Part shown: positions 1 through 64,000 of the stretch, piece after piece | Position numbering within the stretch: the stretch's first letter is position 1 | Layout: each line of letters begins with the position of its first letter | Source of the DNA: Candidatus Nitrosopumilus sp. | GTDB lineage: Archaea > Thermoproteota > Nitrososphaeria > Nitrososphaerales > Nitrosopumilaceae | Reading direction: 5' to 3' | Length of the DNA: 64,000 nucleotides | Assembly: GCF_028278985.1 (NCBI RefSeq) | Contig: NZ_JANQTA010000013.1 | Coordinates: 62,001-126,000, forward strand | The notes under the pieces: generated by a model | Told to the model about the DNA's origin: nothing | Seen by the model: the letters and a program-made list of their open reading frames with translations, nothing else | The model's database searches: none | Position numbers and translations under genes: made by a program

Positions 1-293
1 CTCCTACAACTGAAGAAAAATCTATTCCTAATTGGATAAAAAATAATGCAGAATGGTGGGCAGATGGCGCAATTGATGATGCATCCTTTGTACAAGGAAT
101 TCAATTCTTAATTGAAGAAGATATTCTAAGAATCCCACCAACTACACAAGGTTCTGGTGATGGCTCTAATGAAATCCCTGGATGGATTAAAAACAATGCA
201 GGATGGTGGGCAGAAGGATCTATCGATGATGACTCTTTCATTCAAGGAATTCAATTCCTTATCAAAGAAGGAATAATGAGAATCCAATCATAA
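1..293 (+). CDS. C-terminal end of a WW-repeat surface protein (5' truncated by window)
   Basis: The reading frame is open from base 3 and stops with TAA at 291-293; its start lies left of the window. The visible 96 residues contain two copies of an about 42-residue module. Each begins IPxWIKNNAxWW, continues with an acidic I(D/E)D(D/A)SFxQGIQFLI segment and ends in a hydrophobic ILRI or IMRI strand. A short TTQGSGDGSNE linker separates them. Five other proteins in the first 14 kb carry the same module, usually in pairs at the C-terminus. Those proteins have signal peptides, so this is probably also exported. The function of the module is unknown; anchoring or binding at the cell surface is an inference. 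Confidence 0.85.
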   Translation, partial: PTTEEKSIPNWIKNNAEWWADGAIDDASFVQGIQFLIEEDILRIPPTTQGSGDGSNEIPGWIKNNAGWWAEGSIDDDSFIQGIQFLIKEGIMRIQS

Positions 294-303
294 GTTTTTA
301 AAT

Positions 304-523
304 AAATTCTGACAAGTGATAATATGAAAGACATCAACGACATTATGCCAAAAGTTCCTAACATGAAATGGGGAGCTTTAATGAACAAACCACCTACAAA
401 TGAAAAATTTGAAGAAATGAACAAAATTTTTCCAAGTAATGGTAAATGGCATACAGTTTTTGAAGAAAACGATTCTGTCACAATAGATGGAAAACAAATT
501 TGGAAAAAAAATTCTGACAAGTG
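304..523 (+). repeat. 15-bp direct repeat flanking a small gene
   Basis: AAATTCTGACAAGTG occurs exactly at 304-318, in the promoter region of the 68-residue gene, and again at 509-523, near its 3' end and just before the next gene's likely start at 532. It may be a duplicated regulatory element or the trace of a small duplication. It may also be chance. Confidence 0.45.
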
Positions 524-530
524 GACCTAG
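324..530 (+). CDS. Small hypothetical protein (68 aa)
   Basis: An ATG-initiated frame of 68 residues, rich in Lys, Asn and Pro, with no signal peptide or membrane segment. A TATA-like TTTTTAAATAAATT lies at 295-308, about 20 bases before the ATG, suggesting a leaderless or nearly leaderless transcript. The C-terminal half (GKWHTVFEENDSVTIDGK, then two Trp residues) looks like a small beta-rich domain. It sits between two WW-repeat genes and stops two bases before the preferred start of the next. I do not recognise the family. That it is a real gene rests on the promoter-like sequence and protein-like composition. Confidence 0.6.
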   Translation: MKDINDIMPKVPNMKWGALMNKPPTNEKFEEMNKIFPSNGKWHTVFEENDSVTIDGKQIWKKNSDKWT

Positions 531-531
531 C

Positions 532-2088
532 TTGAAAATAATTCTTTTATTCACAATCCTTACATTATCACTGGGATTAACATCTAGTATTGATGATGTG
601 TTTGGTCATGGGGTAGGAAGCGAAACATTTCCTCCAGTTGATCTTAATGGAAAACAAGTAACACTAGAAGTATCTTCTTCTCAAAATGATCCAGAAGCAA
701 ATGACGATCAACAGATTTCAATTTCTTTTATTGATTTTGATTCTAAAATCACTCTAAGAGATGTAAAATTTTTAATTTCAGCTGAACGTGGAGAAAAATT
801 TCTTTTTGAAAAAGAATTTGATGCAGACAATGGATTTCTAGTGTTTAATTTTGTATCTGAAGATACAGATAAAATAATTGTAGAAGAAGAAACTGGTGGC
901 AATTTCTTTGGTTCATTATTAGGCTTGGAAAGTAGAATGATTCACGTTAAAGGACCTAATCTTAGTAATGGAGGATTGTACAAATTTGATGTTTATGTCC
1001 TTGCTGCAGATGGATATTCTAATGTCCTTGCAGAGCCCCTTGTCTTTAATGCCGGAATATCAATAGCTCAAACTACAAGTCATACAATCAATGATGAAAA
1101 TTTTGGATCTCAAACAGTTGATGTTATTACATACTATGATGAAATCTCAAATTTTGAATACAATTCTGACTTGAGAGAAATTAGTTATACAATGCCATTT
1201 GAATGGACTGAGACTAACATTAACCAAACATCTGTAGTTCATGAAGAATTATCCATTCCAAAGTCTTTTGGAGACTTGCTTGCTTCAGGCTTTATCATGA
1301 ATGTTAATGGTATAGACCTATCTGAAGACATTGTAAATATTGATGATTTTTTCACTGACGATAGAGTAGTTCATTTTATCATATATCAGAAAGAACTTTT
1401 GAACATTTTAGAAAATGGTTCTAATGACGATAAAATGAATTTCAAAATTAGACCTAACCTAGAATATTTTCATCTAAGTTCTGTTACTGAGAATGGTCAA
1501 TTTAGAATTCTTGTTTCTTGGGAGCCAAATAATTTACAATCAAACTCTAATGCAAAAATAAATTTTGATGTAACTGATATTTTTCTAAAGAATAGACCTG
1601 TCTCCGCGAATTATGATTTTTCAATTTCACAAGGCAACAAAATTTTACATCAACAAAGTGGAATTAGTACTGATTCAAAAGATGAACATAATGTAGCAGA
1701 ATTCTTTATTCCAGAAGATGTAACTGGAATAATAAATCTAAATTTTTATAATTTGGATGGAAATGATCTAGCACGAACAACAATTCCGGTTGTAGTTGAT
1801 AGAGAAATTGGTGAAACTCCAATTACAATTCCTGAGTGGATTCGTAACAACGCATTGTGGTGGTCTGACAACCAGATAGATGATACAACATTCATTCAAG
1901 GAATTGAATATCTCATAAAAAATGAAATTATTCAAATCCCTCCAACACAACAGCAAGATTCAGAATCAAAAGACATCCCTGAATGGATTCGCAACAATGC
2001 AGAATGGTGGGGAAATGGATTGATTGATGATCAAACATTTGTTCAAGGATTAGAATATTTGATTCAAAAAGGAATCATTCGTGTTTGA
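532..2088 (+). CDS. Secreted WW-repeat protein (about 518 aa)
   Basis: The frame is open from an ATG at 487, but the TTG at 532 gives a clean signal peptide (KIILLFTILTLSLGL after the start) and removes a 44-bp overlap with the upstream gene, so I prefer 532. The N-terminal 430 residues look like beta-sandwich extracellular domains, with no cysteines seen. The protein ends with two WW modules starting IPEWIRNN, separated by a Gln-rich linker. It is probably exported and attached to the envelope. A related protein is encoded at 12018-13895, with the same kind of N-terminal layout. No enzymatic motif is visible. Confidence 0.8.
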   Translation: MKIILLFTILTLSLGLTSSIDDVFGHGVGSETFPPVDLNGKQVTLEVSSSQNDPEANDDQQISISFIDFDSKITLRDVKFLISAERGEKFLFEKEFDADNGFLVFNFVSEDTDKIIVEEETGGNFFGSLLGLESRMIHVKGPNLSNGGLYKFDVYVLAADGYSNVLAEPLVFNAGISIAQTTSHTINDENFGSQTVDVITYYDEISNFEYNSDLREISYTMPFEWTETNINQTSVVHEELSIPKSFGDLLASGFIMNVNGIDLSEDIVNIDDFFTDDRVVHFIIYQKELLNILENGSNDDKMNFKIRPNLEYFHLSSVTENGQFRILVSWEPNNLQSNSNAKINFDVTDIFLKNRPVSANYDFSISQGNKILHQQSGISTDSKDEHNVAEFFIPEDVTGIINLNFYNLDGNDLARTTIPVVVDREIGETPITIPEWIRNNALWWSDNQIDDTTFIQGIEYLIKNEIIQIPPTQQQDSESKDIPEWIRNNAEWWGNGLIDDQTFVQGLEYLIQKGIIRV

Positions 2089-2124
2089 TCGCATGTCCTT
2101 CGATAAATGAACCAGTCGTTTTAA

Positions 2125-2544
2125 ATGGTAAAATCAGATAATTTGATCACATTGTTTCGACCTGAAAAAATTGTAGAAAGAAAATCTGCTTTATTCTCAA
2201 TAGTTGTTACTGGAGTTGTTGCAATTCTAGCATTACCAATTATCATTCCTCATTTGTTCCATGGATATCACATTGCACACATTTTCTTGCATGTTGGCGG
2301 AATTTCACTTGCAGTATTCATTTCAGTTCTTGCAGGTTTAGCATATTATCGATTGAGAACAAAGCGATTGTTACTAAGTGCAATAGCGTTTGGAAATTTT
2401 ATTGCAGCAGAATTTGCCTTGCTCATAGATGCTACATGGCCTTCAGTATTTGACTTTGAATTTATGCCTCTATCTGAGGTAGGACATTTATTGACCTTTG
2501 GAACATTAGGATTACTAGCGTTAGGAGTGTTTAGAAATGACTGA
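2125..2544 (+). CDS. Four-helix membrane protein paired with HTH regulator
   Basis: The 139-residue protein has about four predicted membrane helices (near residues 22-45, 50-72, 82-102 and 114-136). A cluster of His residues lies between the first two (HLFHGYHIAHIFLH). Its stop overlaps the next gene, a winged-helix regulator, by 8 bp, so the two are probably co-translated. The pairing suggests a membrane sensor or regulator-modulating protein, possibly metal-related given the His residues; that is inference. I do not recognise a named family. Confidence 0.75.
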   Translation: MVKSDNLITLFRPEKIVERKSALFSIVVTGVVAILALPIIIPHLFHGYHIAHIFLHVGGISLAVFISVLAGLAYYRLRTKRLLLSAIAFGNFIAAEFALLIDATWPSVFDFEFMPLSEVGHLLTFGTLGLLALGVFRND

Positions 2545-3037
2545 TAGAGATTCTCAATTACAACAAATTATCGAACAAAATCCAGGAATCCAATTCCGTG
2601 AATTGATGAGATCATCTGGATTGAAAAATGGTGTTCTAAGTCACTATGTTGGAAAATTAGAAAAAAATGGAATTATCAAAGTAGTTCGTGGACCAAGACA
2701 AGCAAGATTCTTTCCACCAAAAATTACAGAAGAAGAATCAATTGTAATTAAAGCACTCAGAAAAGATACACCACGTTCAATACTACTTACATTAATTGAA
2801 AATGATGGATTAGAATTCAATCAATTAGTTAAAAAAGTAAAGAAATCACCATCTACAGTTTCCCTTTATCTCTCACAAATTGTCGAAGATGAACTAGTTG
2901 AAATCAAAATTGTTGAGCTAAAAAAGCGATATTATATTAAAGCAAGAGAGCTTATTGATAAATTAATTGAGGACTATAGACCAAGCTTGCTTGACAAACC
3001 AACATCAGGATTCGAAGATATCGTCAACGCTCTTTAA
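2537..3037 (+). CDS. Winged-helix transcriptional regulator with tandem HTH domains
   Basis: The 166-residue protein contains two winged-helix DNA-binding units. The first (residues about 5-60) has QQIIEQNPGIQFRELMRSSG followed by LSHYVGKLEKNGII and a basic wing. The second (about 75-145) has LLTLIENDGLEFNQLVKKVK, then STVSLYLSQIVEDELV. This is the MarR/ArsR-like architecture common in archaea. It overlaps the membrane protein gene upstream and the WW-repeat gene downstream (whose frame opens at 2967), so the three form a tight operon. The regulator probably controls envelope genes nearby or its own operon, but no target can be proven. Confidence 0.82.
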   Translation: MTDRDSQLQQIIEQNPGIQFRELMRSSGLKNGVLSHYVGKLEKNGIIKVVRGPRQARFFPPKITEEESIVIKALRKDTPRSILLTLIENDGLEFNQLVKKVKKSPSTVSLYLSQIVEDELVEIKIVELKKRYYIKARELIDKLIEDYRPSLLDKPTSGFEDIVNAL

Positions 3038-4256
3038 TTTCAAAAATCTTTCTACAATAGGATTTTTTGTAATTTTATTTTCATTTACACCAGCTCTTTC
3101 TTTTGCTGAAGTCTTTATTCCTGATCATGAGTATGTTGGATATTTTGATTCAAATGGAATCTATACTGTTGTAGGAAATATCAAAAATGAACTAGAATAC
3201 GCAGTTCTTCCAACAATTACTGTATCAGTAAATGATAATGGAAACATTCTATCAAAAACAATACTGCATGTTCCATTAGCAACAAATACTGAAATTCCTT
3301 TCAAAATAAAATTTTACGATGTAGTAAGTAAATCTCCAGAACTACTTCCTGCAGAATTTATCTATGAAATAACTACAAAAAATCCAATTCCAATTGAAGT
3401 TTTGTATGATGAAACTTTGATCAAACATGATGATGGTCATCTTACTGGAAGAATCCAAAATACTGGTGATCAAATCATCTACAATCCAAAAATCTATGCA
3501 GTGATTCATGGATATGAAAGAGTTTTAGATATTGGTCAAAATGTAGAACAAATTGAGAAAATAGAACCTGGAGAAATTATTGAATTTACCATGTATCCCG
3601 ATCCTTCCATAACTGATGAGGTCTTTTACTATAGCTGCTTTGCACCAGTCGATACTACTGTAATTCCTGTTATTGCAAAGAAAAATGGTGGTGAATTTGA
3701 TTTTAGATATGATTCTGGTGCGTGGTATTCAGCAGCAAAGTTTGATGAATCAGGAACAAGCATGACTATGAGAGGATACAATAGCTATCCATTAGAGACG
3801 TATGCAAATTTTGAATTTCCACCAATTTCTGGAAATGAAAAGTTTTCAGTAACAATGGATGGAAAACCAATTGAATTTATTCAAAGTATGGATGAAATGG
3901 GATTTTGGCATGTTGCATATACTGTTGAACCTACATCACAAGGTGTTGTAAAAATTAGTGGTTTTGATAAAGGACTTCCTCCTGAAATGCCTACAATTCC
4001 AACATGGGTAAAACAAAATGCAGATTGGTGGACAACTCAACAAATTTCTGATTCAGAGTTTTTAGAAGGAATTGATTTTCTTTTTGAAAAACAAATTCTT
4101 TCAGTTCCTGAAAGAGATGTAGTAGCAGAATCTCAATGGAAAATTCCATCATGGGTAAAAAATTCTGCCGGTTGGTGGTCTGAAGATAAAATTTCTGATG
4201 ATGAATTTCTAAACATTATTGAAAATCTTGTAAAACGTGAGATCTTAATAGTTTAG
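2967..4256 (+). CDS. Secreted WW-repeat protein (about 420-429 aa)
   Basis: The frame begins inside the regulator gene. TTG at 2967 and TTG at 2991 are the in-frame starts I can see, and I cannot choose between them. Both precede a signal peptide (TIGFFVILFSFTPALSFAE). The body (residues about 50-340) is rich in beta-strands, with segments like HDDGHLTGRIQNTGDQIIYNPK that resemble FxLYD-type or Ig-like extracellular domains. Two WW modules follow (IPTWVKQNADWW and IPSWVKNSAGWW). The overlap with the HTH gene ties it to that operon. It is probably a surface or periplasmic binding protein. Confidence 0.8.
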   Translation: MRTIDQACLTNQHQDSKISSTLFNFKNLSTIGFFVILFSFTPALSFAEVFIPDHEYVGYFDSNGIYTVVGNIKNELEYAVLPTITVSVNDNGNILSKTILHVPLATNTEIPFKIKFYDVVSKSPELLPAEFIYEITTKNPIPIEVLYDETLIKHDDGHLTGRIQNTGDQIIYNPKIYAVIHGYERVLDIGQNVEQIEKIEPGEIIEFTMYPDPSITDEVFYYSCFAPVDTTVIPVIAKKNGGEFDFRYDSGAWYSAAKFDESGTSMTMRGYNSYPLETYANFEFPPISGNEKFSVTMDGKPIEFIQSMDEMGFWHVAYTVEPTSQGVVKISGFDKGLPPEMPTIPTWVKQNADWWTTQQISDSEFLEGIDFLFEKQILSVPERDVVAESQWKIPSWVKNSAGWWSEDKISDDEFLNIIENLVKREILIV

Positions 4257-4271
4257 CCTCAACGTTCACAT

Positions 4272-4294
4272 TGGTACATTTTTCGAATGAACCA
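4272..4294. promoter_or_regulatory. Inverted-repeat operator A (TGGTACA-N9-TGAACCA)
   Basis: TGGTACA at 4272-4278, a nine-base AT-rich spacer and TGAACCA at 4288-4294 form an imperfect palindrome ending 34 bp before the MoxR start. Near copies occur at 9896, 13900 and 15170 with the same spacing. The position just upstream of the expected BRE/TATA suggests a transcription-factor site. Confidence 0.65.
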
Positions 4295-4328
4295 CTGTGC
4301 TAATTATCAAAAATAAGTACTGCGGATC

Positions 4329-5351
4329 ATGGCACTTAACGAAAATAATACAAATTATTCTGTATCTAATCAAGAGATTCAAAATCTAAGTAATGAAGCA
4401 CAGAAATATTCTGAAAAACTTTTAGGGATATTTGATGAAACTCATAAAGTCATTATTGGACAAGAAGATGCATTACACAAAATTCTAATCTCAATTATTG
4501 CAGATGGTCATGTACTTTTAGAAAGTGTTCCTGGTCTTGCTAAAACTTTGATGGTAAAAACTATGGCAGAAATCTTCAATGTTGATCACGTCAGAATTCA
4601 ATTTACACCAGATCTTTTACCTGCAGATATTTTAGGAACAAAAATTTACAAAAACTCTTCGGGTTCATTTATCACTCAAAAGGGTCCTATTTTTCACAAT
4701 TTTGTTCTAGCTGATGAAATTAATCGTGCCCCACCAAAGGTCCAATCTGCATTACTTGAAGCAATGCAAGAAAAGAACGTGAGTATTCATGGTGATACAT
4801 ACGAGCTAAAACGACCATTTTTGGTCCTAGCAACACAAAACCCTATTGAAAATGAAGGAACATACAAGCTCCCTGAAGCCCAAGTCGATAGATTTGCTCT
4901 AAAAATCCTACTTGATTATCCATCAAAACAAGATGAATTAGAAATCATCGAAAGAAATTCTTCAGATTATAATCCAGAAATTAAAACAATAGTTAGTCCA
5001 GAAGAAATTTTAGAAATTCAAAAATTTAACGAGAAAATTTATGCTGATAAAGTAATCACCGAGTATATTGCTGACATTGTTAATGCAACAAGAAATCCAA
5101 AAGACTATGATTTAGATTTAGAGAATATGATCGAATTTGGTGCATCACCAAGAGCATCAATTTGGTTGATGAGAACTGCAAAAGCAAATGCATTACTTAA
5201 TGGAAGAGGATTTATCATTCCTGAAGATGTAAAGGCAGTTGCTCATGAAGTTTTACGTCATAGAATTATCTTAACTTTTGAAGCTGAAGCAAATGGACTG
5301 AATGCTGACAAAGTTATTGACTTTGTTTTAGAAAAAATTAATTCTCCATAG
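4329..5351 (+). CDS. MoxR-family AAA+ ATPase
   Basis: The 340-residue protein has the usual length and layout of MoxR ATPases. The Walker A segment is SVPGLAKT (about 66-73) and the Walker B segment is FVLADEINRAPPKVQSALLEAM (two parts, about 125-145). A sensor-1 region TQNPIENEGTYKLPEAQVDRF and a C-terminal lid domain follow. MoxR proteins work with VWA proteins as chaperones that insert metals or assemble complexes. The DUF58 and VWA genes follow within 3 bp and with overlap, so this is a classic MoxR operon. An inverted repeat ends 34 bp before the start and may control it. The client is unknown; flanking secreted copper-domain and WW-repeat proteins are candidates. Confidence 0.93.
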   Translation: MALNENNTNYSVSNQEIQNLSNEAQKYSEKLLGIFDETHKVIIGQEDALHKILISIIADGHVLLESVPGLAKTLMVKTMAEIFNVDHVRIQFTPDLLPADILGTKIYKNSSGSFITQKGPIFHNFVLADEINRAPPKVQSALLEAMQEKNVSIHGDTYELKRPFLVLATQNPIENEGTYKLPEAQVDRFALKILLDYPSKQDELEIIERNSSDYNPEIKTIVSPEEILEIQKFNEKIYADKVITEYIADIVNATRNPKDYDLDLENMIEFGASPRASIWLMRTAKANALLNGRGFIIPEDVKAVAHEVLRHRIILTFEAEANGLNADKVIDFVLEKINSP

Positions 5352-5353
5352 AA

Positions 5354-6232
5354 ATGACCGAACTATCTGAGATTTTACAGAAAGTAAAAAATCTCGAAAT
5401 AAAGACCAAAAATATCGTTGAAGGCATGGAATCTGGTGCCTATAGGTCCAGATTTCGTGGCGGCGGCATAGAATTTTCTGAAGTTCGAGAATACACGCCT
5501 GGGGATGATGCAAGAAGGGTTGACTGGAATGTTTCAGCACGATACAATGATTTGTTTGTCAAAGAGTTTGTTGAAGAAAAAGAGCTTAATGTCTATGTGA
5601 TAATGGATTTATCATCAAGTAACGATTTTGGTTTTAAGAAAAGTAAAAAAGAATTGGGTTTTGAAATATCAGCTTCATTGATGTTTTCTGCATTAAAAAA
5701 TAATGATAGAGTTGGAATGGGATTATTCACAACTAGATTGGAAAAATTTGTTCCTGCTAAAAAAGGAAAAAAACACATGATGGAAATTTTAAAACAATTA
5801 CTTGACCATACTCCAGAAAACAAAAACACAGACATTCTAAAATCATTATCAGACTTACAAAAATATCTTAAAAGAAGAAGTGTTATTTTTGTTATTTCAG
5901 ATTTTATCTCTGATTCATTTGAAAAGCCATTAAAATATTTGAAACTACAACATCAAGTAGTTCTGGTAAATATTTCAGACATTAGAGAGACAAAAATTCC
6001 TGAAATTGGTCATGTCTATCTAGAGGATGCAGAATCTGGAGAACAAATACTTGTAAACACTTCAGATAAAAAATTCCAAGAAGAATATACAAAACAGATT
6101 GAGCAAACAAGAGCTGAAAACGAATATGAAATAAAAAAACTAGGAATTGATTATCTTAATCTAAGTAACGAAGAATCATTTGATATTACTTTCAATCGCT
6201 ACATTAGAAATAAAATCAGGAGAAGACTATAA
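5354..6232 (+). CDS. DUF58 domain protein of MoxR operon
   Basis: The 292-residue protein has the DUF58 signature GIEFSEVREYTPGDDARRVDW around residues 38-58, with YTPGDD and the RVDWN motif. A VWA-like fold follows (VYVIMDLSSSNDFG, then RVGMGLFT and VIFVISDF). It starts 3 bp after the MoxR stop and its stop overlaps the VWA gene start. In MoxR systems the DUF58 protein is a conserved cytoplasmic partner, probably an adaptor between the ATPase and membrane VWA protein. No signal peptide is visible. The length is normal. Confidence 0.92.
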   Translation: MTELSEILQKVKNLEIKTKNIVEGMESGAYRSRFRGGGIEFSEVREYTPGDDARRVDWNVSARYNDLFVKEFVEEKELNVYVIMDLSSSNDFGFKKSKKELGFEISASLMFSALKNNDRVGMGLFTTRLEKFVPAKKGKKHMMEILKQLLDHTPENKNTDILKSLSDLQKYLKRRSVIFVISDFISDSFEKPLKYLKLQHQVVLVNISDIRETKIPEIGHVYLEDAESGEQILVNTSDKKFQEEYTKQIEQTRAENEYEIKKLGIDYLNLSNEESFDITFNRYIRNKIRRRL

Positions 6233-7182
6233 TGGATTTACACTTTGAATATCTCTATGTTTTGTTTTTACTATTAATGATTCCAGGATTGTATTTTTTG
6301 TATGCAAAATATAATTCAGAAAAAAAAGATTCAGTACTAAAATTCAGTTCTCTTAAAATTATCAAAAAATCAATTACTGGTAAAAATTTTGCAAGAAAAC
6401 ATTTACCATTTGTATTGATGATGGGTGTATTAGGCCTGATCATCGTAGGCTTTGCAAATCCTCAAATTCCTTCTGTTACGTTTGAAAAAGGCATCAATTT
6501 GAGCGTAGTTTTAGATGGTTCTGAGAGTATGGCAGCATCTGATTACAATCCAACACGCCTAGATGCTGCAAAAGATGCAATAAGTAAACTAGTAACAAAA
6601 ATTGGTCCTCAAAATAATGTTGGAGTTGTACTCTTTGAATCAGGGGCCACAACGATTTCTTATCTATCTCCTGATAAACAAAAAACTATCAATGCTGTTT
6701 CATCAATTCAACAAGGTCAAGGAGCCACTGCAATTGGTGATGGACTATCATTAGGAATTGATATGTCATCTTCTATTCCTGATAAAAAAAGTATTGTAAT
6801 TTTACTAAGTGATGGTGTTCACAACTCTGGTTTTGTAACTCCTGATGAAGCAATAGAGTATGCTAAATCAAACAATGTTCAAATTCATACTATTGGATTA
6901 GGATCTATTGAACCAGTATATCTTAGAGATGATATCTATGGTGAACCACAATATGCAGAGCTAGACGAAGAAACTTTGATGAAAATTTCAAATGAAACAG
7001 GTGGAAATTATTACAAATCACTTGATGAAAAAACACTTAATGATATTTTTGTAACACTAAGTAGTAATTTAGAATTTGAAATGGAATATTCTACTATAAG
7101 AGATTGGTTTTATGCTGCAGCTATTGGTTTGATGCTAATTAATGCCTACATTATTTACGGAAGATACAGGATAGTTGCCTAG
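6232..7182 (+). CDS. Membrane-anchored VWA (BatA-like) protein
   Basis: This 316-residue protein has two N-terminal membrane helices (about 7-25 and 60-76), a VWA domain and a C-terminal helix (about 293-312), the layout of BatA-type proteins. The MIDAS metal site is visible: DGSES at 95-99, a conserved Thr region near GQGATAIGDGL, and LLSDGVHNSG. It overlaps the DUF58 gene at 6232. By analogy with MoxR/VWA systems it should bind a client on the outer face of the membrane while the ATPase acts from inside. The ion and client cannot be read from sequence. Confidence 0.92.
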   Translation: MDLHFEYLYVLFLLLMIPGLYFLYAKYNSEKKDSVLKFSSLKIIKKSITGKNFARKHLPFVLMMGVLGLIIVGFANPQIPSVTFEKGINLSVVLDGSESMAASDYNPTRLDAAKDAISKLVTKIGPQNNVGVVLFESGATTISYLSPDKQKTINAVSSIQQGQGATAIGDGLSLGIDMSSSIPDKKSIVILLSDGVHNSGFVTPDEAIEYAKSNNVQIHTIGLGSIEPVYLRDDIYGEPQYAELDEETLMKISNETGGNYYKSLDEKTLNDIFVTLSSNLEFEMEYSTIRDWFYAAAIGLMLINAYIIYGRYRIVA

Positions 7183-7200
7183 AGTTTTTGGTGAGAGTTT

Positions 7201-8529
7201 TTGAAATCAATATTCATCTTTAGTTTATTTTTTGTACTCTCTTCTACTTTACTTTTGAATCCAGTTTTTGCTGAAGAAATGAATTTTGAAATGGATTGGA
7301 TTATAGAGGGACAAATTAATGAGCAAGAAATTTCTTCTGAAGAAGCTGAAATTGTTTCATCATATGAAGAACTAGTAGAAGAAAAACCAAAAAAACCAAT
7401 TTATGATAAGTTTGTAACAAACAATCAGTATTCAATTGGTGATTACAAGATAACAATAGAATCTGAAGAAGGACAAATGCTCAATGGAATGATAATTGAG
7501 CAACAAGAACTACAAAAAGAGAGTTTCAAGCACAAAATCAAGTATTATGATAGATTTTCAGACGGTTATGTAGAGGTTGCAGAGGCACTTTTAAACCCAA
7601 TTGGTGAAAGCAAATATCTCATTCAAGGACGTTCCCTTGATCATAATCCCAACTCTAATCTTGAATTATTTGTAATTGAAAGAGGTTATTCTTTGGATAA
7701 CCTTGAAGCAATTCCAAATGATATCTTCTCTCCAAAAGAATTTACACTTGGTAGACAACTAATGGAAGAATTCCAAGCAACTGGTGAAGGTGGTGTTGAT
7801 CTTAGACAATATGCAATTAATCACTTACACATGAACAAAGAACAAATTCAAGAAAAGATGATAGAGTCATTATCAAAGCAAAGTTCAGAAACATTTGCAG
7901 ACATTATGTCAGGAAATACTTTACAATCTGAATTACAATCAGAATCAGAAATTACTGTTTCTGTTCCATCACGAGAATCTCAAAGTATATTTGATAATTT
8001 CAAATTTGAACAACCTAAATTTGAAAACACTCGACATGTACGTGATTCATTACAAAGTGGACCAATTGAGATATTCCAACCATCTACAGACATTGTAAAT
8101 AGCCCATGGTTAATTCTAATTCCAATATTTGTTGGATTGGCAATATTTGGATACCTGATGAAGAGAAAACTATCCCAAAGAACTATGGAAGAACAACTAT
8201 TGATAACAACAGAACCACAGGTTAACTACAAAGAGTTAACACAAGATATGCTGAATAATTCATTGAAACTCTACAACTCTCATAAACAAAAACAAGCTCA
8301 TGAAGTTCTTAGTCAGGCAATTAGATATTACTATTCACAAGATTTGAAAATTTTCAAAGATGTTACAAACTTTGAATTGATAGACTATGTGAGAAAAGAA
8401 AAAAACTCAGACTATGAAAAGATTCGAAATTGGTTGTTGTTATGTGGTAGCGTTGAATTTGCAAAGTATCCATCAAACGAGATGGCATTCAAAGATGCAC
8501 TAGCAGAATTCTCAAAGACTATTTCATAA
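7201..8529 (+). CDS. Membrane protein of MoxR operon with large extracellular domain
   Basis: The TTG start at 7201 opens a signal peptide (KSIFIFSLFFVLSSTLLL), preceded by a GGTGAGAG ribosome-binding-like sequence. An acidic extracellular part of about 290 residues follows. A transmembrane helix (WLILIPIFVGLAIFGYLM, about 302-319) leads to a cytoplasmic domain with KLYNSHKQKQAHEVLSQAI, resembling the C-terminal domain of DUF4129 or BatD-like partners in MoxR operons. It is the fourth gene of the operon, 18 bp after the VWA gene. It ends base to base against the convergent gene on the minus strand. The role is inferred from context. Confidence 0.75.
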   Translation: MKSIFIFSLFFVLSSTLLLNPVFAEEMNFEMDWIIEGQINEQEISSEEAEIVSSYEELVEEKPKKPIYDKFVTNNQYSIGDYKITIESEEGQMLNGMIIEQQELQKESFKHKIKYYDRFSDGYVEVAEALLNPIGESKYLIQGRSLDHNPNSNLELFVIERGYSLDNLEAIPNDIFSPKEFTLGRQLMEEFQATGEGGVDLRQYAINHLHMNKEQIQEKMIESLSKQSSETFADIMSGNTLQSELQSESEITVSVPSRESQSIFDNFKFEQPKFENTRHVRDSLQSGPIEIFQPSTDIVNSPWLILIPIFVGLAIFGYLMKRKLSQRTMEEQLLITTEPQVNYKELTQDMLNNSLKLYNSHKQKQAHEVLSQAIRYYYSQDLKIFKDVTNFELIDYVRKEKNSDYEKIRNWLLLCGSVEFAKYPSNEMAFKDALAEFSKTIS

Positions 8530-9861
8530 TTAGTTTATTTCTATCTGGCAATTATGGAAATTGCCATTCCATTTTGTATGGCCTAAAAATCTCTTTACTT
8601 CAAACTCTTCTAAATCATAAAATGTTGTGCCTGTTTTGCCTAAAATTTCTCCACTTTTGTCGTAAAATGAAATAATCAAGTCAACCTGATCACGCTTGAT
8701 ATTGTCATTGTTGTACATTCCAGAAACTGTCACTAGACCAAAATCATCTTTTGTACATGAGAAATTTTCAACTCCTTGAATAGATGAGGTTTCAGGCTCA
8801 ACTGACTTTGGAACAACTTTTTGTGGCAATTCTGGTTCTTCAACAGTTTCAGGTATTGTTTCTTTTTGCATAGTCTTGTGAAGTAGTGTATTTACATTAT
8901 CGTTATGAAAAAAATTAATTTTGTTTAGTATCTCACTTGCAAATCTAGTTGTTGGTTCTGTTTCATCCAAATTGATTTCATTTTTATTATAATCGTAATG
9001 TTCAGCATATTCATCAAAGATTACTACATGAAAAATCATGTTTTCATAACTACAGGAAGTCATTGCGCCATTTATTTTGTAATCAAAAAAACATTGAGAA
9101 TTCTCATTAAGATCAGTTGACAAGTATGATGTTTCAAAAATTGTTGCATTATTATTTCTATCAAATGAATTCCAATAATTAGCAAGATCATTCTGGTCAT
9201 TAAATTCGGCAATTTGTAAAATCAATGATGGAACTTTGTATTGGTAGAAAGCTGGATCATATACCCTAGTAATATCTGTGAACATTATTCTTACAGAATC
9301 CATTACTCCTTCTTTTTCTTCAAACTCATATTCCGTAGAAAGGATTCTCCATTTAGTTTGTTTAATGATATTTAGAATTTCTTTTTCGGTTAGCAGATAT
9401 TTTTCAAGACTTGATTGAAATGTTTGCTCTTGAGTAAAGTAACTTTTTTCAGGAGTATATTCCAAATATCCGGATTCTCTTAGAACGTGAATTGTTCTTA
9501 GAAATTGTTCATCTGTAATTTTTCCTTCTACCCACCATTGAGCACGATCTTTTGTCCAAAGTGGAATTAAATCAATATCCACATTTTGAGATAATTCCGG
9601 AATGTCTTTTACAACCATTTTGGCAGTATGTTTAAGATTTATCTCATCGACAATCTCAATTGGTAGAATGTTGTTGTTCAGTACATTTTCAATTAATGCT
9701 AAGTATTCAGCATCTGTAATGTCTCCTTTAACCCAAATCTCTGTAGTTTGTCTGATCCATTGAGGAAAAATAGAATCATTTTCAGCAAAGGCCTCAATTT
9801 GAAATGAAATTAAAACCAAAGTTAGCACTAATCCAATAAGTGTATAAGAACTAGTTTTCAC
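8530..9861 (-). CDS. Secreted protein with N-terminal divergent WW modules
   Basis: The frame is open to an ATG at 9903, but that start overlaps operator B. A GTG at 9861 gives a canonical signal peptide (KTSSYTLIGLVLTLVLISF), so I prefer 9861. Unlike its relatives, this protein carries its two WW modules at the N-terminus. One is divergent (FPQWIRQTTEIWVKGDITD) and one is closer to consensus (IPLWTKDRAQWWVEGKITD). The middle holds an alpha/beta region with two Cys residues near QCFFDYKINGAMTSC. The C-terminal part resembles an extracellular FxLYD-like domain. It is divergent from the next WW gene and shares the regulatory repeat with it. Confidence 0.75.
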   Translation of the reverse strand: MKTSSYTLIGLVLTLVLISFQIEAFAENDSIFPQWIRQTTEIWVKGDITDAEYLALIENVLNNNILPIEIVDEINLKHTAKMVVKDIPELSQNVDIDLIPLWTKDRAQWWVEGKITDEQFLRTIHVLRESGYLEYTPEKSYFTQEQTFQSSLEKYLLTEKEILNIIKQTKWRILSTEYEFEEKEGVMDSVRIMFTDITRVYDPAFYQYKVPSLILQIAEFNDQNDLANYWNSFDRNNNATIFETSYLSTDLNENSQCFFDYKINGAMTSCSYENMIFHVVIFDEYAEHYDYNKNEINLDETEPTTRFASEILNKINFFHNDNVNTLLHKTMQKETIPETVEEPELPQKVVPKSVEPETSSIQGVENFSCTKDDFGLVTVSGMYNNDNIKRDQVDLIISFYDKSGEILGKTGTTFYDLEEFEVKRFLGHTKWNGNFHNCQIEIN

Positions 9862-9895
9862 GATCCGTGGTTTCTTTTTAAAATAAATAAATAAT

Positions 9896-9918
9896 TGGTA
9901 CATTTCTCGAATGGACCA
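9896..9918. promoter_or_regulatory. Inverted-repeat operator B, shared by divergent genes
   Basis: TGGTACA at 9896-9902, a nine-base spacer and TGGACCA at 9912-9918. It lies 35 bp from the preferred minus-strand start (9861) and 41 bp from the preferred plus-strand start (9959), the same geometry as copies A and E. One site could serve both promoters. Confidence 0.62.
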
Positions 9919-9958
9919 TTTCTCTTTTATTCAAAATTTAATTTGTAAGATCACTAGA

Positions 9959-11986
9959 ATGCACAAGAAATTACAATTATTTGCAGTAATGGTATTTGCA
10001 GGCGTCTTAGTTACTTCTATTCCTGTCCAATCTGGATTTTCAGATAGTGGCTTTTCTAATGTAAAGAAAGCAACTGGTGTAATTATGAAATTCTGTGAAA
10101 ATCAGGCAATTACACTAGCTGACTGTGTTGAAAAATATGATGGCTATACCTGGACTGACAGAGTCAATGTATTGATTTGGGCACCTGGCTGGAATAATGA
10201 TTCTGATAAAATTGATAGAATTGGTGAATCAGAGGGCACACCAATCACAGTTACTACTAGAGCAGAATCAGTTGATACTGCTGTCTTTGCAGAAACAGGT
10301 CCAGACACTGGAGTTTTCTTTGGTGTAGTGAAATTAAGTGGTCAAGACTTTACAGTTCATGATCAAAATGGTTCTGAAGTTTCAGGACATGGCCATTTAT
10401 CAAGTAATTTTGGAACTATAGTTTCAAAAGATTGCAATGATCCAAATGCATCATCTGGTGGACATGGACATGGACATGGATTTTTAATTCCATTAATCAA
10501 ATTACACTCATTACTATTCTCAACAATTATGACTGACATTATCCCATCCGCATATGCTCAACATCATATGATGCATCGTCATACACCTGATTGTTCAACT
10601 CAAGGAGTAATTGGAAGTGCCTTAGATGTTGCAGTTAGAGTTCCAACTGATTTGCAAAATGGTGCAGTAACTGTATCATGGGAACCAAATGAAGACACTG
10701 TCATAACAAAGAGTGCTACATGGGAATGGAGAACAGGCGAACTTTACTTCCATCAAGACATGTACACAGTTGATCAACCAATTAGATTTACATTACATGA
10801 TGCAGACTTGTGGATTCACCATGCAGACTTTTACACTTATTGGATGAGAGTTTACTCTGATTCTGATCAAGCAGGAATTTTTGTTCCAGTACAATTCCAA
10901 CCTAACCATGATCATGGTGCAGAACCTCAATACGAGGGAGTTACTACAAAATTAACTGAACCTGCAGCATCATCATTAACAAAGTATACTCCTGATGGAG
11001 AATACAAGATCTACTTTTGGTGGCAACCGGGTGGTGTTGTTGGTGTAGATCAAGATTATGATCTAAATATTATGGTCCATGATGGAATGACTGACATTCA
11101 CCAAACTCATCTTAGCTATGATATGGAAATCTATCTTAATGGTGAATTAATTGATGTTAGAAGTGACAGATTCTCTGGAGAAGGACAGGGAATTGAAAAA
11201 GTTAACTTTGCTGAAAGAGGTTCTGCTAAAATAGTGATAAAGAATATCTTTGGAAATGACATTGAACAAGACTTTTCTTTCCAAGTTGCTCCTGAAGCAA
11301 TTATTGAAGAAATAGTACCAAGACATCATGCCTTTGATACACCTGTTGATGAATTTGAAGGACGCTATGGTGCTCACTACATCAACGTACTTGAAGGTGA
11401 ATTCTATGTAACCCTAGATGATGAATCACAAGAACTTGACGAATTGAGAGTTAATGACGGTGATACAATCACTGTAGAATACATTGACTTGACTTTACCA
11501 GAACCACATACATCTGCTGATTCATTTGATATTCAAGCAACAACTATTGTTTATGATGTAAATAATCCATTAGCTGAAGTCTCAACTGTCAATACATCTT
11601 CAACCATCACTGATATTTCTATAGATTCTAAAAGTTATGAAGGAATCAAAAAGATTCAAGAAACAAAATCTAACATAGTTTCAATTACTCCAGTTTCATC
11701 TGAAATTTCAATTCCAACATGGGTAAAGAAGAACGCATCATGGTGGTCAGATGGCCAAATCAATGATCCAGAATTTGCAAAGGGCATTGAATACTTGGTT
11801 CAAGAAAATATTATTGACATAAAGAAAACAGATGAATTAACTGAAGAAGCTGATGATGCAAATATCACATCCATTCCAATGTGGGTTAGAAATAACGCAT
11901 CATGGTGGTCTGAAGGCCAACTAACTGATGTTGACTTTGCAAACGGAATCAAATATCTAATTTCAGCAGGTCTAATCAAAGTATAG
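9959..11986 (+). CDS. Large secreted His-rich WW-repeat protein
   Basis: ATG at 9959 gives a signal peptide (HKKLQLFAVMVFAGVLVTS). An upstream in-frame ATG at 9911 would overlap operator B and is less likely. The roughly 675-residue protein has His-rich stretches (GGHGHGHGF, then QHHMMHRHTPDC about 40 residues on) that could bind copper or zinc. Several beta-sandwich domains with acidic loops follow. It ends with two WW modules (IPTWVKKNASWW and IPMWVRNNASWW). The segment between the His clusters is hydrophobic (FLIPLIKLHSLLFSTIMTDI) and may be membrane-associated. A metal-related surface role is plausible but not shown. Confidence 0.8.
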   Translation: MHKKLQLFAVMVFAGVLVTSIPVQSGFSDSGFSNVKKATGVIMKFCENQAITLADCVEKYDGYTWTDRVNVLIWAPGWNNDSDKIDRIGESEGTPITVTTRAESVDTAVFAETGPDTGVFFGVVKLSGQDFTVHDQNGSEVSGHGHLSSNFGTIVSKDCNDPNASSGGHGHGHGFLIPLIKLHSLLFSTIMTDIIPSAYAQHHMMHRHTPDCSTQGVIGSALDVAVRVPTDLQNGAVTVSWEPNEDTVITKSATWEWRTGELYFHQDMYTVDQPIRFTLHDADLWIHHADFYTYWMRVYSDSDQAGIFVPVQFQPNHDHGAEPQYEGVTTKLTEPAASSLTKYTPDGEYKIYFWWQPGGVVGVDQDYDLNIMVHDGMTDIHQTHLSYDMEIYLNGELIDVRSDRFSGEGQGIEKVNFAERGSAKIVIKNIFGNDIEQDFSFQVAPEAIIEEIVPRHHAFDTPVDEFEGRYGAHYINVLEGEFYVTLDDESQELDELRVNDGDTITVEYIDLTLPEPHTSADSFDIQATTIVYDVNNPLAEVSTVNTSSTITDISIDSKSYEGIKKIQETKSNIVSITPVSSEISIPTWVKKNASWWSDGQINDPEFAKGIEYLVQENIIDIKKTDELTEEADDANITSIPMWVRNNASWWSEGQLTDVDFANGIKYLISAGLIKV

Positions 11987-12017
11987 AACTTTTATTGACA
12001 AAAAATTATTTTGTTAA

Positions 12018-13895
12018 ATGAATGAAATGAAAACAAAATCTTTACTATTTTCTTTATTTTTATTATTTACAATTAGTTCAATCCAACTTGCGTTTGCAGG
12101 TGGTTCTGGCAGTGAAGAAAGTGATGTGTTATTCATTAATGATAATTATTACAAAGTCACACTAGATACAGAACCATCAGTTCTAGAAGGAAATGAAGAC
12201 AATGTAGTTTTCAATATCTCAACAATTAACGATGATACTCAAGAAATTGTTTCAAACGTCGAATACAAAGTTGAGGTTTTTGATAGCAAAAACAATTTGA
12301 TTGTAGATTATACTGCATTCTCACCAGATGATAAATTGCATACAAGAATTGTCCCAACTTCTCAGATCAATTTTTCAGGAGATACCATTGAAAATGGCTC
12401 TTGGCTTGGCTCAAGCAATTCACCATTAACGGTAAATGCACCTCTATTTCAACAAGGAGGACTTGTTGATGTCTATATTACAATTCTGTCAATAGATTCT
12501 GAGCCTGTTTCAGGAACTAATACAACCTTTCAAATTCGATTTACAATGGGTGAATTCATTCCATTTTCTATAGATATTGATGAAACTCCAACAGATCTAA
12601 TGTTTGCTACATATTTTGAAAATATTGAGCAATTCCATTTTGATGAGAATAAAAAAAAGTTAACTGCATACATGCCATTTAATTGGAATGAAGAATTTAT
12701 CAAATCAATTCCATTTGTTCATGCAGAATACTATATACCAAAAACTGTAGATATTTTTGAGAACTATGAAATCATTTTGACCGTAAACGATATTTCATAT
12801 TTTGGAACGATAGATCGTTCTGGTGATGAAGAAATAGTTGTTCATTTCTTGCTTTCTTCTTCAAAATTATTGAAAATGATTGATGATGTTCCTTCTGATC
12901 AAATAGATGTAATGACTTTTGGAATTGAATCTGGCAAAGAAAGAGAAGTTCAGAAATCTGATGCATCCCTTGAAGATGGTGACAAAATAATTTTATTATC
13001 TACTGAAGAAGATTGGAAATTTCATCTTTCATTATCTCCCGCTGGAAAAATCAATCCTGGTGAACAGATTACATTAAATTTAGAATTTCATGATCCTGTA
13101 ACAAATTCCATAATCCCTCAAAACACTTATGATCTTGATGTTTTTCTAAACGGCAAAATTATCGAATCAATAACTCAGAAAGAATCACCTGATGGAAGAG
13201 ATTCAATCAAAGTTTCATTTGATGATGTAGGAGCTGTAATTGTTAGAATTTCAAATGTAAATAATTTTGATACTTCAGGACAATTCTCATTCAAAGTCAC
13301 TGAACCAAAAATTGAATTGACAGCTGATCACCATGTTGAGATTCCTATTGGAACTTCCCTCCCTGGATGTGAAAAAGATGACTCTTGTTATCTGCCATCA
13401 TCTATCACGATTCAACCAAATGAGATTGTTTTATGGGATAACATAGATGATGTTGCACATACTGTAACTTCAGGCAGTCCTGATGAGGGGGCATCTGGAG
13501 TTTTTGATAGCAGTATTATTGCTGGGGGTGAAACCTTCTCATTCAAATTTGAAAATGATGGTACCTTTGACTACTTTTGTGCTCTACATCCTTGGATGGT
13601 AGGTACTCTAACTGTGGGTAATTCTGAGCCTAATGTGCCTAAATGGGTAAAAAATAATGCCAAATGGTGGGGAGAAGGACAAATCAATGATTCCGACTTT
13701 GCAACAGGACTAGAATTTTTAATTAAAGAAAATGTAATCAGTGTTCCAAAAAATGCTGAAGTTGAATCATCTGAGAGCTCAATTCCAGACTGGCTTAGAA
13801 ATACCGCAAAGTGGTGGGCAGATGACTTGTTATCTGACTCTGAATTCCTTAAAGGAATAGAGTGGATGATAAAAAATGGAATAATTACAGTATAA
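12018..13895 (+). CDS. Secreted blue-copper (cupredoxin) WW-repeat protein
   Basis: The 625-residue protein has an N-terminal signal peptide (KSLLFSLFLLFTISS) and a large beta-sandwich region related to that of the 532-2088 gene. A plastocyanin-like domain follows at about 440-535. It shows the type 1 copper ligands: His in VAHTVTSG, then Cys, His and Met in FCALHPWMVG. Two WW modules (VPKWVKNNAKWW and IPDWLRNTAKWW) end it. Such cupredoxins carry electrons or copper outside the membrane, which fits copper-dependent ammonia oxidisers. ATG at 12027 is an alternative start. It lies 31 bp after another WW gene and may be co-transcribed. Confidence 0.88.
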   Translation: MNEMKTKSLLFSLFLLFTISSIQLAFAGGSGSEESDVLFINDNYYKVTLDTEPSVLEGNEDNVVFNISTINDDTQEIVSNVEYKVEVFDSKNNLIVDYTAFSPDDKLHTRIVPTSQINFSGDTIENGSWLGSSNSPLTVNAPLFQQGGLVDVYITILSIDSEPVSGTNTTFQIRFTMGEFIPFSIDIDETPTDLMFATYFENIEQFHFDENKKKLTAYMPFNWNEEFIKSIPFVHAEYYIPKTVDIFENYEIILTVNDISYFGTIDRSGDEEIVVHFLLSSSKLLKMIDDVPSDQIDVMTFGIESGKEREVQKSDASLEDGDKIILLSTEEDWKFHLSLSPAGKINPGEQITLNLEFHDPVTNSIIPQNTYDLDVFLNGKIIESITQKESPDGRDSIKVSFDDVGAVIVRISNVNNFDTSGQFSFKVTEPKIELTADHHVEIPIGTSLPGCEKDDSCYLPSSITIQPNEIVLWDNIDDVAHTVTSGSPDEGASGVFDSSIIAGGETFSFKFENDGTFDYFCALHPWMVGTLTVGNSEPNVPKWVKNNAKWWGEGQINDSDFATGLEFLIKENVISVPKNAEVESSESSIPDWLRNTAKWWADDLLSDSEFLKGIEWMIKNGIITV

Positions 13896-13899
13896 TCTC

Positions 13900-13922
13900 T
13901 AGTACATTTTAGAAATGAACCA
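13900..13922. promoter_or_regulatory. Inverted-repeat operator C
   Basis: TAGTACA at 13900-13906, a nine-base spacer and TGAACCA at 13916-13922. It differs from copy A by one base in the left arm. It lies 174 bp before the rhomboid ATG but only 51 bp before the stem-loop at 13973, so it may drive a short transcript there. Confidence 0.55.
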
Positions 13923-13972
13923 ATCTTGTTTTTATCATCTTAATTGAATTACTAGTATACAGACCATAGTTT

Positions 13973-14024
13973 GATGAGAAACGTGGAGGAGTCATCTTGT
14001 TTGCCTGTTTCTCATCTTTTTTTG
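13973..14024 (+). ncRNA. Stem-loop with T-tract: candidate small RNA or long-looped terminator
   Basis: GATGAGAAAC at 13973-13982 is exactly complementary to GTTTCTCATC at 14007-14016, enclosing 24 bases. It is followed at once by two T-runs (14017-14030). This is the strongest hairpin I found in an intergenic region of the window. It could end the upstream cupredoxin gene 77 bp away, or it could be a small RNA from a promoter near operator C. A 23-codon frame starting inside the stem has no protein-like features. Confidence 0.5.
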
Positions 14025-14095
14025 TTTTTTTTGATAAATTTGTAACAATTGTTGAATAATGTTATTATACAATTTTTAACCATTCAAATTAACTT

Positions 14096-14857
14096 ATGCT
14101 ACTTCCACTTAGAGATGAAAATCCCCATCCTCCAGGATTCAAACCTAAAGTTACAATTTCACTAATCATAATTAATGTCGTAATTTTCTTTATGGAAGTA
14201 GCTATAACTGGTCAGTTTTGGGAATTCTCAAATCAACGAGCAGCATTCATGTTTTTTGATTGGGGTGCAGTTCCAGCTTGTGTAACTGGATTCTCATCAA
14301 TGATTCAACCTGGAATTGCATGTCCAGACATGTCATACATTTCGTTATTTAGTTCGATGTTTATGCATGGAGGATTGTTGCACTTGGGTGGTAACATGTT
14401 ATTTTTGTGGATATTTGGAGACAATATTGAATTAAAATTTGGTAAAGCAAAATTTCTTTTAATATATCTTGGATGGGGAGTCGGTGCAGGACTTGCACAT
14501 ATTGTGTTAGATCCAACAAGTACTATTCCTGCAGTTGGAGCATCAGGTGCAATATCTGGAGTGTTAGGTGCATACTTGGCAATTTTTCCCAAAGTTAGAA
14601 TCCAAACATTTCTCATGCTGGGATTTTTCTGGAGAATGATGCACATTCAGGCTAGATGGTTCTTACCTTTCTGGCTAGTCTTCCAAAACTTGTTGCCTTT
14701 CTTCATAGGAGGCTTTGGTGTTGCAGGAGGTGGTGTTGCATATATGGCTCATATAGGAGGCTTTGCAATAGGATTTGCAACGGGATATCTATACAAGAAA
14801 TCTCATAGTTCCGAGTTTACATATGGAACACGTTATGGTTACAGACCAGATTATTGA
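14096..14857 (+). CDS. Rhomboid-family intramembrane serine protease
   Basis: The 253-residue protein has about six membrane helices. The rhomboid signatures are visible: HGGLLHLGGNMLFLWIFGD (oxyanion region with conserved His and Asn), GASGAISGVLGAYL with the catalytic Ser in GxSG, and AHIGGFAIG with the catalytic His. The N-terminal PLRDENPHPPGFKP is typical of archaeal and bacterial rhomboids. The enzyme cuts membrane proteins within or near their helices. The length is normal and the catalytic dyad intact. The natural substrate is unknown. Confidence 0.94.
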   Translation: MLLPLRDENPHPPGFKPKVTISLIIINVVIFFMEVAITGQFWEFSNQRAAFMFFDWGAVPACVTGFSSMIQPGIACPDMSYISLFSSMFMHGGLLHLGGNMLFLWIFGDNIELKFGKAKFLLIYLGWGVGAGLAHIVLDPTSTIPAVGASGAISGVLGAYLAIFPKVRIQTFLMLGFFWRMMHIQARWFLPFWLVFQNLLPFFIGGFGVAGGGVAYMAHIGGFAIGFATGYLYKKSHSSEFTYGTRYGYRPDY

Positions 14858-14890
14858 AAGAATAAATCGCTGTAATCTTTTGAGAAATTC

Positions 14891-15067
14891 ATGCCATTGA
14901 TTACAGTTTCAATGTATCCTGGAAGAACACAGGAACAAAAAGATGAATACGCAAAAGCAATCACAAAGGCTGCAGTTGATATTCTTAAAACAAAAGAAAA
15001 TCACGTTATTGTTGTCTTTGAAGACAATCCTAAAGAAAATTGGTTTTTGGCAGGAAACCAACTTTAA
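14891..15067 (+). CDS. 4-oxalocrotonate tautomerase-family protein (58 aa)
   Basis: A short 58-residue gene starting at ATG 14891. Removal of Met exposes Pro as the N-terminal residue (MPLITVSMYPGR), the catalytic base of the tautomerase family. The KAAVDILKTKENHVIVVFED stretch matches the family's helix-strand layout, and 58-62 residues is its usual size. Members form hexamers that tautomerise keto-enol substrates. The substrate is unknown. It starts 33 bp after the rhomboid gene and may be co-transcribed with it. Confidence 0.82.
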   Translation: MPLITVSMYPGRTQEQKDEYAKAITKAAVDILKTKENHVIVVFEDNPKENWFLAGNQL

Positions 15068-15169
15068 TTATTTTTAAAATGATTAGACTGGAAAATCCAG
15101 TCTAAAGGTATGCACATACACACATGTACTATTATGATTTGTTTATACTAGCTTTGCATAATAACAAAA

Positions 15170-15192
15170 TGGTACATTTTGTAATTGTACCA
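15170..15192. promoter_or_regulatory. Inverted-repeat operator E (perfect 7-bp arms)
   Basis: TGGTACA at 15170-15176 and TGTACCA at 15186-15192 are exact inverted arms around a nine-base spacer. The site ends 39 bp before the nitrilase ATG. It is the most symmetric copy of the motif at 4272, 9896 and 13900. Confidence 0.65.
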
Positions 15193-15231
15193 TATCTTTA
15201 TCCTTTTATTCTCACCAATTCATTTAATCTC

Positions 15232-16038
15232 ATGAAAGTTGCAGTTGTTCAGTTTAAAGCATCAACAAAAAAAGAAATCAATTTAGAAAAAATTATTTCT
15301 TACATTTCAAAAGCTGCAGCAAAAAAGGCAACATTATGTGCATTTCCAGAATTTATGATGTTTTATACAAATTCTAAACAAACACCAAAACAACTTGCAG
15401 AATTATCTGAAACAATAAATGGAAATTTTGTTTCAAGTATTGCTCAAACTGCTAAAGAATACAAGATTCAAGTTGTTGGTTCCTTTTATGAGAAAAGCAG
15501 AAAAAAAGATAGAGTTTTTGATACTTCATTTGTGATTGACAAAAACGGCAAAGTTCTCTCTACCTATAGGAAAATCCATCTTTATGATGCTCTAGGATTC
15601 AAAGAATCAGATAAGATGGCCTCAGGCTCTAAAATTTCAAAACCAGTAAAAACTTCTGTAGGAAAAATAGGAATGATGATCTGTTACGACTTGCGTTTTC
15701 CTGAAATGTCTCGTTCACTTGCAGCAGCAGGCTCTGAAGTTTTAGTTGCACCTTCTGCTTGGGTTAAAGGAAAAATGAAAGAAGAGCATTGGTTAACAAT
15801 CAACAAGACACGTGCAATTGAAAATGGATGTTATGTTGTAGCACCTGATCAAGTTGGTAACATTTACTGCGGAAGAAGTATAGTGGTAGATCCTTATGGA
15901 AAGATTTTGATTGATATGAAAAAGAAACAAGGTATAGGATTTGTTACTATTGATTTGAAAAAAGTAAAAGACACACGAAAGGTTTTGCCTCTTTTAAAGA
16001 ATAGAAGAACTGATGTATATCCTACTTTGAAGGCTTAG
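15232..16038 (+). CDS. Carbon-nitrogen hydrolase (nitrilase superfamily)
   Basis: I start this 268-residue protein at ATG 15232. The frame is open back to 15124, but the extra residues would overlap operator E and are not protein-like for the family. The Glu-Lys-Cys triad is visible: FPEFMMF near the N-terminus, YRKIHLYD in the middle and MMICYDLRFPEMSRSLA with the catalytic Cys. The domain matches Nit1/Nit2-type omega-amidases or amidases that hydrolyse C-N bonds in small cytoplasmic amides. The natural substrate cannot be read. Its 3' end overlaps the convergent zinc protein gene by 17 bp. Confidence 0.92.
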   Translation: MKVAVVQFKASTKKEINLEKIISYISKAAAKKATLCAFPEFMMFYTNSKQTPKQLAELSETINGNFVSSIAQTAKEYKIQVVGSFYEKSRKKDRVFDTSFVIDKNGKVLSTYRKIHLYDALGFKESDKMASGSKISKPVKTSVGKIGMMICYDLRFPEMSRSLAAAGSEVLVAPSAWVKGKMKEEHWLTINKTRAIENGCYVVAPDQVGNIYCGRSIVVDPYGKILIDMKKKQGIGFVTIDLKKVKDTRKVLPLLKNRRTDVYPTLKA

Positions 16039-16489
16039 GTTTTCTACTTTCACAATTAAAATTAGAACATTGCTTTGTCCATTTTTGTTTTCTTGAATAT
16101 CTAAAAATTACCATAGGCCATTTACATACTTCACATGGACTTTTTGTTGCACGAAGCTTTGCTTTTTGTAATAATGGAGATGATGCTTTACAGCCTCCGT
16201 AATAATTTGAACATCCCATGAATCTTTTTCGAGTAGTTCTTGAACGAATAACCATTAATTCTCCTAGTTTACAAACAGGACATTGAACAAGACCTTTTTT
16301 TGGAGAATTTGTTCCTAAAATAATGTATTTTTTTTCTTTTGAAGACCATGACAAGAAACCATTACTGTCAAGATATTGGGTGATCTCTTTTTTGAAACTT
16401 GTAGTTCTAGTTTTAGTTATTCTGACAACATGTCTTTTGACTGTTCTTTTGACCTGAACTGTTTGCAAGCTAGATTTTCTCAATGGCAT
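16022..16489 (-). CDS. Topoisomerase-type C4 zinc-finger protein
   Basis: The 155-residue protein has a basic N-terminus (KRTVKRHVVRITKTRTTSFKK) and two C4 zinc fingers of topoisomerase I type. The first is CPVCKLGELMVIRSRT with GCSNYYGGC; the second is CEVCKWPMVIFRYSRK with CSNFNC. These fingers bind single-stranded DNA or RNA at the C-terminus of topoisomerase I. Here they stand alone with no catalytic domain, so a nucleic-acid-binding accessory role is likely. The gene is convergent with the nitrilase gene and overlaps it by 17 bp. It is divergent from the thiolase gene. Confidence 0.82.
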   Translation of the reverse strand: MPLRKSSLQTVQVKRTVKRHVVRITKTRTTSFKKEITQYLDSNGFLSWSSKEKKYIILGTNSPKKGLVQCPVCKLGELMVIRSRTTRKRFMGCSNYYGGCKASSPLLQKAKLRATKSPCEVCKWPMVIFRYSRKQKWTKQCSNFNCESRKPKPSK

Positions 16490-16545
16490 TTTCTATGATG
16501 ACTTTACTAAAACGATTTTTATAGGGACTTGGGTCAACGACCTTC

Positions 16546-17700
16546 ATGGAAAAGGTCTGTGTTCTTGGTGCTGGAAGTACGAAATATGGTAAATTAGCAG
16601 ATAGTATTGCTGATATCACTACTCAAGCTTCAGTTGCAGCCATTGAAAGTGCTGGAATTGAGCCTAAAGAGATTGGAGCATCATACATCTCTAACGTATT
16701 TGGAGTAGCAGACAAACAAGTCCACATTGGTCCAGTCTTAATGAGCAGACTAGGAATTCCTGATAAACCATCATTAACAATAGAGTCTGCATGTGGAAGT
16801 GGTTCAGTTTCATTTAGAGAAGCCTATGCAAACATTGCAGCAGGATTTTATGATTGTCTTATTGCAACCGGTGTTGAAAAAGTAACTCATACTGGAACAG
16901 AATGGACAACAACATACTTTGCATATTGTTCTGACTTTTTCTATGAAGGTCAAGCCGGTGCATCCTTCCCAGGATTGTTTGCATCTATGGCAAGAGCATA
17001 TCTTACAGAATTTGATGCAACAGAAGAAGACTTTGCAAAAGTTGCAGTAAAGAATCATGATAATGGCGTACTTAATCCAAAAGCTCACATGCAAAAGAAA
17101 ATTACAGTTGATGATGTAATGAACTCTGCAGTTGTTGCTAGTCCATTGAAACTTTATGATTGCTGTCCCTTTTCTGATGGAGCAAGCTCTGTTGTTTTAT
17201 GTTCAGAAAAATTTGCAAAAGAACATGGTGGCGATTATGTTGAAGTTATTGGTTCAGGTAGAGGTGGTTCGCCTGCTGCATTACAAGGTCGTGATCATAT
17301 GACAACTATTCCAAGTACAAAGATTGCATCAGAAGCTGCATACAAAATGGCTGGAGTAACTTCAAAAGATATTGACTTTGCAGAAGTCCATGACTGTTTT
17401 ACTATTGCAGAAGTTGTTGACACTGAAGACTTGGGATTCTTTGAGAAAGGACAGGGTATTCAAGCTGTTAGAGAAGAGAGAACAAAATTAAATTCAGATA
17501 TTTCAATTAATCCTTCAGGTGGTCTTAAATCAAAAGGACATCCAATTGGTGCAACTGGAATTGGTCAAGTAGTAGAAATGTATGATCAATTAACTGGAAA
17601 CGCTGGTGAAAGAACTGTTAAAGATGCAAAACTTGGTTTAACTCATAACTTTGGTGCAACTGGAGCAAGTTGTGCTGTTCACATTTTCCAGAGTGTCTAA
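16546..17700 (+). CDS. Thiolase-family protein (acetyl-CoA acetyltransferase type)
   Basis: The 384-residue protein is an SCP2/archaeal-type thiolase. The nucleophile is C83 in ESACGSGSVSF. The later motifs EVHDCFTIAE, GGLKSKGHPIGATG with the catalytic His, and GASCAVHIF near the C-terminus are present. Thiolases condense or cleave acyl-CoAs; archaeal members supply acetoacetyl-CoA for mevalonate or cleave it in the 3-hydroxypropionate/4-hydroxybutyrate cycle. Which one applies here is not decided by sequence alone. The next gene, a DUF35 protein, begins 2 bp after the stop. Such thiolase-DUF35 pairs form complexes with HMG-CoA synthase in other archaea. Confidence 0.92.
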   Translation: MEKVCVLGAGSTKYGKLADSIADITTQASVAAIESAGIEPKEIGASYISNVFGVADKQVHIGPVLMSRLGIPDKPSLTIESACGSGSVSFREAYANIAAGFYDCLIATGVEKVTHTGTEWTTTYFAYCSDFFYEGQAGASFPGLFASMARAYLTEFDATEEDFAKVAVKNHDNGVLNPKAHMQKKITVDDVMNSAVVASPLKLYDCCPFSDGASSVVLCSEKFAKEHGGDYVEVIGSGRGGSPAALQGRDHMTTIPSTKIASEAAYKMAGVTSKDIDFAEVHDCFTIAEVVDTEDLGFFEKGQGIQAVREERTKLNSDISINPSGGLKSKGHPIGATGIGQVVEMYDQLTGNAGERTVKDAKLGLTHNFGATGASCAVHIFQSV

Positions 17701-17701
17701 A

Positions 17702-18067
17702 ATGTCTGTTGAAGAACAAGTCATTGAACATGCCAAACAAGGAAAACTTCTAACTCACAAATGCACTGAATGTGGTTATCTTCATCTCTCAACTGCTTAC
17801 TATTGTAGAGAATGCGGAAGTAAGGGATTTGAGGATGTCTTAGTTGATGGAAAGGGTACTGTGGCTACATATACCATAATTACTGTGGCTCCTGCAGGCT
17901 TTGAGAAATTCACTCCATATGCCTTTGTGGTCCTCAAATTAGATGATGCTGACTTGAGAATATCTGGATTTATGGAGGGAATTGCCACTCCTGATGATCT
18001 CCCTGTTGGAACACCCGCTAAAATCACTGGTTTTGATGAACGCGGTATTTTGATTGAAAAACAGTAA
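17702..18067 (+). CDS. DUF35 / OB-fold zinc-ribbon thiolase partner
   Basis: Starting at ATG 17702 gives 121 residues. The N-terminal zinc ribbon is CTECGYLHLSTAYYCREC (two CxxC pairs, about residues 19-36). The OB-fold follows with GKGTVATYTIITVAPAGF and an acidic LKLDDADLRISGFM. This domain positions CoA substrates between thiolase and HMG-CoA synthase in archaeal complexes. It lies 2 bp after the thiolase stop, so they are co-translated. The length is normal for the family. Confidence 0.9.
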   Translation: MSVEEQVIEHAKQGKLLTHKCTECGYLHLSTAYYCRECGSKGFEDVLVDGKGTVATYTIITVAPAGFEKFTPYAFVVLKLDDADLRISGFMEGIATPDDLPVGTPAKITGFDERGILIEKQ

Positions 18068-18137
18068 AAATTTTTGCTTGAATTATTAAAAAAATTCAAA
18101 ATCGATTCTTAATTATTTTGTATTCATGATCTCATTC

Positions 18138-18299
18138 ATGTCTGTTGAAGTTACATGTGGTAAATGTGGCGAAAAGATCACAAATATGAAAATGTTAAAG
18201 TCTCTCAAAGATGTAATGAATCCTTACAGTGGAAAATGCCCATCTTGTGGACAAAAACTTTCTACATCTGAATTTTCTCTTGATGTTCAAGAAAAATGA
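18138..18299 (+). CDS. Small zinc-ribbon protein (53 aa)
   Basis: A short frame starts at ATG 18138 (in-frame alternative ATG at 18126) and codes for 53 residues. Two CxxC pairs are visible, CGKCGEK near the N-terminus and CPSCGQK near residue 34, separated by a basic KMLKSLKDVMNPYSGK linker. That spacing fits a single zinc ribbon. It sits between the DUF35 gene and the GATC-rich promoter of the NrdD-like regulator. No family name can be given. Confidence 0.7.
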   Translation: MSVEVTCGKCGEKITNMKMLKSLKDVMNPYSGKCPSCGQKLSTSEFSLDVQEK

Positions 18300-18436
18300 T
18301 CCTAAAATGATCACAATATGATCGTTTTTTCCATTTTTGAAAATTTGTTGATCATATTTTGATCATTTTTGATCTTATCAAATGAAAATTTTGTTTAATC
18401 AACAATCTCAATGATCAAAAATTAAGACAAATGATC
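18298..18436. promoter_or_regulatory. Cluster of TGATC(A) motifs upstream of NrdD-like regulator
   Basis: TGATCA occurs at 18308-18313, 18349-18354, 18360-18365 and 18412-18417. TGATCC is at 18298, TGATCT at 18370 and 18432, and ATGATCGTT at 18318-18326. Eight GATC sites in 140 bp suggest an operator array. ATGATCGTT recurs upstream of the ribonucleotide reductase gene. Confidence 0.6.
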
Positions 18437-18467
18437 TAGTCATAAGTCTTATTTACCTCCTTTTTTT

Positions 18468-18479
18468 AGAATCAGTTAT
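18468..18479 (+). promoter_or_regulatory. Promoter start element shared with reductase gene
   Basis: AGAATCAGTTAT covers the expected transcription start and overlaps the ATG of the regulator. The same 12 bases occur at 20784-20795. In both places a TATA-like TTATTTA or ATTTAAG lies about 17 bases upstream. Confidence 0.5.
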
Positions 18480-20628
18480 GAAAATGAGCGATGAAGAGTT
18501 AGAAATGGATATGGATGATGATCTAGATGAAGATTTTGATGATGACGATGTAGATGATTCACCAAAAAGAAGTGGAATCTTACAATCTACATCAAAACGT
18601 GTAAGAATGATCTTCTCTGTTATGGCCAGTCCAAACAGAATCGATATCCTCAGAATTCTAAATTCCAAAGGACCTTTGACTTATTCTGAACTAAAATCAT
18701 TAGCCGGATTCAAATCCAAAAAAGAAAGTGGAAAATTTGCATACCACTTGAGAAAATTATTAAGACAATCACTTGTTGCATTAAACAAATCTGAAAGACG
18801 TTACACAATTACAAATCTTGGAAAACTTGTTTTAAGTTTAGCAAGACAAATTGAAGAACGCTCAATCATTGAAAGTGGAAAGATGTATGTCAGAACATCA
18901 CATGAATCCATTGAAGAATTTAATTCTCATAAAATTATACAATCTCTAGTTCGTGAAGGAAGTCTTCCACTTGAACTAGCACAAAAAATTACTGAAGAAG
19001 TTGAAAATAGAATTTACAAATATCAAACAACCTATCTTACAGGCTCACTTATCCGTGAAATGGTCAATTCTGTTCTTCTTGAGCATGGTCATGAGGAATA
19101 CAGGAACAAGCTTGCACGCCTGGGCTTGCCTGTATTTGATGTCCAAGAAATGATTTCAAACTTGGATAATGTAGATAATGGTGCTGAAGGTCTTTTGTTC
19201 AATACTGGACAAAGAGTCTTTGCAGAACATCTACTAACTAACGTTCTTCCAAAAGATGTTGCAGACTCTCATCTTTCTGGTGACTTACACATAACAAATC
19301 CCGGAATCTGGTCAATGATACCTGATACAATTTTTGTAAATGTTAAAGAACTCTTAGATGATGGAATTGATCTTGGAGGAAAATATCTTGATGTTTCAAG
19401 ACTTCCTGCATCAAAACAACTAGATGAAATTACAAGTTCATTATCAATTGTAATTTCATTATTATCAAAAGAAGCTTCTCAAGAAATAGTTCTTGATGGA
19501 TTACCACAACTCTTTAGTAAACATTCTAAATCATTAGGAGAACTAGAACAAAAACTTACAAATGCATTTGCAACGGCATCTACTACTTCAAAATATAATA
19601 AAACAAGTACAAATATTTCAATTCGATTACAATTAGGAACTGATGCAAAAATTGTTACTTCTATAATTAATGCATACAAAAATTACACAAAGCTAACACC
19701 ACTACCAAAAATTGGCTTGATCATTGATAGTGATAAAGGAAAGATTACTGATGTTTCAGAAGCTGCTGCTGAGATTATTTCTATTGGAGGAAAAGTAATG
19801 TTTGCAAAAGGACAAACATCTAGCTATGGTGTTACCAATGGTTCAACTAAAAGTTCTGGCCCATTAGCAATTACACTACAATCTGTATCAATTAACTTAC
19901 CACGACTTGCATTTGAATCAAACAAAGATGAAACCTACTTTAGAGCAAGACTTGCTTTGTTGATGAAGCCAGCATTGTCTTCTATGGCATTAAGAAAGAA
20001 AGACATTTCTGATCTTACAAGACGAGGTCTCAACCCAATCCTTGCAAAAAATACCCAATACATGCAAAAAAGCTCAGTTTCACTTGTGATTAATTTGGTA
20101 GGACTAAAAGAGGCAGTCTTTAACATTCTTGGATTCCAAGACAATAAAGAAGGCAAAGAAATCCTCCATAAGGTAATTGAGACTGCAGTTGATGTTGCTG
20201 CCAAAAAGGGAAAGGAATTAGGTGATTCTGTGGCTATTTGCATGACTGAAACTGAGGGTTCTGAGCGATTTGCAACCCTTGATGGCGAAAAATATGGCAA
20301 AAATTCTGCTCTAAATTCAATGGAAGGAGATTCCTATTCTCAAGGTGTAGTGATTAGTGCATCAGAAGTAGGTGATTATACTGCAAAAAGTGAGCCTATC
20401 AGTGAATGCAATAAAATCTCAAAACTACTTAATGGTGGTTTACTAGTAAATCTGGATATTGACAAGGGTGCCAAAGTTGCCGATATCAAAAAATCTATTG
20501 AAAAGACTGCAGAACTAACTTCATCCTTTAGACCAGTTAAAAAAATTGCAATTTGTGGTGAGTGTGGTTTCAAAGATGAACCAATTGATGATAAGTGTCC
20601 AAAGTGCAAGTCACCATACATTATCTGA
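18478..20628 (+). CDS. HTH - ATP-cone - NrdD-like fusion, candidate reductase regulator
   Basis: This 716-residue protein has four parts. They are an Asp/Glu-rich tail (5-27), an ArsR-like winged helix (about 40-125: SPNRIDILRILNSKGPLTYS), an ATP-cone (about 136-228: YVRTSHESIEEFNSHKII), and an NrdD-like barrel (about 230-680: HLSGDLHITNPG, SINLPRLAFE). A zinc motif CGECG...CPKC ends it four residues before the stop. Catalytic NrdD needs active-site cysteines and a C-terminal glycyl-radical loop. Here no cysteine occurs before about residue 600 and the loop is absent, so it cannot be a working reductase. ATP-cones bind ATP or dATP; with the HTH this suggests a nucleotide-sensing repressor, analogous in logic to NrdR. 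The reductase gene follows 204 bp downstream. Confidence 0.85.
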   Translation: MKMSDEELEMDMDDDLDEDFDDDDVDDSPKRSGILQSTSKRVRMIFSVMASPNRIDILRILNSKGPLTYSELKSLAGFKSKKESGKFAYHLRKLLRQSLVALNKSERRYTITNLGKLVLSLARQIEERSIIESGKMYVRTSHESIEEFNSHKIIQSLVREGSLPLELAQKITEEVENRIYKYQTTYLTGSLIREMVNSVLLEHGHEEYRNKLARLGLPVFDVQEMISNLDNVDNGAEGLLFNTGQRVFAEHLLTNVLPKDVADSHLSGDLHITNPGIWSMIPDTIFVNVKELLDDGIDLGGKYLDVSRLPASKQLDEITSSLSIVISLLSKEASQEIVLDGLPQLFSKHSKSLGELEQKLTNAFATASTTSKYNKTSTNISIRLQLGTDAKIVTSIINAYKNYTKLTPLPKIGLIIDSDKGKITDVSEAAAEIISIGGKVMFAKGQTSSYGVTNGSTKSSGPLAITLQSVSINLPRLAFESNKDETYFRARLALLMKPALSSMALRKKDISDLTRRGLNPILAKNTQYMQKSSVSLVINLVGLKEAVFNILGFQDNKEGKEILHKVIETAVDVAAKKGKELGDSVAICMTETEGSERFATLDGEKYGKNSALNSMEGDSYSQGVVISASEVGDYTAKSEPISECNKISKLLNGGLLVNLDIDKGAKVADIKKSIEKTAELTSSFRPVKKIAICGECGFKDEPIDDKCPKCKSPYII

Positions 20629-20650
20629 AAAACGTTAATCAAAAACTAAC

Positions 20651-20703
20651 AACGATCATTTTTCAAAACTTTTTGATCCATTTCAGATGTGACGATGATC
20701 GTT
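20651..20703. promoter_or_regulatory. ATGATCGTT sites upstream of ribonucleotide reductase
   Basis: AACGATCAT at 20651-20659 is the reverse complement of ATGATCGTT at 20695-20703; a TGATCC lies between them. The same nonamer occurs at 18318-18326 before the HTH/ATP-cone gene. This suggests a shared operator for both promoters. Confidence 0.55.
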
Positions 20704-20783
20704 AACACTGCATGTAATTGACCGGTATGAACTTCATAGTAACGGTGTCAATATTTTTGAACCGAGATTTAAGAAAAAGTTGC

Positions 20784-20795
20784 AGAATCAGTTAT
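20784..20795 (+). promoter_or_regulatory. Second copy of shared promoter start element
   Basis: AGAATCAGTTAT lies about 17 bases after a TATA-like ATTTAAG. If transcription starts here, the reductase mRNA has a leader of about 40 bases with a GGGGAG ribosome-binding site at about 20820. Confidence 0.45.
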
Positions 20796-20832
20796 ATCCA
20801 CATTCATCATAACCCTTGCGGGGAGATTATAA

Positions 20833-23484
20833 TTGGATAATTCACAAATAGAAAATACGATCAATGAGATCCGTAAGCGCAGTGGCGCAGTAACGGCTTT
20901 CAATCAAGATAAAATTTCAAATGCCATCTATAGGGCATTGGCAGCCACCTCTAAAGCCGACCGTGGCCTAGCCGATCAACTCGCAGGTAAAGTAGTTGAC
21001 AAACTTGTAGAACAAGGATTTACTAGTTCTAGAACACCTACAGTTGAAGATATTCAAGACATTGTAGAGTCAACGCTAATCGATAGTGGAAATAGCGATA
21101 TCGCAAAAGCATACATCGTCTACAGACATGAGAGAAGAAAATTAAGAGACGAGAAGATGAAGGTCTTGAATCTCAAGTCATTAGATCCAGTATCTAAGAA
21201 ATTTGATTTAAATTGCCTTAGAGTGCTTGCATCAAGATATCTTTTCAGAAATGGAAAAAATGAGATTATTGAATCACCAACTCAAATGTTTGAAAGAGTT
21301 GCAATTCTAGTAGGCGTAGGTGATTTAATGTATGATTCACAAATCTTTGACAAGTCAGCCAGCTCAAAACAAGATATTGATGAAGCAAAATCTTATCTTG
21401 AAAAACTTGATGCCTTTGATTACAAATTCAAAATTGGAGAATATTATCTCAACAAATGGCATTTCAGATCTTTAATCAACCACTATGTCACTCTAGCAAA
21501 CAAAGGTCAAATGAAAATCAGTTTCAAAGATCTTCTAACATTGCTTGCAGCAAAGAAACTCGATGACTATTCTGATAAAATTTCAGAGTACTTTGAGCTA
21601 ATGGTTTCTCAAGACTTCCTACCAAACTCTCCAACAATGATGAATGCAGGTGGAAGACTAGGACAACTATCTGCATGCTTTGTTCTTGGAATGGAAGATG
21701 GAATGGAACAAATCATGAAATCTACCTCAGATGCAGCATTAATCTTTAAGTCTGGTGGTGGTGTTGGAATCAACTATTCTGATCTTCGTGAAGAAGGCGA
21801 TATTGTTGCATCAACTTCAGGTGTAGCATCTGGTCCAGTTTCATTCATGAACATCATCAACACAGTCACTGAAGTCGTAAAACAAGGTGGAAAACGACGT
21901 GGTGCAAACATGGGAATCATTGAAGCATGGCATCCTGATGTTGAGAAATTCATCACAAACAAAACTGAACCAGGAGTCTTAGAGAACTTTAACGTAAGTG
22001 TTGGAATCTGGGAAGACTTTTGGCACTCACTAGTTAATACATCTGATGGAAATTATATTCTACGTAGTCCACGTGACAAAAAACCTGTCAAAGAAATTAA
22101 TGCACATCAATTAATTGATTTGATTGCATTATCCGCTTGGAAGAGTGCAGAGCCTGGTTTGATCTTCTTTGATCAAATTAACAAATACAATGTATTTGCA
22201 AAAGCCAGACAAGCACCACTAAGAGCTACAAACCCATGTGGTGAACAAAGTCTCTATCCATACGAGTCATGTAATCTTGGTTCAATTAACTTGGTAAATC
22301 TTGTAAAAAGACAAGCTGATGGAACTTATGAATTTGATTGGCAAAGATATGAAGAGACAATCAGAAAAACAACTCGTTTCTTAGATAACATCATTGATGT
22401 AAATCACTATCCTGTTGATGAAATCAATGTTGCATCAAAAGAATCAAGAAGAATTGGATTAGGTGTAATGGGAGTAGCCGATCTATTATACAAACTTAGA
22501 ATTCCATACAATTCCAAAGAAGGTTATGAACTACAATCAAAACTATCTGAAGCCCTAACTTACTATTCAATGGAAGAAAGTGTTGCTTTGGCAAAGTCTA
22601 GAGGTGAATTCCCACTTTGCTCAAAGACAGAATATCCTGAAGGAAAGATTCCTGTAGCTGGATATTATGAGAAACCTAAAGAGGCTCACTCCTATGAATG
22701 GGATGCACTAATTGAAAAAATCAAGCAATATGGAATTAGAAATGTACTGACAACAACTGTTGCTCCAACTGGAACACTATCTATGATTGCAGATTGCTCA
22801 AACGGAATGGAACCTGCATTTGCTCTAGTCTTTGAGAAGAGGGTTACTGTTGGTAGATTCTTTTACACAAACAAGATTGTTGAAGAAGCACTCAAAGAAG
22901 CAGGTCTTTACAATGATGAAATTCTTGCAAAGATTGCAGACAACTATGGTTCACTGAAAGGAATAGAAGAAATTCCACAATGGATGCAAGATGTCTTTGT
23001 TACAGCAATGGACATACACTGGGCTGATCATTTGATGGCTCAAGGCGTATGGCAAGATTGGATTGGAAATGCAATTGCAAAAACAATCAACATGCCATAT
23101 GATGTAACAGCTGAAGATGTAAAATCTGCATATCTTCTTGCACATGAACTTGGTCTAAAAGGAATCACAGTTTATCGTGATGGCTCTAGACACAAACAGG
23201 TTCTTCATATGACAAGTGAAAATGCACAAAAGACTTTTGATGTAACACCAACCGAACACCTTACGAAATTTGTTACTGAAACAATAACAAATCCATACAT
23301 CAAATCTCAAGTCAATGCTGCACTTGCACTCAAAGTTCATGATGAAGAGATTGTAGCTGAACCTCAGAAACAAGAAGAAGTTTCAGAGGATCGTCTATGT
23401 CCAACATGTAAAAACAGCCTCGTATTTGTTGAAGGTTGTAGTATCTGCATTGAATGTGGATACAGCGGTTGTACTTCTGGATAG
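20833..23484 (+). CDS. nrdJ: Adenosylcobalamin-dependent (class II) ribonucleotide reductase
   Basis: The 883-residue enzyme starts at a TTG preceded by GGGGAG. An N-terminal ATP-cone (about 12-100: KRSGAVTAFNQDKISNAIY) provides allosteric control. The catalytic barrel contains NSPTMMNAGGRLGQLSACF with one redox Cys, FKSGGGVGIN, and NPCGEQSLYPYESCNLGSIN with the thiyl-radical Cys and N-C-E triad. TTTVAPTGTLSMIA follows. The C-terminal CPTCKNSL...CSICIECGYSGC zinc/redox tail is typical of B12-dependent reductases. It makes deoxyribonucleotides in the cytoplasm without an oxygen-derived tyrosyl radical. The preceding pseudo-NrdD regulator probably controls it. No small subunit gene is adjacent, as expected for class II. 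Confidence 0.95.
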   Translation: MDNSQIENTINEIRKRSGAVTAFNQDKISNAIYRALAATSKADRGLADQLAGKVVDKLVEQGFTSSRTPTVEDIQDIVESTLIDSGNSDIAKAYIVYRHERRKLRDEKMKVLNLKSLDPVSKKFDLNCLRVLASRYLFRNGKNEIIESPTQMFERVAILVGVGDLMYDSQIFDKSASSKQDIDEAKSYLEKLDAFDYKFKIGEYYLNKWHFRSLINHYVTLANKGQMKISFKDLLTLLAAKKLDDYSDKISEYFELMVSQDFLPNSPTMMNAGGRLGQLSACFVLGMEDGMEQIMKSTSDAALIFKSGGGVGINYSDLREEGDIVASTSGVASGPVSFMNIINTVTEVVKQGGKRRGANMGIIEAWHPDVEKFITNKTEPGVLENFNVSVGIWEDFWHSLVNTSDGNYILRSPRDKKPVKEINAHQLIDLIALSAWKSAEPGLIFFDQINKYNVFAKARQAPLRATNPCGEQSLYPYESCNLGSINLVNLVKRQADGTYEFDWQRYEETIRKTTRFLDNIIDVNHYPVDEINVASKESRRIGLGVMGVADLLYKLRIPYNSKEGYELQSKLSEALTYYSMEESVALAKSRGEFPLCSKTEYPEGKIPVAGYYEKPKEAHSYEWDALIEKIKQYGIRNVLTTTVAPTGTLSMIADCSNGMEPAFALVFEKRVTVGRFFYTNKIVEEALKEAGLYNDEILAKIADNYGSLKGIEEIPQWMQDVFVTAMDIHWADHLMAQGVWQDWIGNAIAKTINMPYDVTAEDVKSAYLLAHELGLKGITVYRDGSRHKQVLHMTSENAQKTFDVTPTEHLTKFVTETITNPYIKSQVNAALALKVHDEEIVAEPQKQEEVSEDRLCPTCKNSLVFVEGCSICIECGYSGCTSG

Positions 23485-23530
23485 ATAACAGAATCACAAC
23501 TTTTTTACTTTCTTTTCCTTTTCGTTCTTC

Positions 23531-24649
23531 ATGGATAAGAAAATTCCAGGCATAATTATAGGCGTAGCAATTATTGCAATCATATCTGGAGTATTTCTAA
23601 CTCTTCCAAATACTGAAGTTGTTTCACAAAAATCAAATGAAAAAATTGGTCTTGTGATTAATACTCCATTTCAATCAGTATCATTGCAACAAATTGATGA
23701 AATTTTTACTGATGCATCATCAACAGGTATTGGAAGAAGCAATGTCTACTTGTTTTGGAATATTATAGAGCCTGAACGTGGAAATTTTGATTGGAAACAA
23801 TCTGATGTCCTTATGGGATTGAATGAAAAAAATGATCTCAAAGTAACATTATACTTTTCAGTAATTAATGGTCCAACATTAGGACCATTTCCAAATTGGA
23901 TTGGAAAGCCTTCAATCAATTCAATTGGTGAAGATAGACTAGTTACAGTTCTAGATGAAATTTTGTCAAGATATCATATTGTAGATACCGTAATCATTGC
24001 TGGAGAAACAGAATCACAATTTAGATATTCACCAGAAAATATTCCAGTGTACCAAGAATTATTTTTAGGAGTATATGAAAAACTAAAACAAAAACATCCT
24101 GATGTAAAATTTGGTAACTCTTTTGGTCTTCACCATGTATTGAATAAAGATTTAGATCACATTGTAACTGATCTTGCAGTAGGTGATTTTGTTGCATTTT
24201 CTTACTTTCCAGTTGATAGTCTAAATGATATTATCAAAACTCCAGAACAAGCAAAAAATGATTTATCCACAGTATTTGAGATGGTTCCAGACAAAAAAGT
24301 GGTATTTTTTGAAACTAGTTGGAGTTCTTCTGATTTTGTAGGTGGTGACAAATCTTCTCAAGAAGAATTTATGAAAGAAATGTTTGAATTTTATTCAGAA
24401 AATGAATCTCAAATTGAATTCATGACATGGTATCGTCAGTATGATAAACCAGAAGGAACTTGTGCATCAGAACGTCAAGATGTGGGGGATGAAAGCATTT
24501 CAGTTGGAGGCGGCTCTGGATTAGGTAGCAGTGATCATGTAATTGAACGACTGAATCATTATGTCTGTAATGCAGGATTAATTGAGATAAATGGAAATCC
24601 AAAACCTGCATGGACAGAATTCAAAAATCAAATTGAATTGATCAAATAA
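23531..24649 (+). CDS. Membrane-anchored TIM-barrel glycoside-hydrolase-like protein
   Basis: The 372-residue protein has an N-terminal signal anchor (IPGIIIGVAIIAIISGVFL) and a TIM-barrel-like domain facing outside. Segments such as NVYLFWNIIEPERGNFDW resemble the strand 2 region of clan GH-A hydrolases. TVIIAGETE and VVFFETSW fall where the acid/base and nucleophile glutamates would be. Two Cys near the C-terminus (GTCASERQD and YVCNAG) could form a disulfide. It stops 2 bp before the Nep1 start. The sugar substrate is unknown and catalytic activity is only suggested. Confidence 0.65.
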   Translation: MDKKIPGIIIGVAIIAIISGVFLTLPNTEVVSQKSNEKIGLVINTPFQSVSLQQIDEIFTDASSTGIGRSNVYLFWNIIEPERGNFDWKQSDVLMGLNEKNDLKVTLYFSVINGPTLGPFPNWIGKPSINSIGEDRLVTVLDEILSRYHIVDTVIIAGETESQFRYSPENIPVYQELFLGVYEKLKQKHPDVKFGNSFGLHHVLNKDLDHIVTDLAVGDFVAFSYFPVDSLNDIIKTPEQAKNDLSTVFEMVPDKKVVFFETSWSSSDFVGGDKSSQEEFMKEMFEFYSENESQIEFMTWYRQYDKPEGTCASERQDVGDESISVGGGSGLGSSDHVIERLNHYVCNAGLIEINGNPKPAWTEFKNQIELIK

Positions 24650-24651
24650 AC

Positions 24652-25320
24652 ATGATTTCTTTAATTCTTTCAGAATCTTCACTCGAACTTGTTCCAAGTA
24701 AATTAAAACATCATCCATCGGTTGTTTCTCATGCAAGAAAAATAGGAAAACGTCCTTCAGAAATTTTACTTGACAATTCTTGGCATTTTGCAGCAATGAA
24801 AGGAATTGAAAATGAACTAAAACGTGGTAGACCTGATCTAGTACACTTTTCTATACTTGAGGCAACTACAATTCCATTATATCAAAAAAATAAACTCAAA
24901 TTTTATGTTCATACAATTGATGACAAGGTGATTTCATTTAATCAAAATGTCCACATCCCAAAATCATATCATAGATTTGCAGGTTTAATTGAAAAATTAT
25001 ACAAAGAAAAAGAAGTCTCATCAAATGAAGAAACTTTACTCCAAATTAAAGACCAAACATTTTCTGAGTTACTTCAAGAGATCAACCCTTCGAAAATTAT
25101 TGGATTTTCTACTGAAGGGACTAGACAAACTTATGAACAATCAGTATCAGAAATTCCAGAAGATGGATGCATTGTTATTGGTGGATTTCAGAAAGGACAT
25201 TTTTCTAGATCCGTCTCAGGTACATTCAATGAACTTTATTCTATTGGAGATGATTCTTTTGAAGGACATGTTGTTGTTGCTAGACTATTGTATGAATACG
25301 AAAAAACCATTTTTATGTAG
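24652..25320 (+). CDS. nep1: 16S rRNA pseudouridine N1-methyltransferase Nep1
   Basis: The 222-residue protein matches archaeal Nep1/Emg1 over its full length. ILSESSLELVP at the start, LLDNSWHFAAMK, GRPDLVHFSILEATTIPLY and the C-terminal SPOUT knot region (IIGFSTEG, VIGGFQKGHF) are characteristic. It uses S-adenosylmethionine to methylate a hypermodified pseudouridine in small-subunit rRNA and assists ribosome assembly. The start is 2 bp after the upstream stop. The tRNA-Gly gene follows 22 bp after its stop. Confidence 0.92.
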   Translation: MISLILSESSLELVPSKLKHHPSVVSHARKIGKRPSEILLDNSWHFAAMKGIENELKRGRPDLVHFSILEATTIPLYQKNKLKFYVHTIDDKVISFNQNVHIPKSYHRFAGLIEKLYKEKEVSSNEETLLQIKDQTFSELLQEINPSKIIGFSTEGTRQTYEQSVSEIPEDGCIVIGGFQKGHFSRSVSGTFNELYSIGDDSFEGHVVVARLLYEYEKTIFM

Positions 25321-25342
25321 GCAATAAATTTTGCATTCTGTT

Positions 25343-25416
25343 GCAGTCATAGTATAGCCTGGTTAGTATTCGGGGTTTCCAACCCTGTGACGCGGGTTCG
25401 AATCCCGCTGACTGCA
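25343..25416 (+). tRNA. tRNA-Gly (anticodon TCC)
   Basis: The cloverleaf folds completely. Acceptor GCAGTCA pairs with TGACTGC and A is the discriminator. A four-pair D-stem contains two G-T pairs. The anticodon stem CGGGG/CCCTG encloses TTTCCAA, giving anticodon TCC. The T-stem GCGGG/CCCGC encloses TTCGAAT. CCA is not encoded and no intron is present. Confidence 0.96.
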
Positions 25417-25463
25417 TCTTTTCTCATAATAACGAATTAGTACTTGTAACTTTATACTACATT

Positions 25464-25766
25464 GTGAAACCTGCATTACAGCAATTAGCAATTGAAAGAA
25501 TGGAAATCCTAATTGAAAATGCAATCAGTAATTCAAAATCAAATCCAAAACTTTCACAAAGACAAGCTCTCCTAGCCAGACGGATTAGTACTAGACACAA
25601 AATCCGCATGCCTTATAATTTGAGAATTGTTTTTTGCAAAAAATGTAAGTCCTTTATTGCACCTGGACTACATTCAAGAATCCGTGTTGGAAGAACCTCT
25701 GTCAAGTCGATCAGAATTTCATGTAACCTGTGTGGGCATACTTATCGCAAAATAATATCTCAATGA
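25464..25766 (+). CDS. rnp4: Ribonuclease P protein component 4 (Rpp21 homologue)
   Basis: The 100-residue protein starts with GTG. It has the Rnp4 layout: a helical N-terminus (LAIERMEILIENAI), the basic ALLARRISTRHKIRMP segment, and a zinc ribbon (FCKKCKSFIAPG, SCNLCGHTYR). It is a protein subunit of RNase P, which trims the 5' ends of tRNA precursors. It lies 48 bp after tRNA-Gly and before S19e, a common translation neighbourhood. The four zinc cysteines are intact. Confidence 0.9.
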   Translation: MKPALQQLAIERMEILIENAISNSKSNPKLSQRQALLARRISTRHKIRMPYNLRIVFCKKCKSFIAPGLHSRIRVGRTSVKSIRISCNLCGHTYRKIISQ

Positions 25767-25797
25767 TTTATAAGACGATTCTCGATTTTTTGTCTTC

Positions 25798-26250
25798 ATG
25801 GCAAAGGTATACGATGTACCAGCAGATGTATTGATTGGAAGACTAGCAGAGATTCTCAAAAATGAAGATATTCCTGCACCATCATGGATTCCATTTGTTA
25901 AAACTGGTGCCCATGCCGATAAACCTCCTCAAGATAGAGAATGGTGGCATACTAGATGTGCATCATTAATGAGAAAAATTTACCTTCATGGACCAATTGG
26001 AATTAATGAATTAAGAAAAGAATATGGTGGCGGAAAACCATCTGGATATGGTGCAGCACATCACAGAGATGCAGGTGGTGCAATCATACGAAACGCAGTT
26101 CATGGTTTAGAAAAACTTGGTTACATTGAAAAAGTAGAGAAAAAAGGAAGAATTGTTTCAAAACAAGGAATGCAAAAACTAGACAAGTTAGCAACTGAAA
26201 TTCTCAAAGAACTAATTGTAGAAAATCCTCATCTCAAAGTTTACACATAG
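25798..26250 (+). CDS. rps19e: Small-subunit ribosomal protein S19e
   Basis: The 150-residue protein has the S19e hallmarks: AKVYDVPADVLIGRLAEILK at the start, WIPFVKTGAHADKPPQDREWW, YLHGPIGINELRKEYGG and GLEKLGYIEKVEKKGR. It is part of the small ribosomal subunit in archaea and eukaryotes and has no bacterial counterpart. It is followed within 8 bp by the PDCD5-like gene, a typical archaeal pairing. Confidence 0.95.
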   Translation: MAKVYDVPADVLIGRLAEILKNEDIPAPSWIPFVKTGAHADKPPQDREWWHTRCASLMRKIYLHGPIGINELRKEYGGGKPSGYGAAHHRDAGGAIIRNAVHGLEKLGYIEKVEKKGRIVSKQGMQKLDKLATEILKELIVENPHLKVYT

Positions 26251-26257
26251 ATTCAAA

Positions 26258-26542
26258 ATGAGTTTTCCAGAATCTGACGAACCTCCTCATAACAATAATC
26301 AAGAAAATGAAATAGCAGCTCAAAAAGAGCAAATTCTAAAACAAATTTTGAGTTCAGAAGCAAGAATGCGTTTGAATAATATCAAAATGGTAAAACCTGA
26401 ACTCTCTGATTTGGTAGAGCAATATTTGATTGGAATGGCAACTCAGGGAAAACTTCCAGGTCAGTTATCTGATGACCAATTAAAGCAAATTCTATTATCT
26501 ATCCAACAACCAAAACGAGATTTTAAGATAAATCGAGTCTGA
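26258..26542 (+). CDS. PDCD5-family DNA-binding protein
   Basis: The 94-residue protein matches the archaeal PDCD5/TFAR19 family. A charged N-terminus is followed by EQILKQILSSEARMRLNNIKMVKP, a short turn, then VEQYLIGMATQGKLPGQLSDDQLKQIL. The fold is a three-helix bundle that binds nucleic acid, and the gene is commonly paired with S19e. It starts 8 bp after S19e. The cellular role in archaea is not firmly known. Confidence 0.92.
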   Translation: MSFPESDEPPHNNNQENEIAAQKEQILKQILSSEARMRLNNIKMVKPELSDLVEQYLIGMATQGKLPGQLSDDQLKQILLSIQQPKRDFKINRV

Positions 26543-26583
26543 TCCCAATAAAATATAATTATGGGTAAGGCTTCGATGTAGTC

Positions 26584-27660
26584 ATGAAAGCAGTCGTATA
26601 CAATGAATATGCACCAGATGATAATTATTCTAAGATCCTTAAAGTCCAGGATATAGATGAACCAAAACCAAAAGCAGATGAGGTAATTTTTACCAATAAA
26701 GCATCTGCCCTAAATTATAATGATATTTGGGGAATGAGAGGAGTTCCAGTAGCAGTTCCTCTTCCACATGTTTCCGGTTCTGATGTAGCTGGAGATGTTA
26801 TCGCAGTTGGCGAAGATGTTAAAAATTTCAAAGTAGGAGATAGAGTTGTTTCTCACTCTAATTTGGCATGCAGAGTTTGTAGTGCATGTACAGATGGAAG
26901 AGAATTTGACTGTACCAGAAGACAAGTTTGGGGTTTCCAAACAGGACCACTCTGGGGAGCATACTCTGAACAAATTCACTTACCAGAAGTCAATGTTTCA
27001 AAAATTCCTGAAGGAGTTTCATATGAAGATGCAGCAGCAGCTTCAATGACTATTCTTACTTCATGGCACATGTTAGTAGGAAGAGCAAAGATTACTCCAG
27101 GACAAACAGTACTCGTAATGGGTGGTGGTTCTGGTGTTGGAAGCTTTGCAATTCAAATTGCAAAATTATACAACTGTGATGTAATTGCAACTGCAAGTCC
27201 TGACAAGTTAGACAAATGTAAAGAACTTGGAGCAGATTATGCAGTAGACCACAGAAAAGACGACTGGCAAAAAGAAGTCTTTAAGATATCAAAAGAAATT
27301 GCAAAAACAAAAGGTGAAGCACCTGGAATTGATCTTGCTTTTGATCACATTGGTCAAACTCACTTTAACAAGCAACTAACATTGCTCAAATATGGTGCAT
27401 CTCTAGTTTCATGTGGTGCAACAACAGGTTATGACGCACAAATTGATCTTAGACACATCTTCTTCAAAGGAATCAATGTCTTAGGTTCAACACAAGGAAC
27501 TAAAGCTGAATTAGATCAAGGCTTGTACTGGATGGGTCAAGGAAAGATAAAATCAATTGTTGATTCTGTCTTTACCTTCGAGCAAGCAGCAGAGGCTCAT
27601 ACAAAAATGCTAAAGGGTGACTTCTTTGGCAAAATCATTATGAAGCCTGAAGGCGCTTAG
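26584..27660 (+). CDS. MDR-family reductase / alcohol dehydrogenase (acryloyl- or crotonyl-CoA reductase-like)
   Basis: The 358-residue protein has the GroES-like N-domain and Rossmann C-domain of medium-chain reductases. Visible features are HVSGSDVAGDVIAVGE, a structural zinc-like cluster (CRVCSACTDGREFDC), and nucleotide-binding VLVMGGGSGVGSFAIQIAK. WGFQTGPLWGAYSEQI resembles acryloyl-CoA and crotonyl-CoA reductases of archaea. The CitE-like lyase gene follows 8 bp later. It probably reduces an enoyl-CoA or aldehyde with NADPH. The precise substrate is not determined. Confidence 0.8.
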   Translation: MKAVVYNEYAPDDNYSKILKVQDIDEPKPKADEVIFTNKASALNYNDIWGMRGVPVAVPLPHVSGSDVAGDVIAVGEDVKNFKVGDRVVSHSNLACRVCSACTDGREFDCTRRQVWGFQTGPLWGAYSEQIHLPEVNVSKIPEGVSYEDAAAASMTILTSWHMLVGRAKITPGQTVLVMGGGSGVGSFAIQIAKLYNCDVIATASPDKLDKCKELGADYAVDHRKDDWQKEVFKISKEIAKTKGEAPGIDLAFDHIGQTHFNKQLTLLKYGASLVSCGATTGYDAQIDLRHIFFKGINVLGSTQGTKAELDQGLYWMGQGKIKSIVDSVFTFEQAAEAHTKMLKGDFFGKIIMKPEGA

Positions 27661-27667
27661 TCATTTA

Positions 27668-28522
27668 ATGACTCAGCTCTTCAGAAGTCTCATTTTTGTT
27701 CCTGGTAACAACCCTAGGTTTCTTGAAAAAGCAAAAAACCTTCGAGCTGATATAGTTTGTTTTGATTTAGAGGACTCTGTTCCAGATAACGAAAAAGCAA
27801 ATGCAAGAAAGCTTATCAAAAATGCACTCAAAGAAAGAAAATCATTTCAATCCTCTATCTTTGTAAGAACAAATTCTCCACTTTCTGGAAAAATTCCAGC
27901 AGATCTTAAAGAAATTGTTCAAAAAGGAATTGATGGAATAGTTATTCCAAAAGTAAACAACACTAGAGAACTCAAAAAAATTGAAAAATCATTATACTCA
28001 CTAGAAAAATCAAGAAAACTAAAACCAATCCAACTTATCCCATCTATTGAATCAGCTGAAGGAGTTGTCAACACCTACACCATTGCATCAACAAGCAAAC
28101 GTGTTTCTGCTGTGGTATTTGGAGTGTTTGATCTCTTAAATGATATTGGCGTTGAGTATACCAAAAATTCTGAAGGAGAGAAATATTCCCGTTCAAAGAT
28201 CCCAGTTGATGCTCATGCTGCAGGTGTTGTAGCTATAGATGCAATTTGGCAAGATCTTAAAGATACAAAGGGACTAGAAAAAGATTGCAAATTAGGAAAA
28301 AGTTTAGGATATGGTGGAAAAAGCATTATTCATCCAGACCAAATTCCTATTGCACACAAACTATTCTATCCAAGTAAAACCGAAATTTCTTGGGCCCAAA
28401 AAGTTTGTACAGAGTATGAAAAGTCAACTAAAAAAGGTAAAGGTGCCACAACTGTTGATGGAAAAATGATTGATGAGGTTCATTACAAACAGGCAAAAGC
28501 CCTCTTAGAATTGACTAACTAA
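27668..28522 (+). CDS. CitE-like lyase of HpcH/HpaI aldolase family
   Basis: The 284-residue protein resembles citrate lyase beta and malyl/citramalyl-CoA lyases. RSLIFVPGNNPRFLEKAKNL, CFDLEDSVPDNEKANAR and IPSIESAEGVVNTYTIA carry the metal-binding acidic residues. GYGGKSIIHPDQIPIAH near the C-terminus is a family hallmark. These enzymes cleave or condense CoA thioesters with glyoxylate or related oxo acids. It starts 8 bp after the reductase gene, suggesting a shared pathway of CoA metabolism. Confidence 0.88.
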   Translation: MTQLFRSLIFVPGNNPRFLEKAKNLRADIVCFDLEDSVPDNEKANARKLIKNALKERKSFQSSIFVRTNSPLSGKIPADLKEIVQKGIDGIVIPKVNNTRELKKIEKSLYSLEKSRKLKPIQLIPSIESAEGVVNTYTIASTSKRVSAVVFGVFDLLNDIGVEYTKNSEGEKYSRSKIPVDAHAAGVVAIDAIWQDLKDTKGLEKDCKLGKSLGYGGKSIIHPDQIPIAHKLFYPSKTEISWAQKVCTEYEKSTKKGKGATTVDGKMIDEVHYKQAKALLELTN

Positions 28523-28532
28523 TTTTCGATTT

Positions 28533-29150
28533 TCATACAAAAGTGTCAATAATTGACTTCATACTGGTACTTTTTTCAAACATCTTTTGAGATATTGAAC
28601 CACTGACTATGATTTTTTCTTTTTTGATGTCCAGCTTTATGTCTTGAAAGACACATTGCAATTTTGAAATCTTTTTACTTTCACTAAGAACTTTACCTGA
28701 TTCTATAATCAATCCATGCAAAATTAGATTTTCAATTTTTCTATATCCTGATGTTTTTGGAACTCTAGATTCTTTAAGAATTTGTGGAATTGTATATTCG
28801 TTTTCTAATAAAGATGAAATAATCTTTCTAGTCTCAGATTCTCCAAATAATTCTAGAATCAAGTCTGATAATTCTAAATTAATAATAGTAACAGAATAAT
28901 TGTTTTCTCTTTTCTTTACTTTGAGAATTTTATTTACACAATCTTTTTCAAATTTTTTAACATCTAAATTTGAATTTTTTTTAAGCACAGAAAGAAATTT
29001 TTGAAAATGCTCTACTGATAATTTAATTGACATTCCATGCTCTAAAAATAATTCTCTTTCAACTTTTTTTAAAATATCCAAATCCAGACTTTTTTTAATT
29101 TCTGTGGACAATGAAGTTGCTATTAATCTGTCAATTCCAGCCATGTACAT
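28533..29150 (-). CDS. Winged-helix transcriptional regulator
   Basis: The 205-residue protein has a central winged-helix domain (about 105-160: ETRKIISSLLENEYTIPQIL, then KTSGYRKIENLILHGLIIE), like ArsR-type archaeal regulators. The N-terminal 100 residues are helical and unrecognised. A second in-frame Met two codons in (MAGIDRL) may be the true start at 29144. It is convergent with the CitE-like gene and divergent from the receiver-domain gene. The short divergent gap suggests coupled expression with that gene. Ligand and targets are unknown. Confidence 0.78.
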   Translation of the reverse strand: MYMAGIDRLIATSLSTEIKKSLDLDILKKVERELFLEHGMSIKLSVEHFQKFLSVLKKNSNLDVKKFEKDCVNKILKVKKRENNYSVTIINLELSDLILELFGESETRKIISSLLENEYTIPQILKESRVPKTSGYRKIENLILHGLIIESGKVLSESKKISKLQCVFQDIKLDIKKEKIIVSGSISQKMFEKSTSMKSIIDTFV

Positions 29151-29202
29151 TTTCTAAATAATGGAAAATATTAAAGCACTGCTTTTTTTATACTCACTAG
29201 AA

Positions 29203-29553
29203 ATGACACAATCTGTTATTGTTATTGATGATGATGAAGATACTGTCAGACTATTTAGTGAATTTTTAGAAGAAAATGGAATTAATGTAATCGGTAATGG
29301 TTTTGATGGTGTTACTGCTGTCAAACTATTCAAAGAAACAAAACCTGATGTTGTATTGATAGATCTAAACATGCCTAATGGAAGTGGGTTTTATGCAATA
29401 AAAAAAATTCAGGAAATCGATTCTAAAGCAAAAATCATTGCAGTAACAGCAGATGGAAGCTATTCTACTGAAGAGAAACTTGACAAACTGAATATCCCTT
29501 TAATCCAAAAACCGTTCAAAATGGACCAAGTTATTTCCATAATTAGAAATTAA
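29203..29553 (+). CDS. Stand-alone receiver (CheY-like) response regulator
   Basis: Starting at ATG 29203 gives a 116-residue receiver domain. TTTTTTATACTC at 29184-29195 looks like the promoter TATA, so an earlier ATG at 29161 is unlikely. The acidic pocket is IDDDEDT; the phosphoacceptor Asp is in DVVLIDLNMPNGSG; the conserved Thr and Lys are in AVTADGS and IQKPFK. There is no output domain. Signals would pass by protein contact, perhaps to the divergent HTH protein. No kinase gene is adjacent. Confidence 0.9.
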   Translation: MTQSVIVIDDDEDTVRLFSEFLEENGINVIGNGFDGVTAVKLFKETKPDVVLIDLNMPNGSGFYAIKKIQEIDSKAKIIAVTADGSYSTEEKLDKLNIPLIQKPFKMDQVISIIRN

Positions 29554-29642
29554 AATTTTTTTGAGAGTAAAAATCGCTTCCCACTTCTGGAACTTTTCAT
29601 ATAATCTTATATTAAAAAAGTCATACATTCTCTCTGAGTAAT

Positions 29643-29786
29643 ATGAGTAAACGAGTAACAATAATGATTGATGATGACCTTGACAAAAAGATCCGACTTC
29701 GTCAGGCAAAATTAATTCAACAAGAACAATCATCATACAGCTACTCTAAAGTGCTGAATGAAACTTTGAGAAAAGTTCTCAAATAA
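29643..29786 (+). CDS. Small ribbon-helix-helix protein (47 aa)
   Basis: A 47-residue frame from ATG 29643. SKRVTIMIDDDLDKKIRLRQ looks like the strand and first helix of an RHH DNA-binding domain, and SYSKVLNETLRKVLK the second helix. The Asp-Asp-Leu turn and lysine-rich ends fit CopG/Arc-like proteins. A T-rich stretch ending ATAATCTTATATTA lies just upstream. It stands alone between the receiver and TPR genes. Binding targets are unknown. Confidence 0.75.
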   Translation: MSKRVTIMIDDDLDKKIRLRQAKLIQQEQSSYSYSKVLNETLRKVLK

Positions 29787-29841
29787 TCCTTTTTCTATAT
29801 TTTAGAATAGATTAAAGCCTAAAAAATTCTATGTTATAATT

Positions 29842-30546
29842 ATGGTAAATCTTCTAGATCCAACAAACGTCATTACTAGAATGTTTAATGCCGGAAAATA
29901 CCAAGACATGTATGACTATTGTAAAGAATTACTTGAAAAAATCCCTAATGACATGGTCGCCTTGCAAAATATCTCACTTTCATTGGTATATTTAGAAAAA
30001 TATGAAGAGGCTATCAAATATTGTGATAAGGTCTTAGAAATCAAAAATGCAGACATGTATGCATTAAAAAACAAAATCTATGCACTAGAAAATCTCAAAA
30101 AACATGACGATGTCATAAAACTTTGTCAAGAGATCCTTTCAACAAATTCCAGAGATGTTTGGACAATTAATAGCATGGGACTATCATTAAACGAATTAAA
30201 TCGACATTCTGAAGCAATTGATTTTTACGAAAAATCATTGAAAATTGAGCCTAATGACGCTACTGCATTAATGAACAAGGCTATTTCTTTAACTCATTTG
30301 AAAAAATACAAGGAAGCCATTGAATATTATGATAAAACTCAAGTAGCTGATGCAACAATAAAGGAAGCTCCCATTGCCAAATCAAAACTATTTGAAAAAT
30401 TGGGAATGGAGGATGAAGCATTCCTAGCTGCTCAGGGAGTACTAAACAAAAATATGCAAAAAATTAAGGATGATGCAAAAGAAAACAAATGCTCAGTTTT
30501 TCATCAATTCTGTGATAATGAATTTGTAGAATATGATTCTAAATAA
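29842..30546 (+). CDS. TPR-repeat protein (234 aa)
   Basis: The 234-residue protein contains about five tetratricopeptide repeats. Typical repeats are LVYLEKYEEAIKYCDKVLEI, LNELNRHSEAIDFYEKSLKI and LTHLKKYKEAIEYYDKTQVA. A C-terminal tail with two Cys follows (KENKCSVFHQFC). TPR arrays scaffold protein contacts. It is the last gene before the recombinase and marks the left border of the island. No signal peptide is seen, so it is cytoplasmic. Confidence 0.88.
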   Translation: MVNLLDPTNVITRMFNAGKYQDMYDYCKELLEKIPNDMVALQNISLSLVYLEKYEEAIKYCDKVLEIKNADMYALKNKIYALENLKKHDDVIKLCQEILSTNSRDVWTINSMGLSLNELNRHSEAIDFYEKSLKIEPNDATALMNKAISLTHLKKYKEAIEYYDKTQVADATIKEAPIAKSKLFEKLGMEDEAFLAAQGVLNKNMQKIKDDAKENKCSVFHQFCDNEFVEYDSK

Positions 30547-30605
30547 TTCTATATTAAATATATTATCTATATAACATATATGATTATATACCGGTAACCC
30601 CTTAC

Positions 30606-31718
30606 ATGCCTGTGAATCAGACTCCAGAACAGGTACAAGAAGAATTCCTAGACTCTATGTATCTGATCTCCCACAGCACAAAGACAAAGATAACCTACCA
30701 GTCTGCATTAAATCATTTCAAAGAGTTTGTAAAGAAACAATACAATTGCACTGAAACAGAACTAGTTGCAAAAATAAAATCAGAAGAACTTGATATCTAT
30801 CAAACACTAAGAAGTTTTGTAATTTATCTAGACAAGAAGAACATACGCCCACAAGGATTGAGATCCTATGTAAGCGGAATCAAAGGATACCTTCGTCACT
30901 GGGGAATCAGAATCAATTCAGATGACTACAAACAATTAGTAAAGATTCCACGAATTACAAAGACAAGAGAGATTCCTCTCACAAAAGAGATAATCCTTAG
31001 AATTCTCAGAAACTCATCTCCTAAACTCCAAACTGCAATTCTGTTATCATGCTCTAGTGGTCTTAGGATAGGTGAGATTGTCCAACTCAAAATTTCTGAT
31101 ATTGACTTTGAATCTGAACCTGTTAAGATCAATATTAGGGCAGAAATTGCTAAGGGAGGTTCGTCTCGTGAGACCTTTATCACCAGCGAGACAACTAATG
31201 CACTAAAGGATTATCTCAAACGATACTATGGTTGGAAGGATGAAGACCAAAATTTACGCCTACAAAATATAGTGATTTTTGGAAGGACCTCTAAGAAAAA
31301 CAAGGAAATTCTCCTCAAATACCCTGTTGAGGCGTCAAAACAGACCCTGCAGGCATCATTAAGAAAACAATTAGCCTCAATTCCAGATCTCTCTTTGAAA
31401 AATGAGAATGGCAGACTTGCAATTCATTTTCATGGATTCAGAAAATACTTCAGAACTGTTCTTGGAAATGTTTGCGGACGAGATTATGCAGAAGCCTTGA
31501 TGGGTCACAGTTTCTACATGGATACTTACTATCAGTTATCTGAAGACAAGAAAAGAGAGATGTACTTGGAAGCAGAACCTCATCTTACACTATCTGATTT
31601 TGAGACAGTTGAGAAGAACATCAAGAAAATCTCGGAAAAGAATTCCCAGTTGGAAGAAAAATTCAATGATCTATTACAGTATCTCAGAAAAAATAAAATT
31701 ACTATACCAGAAATTTAG
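30606..31718 (+). CDS. Tyrosine recombinase / integrase
   Basis: The 370-residue protein has a SAM-like N-domain (about 10-105) and a C-terminal catalytic domain. The visible catalytic residues are R154 in SSGLRIGE, K183 in EIAKGGSSRE, H276 and R279 in HFHGFRK, H301 in MGHSFYMD, and Y308 or Y309 as nucleophile. A C-terminal coiled coil (about 330-365: VEKNIKKISEKNSQLEEK) follows. It sits at the left edge of a defence and modification gene cluster, so it probably integrated the island. It is not adjacent to a tRNA gene. An AT-rich stretch with CCGGTAACCCC lies just upstream. Confidence 0.9.
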   Translation: MPVNQTPEQVQEEFLDSMYLISHSTKTKITYQSALNHFKEFVKKQYNCTETELVAKIKSEELDIYQTLRSFVIYLDKKNIRPQGLRSYVSGIKGYLRHWGIRINSDDYKQLVKIPRITKTREIPLTKEIILRILRNSSPKLQTAILLSCSSGLRIGEIVQLKISDIDFESEPVKINIRAEIAKGGSSRETFITSETTNALKDYLKRYYGWKDEDQNLRLQNIVIFGRTSKKNKEILLKYPVEASKQTLQASLRKQLASIPDLSLKNENGRLAIHFHGFRKYFRTVLGNVCGRDYAEALMGHSFYMDTYYQLSEDKKREMYLEAEPHLTLSDFETVEKNIKKISEKNSQLEEKFNDLLQYLRKNKITIPEI

Positions 31719-31795
31719 GTAGCAATAGTTCTTTTTTAAGAATTTCTTATGTTGTTACATTTCAAATTTTAATACTGCTTCAAATTAACTAGATC

Positions 31796-33919
31796 ATGGC
31801 AGCCACCAAAGGTAAGGCAGTTTTTAAGGCTCGATCTAGATTGATGACGCTTTTAGGCGAACAACTAATTACAGATGAGTTAGCGGCATTATCCGAATTA
31901 ATCAAAAATGCTTATGATGCAGATGCATTAAAAGTAGAAATAGAATTAAAAGCCGTTAGTAACAAAAGTATCGGCGAAGTTATTATCAAAGATAATGGTC
32001 ATGGAATGACAAAAAAATCACTTTTACAATCGTGGCTTGAACTCGGAACAGTCTCTAAAGCGTCTAAAGATAAGAAAAAAAGATACTCTGAGATCTATCA
32101 TCGTCCTTATTTAGGTGAAAAAGGACTAGGTCGTCTTTCCATCCACAAAATAGGACAAACAACTGAAATTATAACAAAACGAATCAAAGGACAATCTGAA
32201 ACTACACTAAAACTAGATTGGTCAAAATTTGAAGATTATAACAAATTTCTAAACCAAATTAAAGTAGACTGGGAGGTAAATCCTCCAACTGTTTTTCCAA
32301 AAGATGATGAGGATTTTCCTAATGGTACTCAAATCACCATTACTAATCTTCATAGAAATTGGACGCAAGAAATGATAAAAGACATAAAGCAATTTATTGC
32401 AACTGTTAAATCACCAATTTCGTCATTACAAAATTTTGATATTAAATTATCAGTTGCAGATAACCGAATAAACGTACATGTGAAAGAAAATATCCTACAG
32501 GACATCTTTGACACATCAGGCTATTTTTTCGAAGCAGATGTTGATTCAAAAGGAAATGCAAAAATGACGTATACTTTTCGTTCAAAAACATATGCCCAAT
32601 GGCATAGAACAAAAGAAATCACTCAAAATTTACAACAATACGATGAAGACTATTTTTCTGAAAGAAAAAAAATAGAATGTGGTCCATTCAAATTCCAAAT
32701 CTACTGTTGGGATCTTGATACAAAAGACAAAAAAGATGCTTTTACGAAAGAAATCACTTACACAAAATCAGTAAAACCTCTAACAGGGATCAAAGTATTC
32801 CGTGATGGTTTCAGAGTTCTTCCATATGGAAATAAAGACAATGATTGGCTTAGTATGGATAAAAGAAGGGTTAGCAGATTTCAAGAAAATGTTAGCCGAA
32901 ATCAAGTCATTGGTCTTATTGATTTGTCATTCAAGAAAAACTCTGAATTAAAAGACAAATCTGATAGAGAGGGATTAATAGATAATGATTCTTTTCGAGA
33001 TTTTAAAAATTTGGTATTGTGTGCATTATCGTACTTTCAAACAGAAAGAAATGAAGAACGATTAAAAATCAAAGCAGTAAAAAGAGAAGATAAAAGATTA
33101 AAGGATCTCAAGAAGCATTTTGCAAATCTTTCAGAAGTTTTACGTGATGAAAAAATTAGTCCAAAAACAAGAACTGCAATACAACATGAAGTACTTGGAA
33201 TCAAAAAAACTGTAGACAAAACTCTACAAGATCTAGAAGAACCGTTGTTAGCAGCAGCTGCATTAGGACTTACATATATGATTCCTACACATGAAGCTGA
33301 ACGTGAAATCCAAAATTCGTATGCTACTTTAGAAAAGCTACTCAAAGGTGGTGACAAAAACCCTTATGCAAAAATAAAAACTGTTATCAAACAACTGCAT
33401 CAAGCAGACGAAGTATTACAAGGAATTGTGAACATATCACAATCTACAAAAGACGAAGAACGATTTGAAGCTAAAGAACCCATACAATATGTTGTTGACA
33501 TTATGAGAAATCGCGGAAAAAGAGAAGACGTTGAAATTTCTTATGATATAAAGGCTAAAAATACGATTGTAGGTGCTCTTCGACTCTATTCCATTTTGTT
33601 GCTTAATCTAATTGACAATAGTTTCTACTGGTTGAAATCAAAAAAGATCAAGAATAAGAAAATCAAAATAAATTTCATTGATTACGATAAAAAATTTTAT
33701 GCATTGATAGTTTCTGATAATGGTCTTGGATTAGAAGACAATCTGGATTTCCTTACAAATCCTTTTGTTACTAGGAAATCGAAAGGTATGGGACTTGGAC
33801 TGTATATTTGTGATCGAATTGCTAAAAGTCATAATGGAAAACTCAAATCATTTGATGAGTATGATCTTCCTGGACTACTATCTGGTGCAAATATAGGATT
33901 CTTGATTCCAAAGGAGTAA
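31796..33919 (+). CDS. Double-GHKL ATPase / histidine-kinase-like protein
   Basis: This 707-residue protein carries two GHKL ATP-binding folds. The N-terminal one (about 15-210) is Hsp90/MutL-like: SELIKNAYDADA, DNGHGM and GEKGLGRLS. The C-terminal one (about 590-705) is histidine-kinase-like: LNLIDNSFYW, SDNGLGLE and SKGMGLGLYI. Between them is a coiled coil with HEAEREI around H499, which resembles a phosphoacceptor-His segment. The receiver-domain gene starts 5 bp downstream. The pair is a two-component system with no membrane sensor, inside a DNA-modification island. A role in sensing foreign DNA is a hypothesis. Confidence 0.82.
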   Translation: MAATKGKAVFKARSRLMTLLGEQLITDELAALSELIKNAYDADALKVEIELKAVSNKSIGEVIIKDNGHGMTKKSLLQSWLELGTVSKASKDKKKRYSEIYHRPYLGEKGLGRLSIHKIGQTTEIITKRIKGQSETTLKLDWSKFEDYNKFLNQIKVDWEVNPPTVFPKDDEDFPNGTQITITNLHRNWTQEMIKDIKQFIATVKSPISSLQNFDIKLSVADNRINVHVKENILQDIFDTSGYFFEADVDSKGNAKMTYTFRSKTYAQWHRTKEITQNLQQYDEDYFSERKKIECGPFKFQIYCWDLDTKDKKDAFTKEITYTKSVKPLTGIKVFRDGFRVLPYGNKDNDWLSMDKRRVSRFQENVSRNQVIGLIDLSFKKNSELKDKSDREGLIDNDSFRDFKNLVLCALSYFQTERNEERLKIKAVKREDKRLKDLKKHFANLSEVLRDEKISPKTRTAIQHEVLGIKKTVDKTLQDLEEPLLAAAALGLTYMIPTHEAEREIQNSYATLEKLLKGGDKNPYAKIKTVIKQLHQADEVLQGIVNISQSTKDEERFEAKEPIQYVVDIMRNRGKREDVEISYDIKAKNTIVGALRLYSILLLNLIDNSFYWLKSKKIKNKKIKINFIDYDKKFYALIVSDNGLGLEDNLDFLTNPFVTRKSKGMGLGLYICDRIAKSHNGKLKSFDEYDLPGLLSGANIGFLIPKE

Positions 33920-33923
33920 AATT

Positions 33924-35207
33924 TTGTCTTCGATAAACCATTCTTTTCTTGGGAAAGTGTTAGTTGTCGACGATCAATTTAATGAAGACATAAAAAATCT
34001 AATCGAGAGTCTTGTACAGAAAGGATTTCATGTTCAATACTGGGATTCCAAAGGAGAGTTCCATGAATCAATTTCAAATATTCGTGTTTTAATTCTGGAT
34101 CTAGATCTAACAAATGGTAAGTCTGTAAGAGGTGATAAATTCTACTTTTATAATGCTGCCAAGGTACTAGAACAAATCAAAGGTCCTTACATTGTAATTA
34201 TTTATTCACGAGATTTTGTTGAAAAAGATATTCAAAGTATAAAGGATGCATATGAAGAAGTTACCCAAACTCCATTCGCTGGATACATTGAAGGAATCGA
34301 TGGAATTCAAAAAGGTACTGCAATAGATGAACTCATTAAACTACTTTTAAAAATAATTGATGATAAAGAAGTTTATAGGCTGATTGTTAGCTGGGAAAAA
34401 CTAATTGATAAATCTAAAGATTTAGGATTAAAAAAATTTGTGCGAGAAAAATTTGAAAATGAAATTAAAGCATATGTTAAATCAATAGGAAAAGATTTTG
34501 ATGAGGAATCACTTCCTAGAGAATTTGTATCAAATATGATGAGATTTGTTATACGATACATGCAACGAGGTAGTGAATTTGAAAATCTTCAAAATCTTCT
34601 GAAAGAAATTAATGATGAAGATAATGCTATTGAGATTTCAGATTTACTATTACAAAACAGAAACATGTATTTCACACCTGATGAAAAAGAAAAAATTTGG
34701 ACTGGTGATATATTCAAAAAAGAAGAAACCGAGAATTTTTGGTCATATCATATAGTTATTACTCCAGAATGTGATATCGCTTGGAATAAAGCTGAAAATT
34801 TTCTTGTTTGCAAAGGATTTGCAATTGACTTTAACAGCTTAAAAGAAAAAAACCACCCAATTTACTCTATAAAAAAAGATTTCAAAATGCCTAAAAGAGA
34901 AAATTTTGAAAATGATAAAGATTATGAAAAAAATATTACTGATCAATTAAATTCATTGCATAGCGGTTATGCGAGATATCATCCTGTTTGGAATTTTAGC
35001 GAAACAGAAGGAAAATACCTCGGATTGTGCTTTGATTTTCAGAATGTGATGTCATTGAATTCTACAGAATTCAAAAAAGATTTCTCTGACAAAAGAATTT
35101 CTAGACTGGATATTCCATATATCACCTATTTTATGCAACAATTTGCAAATTACTCGACAAGATTGGGTCTGCCTCCTATCAACCAACCACATATGAGTAA
35201 CGATTAG
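33924..35207 (+). CDS. Receiver-domain protein with long unknown C-terminal domain
   Basis: The 427-residue protein starts with TTG, 5 bp after the GHKL gene. The N-terminal receiver domain (about 10-140) has KVLVVDDQF with the acidic pair D16-D17, and LILDLDL with D59 or D61 as likely phosphoacceptor. Residues 150-427 form an alpha/beta domain I do not recognise, with no DNA-binding motif. It contains FWSYHIVITPECDIAW and a Trp/Tyr-rich region (YARYHPVWNFSETEGKYLGL). That part could be an effector. With the GHKL protein it forms a candidate sensing-effector pair. The composition is AT-rich like the host genes. Confidence 0.75.
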   Translation: MSSINHSFLGKVLVVDDQFNEDIKNLIESLVQKGFHVQYWDSKGEFHESISNIRVLILDLDLTNGKSVRGDKFYFYNAAKVLEQIKGPYIVIIYSRDFVEKDIQSIKDAYEEVTQTPFAGYIEGIDGIQKGTAIDELIKLLLKIIDDKEVYRLIVSWEKLIDKSKDLGLKKFVREKFENEIKAYVKSIGKDFDEESLPREFVSNMMRFVIRYMQRGSEFENLQNLLKEINDEDNAIEISDLLLQNRNMYFTPDEKEKIWTGDIFKKEETENFWSYHIVITPECDIAWNKAENFLVCKGFAIDFNSLKEKNHPIYSIKKDFKMPKRENFENDKDYEKNITDQLNSLHSGYARYHPVWNFSETEGKYLGLCFDFQNVMSLNSTEFKKDFSDKRISRLDIPYITYFMQQFANYSTRLGLPPINQPHMSND

Positions 35208-35295
35208 TGTCATTAAATAATCAAGCCTGAGTTCACTTGATTTGACTTGAAACCTAGAATATTATACTTCGTATCGGTTAAACAAAATTTCACAG

Positions 35296-36324
35296 ATGGG
35301 CCTAGTGAAAACCAATCGTATACTGTGTGGAAATGCCCTATCCCATCTGGATGAACTTCCTGATGATTCTGTGAATCTTGTTTATTTGGATCCGCCTTTC
35401 TTTGCCAATAGAATTTTTCAAAAAAAGAATCACGAAGGAAACTCCCCTTCCTTTAATGACAAATGGGTTGGTGGAATTTCTGAATACATTAGCTTAATGC
35501 ATGATGTCTTTGAGCATAGTAAGAGATTGCTAAAGGACACTGGAAGCATTTACGTCCACTGCGACTGGCACGCATCTCACTACCTGAAGGTCGAACTTGA
35601 CAAGGTATTCGGCTATGATAATTTCAGAAACGAGATAGTGTGGAAGAGACACAATTCCCACAACGATACAAAACAGGGAGCACGCAACATGGGAAGAATA
35701 CACGATGTCATACTGTTCTACTCGAAAGGAAAGAGCCCAACATGGAATCCCATCTACCAGAAGTATCCTGAAGAGTATGTCAAGAAGGCTTACAAGCATC
35801 TGGAGGAGAAGACTGGAAGATACTATGCACATGGAGACCTTGGAGGACCTGGAGGCGCTGCAAAGGGAGATCCGTATTACACTTTCTTGGGAATAACAAG
35901 ATACTGGAGGTACAGCGAGAAGAAAATGAACCAACTCTACAAGGAAGGAAAGATTGTCCAGACAAAACCAGGAAACATGCCGATGCTAAAGAGATACCTA
36001 GATGAGATGAAGGGAATCCAACTTCAGGACATCTGGGACGACATAAAGCCGATACAGCACACAAGAAAGGAATCGACAAGGTATCCTACACAAAAACCGA
36101 TCAAACTATTGGAGAGAATTATTTCGATGTCCACAAACGAAAAGGACATTGTACTTGACGCCTTTTGCGGAAGCGGAACAACCCTAGTTGCAGCACACAA
36201 TCTTGGACGAAGGTGGATTGGAATTGATCAGAATCCTGAAGCATGTGATATTGCTGAAAAGCGAATTCAGGAAAGACTGGAATCCGAACCAATACCTGTC
36301 AAGGCAGTTGCAAAAAGGAACTAG
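35296..36324 (+). CDS. Site-specific DNA methyltransferase, amino (N6-A or N4-C) type
   Basis: The 342-residue enzyme has a catalytic DPPF motif (VYLDPPFFANR, about 31-41) before the SAM-binding motif VLDAFCGSGTTLVAAHNLGR (about 289-308). This order fits the beta class. WIGIDQNPEACDIAEKR follows. It transfers a methyl group from S-adenosylmethionine to adenine N6 or cytosine N4. No restriction partner lies directly beside it, but the GHKL pair precedes it and a C5 methylase and MvaI-like nuclease follow. Its 3' part looks richer in G+C than the host genes. The convergent small gene overlaps its stop by 4 bp. Confidence 0.9.
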   Translation: MGLVKTNRILCGNALSHLDELPDDSVNLVYLDPPFFANRIFQKKNHEGNSPSFNDKWVGGISEYISLMHDVFEHSKRLLKDTGSIYVHCDWHASHYLKVELDKVFGYDNFRNEIVWKRHNSHNDTKQGARNMGRIHDVILFYSKGKSPTWNPIYQKYPEEYVKKAYKHLEEKTGRYYAHGDLGGPGGAAKGDPYYTFLGITRYWRYSEKKMNQLYKEGKIVQTKPGNMPMLKRYLDEMKGIQLQDIWDDIKPIQHTRKESTRYPTQKPIKLLERIISMSTNEKDIVLDAFCGSGTTLVAAHNLGRRWIGIDQNPEACDIAEKRIQERLESEPIPVKAVAKRN

Positions 36325-36605
36325 TTTTCCGGATATAGTTTGGTGTCTGGTGCTTCCAGAGAATAAATGCCCTCTTTGATCTTTTTTACAATGATCCTGT
36401 CCCCTTCTAGAAACCTGTGAGTAGCATAAAGCTGTCCTGTCATGATGTCGTCCTTGTGGTTTACCTTCATCTCGAATTTCTTTCCTTCAAACTCCAGAGT
36501 GAAGACCTTGCCTGTCTCTGGGAAAAAGCCGCGTTCATCCCTGTAAATGTGCCAGTACCTATGACGTGCCTCGGGCTTCTTCAAGGGTCTTGCAAACTCT
36601 TCCAT
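36321..36605 (-). CDS. Small protein downstream of C5 methylase (94 aa)
   Basis: The 94-residue protein is basic at its start (EEFARPLKKPEARHRYWHIY) and beta-rich (VFTLEFEGKKFEMKVNHKDD, then FLEGDRIIVKK). The strand pattern recalls B3- or AbrB-like DNA-binding barrels, as in the effector domains of some restriction enzymes; this is only a resemblance. It lies 4 bp after the C5 methylase on the same strand, so it probably belongs to that operon. It could be a control or accessory protein of the restriction-modification system. Confidence 0.65.
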   Translation of the reverse strand: MEEFARPLKKPEARHRYWHIYRDERGFFPETGKVFTLEFEGKKFEMKVNHKDDIMTGQLYATHRFLEGDRIIVKKIKEGIYSLEAPDTKLYPEN

Positions 36606-36609
36606 ATGA

Positions 36610-37596
36610 TCACTTGACGTAGTCCATTATTGTTATTCTTTTCTTTCCTGTCTGCATGCATTCTATCATGGAGTTTGCAATTTCTTTTACAACAGGAACT
36701 ACAACTGCGTTACCAAACTGTCTGTACGCTTGGCTGTCTGAAACCGGAATGACAAAATCCTCTGGGAATCCCATAAGTCTTGCGCATTCCCTTGGTGTAA
36801 GTTTTCTTGGATTCTTGTTTCTTTGTGGGATTAGAATCTCTGAACCGTCCTTGTAGTACCTTGCACTGAGTGTCTTTGCAATTCCCTTTCTGTCTGCAAG
36901 GTTGTAACCAAAACCATTTCCCTTCTCTCTGTGCTTCTCAAGATGCCTTTGTAATGAGTTCCAGGTCCCGTCAGTTAGAGTATACTTTTTGTTTACTCTT
37001 TTCTCCAAGATGCTTCGAAGAACGGGTCTCTTGTCTTCCAATGTGGGAAACTCAAACTCTGTTGGAGAGTCAAAACCTACTATGAAAATTCTTTCTCTGT
37101 GTTGCGGTACTTGCGTACTTGCATCAACAACTTTGTAATGTATGTCATAACCTAATTCTTCTCGCAACGATTTGAGAATTACTTTGAATGTGTTTCCCTT
37201 GTCGTGGCTTTTGAGATTCTTTACATTCTCAAGAAGAAATGCCTTGGGTTTTTTTGCCTTGATGATTCTGCATACGTCAAAGAACAGGGTTCCCTGTGTC
37301 TCGTCCTCAAAACCGTGTGCTCTGCCAAGAGAATTCTTTGAACTTACTCCTGCAATTGAGAATGGCTGGCATGGAAACCCTCCAACTAGAACATCATGAT
37401 CCGGAATCTCATTCTCGTCAATCTTTGTAATGTCTCCTTCAGGAACATCGCCAAAATTTGCCTCATAGGTCTGCTGCGAGAACTTATTCCATTCAGAAGA
37501 AAACACGCATCTGCCTCCTGTATCCTCAAACGCAAGTCTTAGCCCTCCGATTCCTGCAAAAAGATCAATGAATTTAAAACCTGATTTTCTTCTCAT
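36610..37596 (-). CDS. DNA (cytosine-5) methyltransferase
   Basis: The 328-residue enzyme has the ordered C5-methylase motifs. Motif I is [16 protein letters not shown], motif IV is [12 protein letters not shown] with the catalytic Cys, motif VI is FLLENVKNL and motif VIII is [12 protein letters not shown]-terminal [12 protein letters not shown] forms motif X. It methylates cytosine C5 within its recognition site. It is divergently transcribed from the MvaI/BcnI-like restriction gene, which it probably protects. The Vsr-like gene further on fits, since Vsr repairs T:G mismatches from deaminated 5-methylcytosine. The length is normal for small type II enzymes. Confidence 0.94.
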
Positions 37597-37698
37597 ACTT
37601 ACTCGTCCTAATGAAATACGTTGCAGACAATAACATTTGATCTTTTCTGATTTCTTGGATCAACTTATAGTCAAGTATTAGATCGGATCGGTATCGAA

Positions 37699-38514
37699 TT
37701 GGTTTCAGAAGAACAACAAAAAATTATTGATCGATTCATGAACAGAGTATACGGCAAAAAACCCGACACTTCGGAATCCCATCAAGATCATGAGGGGAGA
37801 GAAGGACACTGGCTTGAGAAACAGATGGAAGTTGCCCACAACGCTGACAATGCGCCAGATCTTCTTGGGTATGAAATGAAGAACAATACGCAGTCAAAGA
37901 CCTCGTTTGGGGACTGGAATGCAAGCTATTACATTTTCCGAGACGAGGGATATTTTCCTAATCTGAAAGGAATCACTGGCAGAAGAAAAAACCAACTGTG
38001 GAGAGAAAATAAGGCAGTGTTCTTGCGTACGTTTGGCAGAGCAATTGAAGGAGTTTTTTCTTGGTCTGGAACCCCTTGTCCAAAAAGGGTAACTGACGGA
38101 TTCAACGATTTTGGTCAGGAAATGACAGTTAGCAATGACAACTCTATTGTAATCAAATATTCCTATTCTCGCGACAACAGGCAAAACAAGCATGAGATAG
38201 TTCCTGAAATGTTTCAGAAAGAGAATTTAAAAATAGTAGAGTGGGATTCGGAAATGATAAAGCTAAAGGTCGAGAGAAAGTTCAATCGCAAGGGCTGGTT
38301 CAAGTGCTTGCAGGACTCAAATGGAATCTACAACTCAATATTGTTTGGAGGCCCATTTGACATAATCAAATTCCTAGATGTTGTAAAAAATGGTGACGTT
38401 ATTTTTGACAGCGGAATGAAAGACGTTAGGGCCGACGGAACAGACCGATACCGCTCGATGTGGCGTGCTAGTAACTCCTTCTGGGATTCGTGGGTAGAAA
38501 GCAGACATCCGTAG
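37699..38514 (+). CDS. MvaI/BcnI-like type II restriction endonuclease
   Basis: The 271-residue protein starts with TTG. Its EGREGHWLEKQM segment followed by NADNAPDLLGYEMK (about residues 32-62) matches the active-site core of the MvaI/BcnI family: a Glu, an Asp and an ExK. Members of this family cut CCWGG, CCSGG or CCNGG. It is divergent from the C5 methylase, the usual restriction-modification layout, and followed 12 bp later by a Vsr-like gene. The target is presumably a CCNGG-type site, but that is inferred from family only. Confidence 0.85.
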   Translation: MVSEEQQKIIDRFMNRVYGKKPDTSESHQDHEGREGHWLEKQMEVAHNADNAPDLLGYEMKNNTQSKTSFGDWNASYYIFRDEGYFPNLKGITGRRKNQLWRENKAVFLRTFGRAIEGVFSWSGTPCPKRVTDGFNDFGQEMTVSNDNSIVIKYSYSRDNRQNKHEIVPEMFQKENLKIVEWDSEMIKLKVERKFNRKGWFKCLQDSNGIYNSILFGGPFDIIKFLDVVKNGDVIFDSGMKDVRADGTDRYRSMWRASNSFWDSWVESRHP

Positions 38515-38526
38515 CACTACAAAACA

Positions 38527-38967
38527 ATGAAAAAATACTGGGCAATTCTATCTGATTCATTGACAGACATCTTCTCTCCTGAAAAAAGATCATGGGTCAT
38601 GTCTAGGATTAGAGGAACCAACACAAAGATAGATCTCAAGATGAAACAAATGCTGACAGAACATAGATACAGATTTGAGATGTATCCGAAGATGTTTGGC
38701 AATCCAGACTTTGCCCACAAAAGAAAGAAGATAGTGATATTCTGTGACGGGGATTTCTGGCACGGCTACAAGTATAACGAGAAAAAGAAGCCCAGAAAGA
38801 AGTTCTGGCGAGACAAGATCGAGACAAACATGCAACGCGACAAGAAGTACACACGCAAACTGCGAAGAGAAGACTGGTCTGTTCTCAGATTCTGGGAACA
38901 CGACATTGAAAAAAACCCTGACAAGTGCATGAGAAGAATAGAAAGGAAATTCAAAGAAAGAAGATAA
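38527..38967 (+). CDS. vsr: Very-short-patch (Vsr-like) DNA mismatch endonuclease
   Basis: The 146-residue protein has the Vsr core: SPEKRSWVMSRIRGTNTKID, NPDFAHKRKKIVIFCDGDFWHG and WSVLRFWEHDI. The Asp in PDF and the FWHG segment hold catalytic and zinc-binding residues in the family. Vsr nicks T:G mismatches arising from deamination of 5-methylcytosine. The start may be TTG 38560, which gives the family's usual beginning TDIFSPEKRS; ATG 38527 is also open. It lies 12 bp after the restriction gene and is the expected third member of a C5 system. Confidence 0.93.
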   Translation: MKKYWAILSDSLTDIFSPEKRSWVMSRIRGTNTKIDLKMKQMLTEHRYRFEMYPKMFGNPDFAHKRKKIVIFCDGDFWHGYKYNEKKKPRKKFWRDKIETNMQRDKKYTRKLRREDWSVLRFWEHDIEKNPDKCMRRIERKFKERR

Positions 38968-39525
38968 TCAAATCTGATTTCTTCTGAAACAGCCTACAAG
39001 GTGATCATTTGCCATGCCAATTGTCTGCATGTATGCATAGCATACGGTAGGCCCAACAAATGTGAACCCTCTCTTTCTCAAGTCTGCACTCATCGCTTGG
39101 GATTCCTTTGTAACTGCAGGAATGTCATCCCACTTTCTAAAATTTCCTTTGACTGTCTTGTAATTTGTAAACGACCAGATGTATCTGTCAAATGTTTTGA
39201 ATTCCTTTTTTACTTCAAGAAATCTTTTTGCATTGTTTATTGCAGACTCTATCTTTCTTCTGTTTCTGATTATTCCCTTATCTGATAGCAATCTCTTGAC
39301 ATCTTTCTCTGAATAACATGCAACCTTTTTTGGATCAAAGTTGTCAAATGACTTTTTGAATGACTTGCGTTTGTTTAATACAATCTTCCATGAAAGGCCT
39401 GACTGCATCGAATCCAACACAAGAAACTCAAACAGTTTTCTGTCATTGTGTAGTGGCACACCCCACTCTTTGTCGTGATACTTTATGTGAATCTCATCGT
39501 ATACCCAATTACATCTTTTCATCAA
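38968..39525 (-). CDS. tag: DNA-3-methyladenine glycosylase I (Tag)
   Basis: The 185-residue enzyme matches Tag over its length: RCNWVYDEIHIKYHDKEWG, LVLDSMQSGLSWKIVLNKR, a helix-hairpin-helix region with GIIRNRRKIESAINNA, and GPTVCYAYMQTIGMANDHLV. Family zinc ligands Cys and His are visible at both ends. It removes 3-methyladenine from DNA as the first step of base-excision repair. It abuts the vsr gene end to end. It looks like cargo of the DNA-modification island. Confidence 0.93.
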   Translation of the reverse strand: MMKRCNWVYDEIHIKYHDKEWGVPLHNDRKLFEFLVLDSMQSGLSWKIVLNKRKSFKKSFDNFDPKKVACYSEKDVKRLLSDKGIIRNRRKIESAINNAKRFLEVKKEFKTFDRYIWSFTNYKTVKGNFRKWDDIPAVTKESQAMSADLRKRGFTFVGPTVCYAYMQTIGMANDHLVGCFRRNQI

Positions 39526-39569
39526 ACAGAACCCATCTCTATCATGTACCTGTAACTGTTACTTGAAAT

Positions 39570-39707
39570 TCATTCCATAGACTCTTTCATCTTTTCTGTA
39601 AGGTACTTTGCGTAATCTTTCCCGCTGGATTTAATATTGTCACACTCATCGCATATCCTCTGCTCTCTTCTCTTGGAATTGCCACAAACACATTCTTTCT
39701 CACTCAT
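39570..39707 (-). CDS. Small cysteine-rich protein (45 aa)
   Basis: A 45-residue frame starting at ATG 39707 on the minus strand. A CVCGNSKRREQRICDEC segment could bind one zinc, followed by a charged helix (KDYAKYLTEKMKESME). Its length and motif suggest a small DNA- or protein-binding accessory factor. It lies just upstream of the tag gene on the same strand. I do not recognise a family. Confidence 0.6.
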   Translation of the reverse strand: MSEKECVCGNSKRREQRICDECDNIKSSGKDYAKYLTEKMKESME

Positions 39708-39855
39708 CGTCTAATTTTCATATTTAGTATCACGAATAAGATTTTCTACAGGGGACAAATGAAACTCAGACACGGATTTGAGTATTCTGTATGCAATCTT
39801 TATCTGTAACTTCGAAAATAAAAAAAGTGGATATTCGGGTTAGGTCCGAAGTATT

Positions 39856-40296
39856 TTACTCGTCTACTAGCATGTAGACGATATCCCATTTTGTATGCAT
39901 GTCAGAGACATCTCGTCTTCCTGGAAATGTTTTGTCAAGAATGGTCAGGTTGTGCATCTTTGATACATGCATTCTCTTCCACCCTAGTTCTTTACTAGAA
40001 CTTTCACCCCATAGTTGGTAGGTAAGTACACCTGTTTTTCCCTTGTAGGTACCGTAGATGTGTATCTCTACCACTCTAAAGTGTCCGTTGTAATCGCAGA
40101 CGACAAGTTTCTTTTCAGATACTGATTTCCTGATCATCCAGTCTGCAGGATCATTCTTGGGTATCACATATGAAAGAACACGTTGCCAGATGCTCCATGC
40201 AATTATTTCATACATTGTTCTGAAACTAAACAAAGTCTCCCCCTCTTGTCGACGAACGTTCTGAATGACAGCATTCCTCCAAACAGTGGGAGCCAT
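39856..40296 (-). CDS. Hypothetical island protein (146 aa)
   Basis: The 146-residue protein is rich in Trp, Tyr and beta-strand residues (VVCDYNGHFRVVEIHIYGTY, GVLTYQLWGESSSKELGWKR) with no membrane segment. The pattern looks like a compact beta-domain. It lies on the same strand as the small gene at 40343. I do not recognise it, and neighbours suggest only that it belongs to the island. Confidence 0.6.
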   Translation of the reverse strand: MAPTVWRNAVIQNVRRQEGETLFSFRTMYEIIAWSIWQRVLSYVIPKNDPADWMIRKSVSEKKLVVCDYNGHFRVVEIHIYGTYKGKTGVLTYQLWGESSSKELGWKRMHVSKMHNLTILDKTFPGRRDVSDMHTKWDIVYMLVDE

Positions 40297-40342
40297 TTGT
40301 GATCTAGTCCCAATATCAGATGCCCCTCAAACATGTACGGTG

Positions 40343-40501
40343 TTACTGTAGCAAGTTCCATTCCTTGTTACCCCAATACACGTCGCAGATGCATACATGA
40401 TTCATCATATCCACAATGATTTGATCCCATGTTGAATCTTTGTCACCATATTTTTTTAACTCGTCTTTTGTTGTTTGACGAATTTCAATTTTTGTAGTCA
40501 T
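40343..40501 (-). CDS. Small RHH/antitoxin-like protein (52 aa)
   Basis: A 52-residue frame starts at ATG 40501 on the minus strand. TTKIEIRQTTKDELKKYGDK followed by STWDQIIVDMMNHV resembles the strand-helix-helix of short archaeal antitoxin-like proteins. A Cys-rich tail (CICDVYW) follows. It lies upstream of the 146-residue gene on the same strand and could form an operon with it. A toxin-antitoxin role for the pair is a hypothesis only. Confidence 0.6.
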   Translation of the reverse strand: MTTKIEIRQTTKDELKKYGDKDSTWDQIIVDMMNHVCICDVYWGNKEWNLLQ

Positions 40502-40630
40502 TGGAGAATTGTAATTTTTAATAGTTGATAAAGTTCGCCTGGTTATGACTTTGTGACTTTAATTCTTCTATTCTGTTTTACGCAGGTGAATTCTTTTTTC
40601 TTGAAATTTTTTTCTTGAAATTTTTTTCTG

Positions 40631-40777
40631 CTAAACTTTTCTTCCGTATTTTTTCAAAAGAACGGTGATCACTGCGTCCATGTTCTCTGCATTGCCTGAC
40701 TTTGCCTGCAACTCTCCTTGGATCTTTAACAACTCTTTGTGAAGTTTGTGATCAACAATCCTTACTGTCTTGACCAT
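40631..40777 (-). CDS. Small RHH-like protein (48 aa) beside tandem repeats
   Basis: The 48-residue frame starts at ATG 40777 on the minus strand. VKTVRIVDHKLHKELLKIQG and ENMDAVITVLLKKYG look like the strand and helices of a ribbon-helix-helix regulator. Two tandem 11-bp repeats lie 20 bp upstream of its start, the usual place for autoregulation by such proteins in plasmids and integrated elements. It may control copy number or expression of the island. Confidence 0.6.
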   Translation of the reverse strand: MVKTVRIVDHKLHKELLKIQGELQAKSGNAENMDAVITVLLKKYGRKV

Positions 40778-40796
40778 GAAAGATTTTTTTCCTCTT

Positions 40797-40818
40797 TGTA
40801 TATATGTTGTATATATGT
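40797..40818. repeat. Tandem 11-bp repeat TGTATATATGT x2
   Basis: Two exact copies of TGTATATATGT abut at 40797-40807 and 40808-40818, 20 bp from the start of the 48-residue RHH-like gene. The period of about one helical turn fits paired binding of an RHH dimer. Confidence 0.7.
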
Positions 40819-40860
40819 CAAGTTCTATAATGATAGAATTGTTGCATTTATTTTTAGACT

Positions 40861-40875
40861 ACCGTTGTATACGGT
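40861..40875. repeat. Short inverted repeat ACCGT-N5-ACGGT
   Basis: ACCGT at 40861-40865 and ACGGT at 40871-40875 are exact inverted arms around TGTAT. It lies between the two tandem-repeat blocks and may be part of the same control region. Confidence 0.45.
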
Positions 40876-40959
40876 GATCACGTTCCTAGTAAAGTCAAAT
40901 TCATAATTATTTTATGACAAATAAAAAATAATTTACTCAAAAATAAATATAGAGAGTGT

Positions 40960-40981
40960 AATATATATACAATATATATAC
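40960..40981. repeat. Tandem 11-bp repeat AATATATATAC x2
   Basis: Two exact copies of AATATATATAC abut at 40960-40970 and 40971-40981. Read on the other strand, the unit GTATATATATT resembles the block at 40797, in inverted orientation 150 bp away. Confidence 0.65.
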
Positions 40982-41260
40982 ACAACAACCCTTTATTGTG
41001 CCTAAAAAACTGACATTTGCAATCGAAAATTCTCTACCAAATCTATTGTTTATCATATTGATACGTCTATGATATCTTTGGAATTTTTAACTTTTTTCAG
41101 GTTGTTTATGAGGTTTAGAATAGTAAGAAACTATTGTAAGCATTTTCAATAATTTTGCCTAGTTCATTTCCGATATGTTACAACTTTTGAAATGGGACTC
41201 AAAATAAATTTTAGATCGTAAGTAGTTTATTTTCAGATTAAGAGACTTAAATTACATGCA

Positions 41261-41935
41261 TTATGTGGTATCTAATACCTCAAGGAAGTAAATTTCTGCA
41301 TCAGCAACTGCCATGATCTGTTCTTTGTCAAGATCAAGGTACCAGGTCATAACTTCACTTCCATATGTTGCAAAAAATTCTGCCTGAATGACTACGAATC
41401 TACCAGTATCTTCCAACCCCTGATTCTTGATATTCGGAATGTCCCACTGATTAAAAGTTGTTAACTTGTAATCATAGATGTCTCCGTTGGAATTGTTTTG
41501 CATCTGGAGAAATGTAATTGCTAATGCTTCTTTGAATGACATTCCTTGGAAGTCTTGTCCGTTGTAGTTTTCTAGATATTTGTCTATGAACTGCTCTTCC
41601 TGCTCAGGGGTTTTCAATTGATGGTACAGGTATCTGGTAATTGACCAGTCAAGTCGTTCCTCTGGAATTTCTGCTAAAATTTGACTCCTTGTCATCTCAA
41701 GATGTTTTTCGTCTGGATAATCTTCAGGTGCTTCAGCAATATATCCTACTGGCAGACTATCTTCGTCTTCATTATCGTGTTGTTCAGTAAATTCGTAGCT
41801 AATCTCTGGTGATTTGTTTTCCTTGACTAGAGAAACATCTGCTTTTGGGGTACTTGTTACCGTTGCAACAATTAATACAAAAAACAGAATTATTGTTATT
41901 CCAAACCCCATTCCTATCTTCTTTATTTTACCCAA
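41261..41935 (-). CDS. Membrane-anchored hypothetical protein (224 aa)
   Basis: The minus-strand frame starts with TTG at 41935. The N-terminus is a signal anchor (GFGITIILFFVLIVATVTS) followed by an acidic extracellular domain. Segments such as ADVSLVKENKSPEISYEFTE and a later alpha/beta part (YDYKLTTFNQWDIPNIKNQG, then GRFVVIQAEF) suggest a globular exported domain. It is divergent from the HTH gene at 42031, which could regulate it. No family is recognised. Confidence 0.7.
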   Translation of the reverse strand: MGKIKKIGMGFGITIILFFVLIVATVTSTPKADVSLVKENKSPEISYEFTEQHDNEDEDSLPVGYIAEAPEDYPDEKHLEMTRSQILAEIPEERLDWSITRYLYHQLKTPEQEEQFIDKYLENYNGQDFQGMSFKEALAITFLQMQNNSNGDIYDYKLTTFNQWDIPNIKNQGLEDTGRFVVIQAEFFATYGSEVMTWYLDLDKEQIMAVADAEIYFLEVLDTT

Positions 41936-42030
41936 ACAGACACCTCGAATACTGTGTTTATCTCGTGTGTAAACCGCATTTAAAGCGTGCTAATTGCCAA
42001 ATAGTCACAATTTACGTACTGAATTAACAC

Positions 42031-42285
42031 TTGACAAAATCAGACATTCTGCTTGGATACATCAAAGCAAGCAACTACCGAACTAACATCATGAAAGCAC
42101 TTACAGAAAAGAAAGTAACTCCTATTGAAATTTCAAAGAAAACTGGAATTGCTCTTTCTCATGTAAGTAACACATTAGCTGAATTATTAGAAAACGATCT
42201 TGCAGTATGTCTTACCCCAAAACTAAAGAAAGGAAGGTTGTATGATTTGACATCTCAGGGGAAGAAGATCGTAGAAAGTTTGTAG
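42031..42285 (+). CDS. Small winged-helix regulator (84 aa)
   Basis: The TTG-initiated 84-residue protein is a single winged helix. KSDILLGYIKASNYRTNIM is helix 1, VTPIEISKKTGIALSHVSNT is the HTH, and LENDLAVCLTPKLKKGRLYD is the wing. Such minimal HTH proteins are common archaeal regulators. It is divergent from the membrane-anchored gene at 41935, which it may control. Confidence 0.82.
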   Translation: MTKSDILLGYIKASNYRTNIMKALTEKKVTPIEISKKTGIALSHVSNTLAELLENDLAVCLTPKLKKGRLYDLTSQGKKIVESL

Positions 42286-42327
42286 AATATGACAAAGTGT
42301 TTCTGAAAAAGAGCACTGAAGTTTAGT

Positions 42328-42486
42328 TTATTGGAAAAGATCAGAAACAAATTCTACAGTTCTGATGATCCATTTTGAATATCCTACTAATCCTTCAACA
42401 ATTACTCCAAAAACCATAACAGTAAATACAATACCAATTATGTTTACAGAGTTTGTAGTACATCCTTGGAAAGAAGAACAAATCAT
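42328..42486 (-). CDS. Small membrane protein (52 aa)
   Basis: A 52-residue minus-strand frame from ATG 42486. NIIGIVFTVMVFGVIVEGLV is one membrane helix, preceded by a short Cys-containing segment (CSSFQGC) and followed by an amphipathic tail. It is convergent with the HTH gene. It is too short to assign, and it is supported mainly by its transmembrane composition. Confidence 0.5.
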   Translation of the reverse strand: MICSSFQGCTTNSVNIIGIVFTVMVFGVIVEGLVGYSKWIIRTVEFVSDLFQ

Positions 42487-42540
42487 TGTTACCCCATAAA
42501 CGTGCTAAATTGTAACTATTATACAAACAAAATAATACGT

Positions 42541-42553
42541 CTAAATAATTTAG
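42541..42553. repeat. Palindrome CTAAAT-N-ATTTAG
   Basis: Arms CTAAAT and ATTTAG around one base form a 13-bp palindrome about 130 bp before the pilin-like gene at 42682. Similar ATTTAG/CTAAAT arms occur near 45378, before the riboflavin operon. Function unknown. Confidence 0.35.
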
Positions 42554-42681
42554 TCTCTATTAAATAATATCTTCTAAAGTGTTCATAGTTGTTAGATTTG
42601 GATGTTGTTTTTTATTTTATAACGACAAATTCACACAAAATATGAGTTTAAGTTTTTATGACTTAATGTTTTAGCAATTTT

Positions 42682-43155
42682 ATGGAAAAACTAGGCATCT
42701 TACTTTCTGTTGTAATCACAGCAATTCTAGTTGGAATTACTGTAGGACTTACAAGTGAGAATGTCATGGATCAAGAAAAAAACTTTCAATCTGGTGGAAA
42801 CCCAACTGCGCCTCCTCCTCAATTACTACTAGAGATTGAAGGAATTGGAAACCAAGTAATTACACCACCAGTCAATCCCGTAGCTGGGGGTTGCATTAAT
42901 GGAGATGTGGCACTTCTTAGCGTCTGGATAGAAAATGGTGGAATAGACAATGAAATTACTGGCAAAGTCATCTGTGATTCAACAACTGGAAACATACAAG
43001 ACAAGTCTGTAAGTGTAGAAGATTCTGGAAATAATATCCGAAACTCTACTGTAGTAAGCTTACCTCAGATCAACGGAATTGCTGATTGTGAAGCATCATA
43101 TGTTCACCTTAACAACCCAAATTCCAAATGGAAAGTTACATGCGAATTCAGATAA
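42682..43155 (+). CDS. Exported pilin-like hypothetical protein (157 aa)
   Basis: The 157-residue protein starts with a short charged tail and a hydrophobic helix (LGILLSVVITAILVGITVGL), like archaeal pilins and single-pass exported proteins. The body is Gly/Asn-rich and has four Cys (GGCINGD, KVICDSTTG, IADCEASY and KVTCEFR) that could form disulfides outside the cell. It lies among other secreted genes after the island. No pilus-assembly genes are adjacent, so a pilus role is not supported. Confidence 0.65.
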   Translation: MEKLGILLSVVITAILVGITVGLTSENVMDQEKNFQSGGNPTAPPPQLLLEIEGIGNQVITPPVNPVAGGCINGDVALLSVWIENGGIDNEITGKVICDSTTGNIQDKSVSVEDSGNNIRNSTVVSLPQINGIADCEASYVHLNNPNSKWKVTCEFR

Positions 43156-43324
43156 CTAATCTTCTCTTTTTTATTTTTATATGCAATAAATTTGAAAATT
43201 ACAGAATTACCAGAATGTTATATTCCTAAATCCGTTATGTTTTGATCTGTGTGCCTCATAGAAAACATGCGTAATGTTTTATATGTGCAAGTATGAAAAA
43301 ATAATAAAGTATGAGGATATTACT

Positions 43325-43633
43325 ATGACTAAAAACAAGATAAAGCGTGTCGATCTGGATATTCTTGAACGAGTATTAATAACACTATATGAGTTAGGTT
43401 TTGCAAAACGGACAATAATTTCTAGAAATGCTAACATGAGTTATGACAAATGTATGCGATATCTTGATTATCTAGAAGCGTCTGGATTTGTAAAACATGA
43501 AAAGGATGAAAATAATTTCCAAATATACAGTCTTACATCTGTTGGAATAGATATGGCAAAAAAAAAGTTGCTAGACAATCTTGAACAAAAAAATCTATTA
43601 AATAATTTTGTAATAAATTCTGCTTTAGCTTGA
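43325..43633 (+). CDS. Winged-helix regulator (102 aa)
   Basis: I start at ATG 43325; the frame is open to 43274 but the extra residues look non-coding. The 102-residue protein is a winged helix: VDLDILERVLITLYELG, the HTH KRTIISRNANMSYDKCMRYL, and the wing ASGFVKHEKDENNFQIYSL. It ends with a helix that could dimerise. It is similar in size and type to the regulator at 42031. It lies 74 bp before the next secreted-protein gene and may regulate it. Confidence 0.75.
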   Translation: MTKNKIKRVDLDILERVLITLYELGFAKRTIISRNANMSYDKCMRYLDYLEASGFVKHEKDENNFQIYSLTSVGIDMAKKKLLDNLEQKNLLNNFVINSALA

Positions 43634-43644
43634 TAAGAGTTACT

Positions 43645-43672
43645 CCCCATTTGGGGCTCCCATATAGGGAGC
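43645..43672 (+). promoter_or_regulatory. Two adjacent GC-rich hairpins between HTH and secreted gene
   Basis: CCCCA-TT-TGGGG at 43645-43656 and GCTCCC-N5-GGGAGC at 43656-43672 are perfect hairpins sharing one base, 12 bp after the HTH stop and 36 bp before the next ATG. They are GC-rich in an AT-rich setting. No T-run follows, so a leader structure or protein site is as likely as a terminator. Confidence 0.55.
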
Positions 43673-43707
43673 GTCTGTTATTAGGAAAATTTTTGTTTGA
43701 AAACACA

Positions 43708-44367
43708 ATGACTTACAAAAACAGAAATCTTATGATGTATGCAATTATTGCTACTGCATTAGGATTACTTGTTGTAGAGCCTTCCATAGCATTCGCAGGA
43801 TCCTATAGTCCAAATTGGTCTGATCCTGGTTCATGCTCAGGTTCAAGCAGTGAGTGTGCTAATGCTGTATCAAGTGGCGATAATACGGCTGTAGCCAAAG
43901 CAGTTGGTGCATTTACTTTGAGAGAAGCAGATGCCCATAACAATAGAGACAGTTCAAGCAATAACCCCGGTTCTAATCCTGAAGTTAGCGTAGTTGGTTC
44001 TGTATCGAAGGATTACAAAATTGATTACTATGCTAAAGGTTACGAAAGCTATGCTACAGGTGCAACTGGTGGACTTGAAATTTATGTCCAAGCATGGCGT
44101 AATCATGACAATAACGGATGGGAAAAATATGGAACATCCGGTGTAGTTTACTACAATAGTTGTAGTGGAACTTGCACACACGATGGTACATTAACTGCCA
44201 GTCGAACTTCAGTAGGAGCAGGCAATCACGACTTAAGGGTATCAGGATATCATCATGTATGGGCCTTGAATACCATATTTGGTGGAACTACTACTATTGA
44301 CTATTGGAATGCATCAGATCGTAAGGTAGAAACAGAAGAACTCTGTATAGACACCACTTGTAATTAG
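43708..44367 (+). CDS. Secreted hypothetical protein (219 aa)
   Basis: ATG 43708 gives a signal peptide (MMYAIIATALGLLVVEPSIA, cleavage after AFA). The mature part is Gly/Ser/Asn-rich with paired cysteines (SCSGSSSEC, SCSGTC and CIDTTC), typical of an extracellular beta-rich protein. The frame extends back to 43630 but would include the hairpins. A GGAGAT ribosome site lies between this gene and the next, 11 bp after the stop. No family is recognised. Confidence 0.72.
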   Translation: MTYKNRNLMMYAIIATALGLLVVEPSIAFAGSYSPNWSDPGSCSGSSSECANAVSSGDNTAVAKAVGAFTLREADAHNNRDSSSNNPGSNPEVSVVGSVSKDYKIDYYAKGYESYATGATGGLEIYVQAWRNHDNNGWEKYGTSGVVYYNSCSGTCTHDGTLTASRTSVGAGNHDLRVSGYHHVWALNTIFGGTTTIDYWNASDRKVETEELCIDTTCN

Positions 44368-44378
44368 GAGATATTGAA

Positions 44379-44891
44379 ATGAAAACAAAATCTTACATTA
44401 CAATGGTTGCCCTAATTGTGGGCATTGTAGGTTCTATGGCATTTACTATGAATTTTGTAAGTGCTGAATTAGAACCAACAAAAGAGGAATACAGAACAGA
44501 TTATAATTCTGTCATGTCTGAAACCAAACTAACTTTATCACCGGGAGATTCAAAAGTACTGACAGCTGAATTACTTGCTTTGCAAGAACAAACTCTAAAC
44601 TTGAGAACAGGAATTGCATTAGAAGGTAAAATTGGCTATAGCATACTTACTGATAATTCAGGTTTGCCTGATGGTGTTTCGGTAACAATGGACAAAAGCA
44701 GAATTGATCTGACTAATAATGGATACACAGGAAAAGATCTTCGATCAAGTGTAGAAATGACACTGAATATATCCGAAGATGCCAAACCAGGAACCTATGA
44801 ATTAGTATACTTTGTTTATGAAGAACCAGAAAAGGGTGTACTATTGATCACAGGTGAGAATATCCAATTAGAGATAATCCCTCTCTCCTAA
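44379..44891 (+). CDS. Secreted beta-sandwich protein (170 aa)
   Basis: The 170-residue protein has a signal peptide (SYITMVALIVGIVGSMAFT) and an Ig-like or CARDB-like domain (TLSPGDSKVLTAELLALQEQ, VEMTLNISEDAKPGTYELVY). The AKPGTYEL segment is typical of Ig-like secreted domains. It starts 11 bp after the upstream secreted gene, with a good GGAGAT ribosome site, so they form an operon. Function unknown. Confidence 0.75.
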   Translation: MKTKSYITMVALIVGIVGSMAFTMNFVSAELEPTKEEYRTDYNSVMSETKLTLSPGDSKVLTAELLALQEQTLNLRTGIALEGKIGYSILTDNSGLPDGVSVTMDKSRIDLTNNGYTGKDLRSSVEMTLNISEDAKPGTYELVYFVYEEPEKGVLLITGENIQLEIIPLS

Positions 44892-44921
44892 TTTTTTTAT
44901 AGTTACAGATTTAATATAAAA

Positions 44922-45257
44922 ATGAAAAACCAATTTTTGATAATAGGAATTGTTCTTTTTTTCTTTGGTCTTTCAAACATGCTCTATGTGTTTTCTTTTT
45001 ACTTGACTTGTTGTGACCAGGTGATGTTCTTGTTGATTCCATTTGGAGGTACTTTTTCAGGAAATGTTCCCGATCCTTTATGGGATTTTTTAATAAATGA
45101 TGAAAATTTAGAACCCTTAGCCAATAGATTTGGATCTAGCATGACATTTGGTGATTTTAATAATGAATGGCCATTTAGTTTATGGGAATTATTTTGGTCC
45201 ATCTCTTTTTATGGTGGAATGATCCTAATTGTCTTAAGATTTTCTAAAAAAATATAG
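44922..45257 (+). CDS. Small membrane protein (111 aa)
   Basis: The 111-residue protein has two membrane helices, one near the N-terminus (FLIIGIVLFFFGLSNMLYVF) and one near the C-terminus (FWSISFYGGMILIVLRF), with an acidic loop between. A CC pair lies at the first helix border. It starts 30 bp after the secreted beta-sandwich gene and completes that small operon of exported proteins. Confidence 0.68.
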   Translation: MKNQFLIIGIVLFFFGLSNMLYVFSFYLTCCDQVMFLLIPFGGTFSGNVPDPLWDFLINDENLEPLANRFGSSMTFGDFNNEWPFSLWELFWSISFYGGMILIVLRFSKKI

Positions 45258-45377
45258 TAAACCCAATCTTAAATTCTTTATTTATGTTGTAAATACTAAT
45301 CCCAGAAACTAAAATATTTTAAATGAGTTTGCTCAATATCGAATAATAGTAACTATCAAATCTGTTTATACAACATA

Positions 45378-45394
45378 TTTAGTACCTCTAAATA
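45378..45394. promoter_or_regulatory. Inverted repeat before riboflavin operon
   Basis: ATTTAG at 45378-45383 and CTAAAT at 45389-45394 are exact inverted arms around TACCT. They lie 31 bp before the preferred riboflavin synthase ATG, where an operator would overlap the promoter. Regulator unknown. Confidence 0.4.
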
Positions 45395-45424
45395 ATTTTA
45401 TACAAGATTACGATGAATTCTCTA

Positions 45425-46009
45425 ATGTTTACTGGAATTGTTGAAGGCATAGGAAAAATAGAAAAAATTTCCAAAAAAACTAAAAATCGCAGTGCAATTC
45501 AAATGACAGTTAACCTAGGTAAGCACTCTAAGGGATTAAAAATTGGACAAAGCGTTGCATTAAACGGTGTATGCCTTACTGCAACCAAATTATCAAAATC
45601 TAGTTGTATTTTTGAGATGATTGAAGAAACTACAAAAAAAACTGATTTGGGAAATCTCAAAGTAGGCGGAGTTGTTAATATTGAAAGAAGCCTCAAAGCT
45701 GGTGACAGACTAGAAGGTCATTTTGTTTTAGGCCATGTAGATGGTGTAGGCATTATCAAAAAAATTCTCAAAAAACCCAAAGAAGTTCAAGTTTGGTTTG
45801 AAGTTCCTAAAAATCTATCAAAATATGTAGTAAAGAAGGGTTCAATTGCTGTTGATGGAATCAGCTTAACTGTTGTTGATATCAAAAAAACACTTGCTTC
45901 AGTATCTTTGATTCCACATACTATTGAAGTAACAAATTTTCATACAAAGAAAGTAGGCGACAAAGTTAATATTGAAACTGACATTCTTGGAAAATATATT
46001 CTAAAATAG
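45425..46009 (+). CDS. ribE: Riboflavin synthase, bacterial-type (alpha subunit)
   Basis: ATG 45425 gives the canonical start FTGIVEGIGKIEKI; the upstream ATG at 45413 would add four residues. The 194-residue enzyme has two lumazine-binding barrels. NGVCLTATKL and EGHFVLGHVDGVG lie in the first and its linker; VDGISLTVVDI and SLIPHTIEVTNF lie in the second. It converts two 6,7-dimethyl-8-ribityllumazine molecules to riboflavin. Methanogens use an unrelated pentameric enzyme, so this is the bacterial type. It opens the riboflavin operon. Confidence 0.94.
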   Translation: MFTGIVEGIGKIEKISKKTKNRSAIQMTVNLGKHSKGLKIGQSVALNGVCLTATKLSKSSCIFEMIEETTKKTDLGNLKVGGVVNIERSLKAGDRLEGHFVLGHVDGVGIIKKILKKPKEVQVWFEVPKNLSKYVVKKGSIAVDGISLTVVDIKKTLASVSLIPHTIEVTNFHTKKVGDKVNIETDILGKYILK

Positions 46010-46031
46010 GTTTGATTTTCTACTACTTTAT

Positions 46032-46043
46032 TGGTAATTACCA
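46032..46043. promoter_or_regulatory. Palindrome TGGTAATTACCA before ribB
   Basis: A perfect 12-bp palindrome ends 44 bp before the ribB ATG. The half-site TGGTA resembles the arms of the TGGTACA motif, but the spacing is different. It may bind a regulator for an internal promoter. Confidence 0.45.
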
Positions 46044-46087
46044 CTTTTTAAGTAAACTTTATAATTAGAACAAATGATTTTTTCTTC

Positions 46088-46753
46088 ATGTCTCTAGAAT
46101 CTGCTTTAGAATCTCTCAAGCGTGGTGAATTTGTATTATTATTTGATTCTGCAGGACGTGAAAATGAAATTGACATGGTAGTTGCAGCAGAATTTGTAAC
46201 TCCAGAACATATTGCTAGAATGAGACAACATGCAGGTGGATTACTTTGTATGGCAATAGATCATAATTTTGCTTCTTCTCTGGAATTAAAATACATGCAT
46301 GAGATTTTATCTGAATCTACAATCTCAAATAAAGATATGATCATGGGTTTAGCTCCATATGGTGATCATCCAACTTTTTCTTTATCAGTAAATCATTATC
46401 AGACATATACTGGCATTACAGACAAAGATAGAGCCCTTACAATTAAAGAAATGGCAAATATCTACAATCTTGAAAATAAACAAAAGAAATTTGCATCATC
46501 TTTCAAAACTCCTGGTCATGTACCATTGTTAATTGCATCAAAAGGATTGTTGGCTGCACGTCAAGGTCATACTGAAATGTCTGTTTATCTTACACAAGTT
46601 GCAGGATTAACTCCAATAACAGCAATATGTGAAATGATGGATGCAGAAACTTATACTGCATTATCAGTTGATAAAGCAGAAAAATATGCCAAAGAAAATG
46701 GCATTCCATTAATTGATGGAAAAGAACTTTTAGAATACGCAAAGGTGCATTAG
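46088..46753 (+). CDS. ribB: 3,4-dihydroxy-2-butanone 4-phosphate synthase
   Basis: The 221-residue enzyme has the RibB motifs: VLLFDSAGRENEIDMVVAAE with acidic metal ligands, MRQHAGGLLCMAID, TGITDKDRALTI, and GHVPLL with TEMSVYLTQVAGL. It converts ribulose 5-phosphate into the four-carbon unit for lumazine synthesis. It is free-standing, not fused to GTP cyclohydrolase II as in many bacteria. The lumazine synthase gene starts 2 bp after its stop. Confidence 0.95.
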   Translation: MSLESALESLKRGEFVLLFDSAGRENEIDMVVAAEFVTPEHIARMRQHAGGLLCMAIDHNFASSLELKYMHEILSESTISNKDMIMGLAPYGDHPTFSLSVNHYQTYTGITDKDRALTIKEMANIYNLENKQKKFASSFKTPGHVPLLIASKGLLAARQGHTEMSVYLTQVAGLTPITAICEMMDAETYTALSVDKAEKYAKENGIPLIDGKELLEYAKVH

Positions 46754-46755
46754 TA

Positions 46756-47172
46756 TTGAATATTGCTGTAGTGGTTTCGGAATTTAATGAAGAAGTGACA
46801 TCTAGGATGTTATCTGTTGCAAAAGAAAAAGCAGAAGAATTAAAGCTCAAAATTACACATATCTGTCATGTGCCTGGTGCATATGACATGCCTATTATTG
46901 TAGATTCATTACTACAAAAGGAATCAGTAGATGGCGTTGTTACATTAGGCGCTATAATCAAAGGCCAAACAAAACATGACGAAGTAATTTCTCATGCTGC
47001 TGCCCGCTCTTTGACTGATTTGTCATTAAAGTACCAAAAACCTGTTTCTCTGGGCATATCTGGACCTGGAATGCAAGAAAGACATGCTTTTGCACGAATC
47101 AGACCTGTTGCAGAACGGGCTGTTGAAGCAGTAGTAAAAATTACTAATGAATTAAAGAGGATGGAAAAATGA
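46756..47172 (+). CDS. ribH: 6,7-dimethyl-8-ribityllumazine synthase
   Basis: The 138-residue enzyme starts with TTG. It has the RibH layout: VVVSEFNEEVTSRML with substrate-binding Phe-Asn, CHVPGAYDMP, VTLGAIIKGQTKHDEV with the general-base His, and KPVSLGISGPGM. It condenses the four-carbon phosphate with the ribitylamino-pyrimidine. It overlaps the next gene by 4 bp. The length is normal for the archaeal-size enzyme. Confidence 0.95.
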   Translation: MNIAVVVSEFNEEVTSRMLSVAKEKAEELKLKITHICHVPGAYDMPIIVDSLLQKESVDGVVTLGAIIKGQTKHDEVISHAAARSLTDLSLKYQKPVSLGISGPGMQERHAFARIRPVAERAVEAVVKITNELKRMEK

Positions 47173-47918
47173 TTCAACTAAGTATTCTCAAGATTACTGG
47201 ATATGGTCCTTGGACCCTTACTCTTGGTAGTGATCGAGAACATGAATTACAGATGCTTCAAGCAACACTATACAAAGAACTTCAAAAATTATTTTCTGAA
47301 AAAAACTGTCTAGTATTTCATAACAGAGCAGATGAATTTTTTGTAGTGTCAAACGGCCTTTCTTTGGATGATCATATCAATATTCAAAAAACACTTGAAA
47401 AATCATTTGAAGTAGGATTGACCATTTCAATTGGATATGGAAAATCTCCCTTTGAAGCTAACCTAAAAGCATATGATGCAAAAAAGAATAACGTAATCCT
47501 AAACCAAGAACATAATATTTTTGGATACATGTACGATGAAGATTCTTTTGATGTATCAATTATGCATCTTGATGTAGATGATCTTACGTCACAGCGAGAT
47601 ACCAATTCACCTTATGAAATATCTTCCTTGATCTTTGAATTGTATTCAAAAATGTCAAAATATTTCATTCAAAAAAATTCTCTAACATTCTTTATGGGTG
47701 GAGATAATTTTATGGTAGTTGCTAGTCAAGAAGCCAAAAATTCTGTACAGGAATTCATTAATCAGATTAAGAACGACAAAATTATTCTTAATTGTGGGAT
47801 AGGAAATGCAACAAATGCACGTCAGGCAGTAAAATTAGCCACAAAATCTCTAGATACCATTAGAGAAATTAGAGATTCAGGAAAGGAAAAACCTGAAGTG
47901 TATGAATTATCATGTTAA
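47169..47918 (+). CDS. gch3: GTP cyclohydrolase III (archaeal)
   Basis: The 249-residue protein matches archaeal GTP cyclohydrolase III, a nucleotide-cyclase-like fold repeated twice. QLSILKITGYGPWTLTLGSDREHEL at the start, FHNRADEFFVVSNG, SIGYGKSPFEA, and a second copy with FMGGDNFMVVAS and CGIGNATNARQA are seen. It opens GTP to the formamido-pyrimidine FAPy, the first step of archaeal riboflavin synthesis. It overlaps ribH by 4 bp and the amidohydrolase by 7 bp. Confidence 0.93.
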   Translation: MIQLSILKITGYGPWTLTLGSDREHELQMLQATLYKELQKLFSEKNCLVFHNRADEFFVVSNGLSLDDHINIQKTLEKSFEVGLTISIGYGKSPFEANLKAYDAKKNNVILNQEHNIFGYMYDEDSFDVSIMHLDVDDLTSQRDTNSPYEISSLIFELYSKMSKYFIQKNSLTFFMGGDNFMVVASQEAKNSVQEFINQIKNDKIILNCGIGNATNARQAVKLATKSLDTIREIRDSGKEKPEVYELSC

Positions 47919-49102
47919 TCAAAAATGTAAGTGCATTATTAGGTCAAGAATTAGATTTCACTCAAAAAATTAATTTACAGATTCAAAATGATTCCTTTAA
48001 AAGAATACAAACTAATATTCATCCAAATTCAAATGAGGATGTTGTTGATGGTGAAGGATTACTAGTTCTTCCTGGATTCATTAATGCACATACACATATT
48101 GGAGATTCTATCGGAAAAGATGTTACACTAGATTCTTCAGTAGACAAAAAAATTCACCCTGTTTTTGGAGCAAAATCAAAGATTCTTAAGCATACCAGTA
48201 ATGAAAATCTGGAAAATTTTATGAAAAACTCTTGTTATTCGATGATTCAAAAAGGAATTACTACATTTGTTGATTTCAGAGAAGGTGGTCTAAATGGTGT
48301 AACGATACTAAAAAATGCATTAAAAGATGTCCCAATTCGTTCAATTATCTTAGGAAGAGTAGAAAATTACAGTTCAACTTCAGAAATTAGAAAAAATCAA
48401 CCATTCCCAAAAGAAAAAAATGATGAATTACTTTCTATAATCAAAAAATGCGATGGAATTGGAATTAGTGGGGCTAATGAAAATAGCAATTCCGTTCTGA
48501 ATCACTATTCTAAAACAACAAAAATTAGAGCAATTCATTCAGCTGAAACCAAGCAAAGTACTACCAAATCTAAAAAAATCACAGGAAAATCAGAAACCAT
48601 AAGAGCACTATCTATGAAACCCCATTTTGTGGTTCATATGACATATGCTTCAAAAAGTGATTTGCATAAAACTGCACAAAAAACCCAAGGAATTGTTGTA
48701 TGCCCTAGAGCCAATTCATCTTTGGCTGAGGGAATTCCAGATGTTGATTTGATGAAAAAGGCTGGTTGCACTCTAGGATTAGGCACAGATAATGTAATGG
48801 TAAACTCTCCTGATATGTTCAGAGAAATGGATTTTCTTTGGAAAGTGACAATGGGAATTCATAAGAAAAGAATCAATCCAAAAGAAATTCTAAAAATGGC
48901 AACTGTCAATGGAGGAAAAATATTGAAGAAAAACATTGGAGTAATTGGAATTGGGAAACTTGCTGATTGTATTTTCATTGATAAACACTCACTTGATTTA
49001 GAACCAATGCATAATCCACATGCATCGATTGTTCATCGTGCATCTGAATCAGCAATCAAAGCTGTAATGATTGGAGGAAAGATTGTACATGGCAAAATCT
49101 AA
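47912..49102 (+). CDS. Amidohydrolase-family protein inside riboflavin operon
   Basis: The 396-residue enzyme has the metal-dependent amidohydrolase motifs. LPGFINAHTHIGD is the HxH site, AIHSAETKQ and VVHMTYASK give further His ligands, and LGLGTDNVMVNSPDMF holds the catalytic Asp. It resembles cytosine/guanine deaminases and chlorohydrolase-like enzymes. It overlaps GTP cyclohydrolase III by 7 bp and the reductase by 14 bp, so it is co-translated with riboflavin enzymes. It could be the deformylase acting on FAPy or the pyrimidine deaminase, a step without an assigned archaeal enzyme as far as I know. That is inference from context. Confidence 0.85.
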   Translation: MLIKNVSALLGQELDFTQKINLQIQNDSFKRIQTNIHPNSNEDVVDGEGLLVLPGFINAHTHIGDSIGKDVTLDSSVDKKIHPVFGAKSKILKHTSNENLENFMKNSCYSMIQKGITTFVDFREGGLNGVTILKNALKDVPIRSIILGRVENYSSTSEIRKNQPFPKEKNDELLSIIKKCDGIGISGANENSNSVLNHYSKTTKIRAIHSAETKQSTTKSKKITGKSETIRALSMKPHFVVHMTYASKSDLHKTAQKTQGIVVCPRANSSLAEGIPDVDLMKKAGCTLGLGTDNVMVNSPDMFREMDFLWKVTMGIHKKRINPKEILKMATVNGGKILKKNIGVIGIGKLADCIFIDKHSLDLEPMHNPHASIVHRASESAIKAVMIGGKIVHGKI

Positions 49103-49745
49103 GCCATTTGTAATTTTAAATGCTGCAACTTCAATTGATGGAAAAATTGCAACAAAAGATGGTGATTCAAAACTATCATCTTCAGAAGATCTAAAACGTG
49201 TTCATAAATTAAGATCAGAAGTTGATGCAATTTTAGTTGGAAAAAATACCGTTTTGAAAGATAATCCTTTACTAACAGTTAGAAAAGTAAAAGGAAAAAA
49301 TCCAATTCGAATAATTATTGATTCAAAAGGTACTATTCCATCAAAAGCAAAGATTTTACAGACCAGTAACACTATTCCAACAATTATTGCTGTTTCAAAA
49401 TCTATTTCAAAATCCAATTTGGAAAAATTAAAAAAATTTCCAGTTGAGATAATTATCTCTGGAACAACAAATGTAAATCTGAAAACTTTATTACAAATTC
49501 TCTACAAGAAAAAAATTTCAAAAATCCTTGTTGAAGGAGGAGGAACTGTAAATTGGGAATTCATTAAAAATAATTTAATTGATGAACTGTTCATTACAAT
49601 TTCCCCTTACATTATTGGAGGTTCTGAGTCAATTTCGTTAGTAGAGGGAAAAGGTTTCTCCAAAGTTTTGGGTTCTCCAAAATTATCTCTAAAATCTATA
49701 CGGAGGCTCAAAAATCACCTTGTGTTACATTATGTCAAGCTCTAA
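49089..49745 (+). CDS. arfC: 2,5-diamino-6-ribosylamino-pyrimidinone reductase
   Basis: Starting at ATG 49089 gives 218 residues; the frame is open a little further upstream inside the amidohydrolase gene. It is the RibD C-terminal reductase fold: KPFVILNAATSIDGKIATKD, ELRS-like HKLRSEVDAILVGKNTVLKD, and ILVEGGGTVNWEF for NADPH binding. It reduces the ribosyl chain to ribityl in archaeal riboflavin synthesis. It ends the operon. No deaminase domain is fused, unlike bacterial RibD. Confidence 0.92.
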   Translation: MAKSKPFVILNAATSIDGKIATKDGDSKLSSSEDLKRVHKLRSEVDAILVGKNTVLKDNPLLTVRKVKGKNPIRIIIDSKGTIPSKAKILQTSNTIPTIIAVSKSISKSNLEKLKKFPVEIIISGTTNVNLKTLLQILYKKKISKILVEGGGTVNWEFIKNNLIDELFITISPYIIGGSESISLVEGKGFSKVLGSPKLSLKSIRRLKNHLVLHYVKL

Positions 49746-49781
49746 GTTCTTATACTTATTTTAGAATAAAGTTACAAGAAA

Positions 49782-50054
49782 TTGGCAGCAAAAAAGAAAG
49801 CTACAAAAAGAAAGGTTGCACCAAAAAAGAAAACTGCAACTAAAAAGAAAGTTGCACCAAAAAAGAAAACTGCAACTAAAAAGAAGGCTACTAAATCAAA
49901 AACAAAGAAACCAGCATTTGGTGGATATGCAATAAATTTTGCAGGACGTAAAGAAACTGCTGAACAAATCTTTGGTAAAAAACCAATTGCACCAAGTGAG
50001 ATGACCAAAAAGATCTGGGCATTTGTTAAAGCAAAAAGCCTTTCAAACCGTTAA
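49782..50054 (+). CDS. Histone H1-like Lys-rich tail fused to SWIB-like domain
   Basis: The 90-residue protein starts with TTG. Its first 45 residues are Lys/Ala/Thr-rich, with the unit APKKKTATKKK occurring twice, like histone H1 tails. The rest (PAFGGYAINFAGRKETAEQI, then PSEMTKKIWAFVKAKSLSNR) resembles part of a SWIB/MDM2 domain. The tail should bind DNA without specificity and the domain may contact chromatin proteins. The minus-strand frame over the repeats is a shadow. It follows the riboflavin operon by 36 bp. Confidence 0.75.
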   Translation: MAAKKKATKRKVAPKKKTATKKKVAPKKKTATKKKATKSKTKKPAFGGYAINFAGRKETAEQIFGKKPIAPSEMTKKIWAFVKAKSLSNR

Positions 50055-50062
50055 TCAAACTG

Positions 50063-50082
50063 GTTAACGATTAGTCGTTAAC
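50063..50082. promoter_or_regulatory. 20-bp perfect inverted repeat before hemerythrin gene
   Basis: GTTAACGA and TCGTTAAC are exact 8-bp arms around TTAG. It lies 8 bp after the H1-like gene stop and 68 bp before the hemerythrin ATG. No T-run follows, so an operator is more likely than a terminator. TTAGTCGTT recurs near 58027. Confidence 0.5.
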
Positions 50083-50150
50083 TAATTCTATATTTTAATT
50101 CTCTAAAATAATGAATAAGGTATAGATACTGGATTTTATTTGAAATTATT

Positions 50151-50705
50151 ATGTCAACTGCATCATTAAGAAAAGATCATGATTTAATTGAAAAAGTAAC
50201 AAAAGCAATGGAATCAACTATTCAATTATTATCTGATGGAAAACAAATCCCAGAATCAATTTTACTTCCTGTAATTGATTTTACAAAAAACTTTACTGAT
50301 GTCTGTCATCATAGTAAAGAAGAAAACTCTCTATTCCCTGCATTAGAACAAGCAGGAATGCCCAAAAACATGGGACCTATTGCAATGATGCTGATGGATC
50401 ATGAACGTTCACGTGAAATTGGACATAACATGGAAGAATCTGCTAAAGAATATCTTTCCTCAGGAGATTCTACCAATCTAATTAACCATATGAAACAATA
50501 TGTCGAACATATCACAGAACATTTGTGGAAAGAAAATAATCGATTATTCATGATGGCTGAAGCTCGATTACAGTATGTTTCTGAAAAAGTCGATAAAGAA
50601 CTTAATGAAATTGAAGATTCAAGACTAAGTGATCTAGGAAAATCTAGAGATCATTATGAACAATTAGCTGAAAACCTAACCAAGGAAGTAGCAAATCAGG
50701 AGTAA
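50151..50705 (+). CDS. Hemerythrin HHE-domain protein (184 aa)
   Basis: The 184-residue helical-bundle protein has the iron ligands of hemerythrin: H in LRKDHDLIEKV, H and E in VCHHSKEENSLFPALE, H in LMDHERSREIGHNM, and H and E in VEHITEHLWKENNRLF. Such proteins bind oxygen or nitric oxide, or sense them, at a di-iron site. A C-terminal helix (about 140-184) could be an interaction or coiled segment. It is cytoplasmic. A small acidic protein gene follows 5 bp later. In an ammonia oxidiser NO is a plausible ligand, but that is inference. Confidence 0.9.
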   Translation: MSTASLRKDHDLIEKVTKAMESTIQLLSDGKQIPESILLPVIDFTKNFTDVCHHSKEENSLFPALEQAGMPKNMGPIAMMLMDHERSREIGHNMEESAKEYLSSGDSTNLINHMKQYVEHITEHLWKENNRLFMMAEARLQYVSEKVDKELNEIEDSRLSDLGKSRDHYEQLAENLTKEVANQE

Positions 50706-50710
50706 TCTCT

Positions 50711-51013
50711 TTGACAAATAGCGTATTTGGTCAGGTTATAGGAGTAAGAAAATTTTCTAATGATGATATCGAAGTTGATTTTTATCACGAGGATGAAGTT
50801 TCAACATATCGTTACTCTTCAGATCCCAGTAGATTAGGCAATTTCCCAAAAAATCTAATCGAATCACTCTGCTCAGTATTGGCTACAGAAATTTGTGTTG
50901 AAATATTCTTTGACGATTCTGGAAATCCTTCCCATATTGAAATGGAAGAATGTGATGATGAAGAAGAGGATGATGAAGAATTTGACGAGGACTATGTTTC
51001 AGAGGAATCATGA
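50711..51013 (+). CDS. Small acidic-tailed hypothetical protein (100 aa)
   Basis: The TTG-initiated protein has a compact alpha/beta domain (FGQVIGVRKFSNDDIEVDFY, then FPKNLIESLCSVLATEI) and an acidic tail of about 25 residues (ECDDEEEDDEEFDEDYV). It starts 5 bp after the hemerythrin gene, so they form an operon. The tail suggests interaction with basic proteins or nucleic-acid mimicry. No family is recognised. Confidence 0.65.
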   Translation: MTNSVFGQVIGVRKFSNDDIEVDFYHEDEVSTYRYSSDPSRLGNFPKNLIESLCSVLATEICVEIFFDDSGNPSHIEMEECDDEEEDDEEFDEDYVSEES

Positions 51014-51097
51014 ACTCCAAATGTATCTTGGAGACCAAGGCGTTCCAAAGATCTCACTGATCTTCACTCAATAACGATGTCATCAAGTATCCTCGTC

Positions 51098-51112
51098 TAC
51101 TAATAATTAGTA
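51098..51112. terminator. Palindrome between convergent genes
   Basis: TACTAAT-A-ATTAGTA is a perfect palindrome at 51098-51112, between convergent stops at 51013 and 51148. Its position suits a bidirectional terminator or a boundary, though there is no T-run. Confidence is low. Confidence 0.3.
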
Positions 51113-51147
51113 AAAACCATACTTAAGGGATGCGTAGATTTTCACAG

Positions 51148-52551
51148 TTATTCCACATAATGATGATGAACTAAATTATCATAGAATCTAACCGATTTTA
51201 TGTTAACAAATTCAAGCATTCCATAACGCGATAATTCTCTTCCAAATCCACTGTGTTTAATTCCTCCAAATGGAATTCTTGGATCAGAAACAACTACATT
51301 GTTTACACTAACAATTCCTGATTCAATTCGTCTAGAGATTTTTTCTGCTTTGGCCAAATCTTTGGTCCAAATAGTAGCACCTAATCCAAATTCAATATCA
51401 TTTGCCATTTTAATGGCCTCACTTTCATTTTCTACAATAGTAATAGGTGCAACTGGACCAAATGTTTCTTCATTGGCAATTCTCATGTTTGACTTTACAT
51501 TAGTAAGGATTGTAGGTTCATAGAAATATCCCTTGTCTCCTTTCTGTTTTCCACCTAGAAGGATTTCAGCACCTTTTTCTTTTGCATCTTCAACGATTTC
51601 TGAGATTGTATCAAAACCATCTTTACTTGACAAAGGACCAATATCGGTCTCTATTGAAGTTGGATCTCCAATTTTTAATTGAGAAGCTTTTTTGATAAAT
51701 AATTCAATGAAATCTTTTGCAATATTTTTTCCAACAAAAAATCTTTTTGATGCTACACAACTTTGACCACAATTGATGAATCTGCCTTTTACAGCACCTT
51801 CAGCTGCTTTTTCAATAATTGCATCATCTAAAACTATGAAAGGATCACTTCCACCTAATTCTAAAACACATTTTTTTAGATTTAGAGCTGCTCTTTCTCC
51901 AACTTTTGCACCTGCATTGGTGCTTCCAGTGAATGTTACTGCATTTACATCTGAATCAATCAAACTATTTGCAGAATCTACACTGCCAACTACTGTTTGA
52001 AAAACTCCATCAGGAATTCCTGATTCAGTAAACGCTTTTTCTATTTCTATGCCTGATTGCATAGTAACTCTAGAAGGTTTCATCACAATGACGTTTCCTG
52101 CCATTAAACATGGTGCAGCAAATCGAAGTGCCTGCCAATAAGGAAAATTCCATGGCATTATAGAACCTATTACTCCAAGTGGTTCAAAAGTCAGAAAACT
52201 CTTTCGAGCATCTGTATTTAGTACTTCATCAGAAAGAAAACTATCTCCATGATCTGCGTAGAATTCTAATGCCCAAGCACATTTTTCTACTTCTCCAATA
52301 GATTCTTTGAGAACTTTACCCATTTCTGCAGTAACAACTTTTGCAAGTTCTACCTTGTTCTTTTTTAGATATTCAACTAGATTATAGACATAACTTCTAC
52401 GTTTTTCATAATCTTTTTTCCATTCTGGAAAAGCTCTTTTTGCTTTGCCAACTAAATCAAACACTTGAGATTTATCCATAGGCGAATATGATTGGATTTC
52501 TTCTCCTGTTGCTGGATTTACGGTAACGAGTTTGTTCAGGGCTTTATCCAA
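51148..52551 (-). CDS. NAD(P)-dependent aldehyde dehydrogenase (succinate-semialdehyde type)
   Basis: The 467-residue enzyme is a full-length aldehyde dehydrogenase. IGSIMPWNFPYWQALRFAAP, FTGSTNAGAKVGERAA, CVLELGGSDPFIVL with the catalytic Glu, INCGQSCVASKRFFVGK with the nucleophile Cys, and ETFGPVAPITIV are all present. SGFGRELSRYGMLEFVNIKS near the end resembles succinate-semialdehyde dehydrogenases. It oxidises a small aldehyde to the acid. Succinic semialdehyde is an intermediate of the archaeal 4-hydroxybutyrate cycle, so a link is possible. The start is TTG at 52551. Confidence 0.9.
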   Translation of the reverse strand: MDKALNKLVTVNPATGEEIQSYSPMDKSQVFDLVGKAKRAFPEWKKDYEKRRSYVYNLVEYLKKNKVELAKVVTAEMGKVLKESIGEVEKCAWALEFYADHGDSFLSDEVLNTDARKSFLTFEPLGVIGSIMPWNFPYWQALRFAAPCLMAGNVIVMKPSRVTMQSGIEIEKAFTESGIPDGVFQTVVGSVDSANSLIDSDVNAVTFTGSTNAGAKVGERAALNLKKCVLELGGSDPFIVLDDAIIEKAAEGAVKGRFINCGQSCVASKRFFVGKNIAKDFIELFIKKASQLKIGDPTSIETDIGPLSSKDGFDTISEIVEDAKEKGAEILLGGKQKGDKGYFYEPTILTNVKSNMRIANEETFGPVAPITIVENESEAIKMANDIEFGLGATIWTKDLAKAEKISRRIESGIVSVNNVVVSDPRIPFGGIKHSGFGRELSRYGMLEFVNIKSVRFYDNLVHHHYVE

Positions 52552-52593
52552 ATTTGTCTCCTATTTAATCTAGTAAGTTATTTTTCAAAAATT

Positions 52594-53109
52594 TTAGAAA
52601 ATTTGTTGCATATCTTTTTTGATTTCATCAATCTTTTTTGAATATGCTTTCTTTGATTTGTCATTCTTTTTTAGATTTAGAACACTTGTGCAAGATGGGC
52701 ACTTGAACATTCCTTCTAGTGCTTCTTCAAAAGTAACTCTTGGGCAATCTTCATTTCCACAGTGGTAAAAGTCTGATGCATTTTCAAAATCTAATCTTTG
52801 TTGCAATCTTTCAGAAATTTTCTTTTTTTGATTCTCGATGAAATTTTCAACTTCTTCTCTTCTAGTACGCCATCTATAGACAAACCAGCCTTTTCTTTCA
52901 TCTTTAACTCTAATTCCAGTAATCAATGATTTGCCAAATAGATCATACAAGACCTTTCTTACCATATTGATTCTCAAGCCTGTAGAACTAGCAATTTCTT
53001 CATCTGTGGCATCTTCTGCTTTCAAGAGTGAACGGGCAACTTTGAGGTATTCATCGCCTCCAATCATAGAAGCAATTCTTACAAATGGATCCTCGTATTT
53101 GTCAACCAA
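52594..53109 (-). CDS. tfe: Archaeal transcription initiation factor TFE (TFIIE-alpha)
   Basis: The 171-residue protein has a TFE winged helix (about 5-90: ARSLLKAEDATDEEIASSTG, NMVRKVLYDLFGKSLI, RWRTRREEVENFI) and a C-terminal zinc ribbon (HCGNEDCPRVTF, MFKCPSCTSVL). TFE helps RNA polymerase open the promoter with TBP and TFB. A Lys-rich tail follows. It lies downstream of aTrm56 on the same strand, 26 bp away. Confidence 0.94.
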   Translation of the reverse strand: MVDKYEDPFVRIASMIGGDEYLKVARSLLKAEDATDEEIASSTGLRINMVRKVLYDLFGKSLITGIRVKDERKGWFVYRWRTRREEVENFIENQKKKISERLQQRLDFENASDFYHCGNEDCPRVTFEEALEGMFKCPSCTSVLNLKKNDKSKKAYSKKIDEIKKDMQQIF

Positions 53110-53135
53110 CTCTAATCACTCCCAATTTTCTACTA

Positions 53136-53669
53136 TTAATCCCTTGTTTCTGAAACCTCTACATTTTTTCCATTTTTTGTAGGCACAATCTTCCTTTTTG
53201 CATTAGGAAATGCTTTTTCAAATTGCTTTCCGGTTTGAATTCTATCCAAAAGTACTGCTAATGCACTGATTTCTGAATGAGGTTGACTTCCAACTCCGAC
53301 ATTGTAATCTGCTAATTCGTATATATCTCTAGGAACCTTTTCAGCCCCTACAACTATCAACAATTTTTCTTCATTCTGAAGTTCTTTCTGAGCATCATTA
53401 ATTTTTTCACCATACATAGTCAAATGTACAATTTTGAAATTTTCTTCTTTCTTCTTTTTTACAATTGATTTCCACTTTTCAATAAATTCAATTTCAAAAT
53501 TCCCTCCCCAGGTTTTATTGATTTTATCCAAAGTTTCTTTAATTTCTGGATTAACTTCTGTCATGTATATTTTCTCAGCACCAAAAGATCTTGAAACTAA
53601 AGCTACATGTGTAGTGACTCTATCATCTCTAACTACTCTCTGACCAATTCTAACTACTTCAATAATCAT
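53136..53669 (-). CDS. trm56: tRNA (cytidine-56-2'-O)-methyltransferase aTrm56
   Basis: The 177-residue protein matches archaeal aTrm56, a SPOUT methyltransferase. VVRIGQRVVRDDRVTTHVALVSRSF is the N-terminal signature; KIVHLTMYGEKIND and LLIVVGAEKVPRDIYELADYNV form the knot with SAM-binding site. SQPHSEISALAVLLDRI follows. It methylates the ribose of C56 in the T-loop of tRNAs. It lies 8 bp downstream of hflX on the same strand. Confidence 0.93.
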   Translation of the reverse strand: MIIEVVRIGQRVVRDDRVTTHVALVSRSFGAEKIYMTEVNPEIKETLDKINKTWGGNFEIEFIEKWKSIVKKKKEENFKIVHLTMYGEKINDAQKELQNEEKLLIVVGAEKVPRDIYELADYNVGVGSQPHSEISALAVLLDRIQTGKQFEKAFPNAKRKIVPTKNGKNVEVSETRD

Positions 53670-53677
53670 TTTCTATC

Positions 53678-54775
53678 TCACTCCCAATTTTCCTTTTTAA
53701 ATTTTGAAGAATTATTACTAGGAACAATATTTCCAATTAATTCTTTTAGTTCATTGATATTTTTTCCGTTCTTTGCTGAAACATTAATCCATTTTTTATT
53801 CTCAACCAAATTCAATATTTTGATTTTTTCGTTTAATTCTTCATTTTTAATCAAATCTGATTTATTTAATGCATAAATCATTTTCTCTTTTTCAATTCCT
53901 AATTCACTTAATGTTCTCATACAACTAGCAAATTTCTTTTTTAGATCAAAAATTGAATCACTAATGTCAATTACAACAATTACTACATCAGTATATCCCA
54001 ATTCTTCTAATGTTGATTTGAAAGCATCAATCATGTATGCTGGTAGTTTACTGATAAAACCAACAGTATCTGAAATTAAAAATGGCTCACGATTAATGTT
54101 AACTCTTCTTGTAGTTGTTGAAAGTGTAGTGAATAATTCTTCACTCTGAGTTCTGGTCTCCCCTGTCATCTTGTTAAATAGCGTAGTTTTGCCTGCTGAA
54201 GTATATCCTGCAAGTGAAATGGTTTTGAAACCCATTCTTTTTCGTCCTTGCCTGTGAAGTTCTCTTTGTTTACCTGCTTTTTCTAATTTTGATCTTATTG
54301 TCTGCATCCTATGTTTGATGTCATTATAGTAAACATCAACTTCGAATTTCCCAATTCCCATAAATCCTGGTTGTTCTCCCATACTTGATAATCGAACTTT
54401 TTCTTTTGCTCTTGCCATTTCATACCTTAATTGTGCTAGCTTTACTTGCATTTTTGATTCAGAACTGGAAGCTCTACTCTCAAAAATTTCTAGGATTAAT
54501 GTTTCTCGATCCAAAACCTCTCTATGAAGAATTGATGCAAGATTGTAATTTTGACTTGGTTTTAGAATCTCATCAAAAATAATTACATCGGGTCTTAATT
54601 TTTCAGAAATTTCTTGTAATCGTTCTAAAATACCACCACTTATTCCATATTTTGGTCTCTTCAAAAATTTCTGTTTGATTGTATGAACTATCTCATAATC
54701 TGCTGCATCACATAATCCCTTTGCTTCATTTATCGCATCTTCCTTTTCATATGTAATCAAAATGGCAGATTTCAT
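53678..54775 (-). CDS. hflX: GTPase HflX
   Basis: The 365-residue protein has the HflX glycine-rich N-domain ([34 protein letters not shown]), a helical middle part ([20 protein letters not shown]) and the G-domain. The G motifs are G1 [14 protein letters not shown]3 DTVGFI, G4 NKSD and G5-like NVSAKNG. HflX splits or rescues ribosomes under stress. It is first in the hflX-trm56-tfe run on the minus strand. The length is normal for archaeal members. Confidence 0.94.
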
Positions 54776-54811
54776 GACTATTTTCCAGAGTAATGTTATC
54801 TTAATAGTTGC

Positions 54812-55858
54812 TTAGGCCGATTTTTTTAATGCCTTTTCAATATTCATGTTCAACACAATTTCAGATATATCACTGGCATATTCGGAAATTCTACGTATAT
54901 TCTCGGTCATTCTTCTTACCCTGTAAATCTCTTCATCATCTTTTAGTGATTTTGAGGCATCTCTAACTTTCTTCTCAAATTTTGCTATTTCATTGGTCTT
55001 TTCAATGGTTTTTTCTGCCTGAGAATAATCTTCTTTGAACAAGGCAAGGCATGCTTCATCTAAGACAGATAAGCTAAAGTCATTCATATCTTGTAATTTT
55101 TGGAGAATTTCTTTTTTGATTGATTTTTTAAATTCCAAAAGATCTGTTGCAATAAATGCAGCATGATCTCCTGTTCTCTCAATATTTTTGACTACGAGTC
55201 TATATCCTAAACAATTTCGTGCATTTCTGAAACCCATTTCTTTTAACATGTGTTCATTTTGAATTGCTATTTTTAATTGACGAATTATATAGAATCCAAA
55301 TCTGTCTACCTCATCATCAGTGTTAATGACTTCTTGTGCAAGATCTAAATTATTCTCTTTTACTGCTAATAGTGCATCACTTGACATTGATTTTGCCAAG
55401 TGAATCATTCTTTTGAAAGCCCCATCTACAGAAAGTTCCAGTAAATTAACTAGTACTTGTACAGTTATACCTCCACTTGAATCCGAAATTATTTCTGAAC
55501 CCATTAACATTCGTTTTACGGCTTCTTTGACAGTGTTTCTTTGATTGGGGTTTAATCTTCCATTTTTTGGTTTTACATTTATCGTCTTAAATCCCAGAAA
55601 ATACAAAGAAATCAATTTTCTAACAATTGAAGATGCTTCTTCTTCAATGTCAATTTCTATTACTGCATCTTCCTTTTTTTGGGTTCTTGATTCAAATTTT
55701 GGTGGGTATAATTCTAAAGTTGAAGATCCTTTTCTAATCATTCTGATTTGGTCTCCTTGTTTTAATCCTAAATCCATAATCCATTGTTTTGGCAATGAAA
55801 CTATGTAGGATGACTTGCCAGTAAACTGGATTTTTCTAGTTTCCTCTCTTTCTTCCAT
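54812..55858 (-). CDS. AbrB-PhoU fusion, phosphate-uptake-like regulator
   Basis: The 348-residue protein has an N-terminal SpoVT/AbrB DNA-binding domain (about 8-50: TGKSSYIVSLPKQWIMDLGL, GDQIRMIRKGSSTLEL) followed by PhoU-like helical bundles (about 110-340). The FRNARNCLGYRLVVKNIERT and IRRISEYASDISEIVLNMNI segments are typical PhoU metal-binding helices with GDH/E-type acidic residues. Such archaeal fusions probably repress phosphate-transport genes when phosphate is plentiful. No phosphate transporter is adjacent, so the target is unknown. Confidence 0.9.
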   Translation of the reverse strand: MEEREETRKIQFTGKSSYIVSLPKQWIMDLGLKQGDQIRMIRKGSSTLELYPPKFESRTQKKEDAVIEIDIEEEASSIVRKLISLYFLGFKTINVKPKNGRLNPNQRNTVKEAVKRMLMGSEIISDSSGGITVQVLVNLLELSVDGAFKRMIHLAKSMSSDALLAVKENNLDLAQEVINTDDEVDRFGFYIIRQLKIAIQNEHMLKEMGFRNARNCLGYRLVVKNIERTGDHAAFIATDLLEFKKSIKKEILQKLQDMNDFSLSVLDEACLALFKEDYSQAEKTIEKTNEIAKFEKKVRDASKSLKDDEEIYRVRRMTENIRRISEYASDISEIVLNMNIEKALKKSA

Positions 55859-55948
55859 AAACTACTGAAATTTTACATATCTATATAGTTTTGTCCTTTT
55901 CATATGGTTTATCACTCAACTAATATTTAGAAAATTTTTTTTGAAATT

Positions 55949-56422
55949 ATGGAACCAGTCATAAAATTAAAGCATACAATTGACGCTTTGTTTGGAGTAG
56001 GTGTATCAAAGCATTTACCAAAAAATCTTGATATGACATTTTCAAGAAAGACTGGAAGAATTCGAACTGTTTTTCATGAGGACAAATTGCTTTGTACTCT
56101 AAGAATTGATGGAGGTTTGGCAATCAGTCCCTATTTTGCCCAAATCTTGTTGAAAAATAAAAAATTCAAAGAAAATTGTGTAGAGATTAATCAAGATGCT
56201 GCACCATTTGTTCAAGAAGGGCGTTCAGTATTCTGTAAACATGTAGTTTGGTGTGGAAAAAATGTAAAGATTGCAGCTGATACTCCTGTTTTATTCAAAA
56301 ATAAAGTAATTGCAGTTGGTAGAGCAATTCTGTCTAAAGAAATGATTGATGATTTTGATAGGGGTGTAGCCATTAAAGTCAGAGATAGTTTAAAAAGTCC
56401 AAAGGAGAAAAAAGAACTATGA
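55949..56422 (+). CDS. PUA-domain RNA-binding protein (157 aa)
   Basis: The 157-residue protein has a C-terminal PUA domain (about 75-150: VEINQDAAPFVQEGRSVFCK, then DTPVLFKNKVIAVGRAIL). This fold binds RNA in pseudouridine synthases and archaeosine transglycosylases. The N-terminal part (KLKHTIDALFGVGVSKHLPK) resembles archaeal PUA proteins related to Tma20/MCT-1. It overlaps the NAC gene by 4 bp, giving it a translation-related operon context. Its exact role is not known. Confidence 0.88.
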   Translation: MEPVIKLKHTIDALFGVGVSKHLPKNLDMTFSRKTGRIRTVFHEDKLLCTLRIDGGLAISPYFAQILLKNKKFKENCVEINQDAAPFVQEGRSVFCKHVVWCGKNVKIAADTPVLFKNKVIAVGRAILSKEMIDDFDRGVAIKVRDSLKSPKEKKEL

Positions 56423-56760
56423 TGCGTGGAGGAAATCGCGAAATGCGACGAATGATGGATAAGATGGGACTTGATATGAATGAGCTTCCAAATGTTCAAG
56501 AGGTAATAATTAAAACTGATAAAAAAGAAATCATTATTTCAAAACCTTCAGTCACTGAAATGAAAGCCAAAGATAATTCAATTTTTACTGTCACTGCAGA
56601 TGGCTATGAGGAGAAAGAACTTGAGGTTCCAATCTTCTCTGAAGAGGACATCCAATTAGTATGTCAACAGGCAGGAGTTGATGAAGAAAAGGCCAAAAGT
56701 GCATTGGAAGAGGCCAAGGGCGATCTTGCAAGAGCTATCTTACTCTTGACTACAGGATAG
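56419..56760 (+). CDS. nac: Nascent polypeptide-associated complex protein (alpha-NAC)
   Basis: The 113-residue protein has the archaeal NAC domain (about 15-70: ELPNVQEVIIKTDKKEIIIS, KPSVTEMKAKDNSIFTVTAD) and a C-terminal UBA domain (about 72-113: EEDIQLVCQQAGVDEEKAKS, ALEEAKGDLARAILLL). It forms homodimers that bind emerging nascent chains at the ribosome. It overlaps the PUA gene by 4 bp. The N-terminal Arg-rich stretch (RGGNREMRRMMDKMG) is typical. Confidence 0.95.
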   Translation: MMRGGNREMRRMMDKMGLDMNELPNVQEVIIKTDKKEIIISKPSVTEMKAKDNSIFTVTADGYEEKELEVPIFSEEDIQLVCQQAGVDEEKAKSALEEAKGDLARAILLLTTG

Positions 56761-56819
56761 GCAGTTTTGTGCCTAAAAATGAATGATTTAAGTAATGGAT
56801 TTGCTGGATTTTTGGTATA

Positions 56820-57155
56820 ATGAGTAACGTTGCAGAATCTAAAGTAACTGGAATTGTAAAATCATTAAATGCTCTAGAGGATGATCTTGATTCTCTAAAT
56901 TCTAAAGTTGCAGATATGAAAAAACAATTGGCAGTAAAAGCACAAACAGAAATAGATTCCTTACTTGAAAAAACTCGTCAAATGGCCACTCAAGAGGCAG
57001 AAGTCATTATCAATTCCTCTAAAGACAAGGCCACAGCAGAATCCTCCAAAATCTCTCAGGAAGGTGAGGCTAAATTAGCAGAAATTCAATCAAAAATTGA
57101 TGCAAATTTTGACGAAGCCGTAAAACATGTTGTGTCAACAGTTTTGAAGGCATAA
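56820..57155 (+). CDS. ahaH: A-type ATP synthase subunit H-like coiled-coil protein
   Basis: The 111-residue protein is almost entirely helical, with Ala/Lys/Glu heptads (LEDDLDSLNSKVADMKKQLA, EKTRQMATQEAEVIINSSKD). The end AVKHVVSTVLKA fits the H/G subunit of archaeal V/A-type ATP synthases, which forms the peripheral stalk. It follows the NAC gene by 59 bp. No other ATPase subunit lies in the window downstream, so the assignment rests on sequence form. Confidence 0.72.
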   Translation: MSNVAESKVTGIVKSLNALEDDLDSLNSKVADMKKQLAVKAQTEIDSLLEKTRQMATQEAEVIINSSKDKATAESSKISQEGEAKLAEIQSKIDANFDEAVKHVVSTVLKA

Positions 57156-57176
57156 ACCTAAATCTCATATTTCCTT

Positions 57177-57839
57177 TTGCCAAATATCGATCCTTTACTT
57201 AATGCCCGTATTGGAATTGCTACCACATATGGTAGACCATACTACAGATTTTCCACCTATCTGAAAACTCTGGATTTGGCCTTTGATTCTATTCTTCCAG
57301 AAGAAATTCTAGATTATTCTGGAAATCTAGTTTTTACCACTCAAGAAGAATCCCCAAAAGAATGTCAAAAACCGCTACTACATGAGGATATTTTTGAACA
57401 TCCACCAACTGTTATCAAAGGAAAAATGATGCAAAAATTATCATTTAGTTTTGAAGAAGAAGATCTTGTTTTGGGAGTTGATCCTGGACAAAGAATTGGT
57501 CTATCTGTATGCTACTTTGGAAAAGAAATTGAGAGCTCATTTTATTCTTCAGTTGAAGATTTGGTTTTTCATATCATCAAAGTCATGGGAGGATTACGGG
57601 CTAAAAGAAAAATTGTAAAAATTGGTGATGGTAATATGCAGATTGCAAAAGAAATAGCATCAATGTTAAATCTCAAATTTTGTTCTTCATTTGAATTAGA
57701 ATTTGTTGATGAGAAAAAGACCAGCCCCAAAATCAAAAATTTCAATCAAAGAGGAAAACGTGATATGTTATCGGCAAAATTTATTTCTCAACGTGATGGA
57801 TATCGATTTTCGGTTCAGCCATTATCAATCACTGGATAA
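57177..57839 (+). CDS. RuvC/RNase H-fold-like hypothetical protein (220 aa)
   Basis: The protein starts with TTG at 57177, 21 bp after the ahaH-like gene. Residues about 96-110 read LVLGVDPGQRIGLSV, the Asp-containing first strand typical of RuvC and YqgF nuclease folds. Later acidic residues follow (IVKIGDGN, then ELEFVDEK). The C-terminus is basic (KIKNFNQRGKRDMLSAKFIS). The N-terminal 85 residues are helical and unrecognised. It may be a nuclease or Holliday-junction protein, but only one motif is clear. Confidence 0.65.
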   Translation: MPNIDPLLNARIGIATTYGRPYYRFSTYLKTLDLAFDSILPEEILDYSGNLVFTTQEESPKECQKPLLHEDIFEHPPTVIKGKMMQKLSFSFEEEDLVLGVDPGQRIGLSVCYFGKEIESSFYSSVEDLVFHIIKVMGGLRAKRKIVKIGDGNMQIAKEIASMLNLKFCSSFELEFVDEKKTSPKIKNFNQRGKRDMLSAKFISQRDGYRFSVQPLSITG

Positions 57840-58159
57840 TTCTTCTCAAAAATCCAAATTTTATTCAAAAAAAATCATGGTACAATTATGAAAGTATGAG
57901 AAAATAATATAATTTCTATATGTTTTAAAAAAAAATTTGTAATTTTTTGTAAAACGACTATATTGGTATTCATTATTTTTTCAAAAAACCGTATTTTGGA
58001 ACAAGCTATACATATTTATTGAAGATTTAGTCGTTTTTTTTGAAACTAATAATTTTGATCGACTAATTTCTTGTAATTATTTCATATTTTTATAAAAATT
58101 TACTAAAAAATTGTCGATCCATGCTTATATAGTTATGAATTCTATAATACAACACCAAG
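57840..58159. other. AT-rich intergenic region with long inverted repeat (320 bp)
   Basis: No credible coding frame is visible. AAAACGACTA at 57951-57960 is exactly complementary to TAGTCGTTTT at 58028-58037, with 67 bases between and a T-run after the second arm. CGACTA recurs at 58064. Near 58120, GCTTATATAG looks like the TATA of the next gene. The repeat could bound a small RNA or be a pair of regulator half-sites. Confidence 0.5.
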
Positions 58160-58675
58160 ATGACTTGTAAAGGAATTTGTGTTAGATATAAGGCTCAAAA
58201 GCCAGTTGGAACCGGAAGATATGCTTCAGGACAACGTCGATGCCAAATTTGTGAAATATTCATCAAATGGGAAGGACTTTGGTGTCCATGTTGTGGATAT
58301 AGATTAAGAACAAAACCACGTAATTTGAAATACAAAGCAAAATTGCGTGCAAGAGTTGAAGCTGATTCTATGGAAGCAAAAGCAACTACAACTGCTCAAT
58401 CTGAAGTTGAAGTTCCAGAAATTACAGCAAAAACAAAATCTAAAGCAAAAACTTCAAAGAAAACTACTGAAGAACCAAAACGAAAGGGAACCATAATGGA
58501 GATCCTAAAACGTGAAAGAGAACTAAGAAAAGAAGGAAATGAAAATGAAGCAATAGATGAGTTATTGGAAAAAGAATTTGGTAAAAAGAGACTTGAAAAA
58601 GTCAAAACATCAAAAACTTGGATTAAGCATCATGTTGATACCCCTCAAGATGAATCAATAGCAATAAAAGCATAA
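58160..58675 (+). CDS. Zinc-ribbon protein with Lys-rich tail (171 aa)
   Basis: The 171-residue protein has an N-terminal cysteine cluster (TCKGIC), then QICEIFIKWEGLWCPCCGYR, giving a probable zinc ribbon of CxxC-x9-CxxC type. A basic segment follows (RTKPRNLKYKAKLRARVEAD), then Thr/Lys-rich low-complexity sequence. A C-terminal helical part (IMEILKRERELRKEGNENEA) ends it. The arrangement suggests RNA or DNA binding. It has a leaderless-type promoter and faces the intergenic inverted repeat upstream. No family name can be given with certainty. Confidence 0.75.
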   Translation: MTCKGICVRYKAQKPVGTGRYASGQRRCQICEIFIKWEGLWCPCCGYRLRTKPRNLKYKAKLRARVEADSMEAKATTTAQSEVEVPEITAKTKSKAKTSKKTTEEPKRKGTIMEILKRERELRKEGNENEAIDELLEKEFGKKRLEKVKTSKTWIKHHVDTPQDESIAIKA

Positions 58676-58692
58676 GACATGTTCAAAGTTTA

Positions 58693-59034
58693 TTGAACTC
58701 TCCAAATGGATATTTGCAAAAATTAGTAAATTTGGAGAGCCGTAGCTTTTCTTTACAGATTCAAAAATTTGATAATGGATTTTTTGTTTCTGTGACAGAA
58801 GGAGCTAACAAAATTGGTTCAATGGTTGCATCTATGGCAACTGGACCTACCCCAATTACAACAACAATTATTCCTTCAAAATCTGAATCTTTGTTTCTAA
58901 AACTAACTGCTGAACGAATTAGTACTAGAATGCATGGAATTGTATTGGTTTCAGCATTTATCCAGAAGGAATTAGAACCAAGTACAGCAAAAGCCTTAAT
59001 GTCTGAGATTATGGAGATGATTGATAATGAGTGA
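58693..59034 (+). CDS. Hypothetical protein overlapping ubiD (113 aa)
   Basis: The protein starts with TTG at 58693 and has 113 residues in an alpha/beta arrangement: SRSFSLQIQKFDNGFFVSVT, a Gly/Thr-rich loop GSMVASMATGPTPITTTIIP, then a helix (LMSEIMEMI) at the end. Its stop overlaps the ubiD-like gene by 8 bp, so they are likely co-translated. It may be a small partner of the decarboxylase, but that is context only. Confidence 0.68.
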   Translation: MNSPNGYLQKLVNLESRSFSLQIQKFDNGFFVSVTEGANKIGSMVASMATGPTPITTTIIPSKSESLFLKLTAERISTRMHGIVLVSAFIQKELEPSTAKALMSEIMEMIDNE

Positions 59035-60358
59035 TTTACGCACATACATTAACCAAGTAAAAAAAATCAAAGAACTTCAAACCGTCAAAACCAAAGTTTC
59101 CACCAAATATGAAATTGCTGGAATTACTGCAAAAGTTGATGGCTCAGATGCTGTTTTGTTTGAAAATATCAAAGAGAGTAAATTTCGATTAGTGTCAAAT
59201 CTTGTTGGTACTAGAAAACGATTTGCATTAGCTGTTGGTGGAAAGGAAAATGAAATTCATTCCAAAGTAATTTCAGCAATCAAAAAGGCAAAAAAACCCA
59301 AAGTCATATCTTCTGGTAAATTCATGGAAAATCAATCAAAAAACCTCCTTTCCATGCCTATAGTCACCCATTTTGAAAAAGAATCTGGTCCTTTTATCAC
59401 ATCCTCAATTGCTTATGCAACTAATCCTGAAACTGGAAAACAAAATTCCTCATTTCATCGATTAATGCCGATTGATAAAACTCATCTTTCTATTAGAATG
59501 GTTGAGGGTAGACATCTTCATAGATGTTTTACGGATGCAAAAGAACATGGAGAAGATCTAAAGGTTGCAATTACTGTTGGGGTTCATCCTGCAGTTTCAA
59601 TAGCAGGTGCTTATCAAGCTGAATGGGGAAAAGATGAGATAGATATTGCAAATTCTCTTTTAGCAGGAAAACTAAGTTTGGCAAAATTACCCTATAGTGG
59701 ATTAAATGTCCCTTCTGGTGCTGAATTTGTTTTAGAAGGAAAAATCCTTCAAGATAAAACTCATCCTGAATGGATGGTAGAGATGCTTCAAACATATGAT
59801 CATAAACGAGACCAACCTGTTTTTGAATTAGAAAATTTGTTCTATAGAAACAATCCAATATTTCATGATGTTCTGTCTGGATTCGCTGAACATAGATTAC
59901 TAATGGGAATGCCAATTGAGTCAAAACTTAATGGGGATCTCAAAAAAGCATTTTCTCAAACAAAGCAAGTTTCAATGACTAATGGTGGATGTAATTGGCT
60001 TCATGCTGTTGTACAAATCAAAAAGAAGGCAGAATCTGATCCAAAGGAAGTAATCAAAAAAACATTCGAATCACATAGGTCTCTAAAACAAGTTACTATA
60101 GTTGATGAAGATATAGATCCTAACAGTGCAGAAGCAGTTGAATATGCTATGGCAACAAGGTTCCAAGCTGATAAAGATTTAGTAATTCTTACCAAAATTC
60201 GTGGTTCTAGCCTTGATCCTTCAAGTGATCAAAAGAAATTACAAACTGCAAAAATGGGAATTGACGCAACTCGTTCTCTTTCAAAAAGACCCGAAGGTTT
60301 TGAGCTAGCTAAAATTCCTAAAATCAATAAAATTGACTTAAAAAAATATTTCAAGTAG
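59027..60358 (+). CDS. UbiD-family decarboxylase
   Basis: ATG 59027 starts a 443-residue protein of UbiD type. SDLRTYINQVKKIKELQTVK, a middle region with YATNPETGKQNSSFHRLMPI, VGVHPAVSIAGAYQAEWGKD, PSGAEFVLEGKILQDKTHPE and a C-terminal TRFQADKDLVILTKIRGSSL all fit the family. UbiD enzymes use prenylated FMN and a divalent metal to decarboxylate aromatic or unsaturated acids, for example in quinone synthesis. The flavin prenyltransferase UbiX is not visible nearby. The substrate is unknown. It overlaps the upstream small gene. Confidence 0.88.
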   Translation: MSDLRTYINQVKKIKELQTVKTKVSTKYEIAGITAKVDGSDAVLFENIKESKFRLVSNLVGTRKRFALAVGGKENEIHSKVISAIKKAKKPKVISSGKFMENQSKNLLSMPIVTHFEKESGPFITSSIAYATNPETGKQNSSFHRLMPIDKTHLSIRMVEGRHLHRCFTDAKEHGEDLKVAITVGVHPAVSIAGAYQAEWGKDEIDIANSLLAGKLSLAKLPYSGLNVPSGAEFVLEGKILQDKTHPEWMVEMLQTYDHKRDQPVFELENLFYRNNPIFHDVLSGFAEHRLLMGMPIESKLNGDLKKAFSQTKQVSMTNGGCNWLHAVVQIKKKAESDPKEVIKKTFESHRSLKQVTIVDEDIDPNSAEAVEYAMATRFQADKDLVILTKIRGSSLDPSSDQKKLQTAKMGIDATRSLSKRPEGFELAKIPKINKIDLKKYFK

Positions 60359-60412
60359 TAAAAACGAGTGTTTAGATTAAATTGGATGAATATTGATGCT
60401 CCTGAGTATACA

Positions 60413-60892
60413 ATGACCCCCACTAGATTAGAAAAAAGCCCATCTGAATCTCATGCTGAAGTAATTGTTAGAATGTTTCCTTCAGATGCAAACCCAGCTG
60501 GTAATGTCTTTGGTGGTGAAATCCTAAAACATATTGATATGGTTGCAGGAATTGTAGCCCAGCGACATTCTCAATCAAATGCTGTAACAGTTACTATGGA
60601 TAGTGTTAATTTTCTAAAACCCGTCTTTGTTGGAAACGTTCTGAAATTAGATGCTAGAATAAACTATGTCCATAACTCTTCAATGGAAATTGAAGTAAAA
60701 GCTGAGGCAGAAGATATTGTAACAGGGATTCGAACTACTACAGGAACTGCATTTGTAACATTTGTCGCATTAGATGAAAATGGAAAACCACATCATGTTC
60801 CTAAATTGTCTCTAAAAACTGATGAAGACAGAACAAAGTTTGAGGAAGGCAAAATCAGAATGGAAAAACGAATACAAAATCGTTCAAAATAA
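60413..60892 (+). CDS. Acyl-CoA thioesterase, hot-dog fold
   Basis: I start at ATG 60413, giving 159 residues; the frame is open to a GTG at 60368. The hot-dog signature is SHAEVIVRMFPSDANPAGNV followed by FGGEILKHIDMVAGIVAQRH, then VDSVNF-like DSVNFLKPVFVGNVLKLDAR and a second strand set. These enzymes hydrolyse acyl-CoA to free acid and CoA. The length is normal for the single-domain type. It lies 54 bp after the ubiD-like gene. Confidence 0.88.
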   Translation: MTPTRLEKSPSESHAEVIVRMFPSDANPAGNVFGGEILKHIDMVAGIVAQRHSQSNAVTVTMDSVNFLKPVFVGNVLKLDARINYVHNSSMEIEVKAEAEDIVTGIRTTTGTAFVTFVALDENGKPHHVPKLSLKTDEDRTKFEEGKIRMEKRIQNRSK

Positions 60893-60942
60893 ACTCTGAT
60901 TTTGAGGGATCACTTTAAGAATCACGAATTCTATCTTTTGTT

Positions 60943-61356
60943 ATGTCTGAAGAACAAAAAAATAATGAATGGGATTCTTTGTGGCAAGAATATTCTAAAT
61001 CACTAGAAAACTGGAAAACTCTTTTTGAGCAAATCCAAACTGCAAGTAATGACATGCAATCTAAATTCAATGATGTATGGGAGAAAGCTACAGTAGAATC
61101 TAGTGCTGAAACCATGAAATTATTTGGTGAAAACTGGCAAAAAGCTATGAATGAAGCTGGAATGAAATCTTTTAAAGATTTTAGTGAAAACTGGCAAAAA
61201 TCTCTAAATGACACAAATATTGCAGTCTTCAAACAATTTGCTGAAAATTGGCAAAAGACGCTTAGTTCATCTGGATTAGAACAGATGCAGGCTTATGGTG
61301 AAATGATGAAACAATTTGCCGACACCTGGAAAACTATGTGGCCAAAATCTCAATAA
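60943..61356 (+). CDS. Helical protein with ENWQK repeats, phasin-like (137 aa)
   Basis: The 137-residue protein is helical and Trp-rich. A unit FxENWQK recurs three times (LFGENWQKAMNE, DFSENWQKSLND, QFAENWQKTLSS), spaced about 20-25 residues. Amphipathic repeats and the lack of a signal peptide recall phasins that coat polyhydroxyalkanoate granules, or PhaE-like subunits. No PHA synthase gene is visible in the window, so this is only a suggestion. A minus-strand frame over it is a shadow. Confidence 0.65.
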   Translation: MSEEQKNNEWDSLWQEYSKSLENWKTLFEQIQTASNDMQSKFNDVWEKATVESSAETMKLFGENWQKAMNEAGMKSFKDFSENWQKSLNDTNIAVFKQFAENWQKTLSSSGLEQMQAYGEMMKQFADTWKTMWPKSQ

Positions 61357-61425
61357 ATCCCTCACTGGGTTTTATTTTTCATTTATTTCATAAGGTATAA
61401 AAAATTCAATTGAATTTGTGCATTA

Positions 61426-62082
61426 TTGACTACACAAAATGAATGCTATGTAGAATTATCCAGTTTTAATGATTTAGCAAGATTTGCTTGTTCCTTTAGG
61501 GAATATCCGAAACGTGTTTTTTCTCAAGAATATAATGGAAAAAGAATTTTGTCTAGCAGTATTACATTGGGTAATACTTTGGTAGTGTTTTATTCTTCAA
61601 TGCCAAAAGATGGAAGATATGTTTCGTATCAAGTTTCTTCAGGAAATGAAATCTGTGATGTAGTTGATTCAACAAAAGATATTTCAAATTATGCCCCAAT
61701 AATTCATGCTGAATCAAAAATTTCCCCACTCACTGAAAAAACAAAAGATTTACCTGATCAATTTCATCCTATCCAACTAAAAGACTTGGGAAGTTTAGCC
61801 CGTTTAACTTATGATCCAGAATTTCCAGATGAACCTGATCTAGCATTGTATGCTGTTCCCTACAAAAATACTTGGATGCTAGGATATATTACATCACTTG
61901 AAATGGATGAATTCTATTATAATTTCAATTATGTAGAACTTGATTCAGAACCTGTGAAGAATTTTATGAAATATCAGGGCAATCAGGGACAGAATCCAGT
62001 TTTTGTAAATAGTTTTGATCATGGTTTCTCGTATCTTCCAATAATCAAAATTAAAGAATACCATTCTTTGTTTGGCTTTTAA
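61426..62082 (+). CDS. Hypothetical alpha/beta protein (218 aa)
   Basis: TTG 61426 starts a 218-residue protein without signal peptide. Parts such as RVFSQEYNGKRILSSSITLG and LALYAVPYKNTWMLGYITSL suggest a beta-rich domain. It stops base to base against the minus-strand gene at 62083. I do not recognise a family; composition and length support a real gene. Confidence 0.68.
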   Translation: MTTQNECYVELSSFNDLARFACSFREYPKRVFSQEYNGKRILSSSITLGNTLVVFYSSMPKDGRYVSYQVSSGNEICDVVDSTKDISNYAPIIHAESKISPLTEKTKDLPDQFHPIQLKDLGSLARLTYDPEFPDEPDLALYAVPYKNTWMLGYITSLEMDEFYYNFNYVELDSEPVKNFMKYQGNQGQNPVFVNSFDHGFSYLPIIKIKEYHSLFGF

Positions 62083-62766
62083 TCATTTCCATGTTGTTAA
62101 TTCTTTAATTTTCTTTCTGCATTCATCAATCAATCTTTCAATTACAGGCATGTAGATTTCTACTGCATAAGAGATTTCAATATCTTGACCTCCATCTAAC
62201 ATCAAAAAAACCGATGGTACAATCTGTTCTTTTCCAACTTTAGGCTCATTTCTTTGCTTTCTTTTATGATTGATTATTTCAAAATAGACAGATAACTGTC
62301 TTGAAATCTCAATTTTTAGTTCTTCTTTTGAACTTAATTTTCCATTAGATAATCTTGGATTGATTTCTTGAAAAATATCATCTTTGAATCTCTCTTTTGG
62401 TCTTAACATAATTTTTAATTTTGGTAATTGTTTATCTTGTTTTTTCAATATGCAAAGTTGTTTCATAAAATTTGGATATGGTTTTTCGTGTTCTCTTTCA
62501 TCTATTTTCTTAAACCATTTTGAAAATTCAATTGCATTTTTATCATTTTTTATTATAGACATTTCTTCAAATCTTTCTTCAGAATTATCTCCGTTCTCGT
62601 ATAATCCAAAATTTCTATTTGCTTCTTCAAAAATTTCATCATAGATGTAGTTGATAGTTTTGATAAATTCGTCTAGAAAATATCCAACATAATATGGATC
62701 AGGTTCATACTGTTTAATTTTATTCAGAAAACCATTACAATCTTCAATTCTTCTTTCTATACTCAT
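62083..62766 (-). CDS. Helical hypothetical protein (227 aa)
   Basis: The 227-residue protein is mostly helical and highly charged (KIKQYEPDPYYVGYFLDEFI, KKIDEREHEKPYPNFMKQLC). A middle part reads LKIMLRPKERFKDDIFQEIN. It has no membrane segment or signal peptide. The upstream gene at 62772 lies 5 bp away on the same strand, so they form a two-gene operon. No family is recognised. Confidence 0.65.
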   Translation of the reverse strand: MSIERRIEDCNGFLNKIKQYEPDPYYVGYFLDEFIKTINYIYDEIFEEANRNFGLYENGDNSEERFEEMSIIKNDKNAIEFSKWFKKIDEREHEKPYPNFMKQLCILKKQDKQLPKLKIMLRPKERFKDDIFQEINPRLSNGKLSSKEELKIEISRQLSVYFEIINHKRKQRNEPKVGKEQIVPSVFLMLDGGQDIEISYAVEIYMPVIERLIDECRKKIKELTTWK

Positions 62767-62771
62767 TAAAT

Positions 62772-63143
62772 CTAATTTTCATTATTTGCATATTTTGATT
62801 GAGCTTTTAGTGTAATTGATAATTCCTTAAAAATTTCATTAACACTAACATCAACTAAATTAATTGTGGCATTTTCTTTAACAATCTGTTTTTCAAATTT
62901 TTCTTTTATTGCAAATGATACTGAAGACCAATGAAGTGTTCCTTTAAGCTGTTCTTCAATGGTTGCGTTTGTTGTTGGAAAATTTGCTGGTGAAAAAACT
63001 ATTCCATTTGTCCATTGCATTGTAGGTATTGCACCTCCTGAAGAACGAGTACTAAAAGCAATTTGTTTTACCCAATCATCAAATTTGTATTCAATTACTT
63101 CATGAATAACTAATTTTTTCCATGGTTCTACTGAGATTTCCAA
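62772..63143 (-). CDS. Hypothetical protein (123 aa), pair of 62083
   Basis: The 123-residue protein reads as an alpha/beta fold (WKKLVIHEVIEYKFDDWVKQ, TMQWTNGIVFSPANFPTTNA) with an amphipathic C-terminal helix. It starts at 63143 on the minus strand and is followed 5 bp later by the helical gene at 62083, suggesting joint function. It is divergent from the partial gene at 63245. No family is recognised. Confidence 0.62.
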   Translation of the reverse strand: MEISVEPWKKLVIHEVIEYKFDDWVKQIAFSTRSSGGAIPTMQWTNGIVFSPANFPTTNATIEEQLKGTLHWSSVSFAIKEKFEKQIVKENATINLVDVSVNEIFKELSITLKAQSKYANNEN

Positions 63144-63244
63144 TACGAACGATTATTCATATCCAATTATAATCTTATTTGAGCCTAAAAGTACCCTCTA
63201 AAACATTTCGCTTATTTATTAGGAGATTATCATTATTTTTTGTA

Positions 63245-64000
63245 ATGGAAAAATGGGCTGACTATTTGATTTCTGAAGTCAGCTATGACAGAAATCATCT
63301 TATTAAAATTGCAATCAGACATGAAGATTCTGAAAAAGGAATTTCAAAAGGAAATCCAATAGATCGACTTGCAATAGCATCTGACATAAAAAATGGTCTT
63401 ACTTACATCACTGTTTACAGTTCTAAAAATTCATGGAAGAAAGGTCACAAAATTGAAACATTTTCTATTGATGGTGAACCATATTTACGAATTGATGCAA
63501 ACAAAGTAAAATTAGATTTTCTTGGAGATTTACCTGAATCATCTATTATTGTCGAAGAACCTGAACCTGAACCAAAACAAAAAGCAACTACTAAACCAGA
63601 GTCTATTAGTGAAGAACCTCCTAAACCAGAACCCCAAAGTCCAAGAGGTTCATTACCTAAAGAATCATCAGAAGAACTTCCTCAAGAATTAGAATTAACT
63701 CCAGAATTTGGTACTGAAGAACTAACTACTGAATCAGAATTGCAACAATCGGATTTAGGAAGTAACGAAACTAAGTCTAGAAAACAACAGCTAGAAGATT
63801 ACGAAAAAGATTATCTGAAAAGAATTGGAGAAGAAGGAACCGCTCAAGAATTAGATTTAGCTCCAGAACCTGTTACTGAAGAAACTCAAGAATCAACACC
63901 AGAACCAGAAGAAGAATCTACTCCCGAACCCCAAAGTCCAAGAGGTTCATTACCAAAAGAATCATCAGAAGAACTTGCTCAAGAATTGGATTTAGCTCCA
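63245..64000 (+). CDS. DUF3892-like protein with Pro/Glu-rich repeats (3' truncated by window)
   Basis: ATG 63245 opens a frame that runs past the right edge; 252 residues are visible. The N-terminus (about 1-90: EKWADYLISEVSYDRNHLIK, RLAIASDIKNGLTYITVYSS) resembles the DUF3892 fold. A long Glu/Pro/Ser-rich region follows, with a repeated unit EPQSPRGSLPKESSEEL seen at about residues 130-147 and 228-245. These low-complexity repeats would form an extended, probably disordered arm. The end of the protein is not visible, so its full role is unknown. Confidence 0.7.
   Translation, partial: MEKWADYLISEVSYDRNHLIKIAIRHEDSEKGISKGNPIDRLAIASDIKNGLTYITVYSSKNSWKKGHKIETFSIDGEPYLRIDANKVKLDFLGDLPESSIIVEEPEPEPKQKATTKPESISEEPPKPEPQSPRGSLPKESSEELPQELELTPEFGTEELTTESELQQSDLGSNETKSRKQQLEDYEKDYLKRIGEEGTAQELDLAPEPVTEETQESTPEPEEESTPEPQSPRGSLPKESSEELAQELDLAP
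63632..64000 (+). repeat. Internal long direct repeat in the last gene
   Basis: About 70 bases starting CAGAACCCCAAAGTCCAAG at 63632 recur, with a few substitutions, from about 63928 to the window end. The repeat encodes EPQSPRGSLPKESSEEL with a variable tail. Similar copies may continue beyond the window. Confidence 0.75.

Follow-up and report, generated by a model that had tools for sequence, protein, structure and literature searches.

Winged helix, ATP-cone and class III reductase-like barrel in one protein: a candidate nucleotide-sensing regulator of ribonucleotide reductase genes in Nitrosopumilus

Why a protein resembling the class III ribonucleotide reductase NrdD, and preceded by a DNA-binding domain, should have its gene immediately before that of a class II reductase is the question raised by a 64,000 nt stretch of a Candidatus Nitrosopumilus sp. 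genome (family Nitrosopumilaceae, order Nitrososphaerales), referred to here as the window. An earlier note on this DNA had proposed that the protein is not a working reductase and that it instead represses the neighbouring gene, nrdJ, in response to nucleotides. The domain comparisons, gene neighbourhoods and promoter sequences described below make it likely that the protein is a DNA-binding regulator of reductase gene transcription that senses nucleotides and probably acts as a repressor; it would have arisen when a class III reductase lost its activity and acquired a winged helix at the N-terminus.

Domain architecture and the NrdD-like barrel

The gene lies on the forward strand at 18478-20628 and encodes a protein of 716 amino acids, comprised of four domains. 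An acidic N-terminal tail precedes a winged helix-turn-helix at residues 41-119 (18598-18834), within which the Pfam families DUF7347 (PF24038) and HTH_20 match above their cut-offs (residues 45-119, E = 3e-10). This is followed by an ATP-cone at residues 136-208 (18883-19101), where PF03477 scores 35.7 bits against a cut-off of 25.8, revealing the ATP-cone expected of the bacterial repressor NrdR. An NrdD-like barrel spans approximately residues 218-690 (19129-20547), and the C-terminus is formed by a zinc ribbon, CGEC-(10)-CPKC, at residues 693-710 (20554-20607). Pfam NRDD (PF13597) matches residues 460-712, and more weakly an N-terminal part, with 93.4 bits (cut-off 26.2). The open reading frame and these matches agree with the coordinates and layout originally described, except that six residues, rather than four, follow the last cysteine of the zinc motif. 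Cysteines are found at residues 588, 644, 693, 696, 707 and 710; the first is therefore slightly earlier than the bound of about residue 600 given in the earlier note, and none occupies a catalytic position.

Conservation is unevenly distributed between these domains. Within the order, mean pairwise identity is 73% for the winged helix, which is almost unchanging and has a nearly invariant recognition helix, and 66% for the cone, far above the 32-34% of the barrel. A partial check of the nucleotide-binding residues of the cone found R139 and F148 to be invariant and K152 to be mostly K or R, with valine in place of the first lysine of the usual motif. Some family members are short forms of 535-602 residues that have lost the zinc ribbon, and one relative is an intact 694 amino acid open reading frame (L115, 3870-5954). 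The same DUF7347 winged helix also occurs, with neither cone nor NrdD domain, in a 469 amino acid protein (L242, genome G078) of family f19, in which the fusion protein is absent.

When a profile of 24 relatives of the fusion protein was compared by hhalign with seven genuine archaeal NrdD proteins, the two proved collinear between residue 136 and the zinc ribbon (probability 100, E = 1.6e-57), with the alignment breaking off at the start of the glycyl-radical loop. Genuine archaeal NrdD columns contain the signatures HIHD, RPFC, QCCR, ENAN, TPAES and RITGYY. At these columns the window's protein has HITN for HIHD, a deletion of the ENAN flap and no TPAES, and column alignment places no cysteine at either catalytic position (T4 C79 and C290, corresponding to RPFC and the finger loop). 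The glycyl-radical loop that follows the zinc ribbon in NrdD is likewise absent, as the chain stops six residues beyond the ribbon. These losses are shared by the family: the RPFC and finger-loop cysteines, HIHD, the ENAN flap, TPAES and RITGY are gone from about 29 regulators, and none of 29 aligned relatives has the loop or a cysteine at either catalytic position, stray finger-loop cysteines in L208 and L210 being the only exceptions. A few members from elsewhere in the phylum have a longer tail, two of them with a glycine at the radical position (L216 and L228), and none has the required cysteines. In Prevotella copri NrdD, substrate is bound by the HxHD motif and NxN flap, and the radical resides on Gly711 (PMC11226230).

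The predicted structure has a mean pLDDT of 62; much of the barrel reaches 70-93, and confidence is low, mostly below 50 to 70, for the winged helix and over much of the cone. Searching the PDB with this model through Foldseek returned class III NrdD proteins as all of the best 36 matches (best E = 1.1e-19). A PDB search with the single sequence gave only weak NrdD matches (E = 0.4), the profile search being the informative one. Alignment at the cysteine and glycine positions and structure prediction had both been put forward as checks, and the alignment found no intact glycyl-radical site or catalytic cysteine. These observations strongly support the view that the protein is a dead NrdD, which keeps the barrel fold and lacks all catalytic and substrate-binding signatures.

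It is accordingly very improbable that the protein is a working, or merely unusual, ribonucleotide reductase. The NrdD fold, the zinc ribbon and a Pfam NRDD score beyond its cut-off would be in keeping with such an enzyme; opposing it are the lack of any relative with the catalytic cysteine pair, a working glycyl-radical loop, HxHD, NxN or TPAES, and the class II reductase already encoded next door. Profile alignment and motif columns together rule out an active enzyme, as the earlier note had anticipated from the missing cysteines and loop. Its further expectation, that databases may well label the protein an anaerobic reductase, depends on the resource: the NCBIfam NrdD model TIGR02487 rejects it (83 bits against a cut-off of 326), whereas Pfam NRDD accepts it, such that annotation from Pfam alone would read anaerobic reductase.

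Distribution and linkage to reductase genes

Relatives of the fusion protein were found in 58 of 61 near genomes and in 278 of 300 genomes of the class (207 of the 213 good ones), and homologues extend over much of the phylum; the family is old. Across the phylum, 152 of 200 genomes gave matches, a tally that takes in some genuine NrdD and weak matches, and several well-sequenced families of the phylum yielded none. An unrooted tree separates the regulators from genuine NrdD by a single split with 99% support. Members from elsewhere in the phylum score up to 316 bits against the NrdD model, above the window's protein (93 bits), as progressive decay would predict. Two Nitrosopumilus-type contigs carrying the gene (L034 and L087) come from assemblies whose labels read Phycisphaerales and Proteobacteria; these bins are probably mislabelled or contaminated.

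The adjacent gene (20833-23484, forward strand, TTG start) is, as first suggested, a class II, adenosylcobalamin-dependent reductase, the domain matches identifying NrdJ with an ATP-cone of its own and C-terminal CxxC pairs; it is the presumed target. This cone and that of the fusion protein are the only two in the genome. Among Nitrosopumilaceae loci with enough flanking sequence, nrdJ starts less than 600 nt downstream of the fusion gene in all 73, and 24 of 25 loci from divergent members of the order have a same-strand class II reductase as their next gene, the exception (L243) having no nrdJ within 2 kb. Identity between the linked enzymes and the NrdJ of the window ranges from 80% to approximately 30%, implying that the position outlives exchange of the enzyme. 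Three loci (L119, L120 and L123) have linked NrdJ proteins of more than 1000 amino acids from lineages other than the window's, from which it follows that class II reductases have been swapped several times in the order.

Comparison of neighbours in relatives thus found the linkage to be maintained throughout the order but patchy beyond it, with a reductase beside the gene in 11 of 50 loci and none nearby in the other 39. A convergent arrangement of the two genes is seen in a different order of the class (L230, L231 and L240). In contigs tentatively classed as Bathyarchaeia-like, the gene is directly upstream of a genuine nrdD with its glycyl-radical motif in five loci (L205, L206, L207, L210 and L214), of an nrdD with a missing end or interrupted by the contig boundary in two (L208 and L247), and of nrdJ in one (L197). 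This recurrence beside both classes of reductase gene is the strongest sign of function.

Genomes with nrdJ and no fusion gene comprise family f19 and genome G042. Among good genomes of the order that seem to lack the fusion gene, G206 and G207 also lack nrdJ, and in G267 a contig edge lies about 90 nt upstream of nrdJ, leaving only G042 as an apparently real loss. The nrdJ at L301 is the sole one found in G042, and that at L300 is a second copy in G056; neither is beside a fusion gene. Within the order, genome G050 encodes a genuine NrdD with the motif RVVGY (L136) as well as a fusion gene beside nrdJ. Of 81 genomes of the class, not one contained a protein reaching the cut-off of the NrdR model TIGR00244, as against 9 of 14 control genomes.

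It is common for pseudoenzymes to act on active paralogues, and the protein might similarly exert its control on the reductase protein, its dead NrdD fold pairing with the active enzyme so as to inhibit or stabilize it, with the winged helix serving dimerization or a secondary role. The genuine nrdD genes adjoining the fusion gene in several genomes would suit such an arrangement, as would a barrel that is full-length rather than trimmed. However, the partners are mostly class II NrdJ proteins, distant from the NrdD fold, the most conserved domain is the winged helix rather than the barrel, and phased boxes occur in both promoters, all of which make this explanation rather improbable. By comparison, regulation of the adjacent reductase gene, the function originally proposed, is well supported by the linkage to nrdJ in the order and to genuine nrdD elsewhere, by the lack of NrdR in the class, and by a winged helix and cone far more conserved than the barrel.

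Promoters and candidate operators

Upstream of the fusion gene is an array of eight TGATC boxes with a phase of approximately 10.5 bp (18298-18436), a candidate autoregulatory operator. The GATC sequences, at 18298, 18309, 18320, 18350, 18361, 18371, 18413 and 18433, form the densest such cluster in the window, and their spacings are all close to multiples of 10.5 bp, a phasing equalled in none of 20,000 random placements. They are followed on the forward strand by the conserved sequence AAGTCTTATTTAC (18444-18456), about 25 nt before the ATG, which is probably a TATA-like core promoter. Conserved just upstream of the gene in Nitrosopumilaceae, and ending beside the array, is a 53 amino acid open reading frame with two zinc-ribbon-like CxxC pairs (18138-18299). 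On the nrdJ side, the candidate operator CGATCATTTTTCAAAACTTTTTGATCCATTTCAGATGTGACGATGATC (20653-20700) begins 25 nt past the stop codon of the fusion gene; its three GATC sequences, 21 and 22 bp apart, span 20654-20697 and fall within a block conserved in 32 dereplicated relatives. The shared DNA motifs on which the earlier note had drawn are therefore real, and helically phased at both promoters.

A survey of about 100 promoters per region, whose sequences are related and hence non-independent, found the commonest GATC spacings to be 10, 20, 11, 41, 21 and 42 upstream of the fusion gene and 21, 40, 19 and 39 upstream of nrdJ, where 0.5-0.7 would be expected per spacing. The two promoter regions are different sequences with the same spacing habit; likewise, L194, which differs in the rest of its sequence, has nine GATC sequences, most of them spaced by 10-11 bp. 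Six groups sampled across four of the order's other families had neither a GATC array nor a common motif, and an order-wide generic operator was dropped, as the arrays are confined to Nitrosopumilaceae. In one genus (g43, family f8), an inverted repeat, TTGACC-TTTT-GGTCAA, is found upstream of the fusion gene (L272-L276 and L298), is largely conserved, and might be an operator there.

Although the recognition helix is almost invariant, the arrays are missing from the other families, and so may belong to another factor. One account built on this makes the protein a transcription factor that senses nucleotides and governs a wide regulon, connected to replication or growth state, in which the reductase is one target among others and the GATC arrays are another protein's sites. 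Both the failure of the arrays to be conserved alongside the helix and the 39 loci outside the order without a nearby reductase are consistent with it. Nevertheless, it appears unlikely, given near-perfect linkage in the order despite swapped NrdJ lineages, and given that phased GATC triples are very rare, with a pattern search finding them at four places in the genome and the dense array mainly at the fusion gene's own promoter. For a regulator of the adjacent reductase gene, the arrays constitute a good candidate operator.

Proposed mechanism and relation to known systems

From this combination of domains and sites we infer that the protein senses ATP and dATP and represses nrdJ. ATP or dATP would bind the cone, the barrel perhaps contributing to the sensing of dNTPs, and nucleotide binding would shift the contacts within a dimer or oligomer. 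The winged helices could then line up on one side of the DNA helix at the presumed sites in the nrdJ promoter and their own, such that high dATP would most likely lower the expression of both genes. The barrel may have been retained whole to serve in dimerization, to sense nucleotides alongside the cone, or to make contact with the reductase. A broader proposal, which we advance only tentatively, is that this is an ancient archaeal regulator family using a whole dead reductase as its sensor, with ATP and dATP read by the cone and further nucleotides by the barrel, and governing reductase genes of classes II and III over much of the Thermoproteota in place of NrdR.

No published description of a fusion of winged helix, cone and dead NrdD, and no account of reductase gene control in archaea without NrdR, was found in the open-access literature. 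Nucleotide-sensing control of reductase genes as such is already known; the architecture is what is new. The candidate, present in nearly all ammonia-oxidizing archaea and spread widely through the phylum, has a defined neighbouring gene and two defined promoters, and if the proposal is true it would clearly exemplify the conversion of an enzyme into a sensor for its own pathway. It also corrects annotations that would credit aerobic ammonia oxidizers with an oxygen-sensitive reductase.

The N-terminal domain resembles DUF7347 and ArsR-like winged helix domains in its matches to PF24038 and HTH_20, but differs from stand-alone ArsR-type proteins in its low HTH_metalloreg score (24 bits, cut-off 55) and in being fused to a cone and barrel. 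The remainder is collinear with genuine archaeal NrdD (PF13597, TIGR02487) in its cone, barrel fold and C-terminal zinc ribbon, while lacking the catalytic and substrate motifs and carrying the added winged helix. The closest functional parallel is NrdR, the bacterial repressor of reductase genes, which similarly couples an ATP-cone to a DNA-binding domain, and is encoded near reductase genes, with those genes and its own as presumed targets. NrdR binds paired sites in helical register (PMC9110341; PMC12051234), its boxes being about three helix turns apart (PMC9110341), and the candidate boxes here are likewise in helical phase. By contrast, NrdR is a protein of 140-220 residues in which a DNA-binding N-terminal zinc ribbon with an RRRR motif precedes the cone, whereas the fusion protein has a winged helix ahead of the cone, an entire dead reductase behind it and its zinc ribbon at the C-terminus, and has no match to TIGR00244 in the NCBIfam search. 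Rather than a member of the NrdR family, it would in effect be a counterpart of separate origin.
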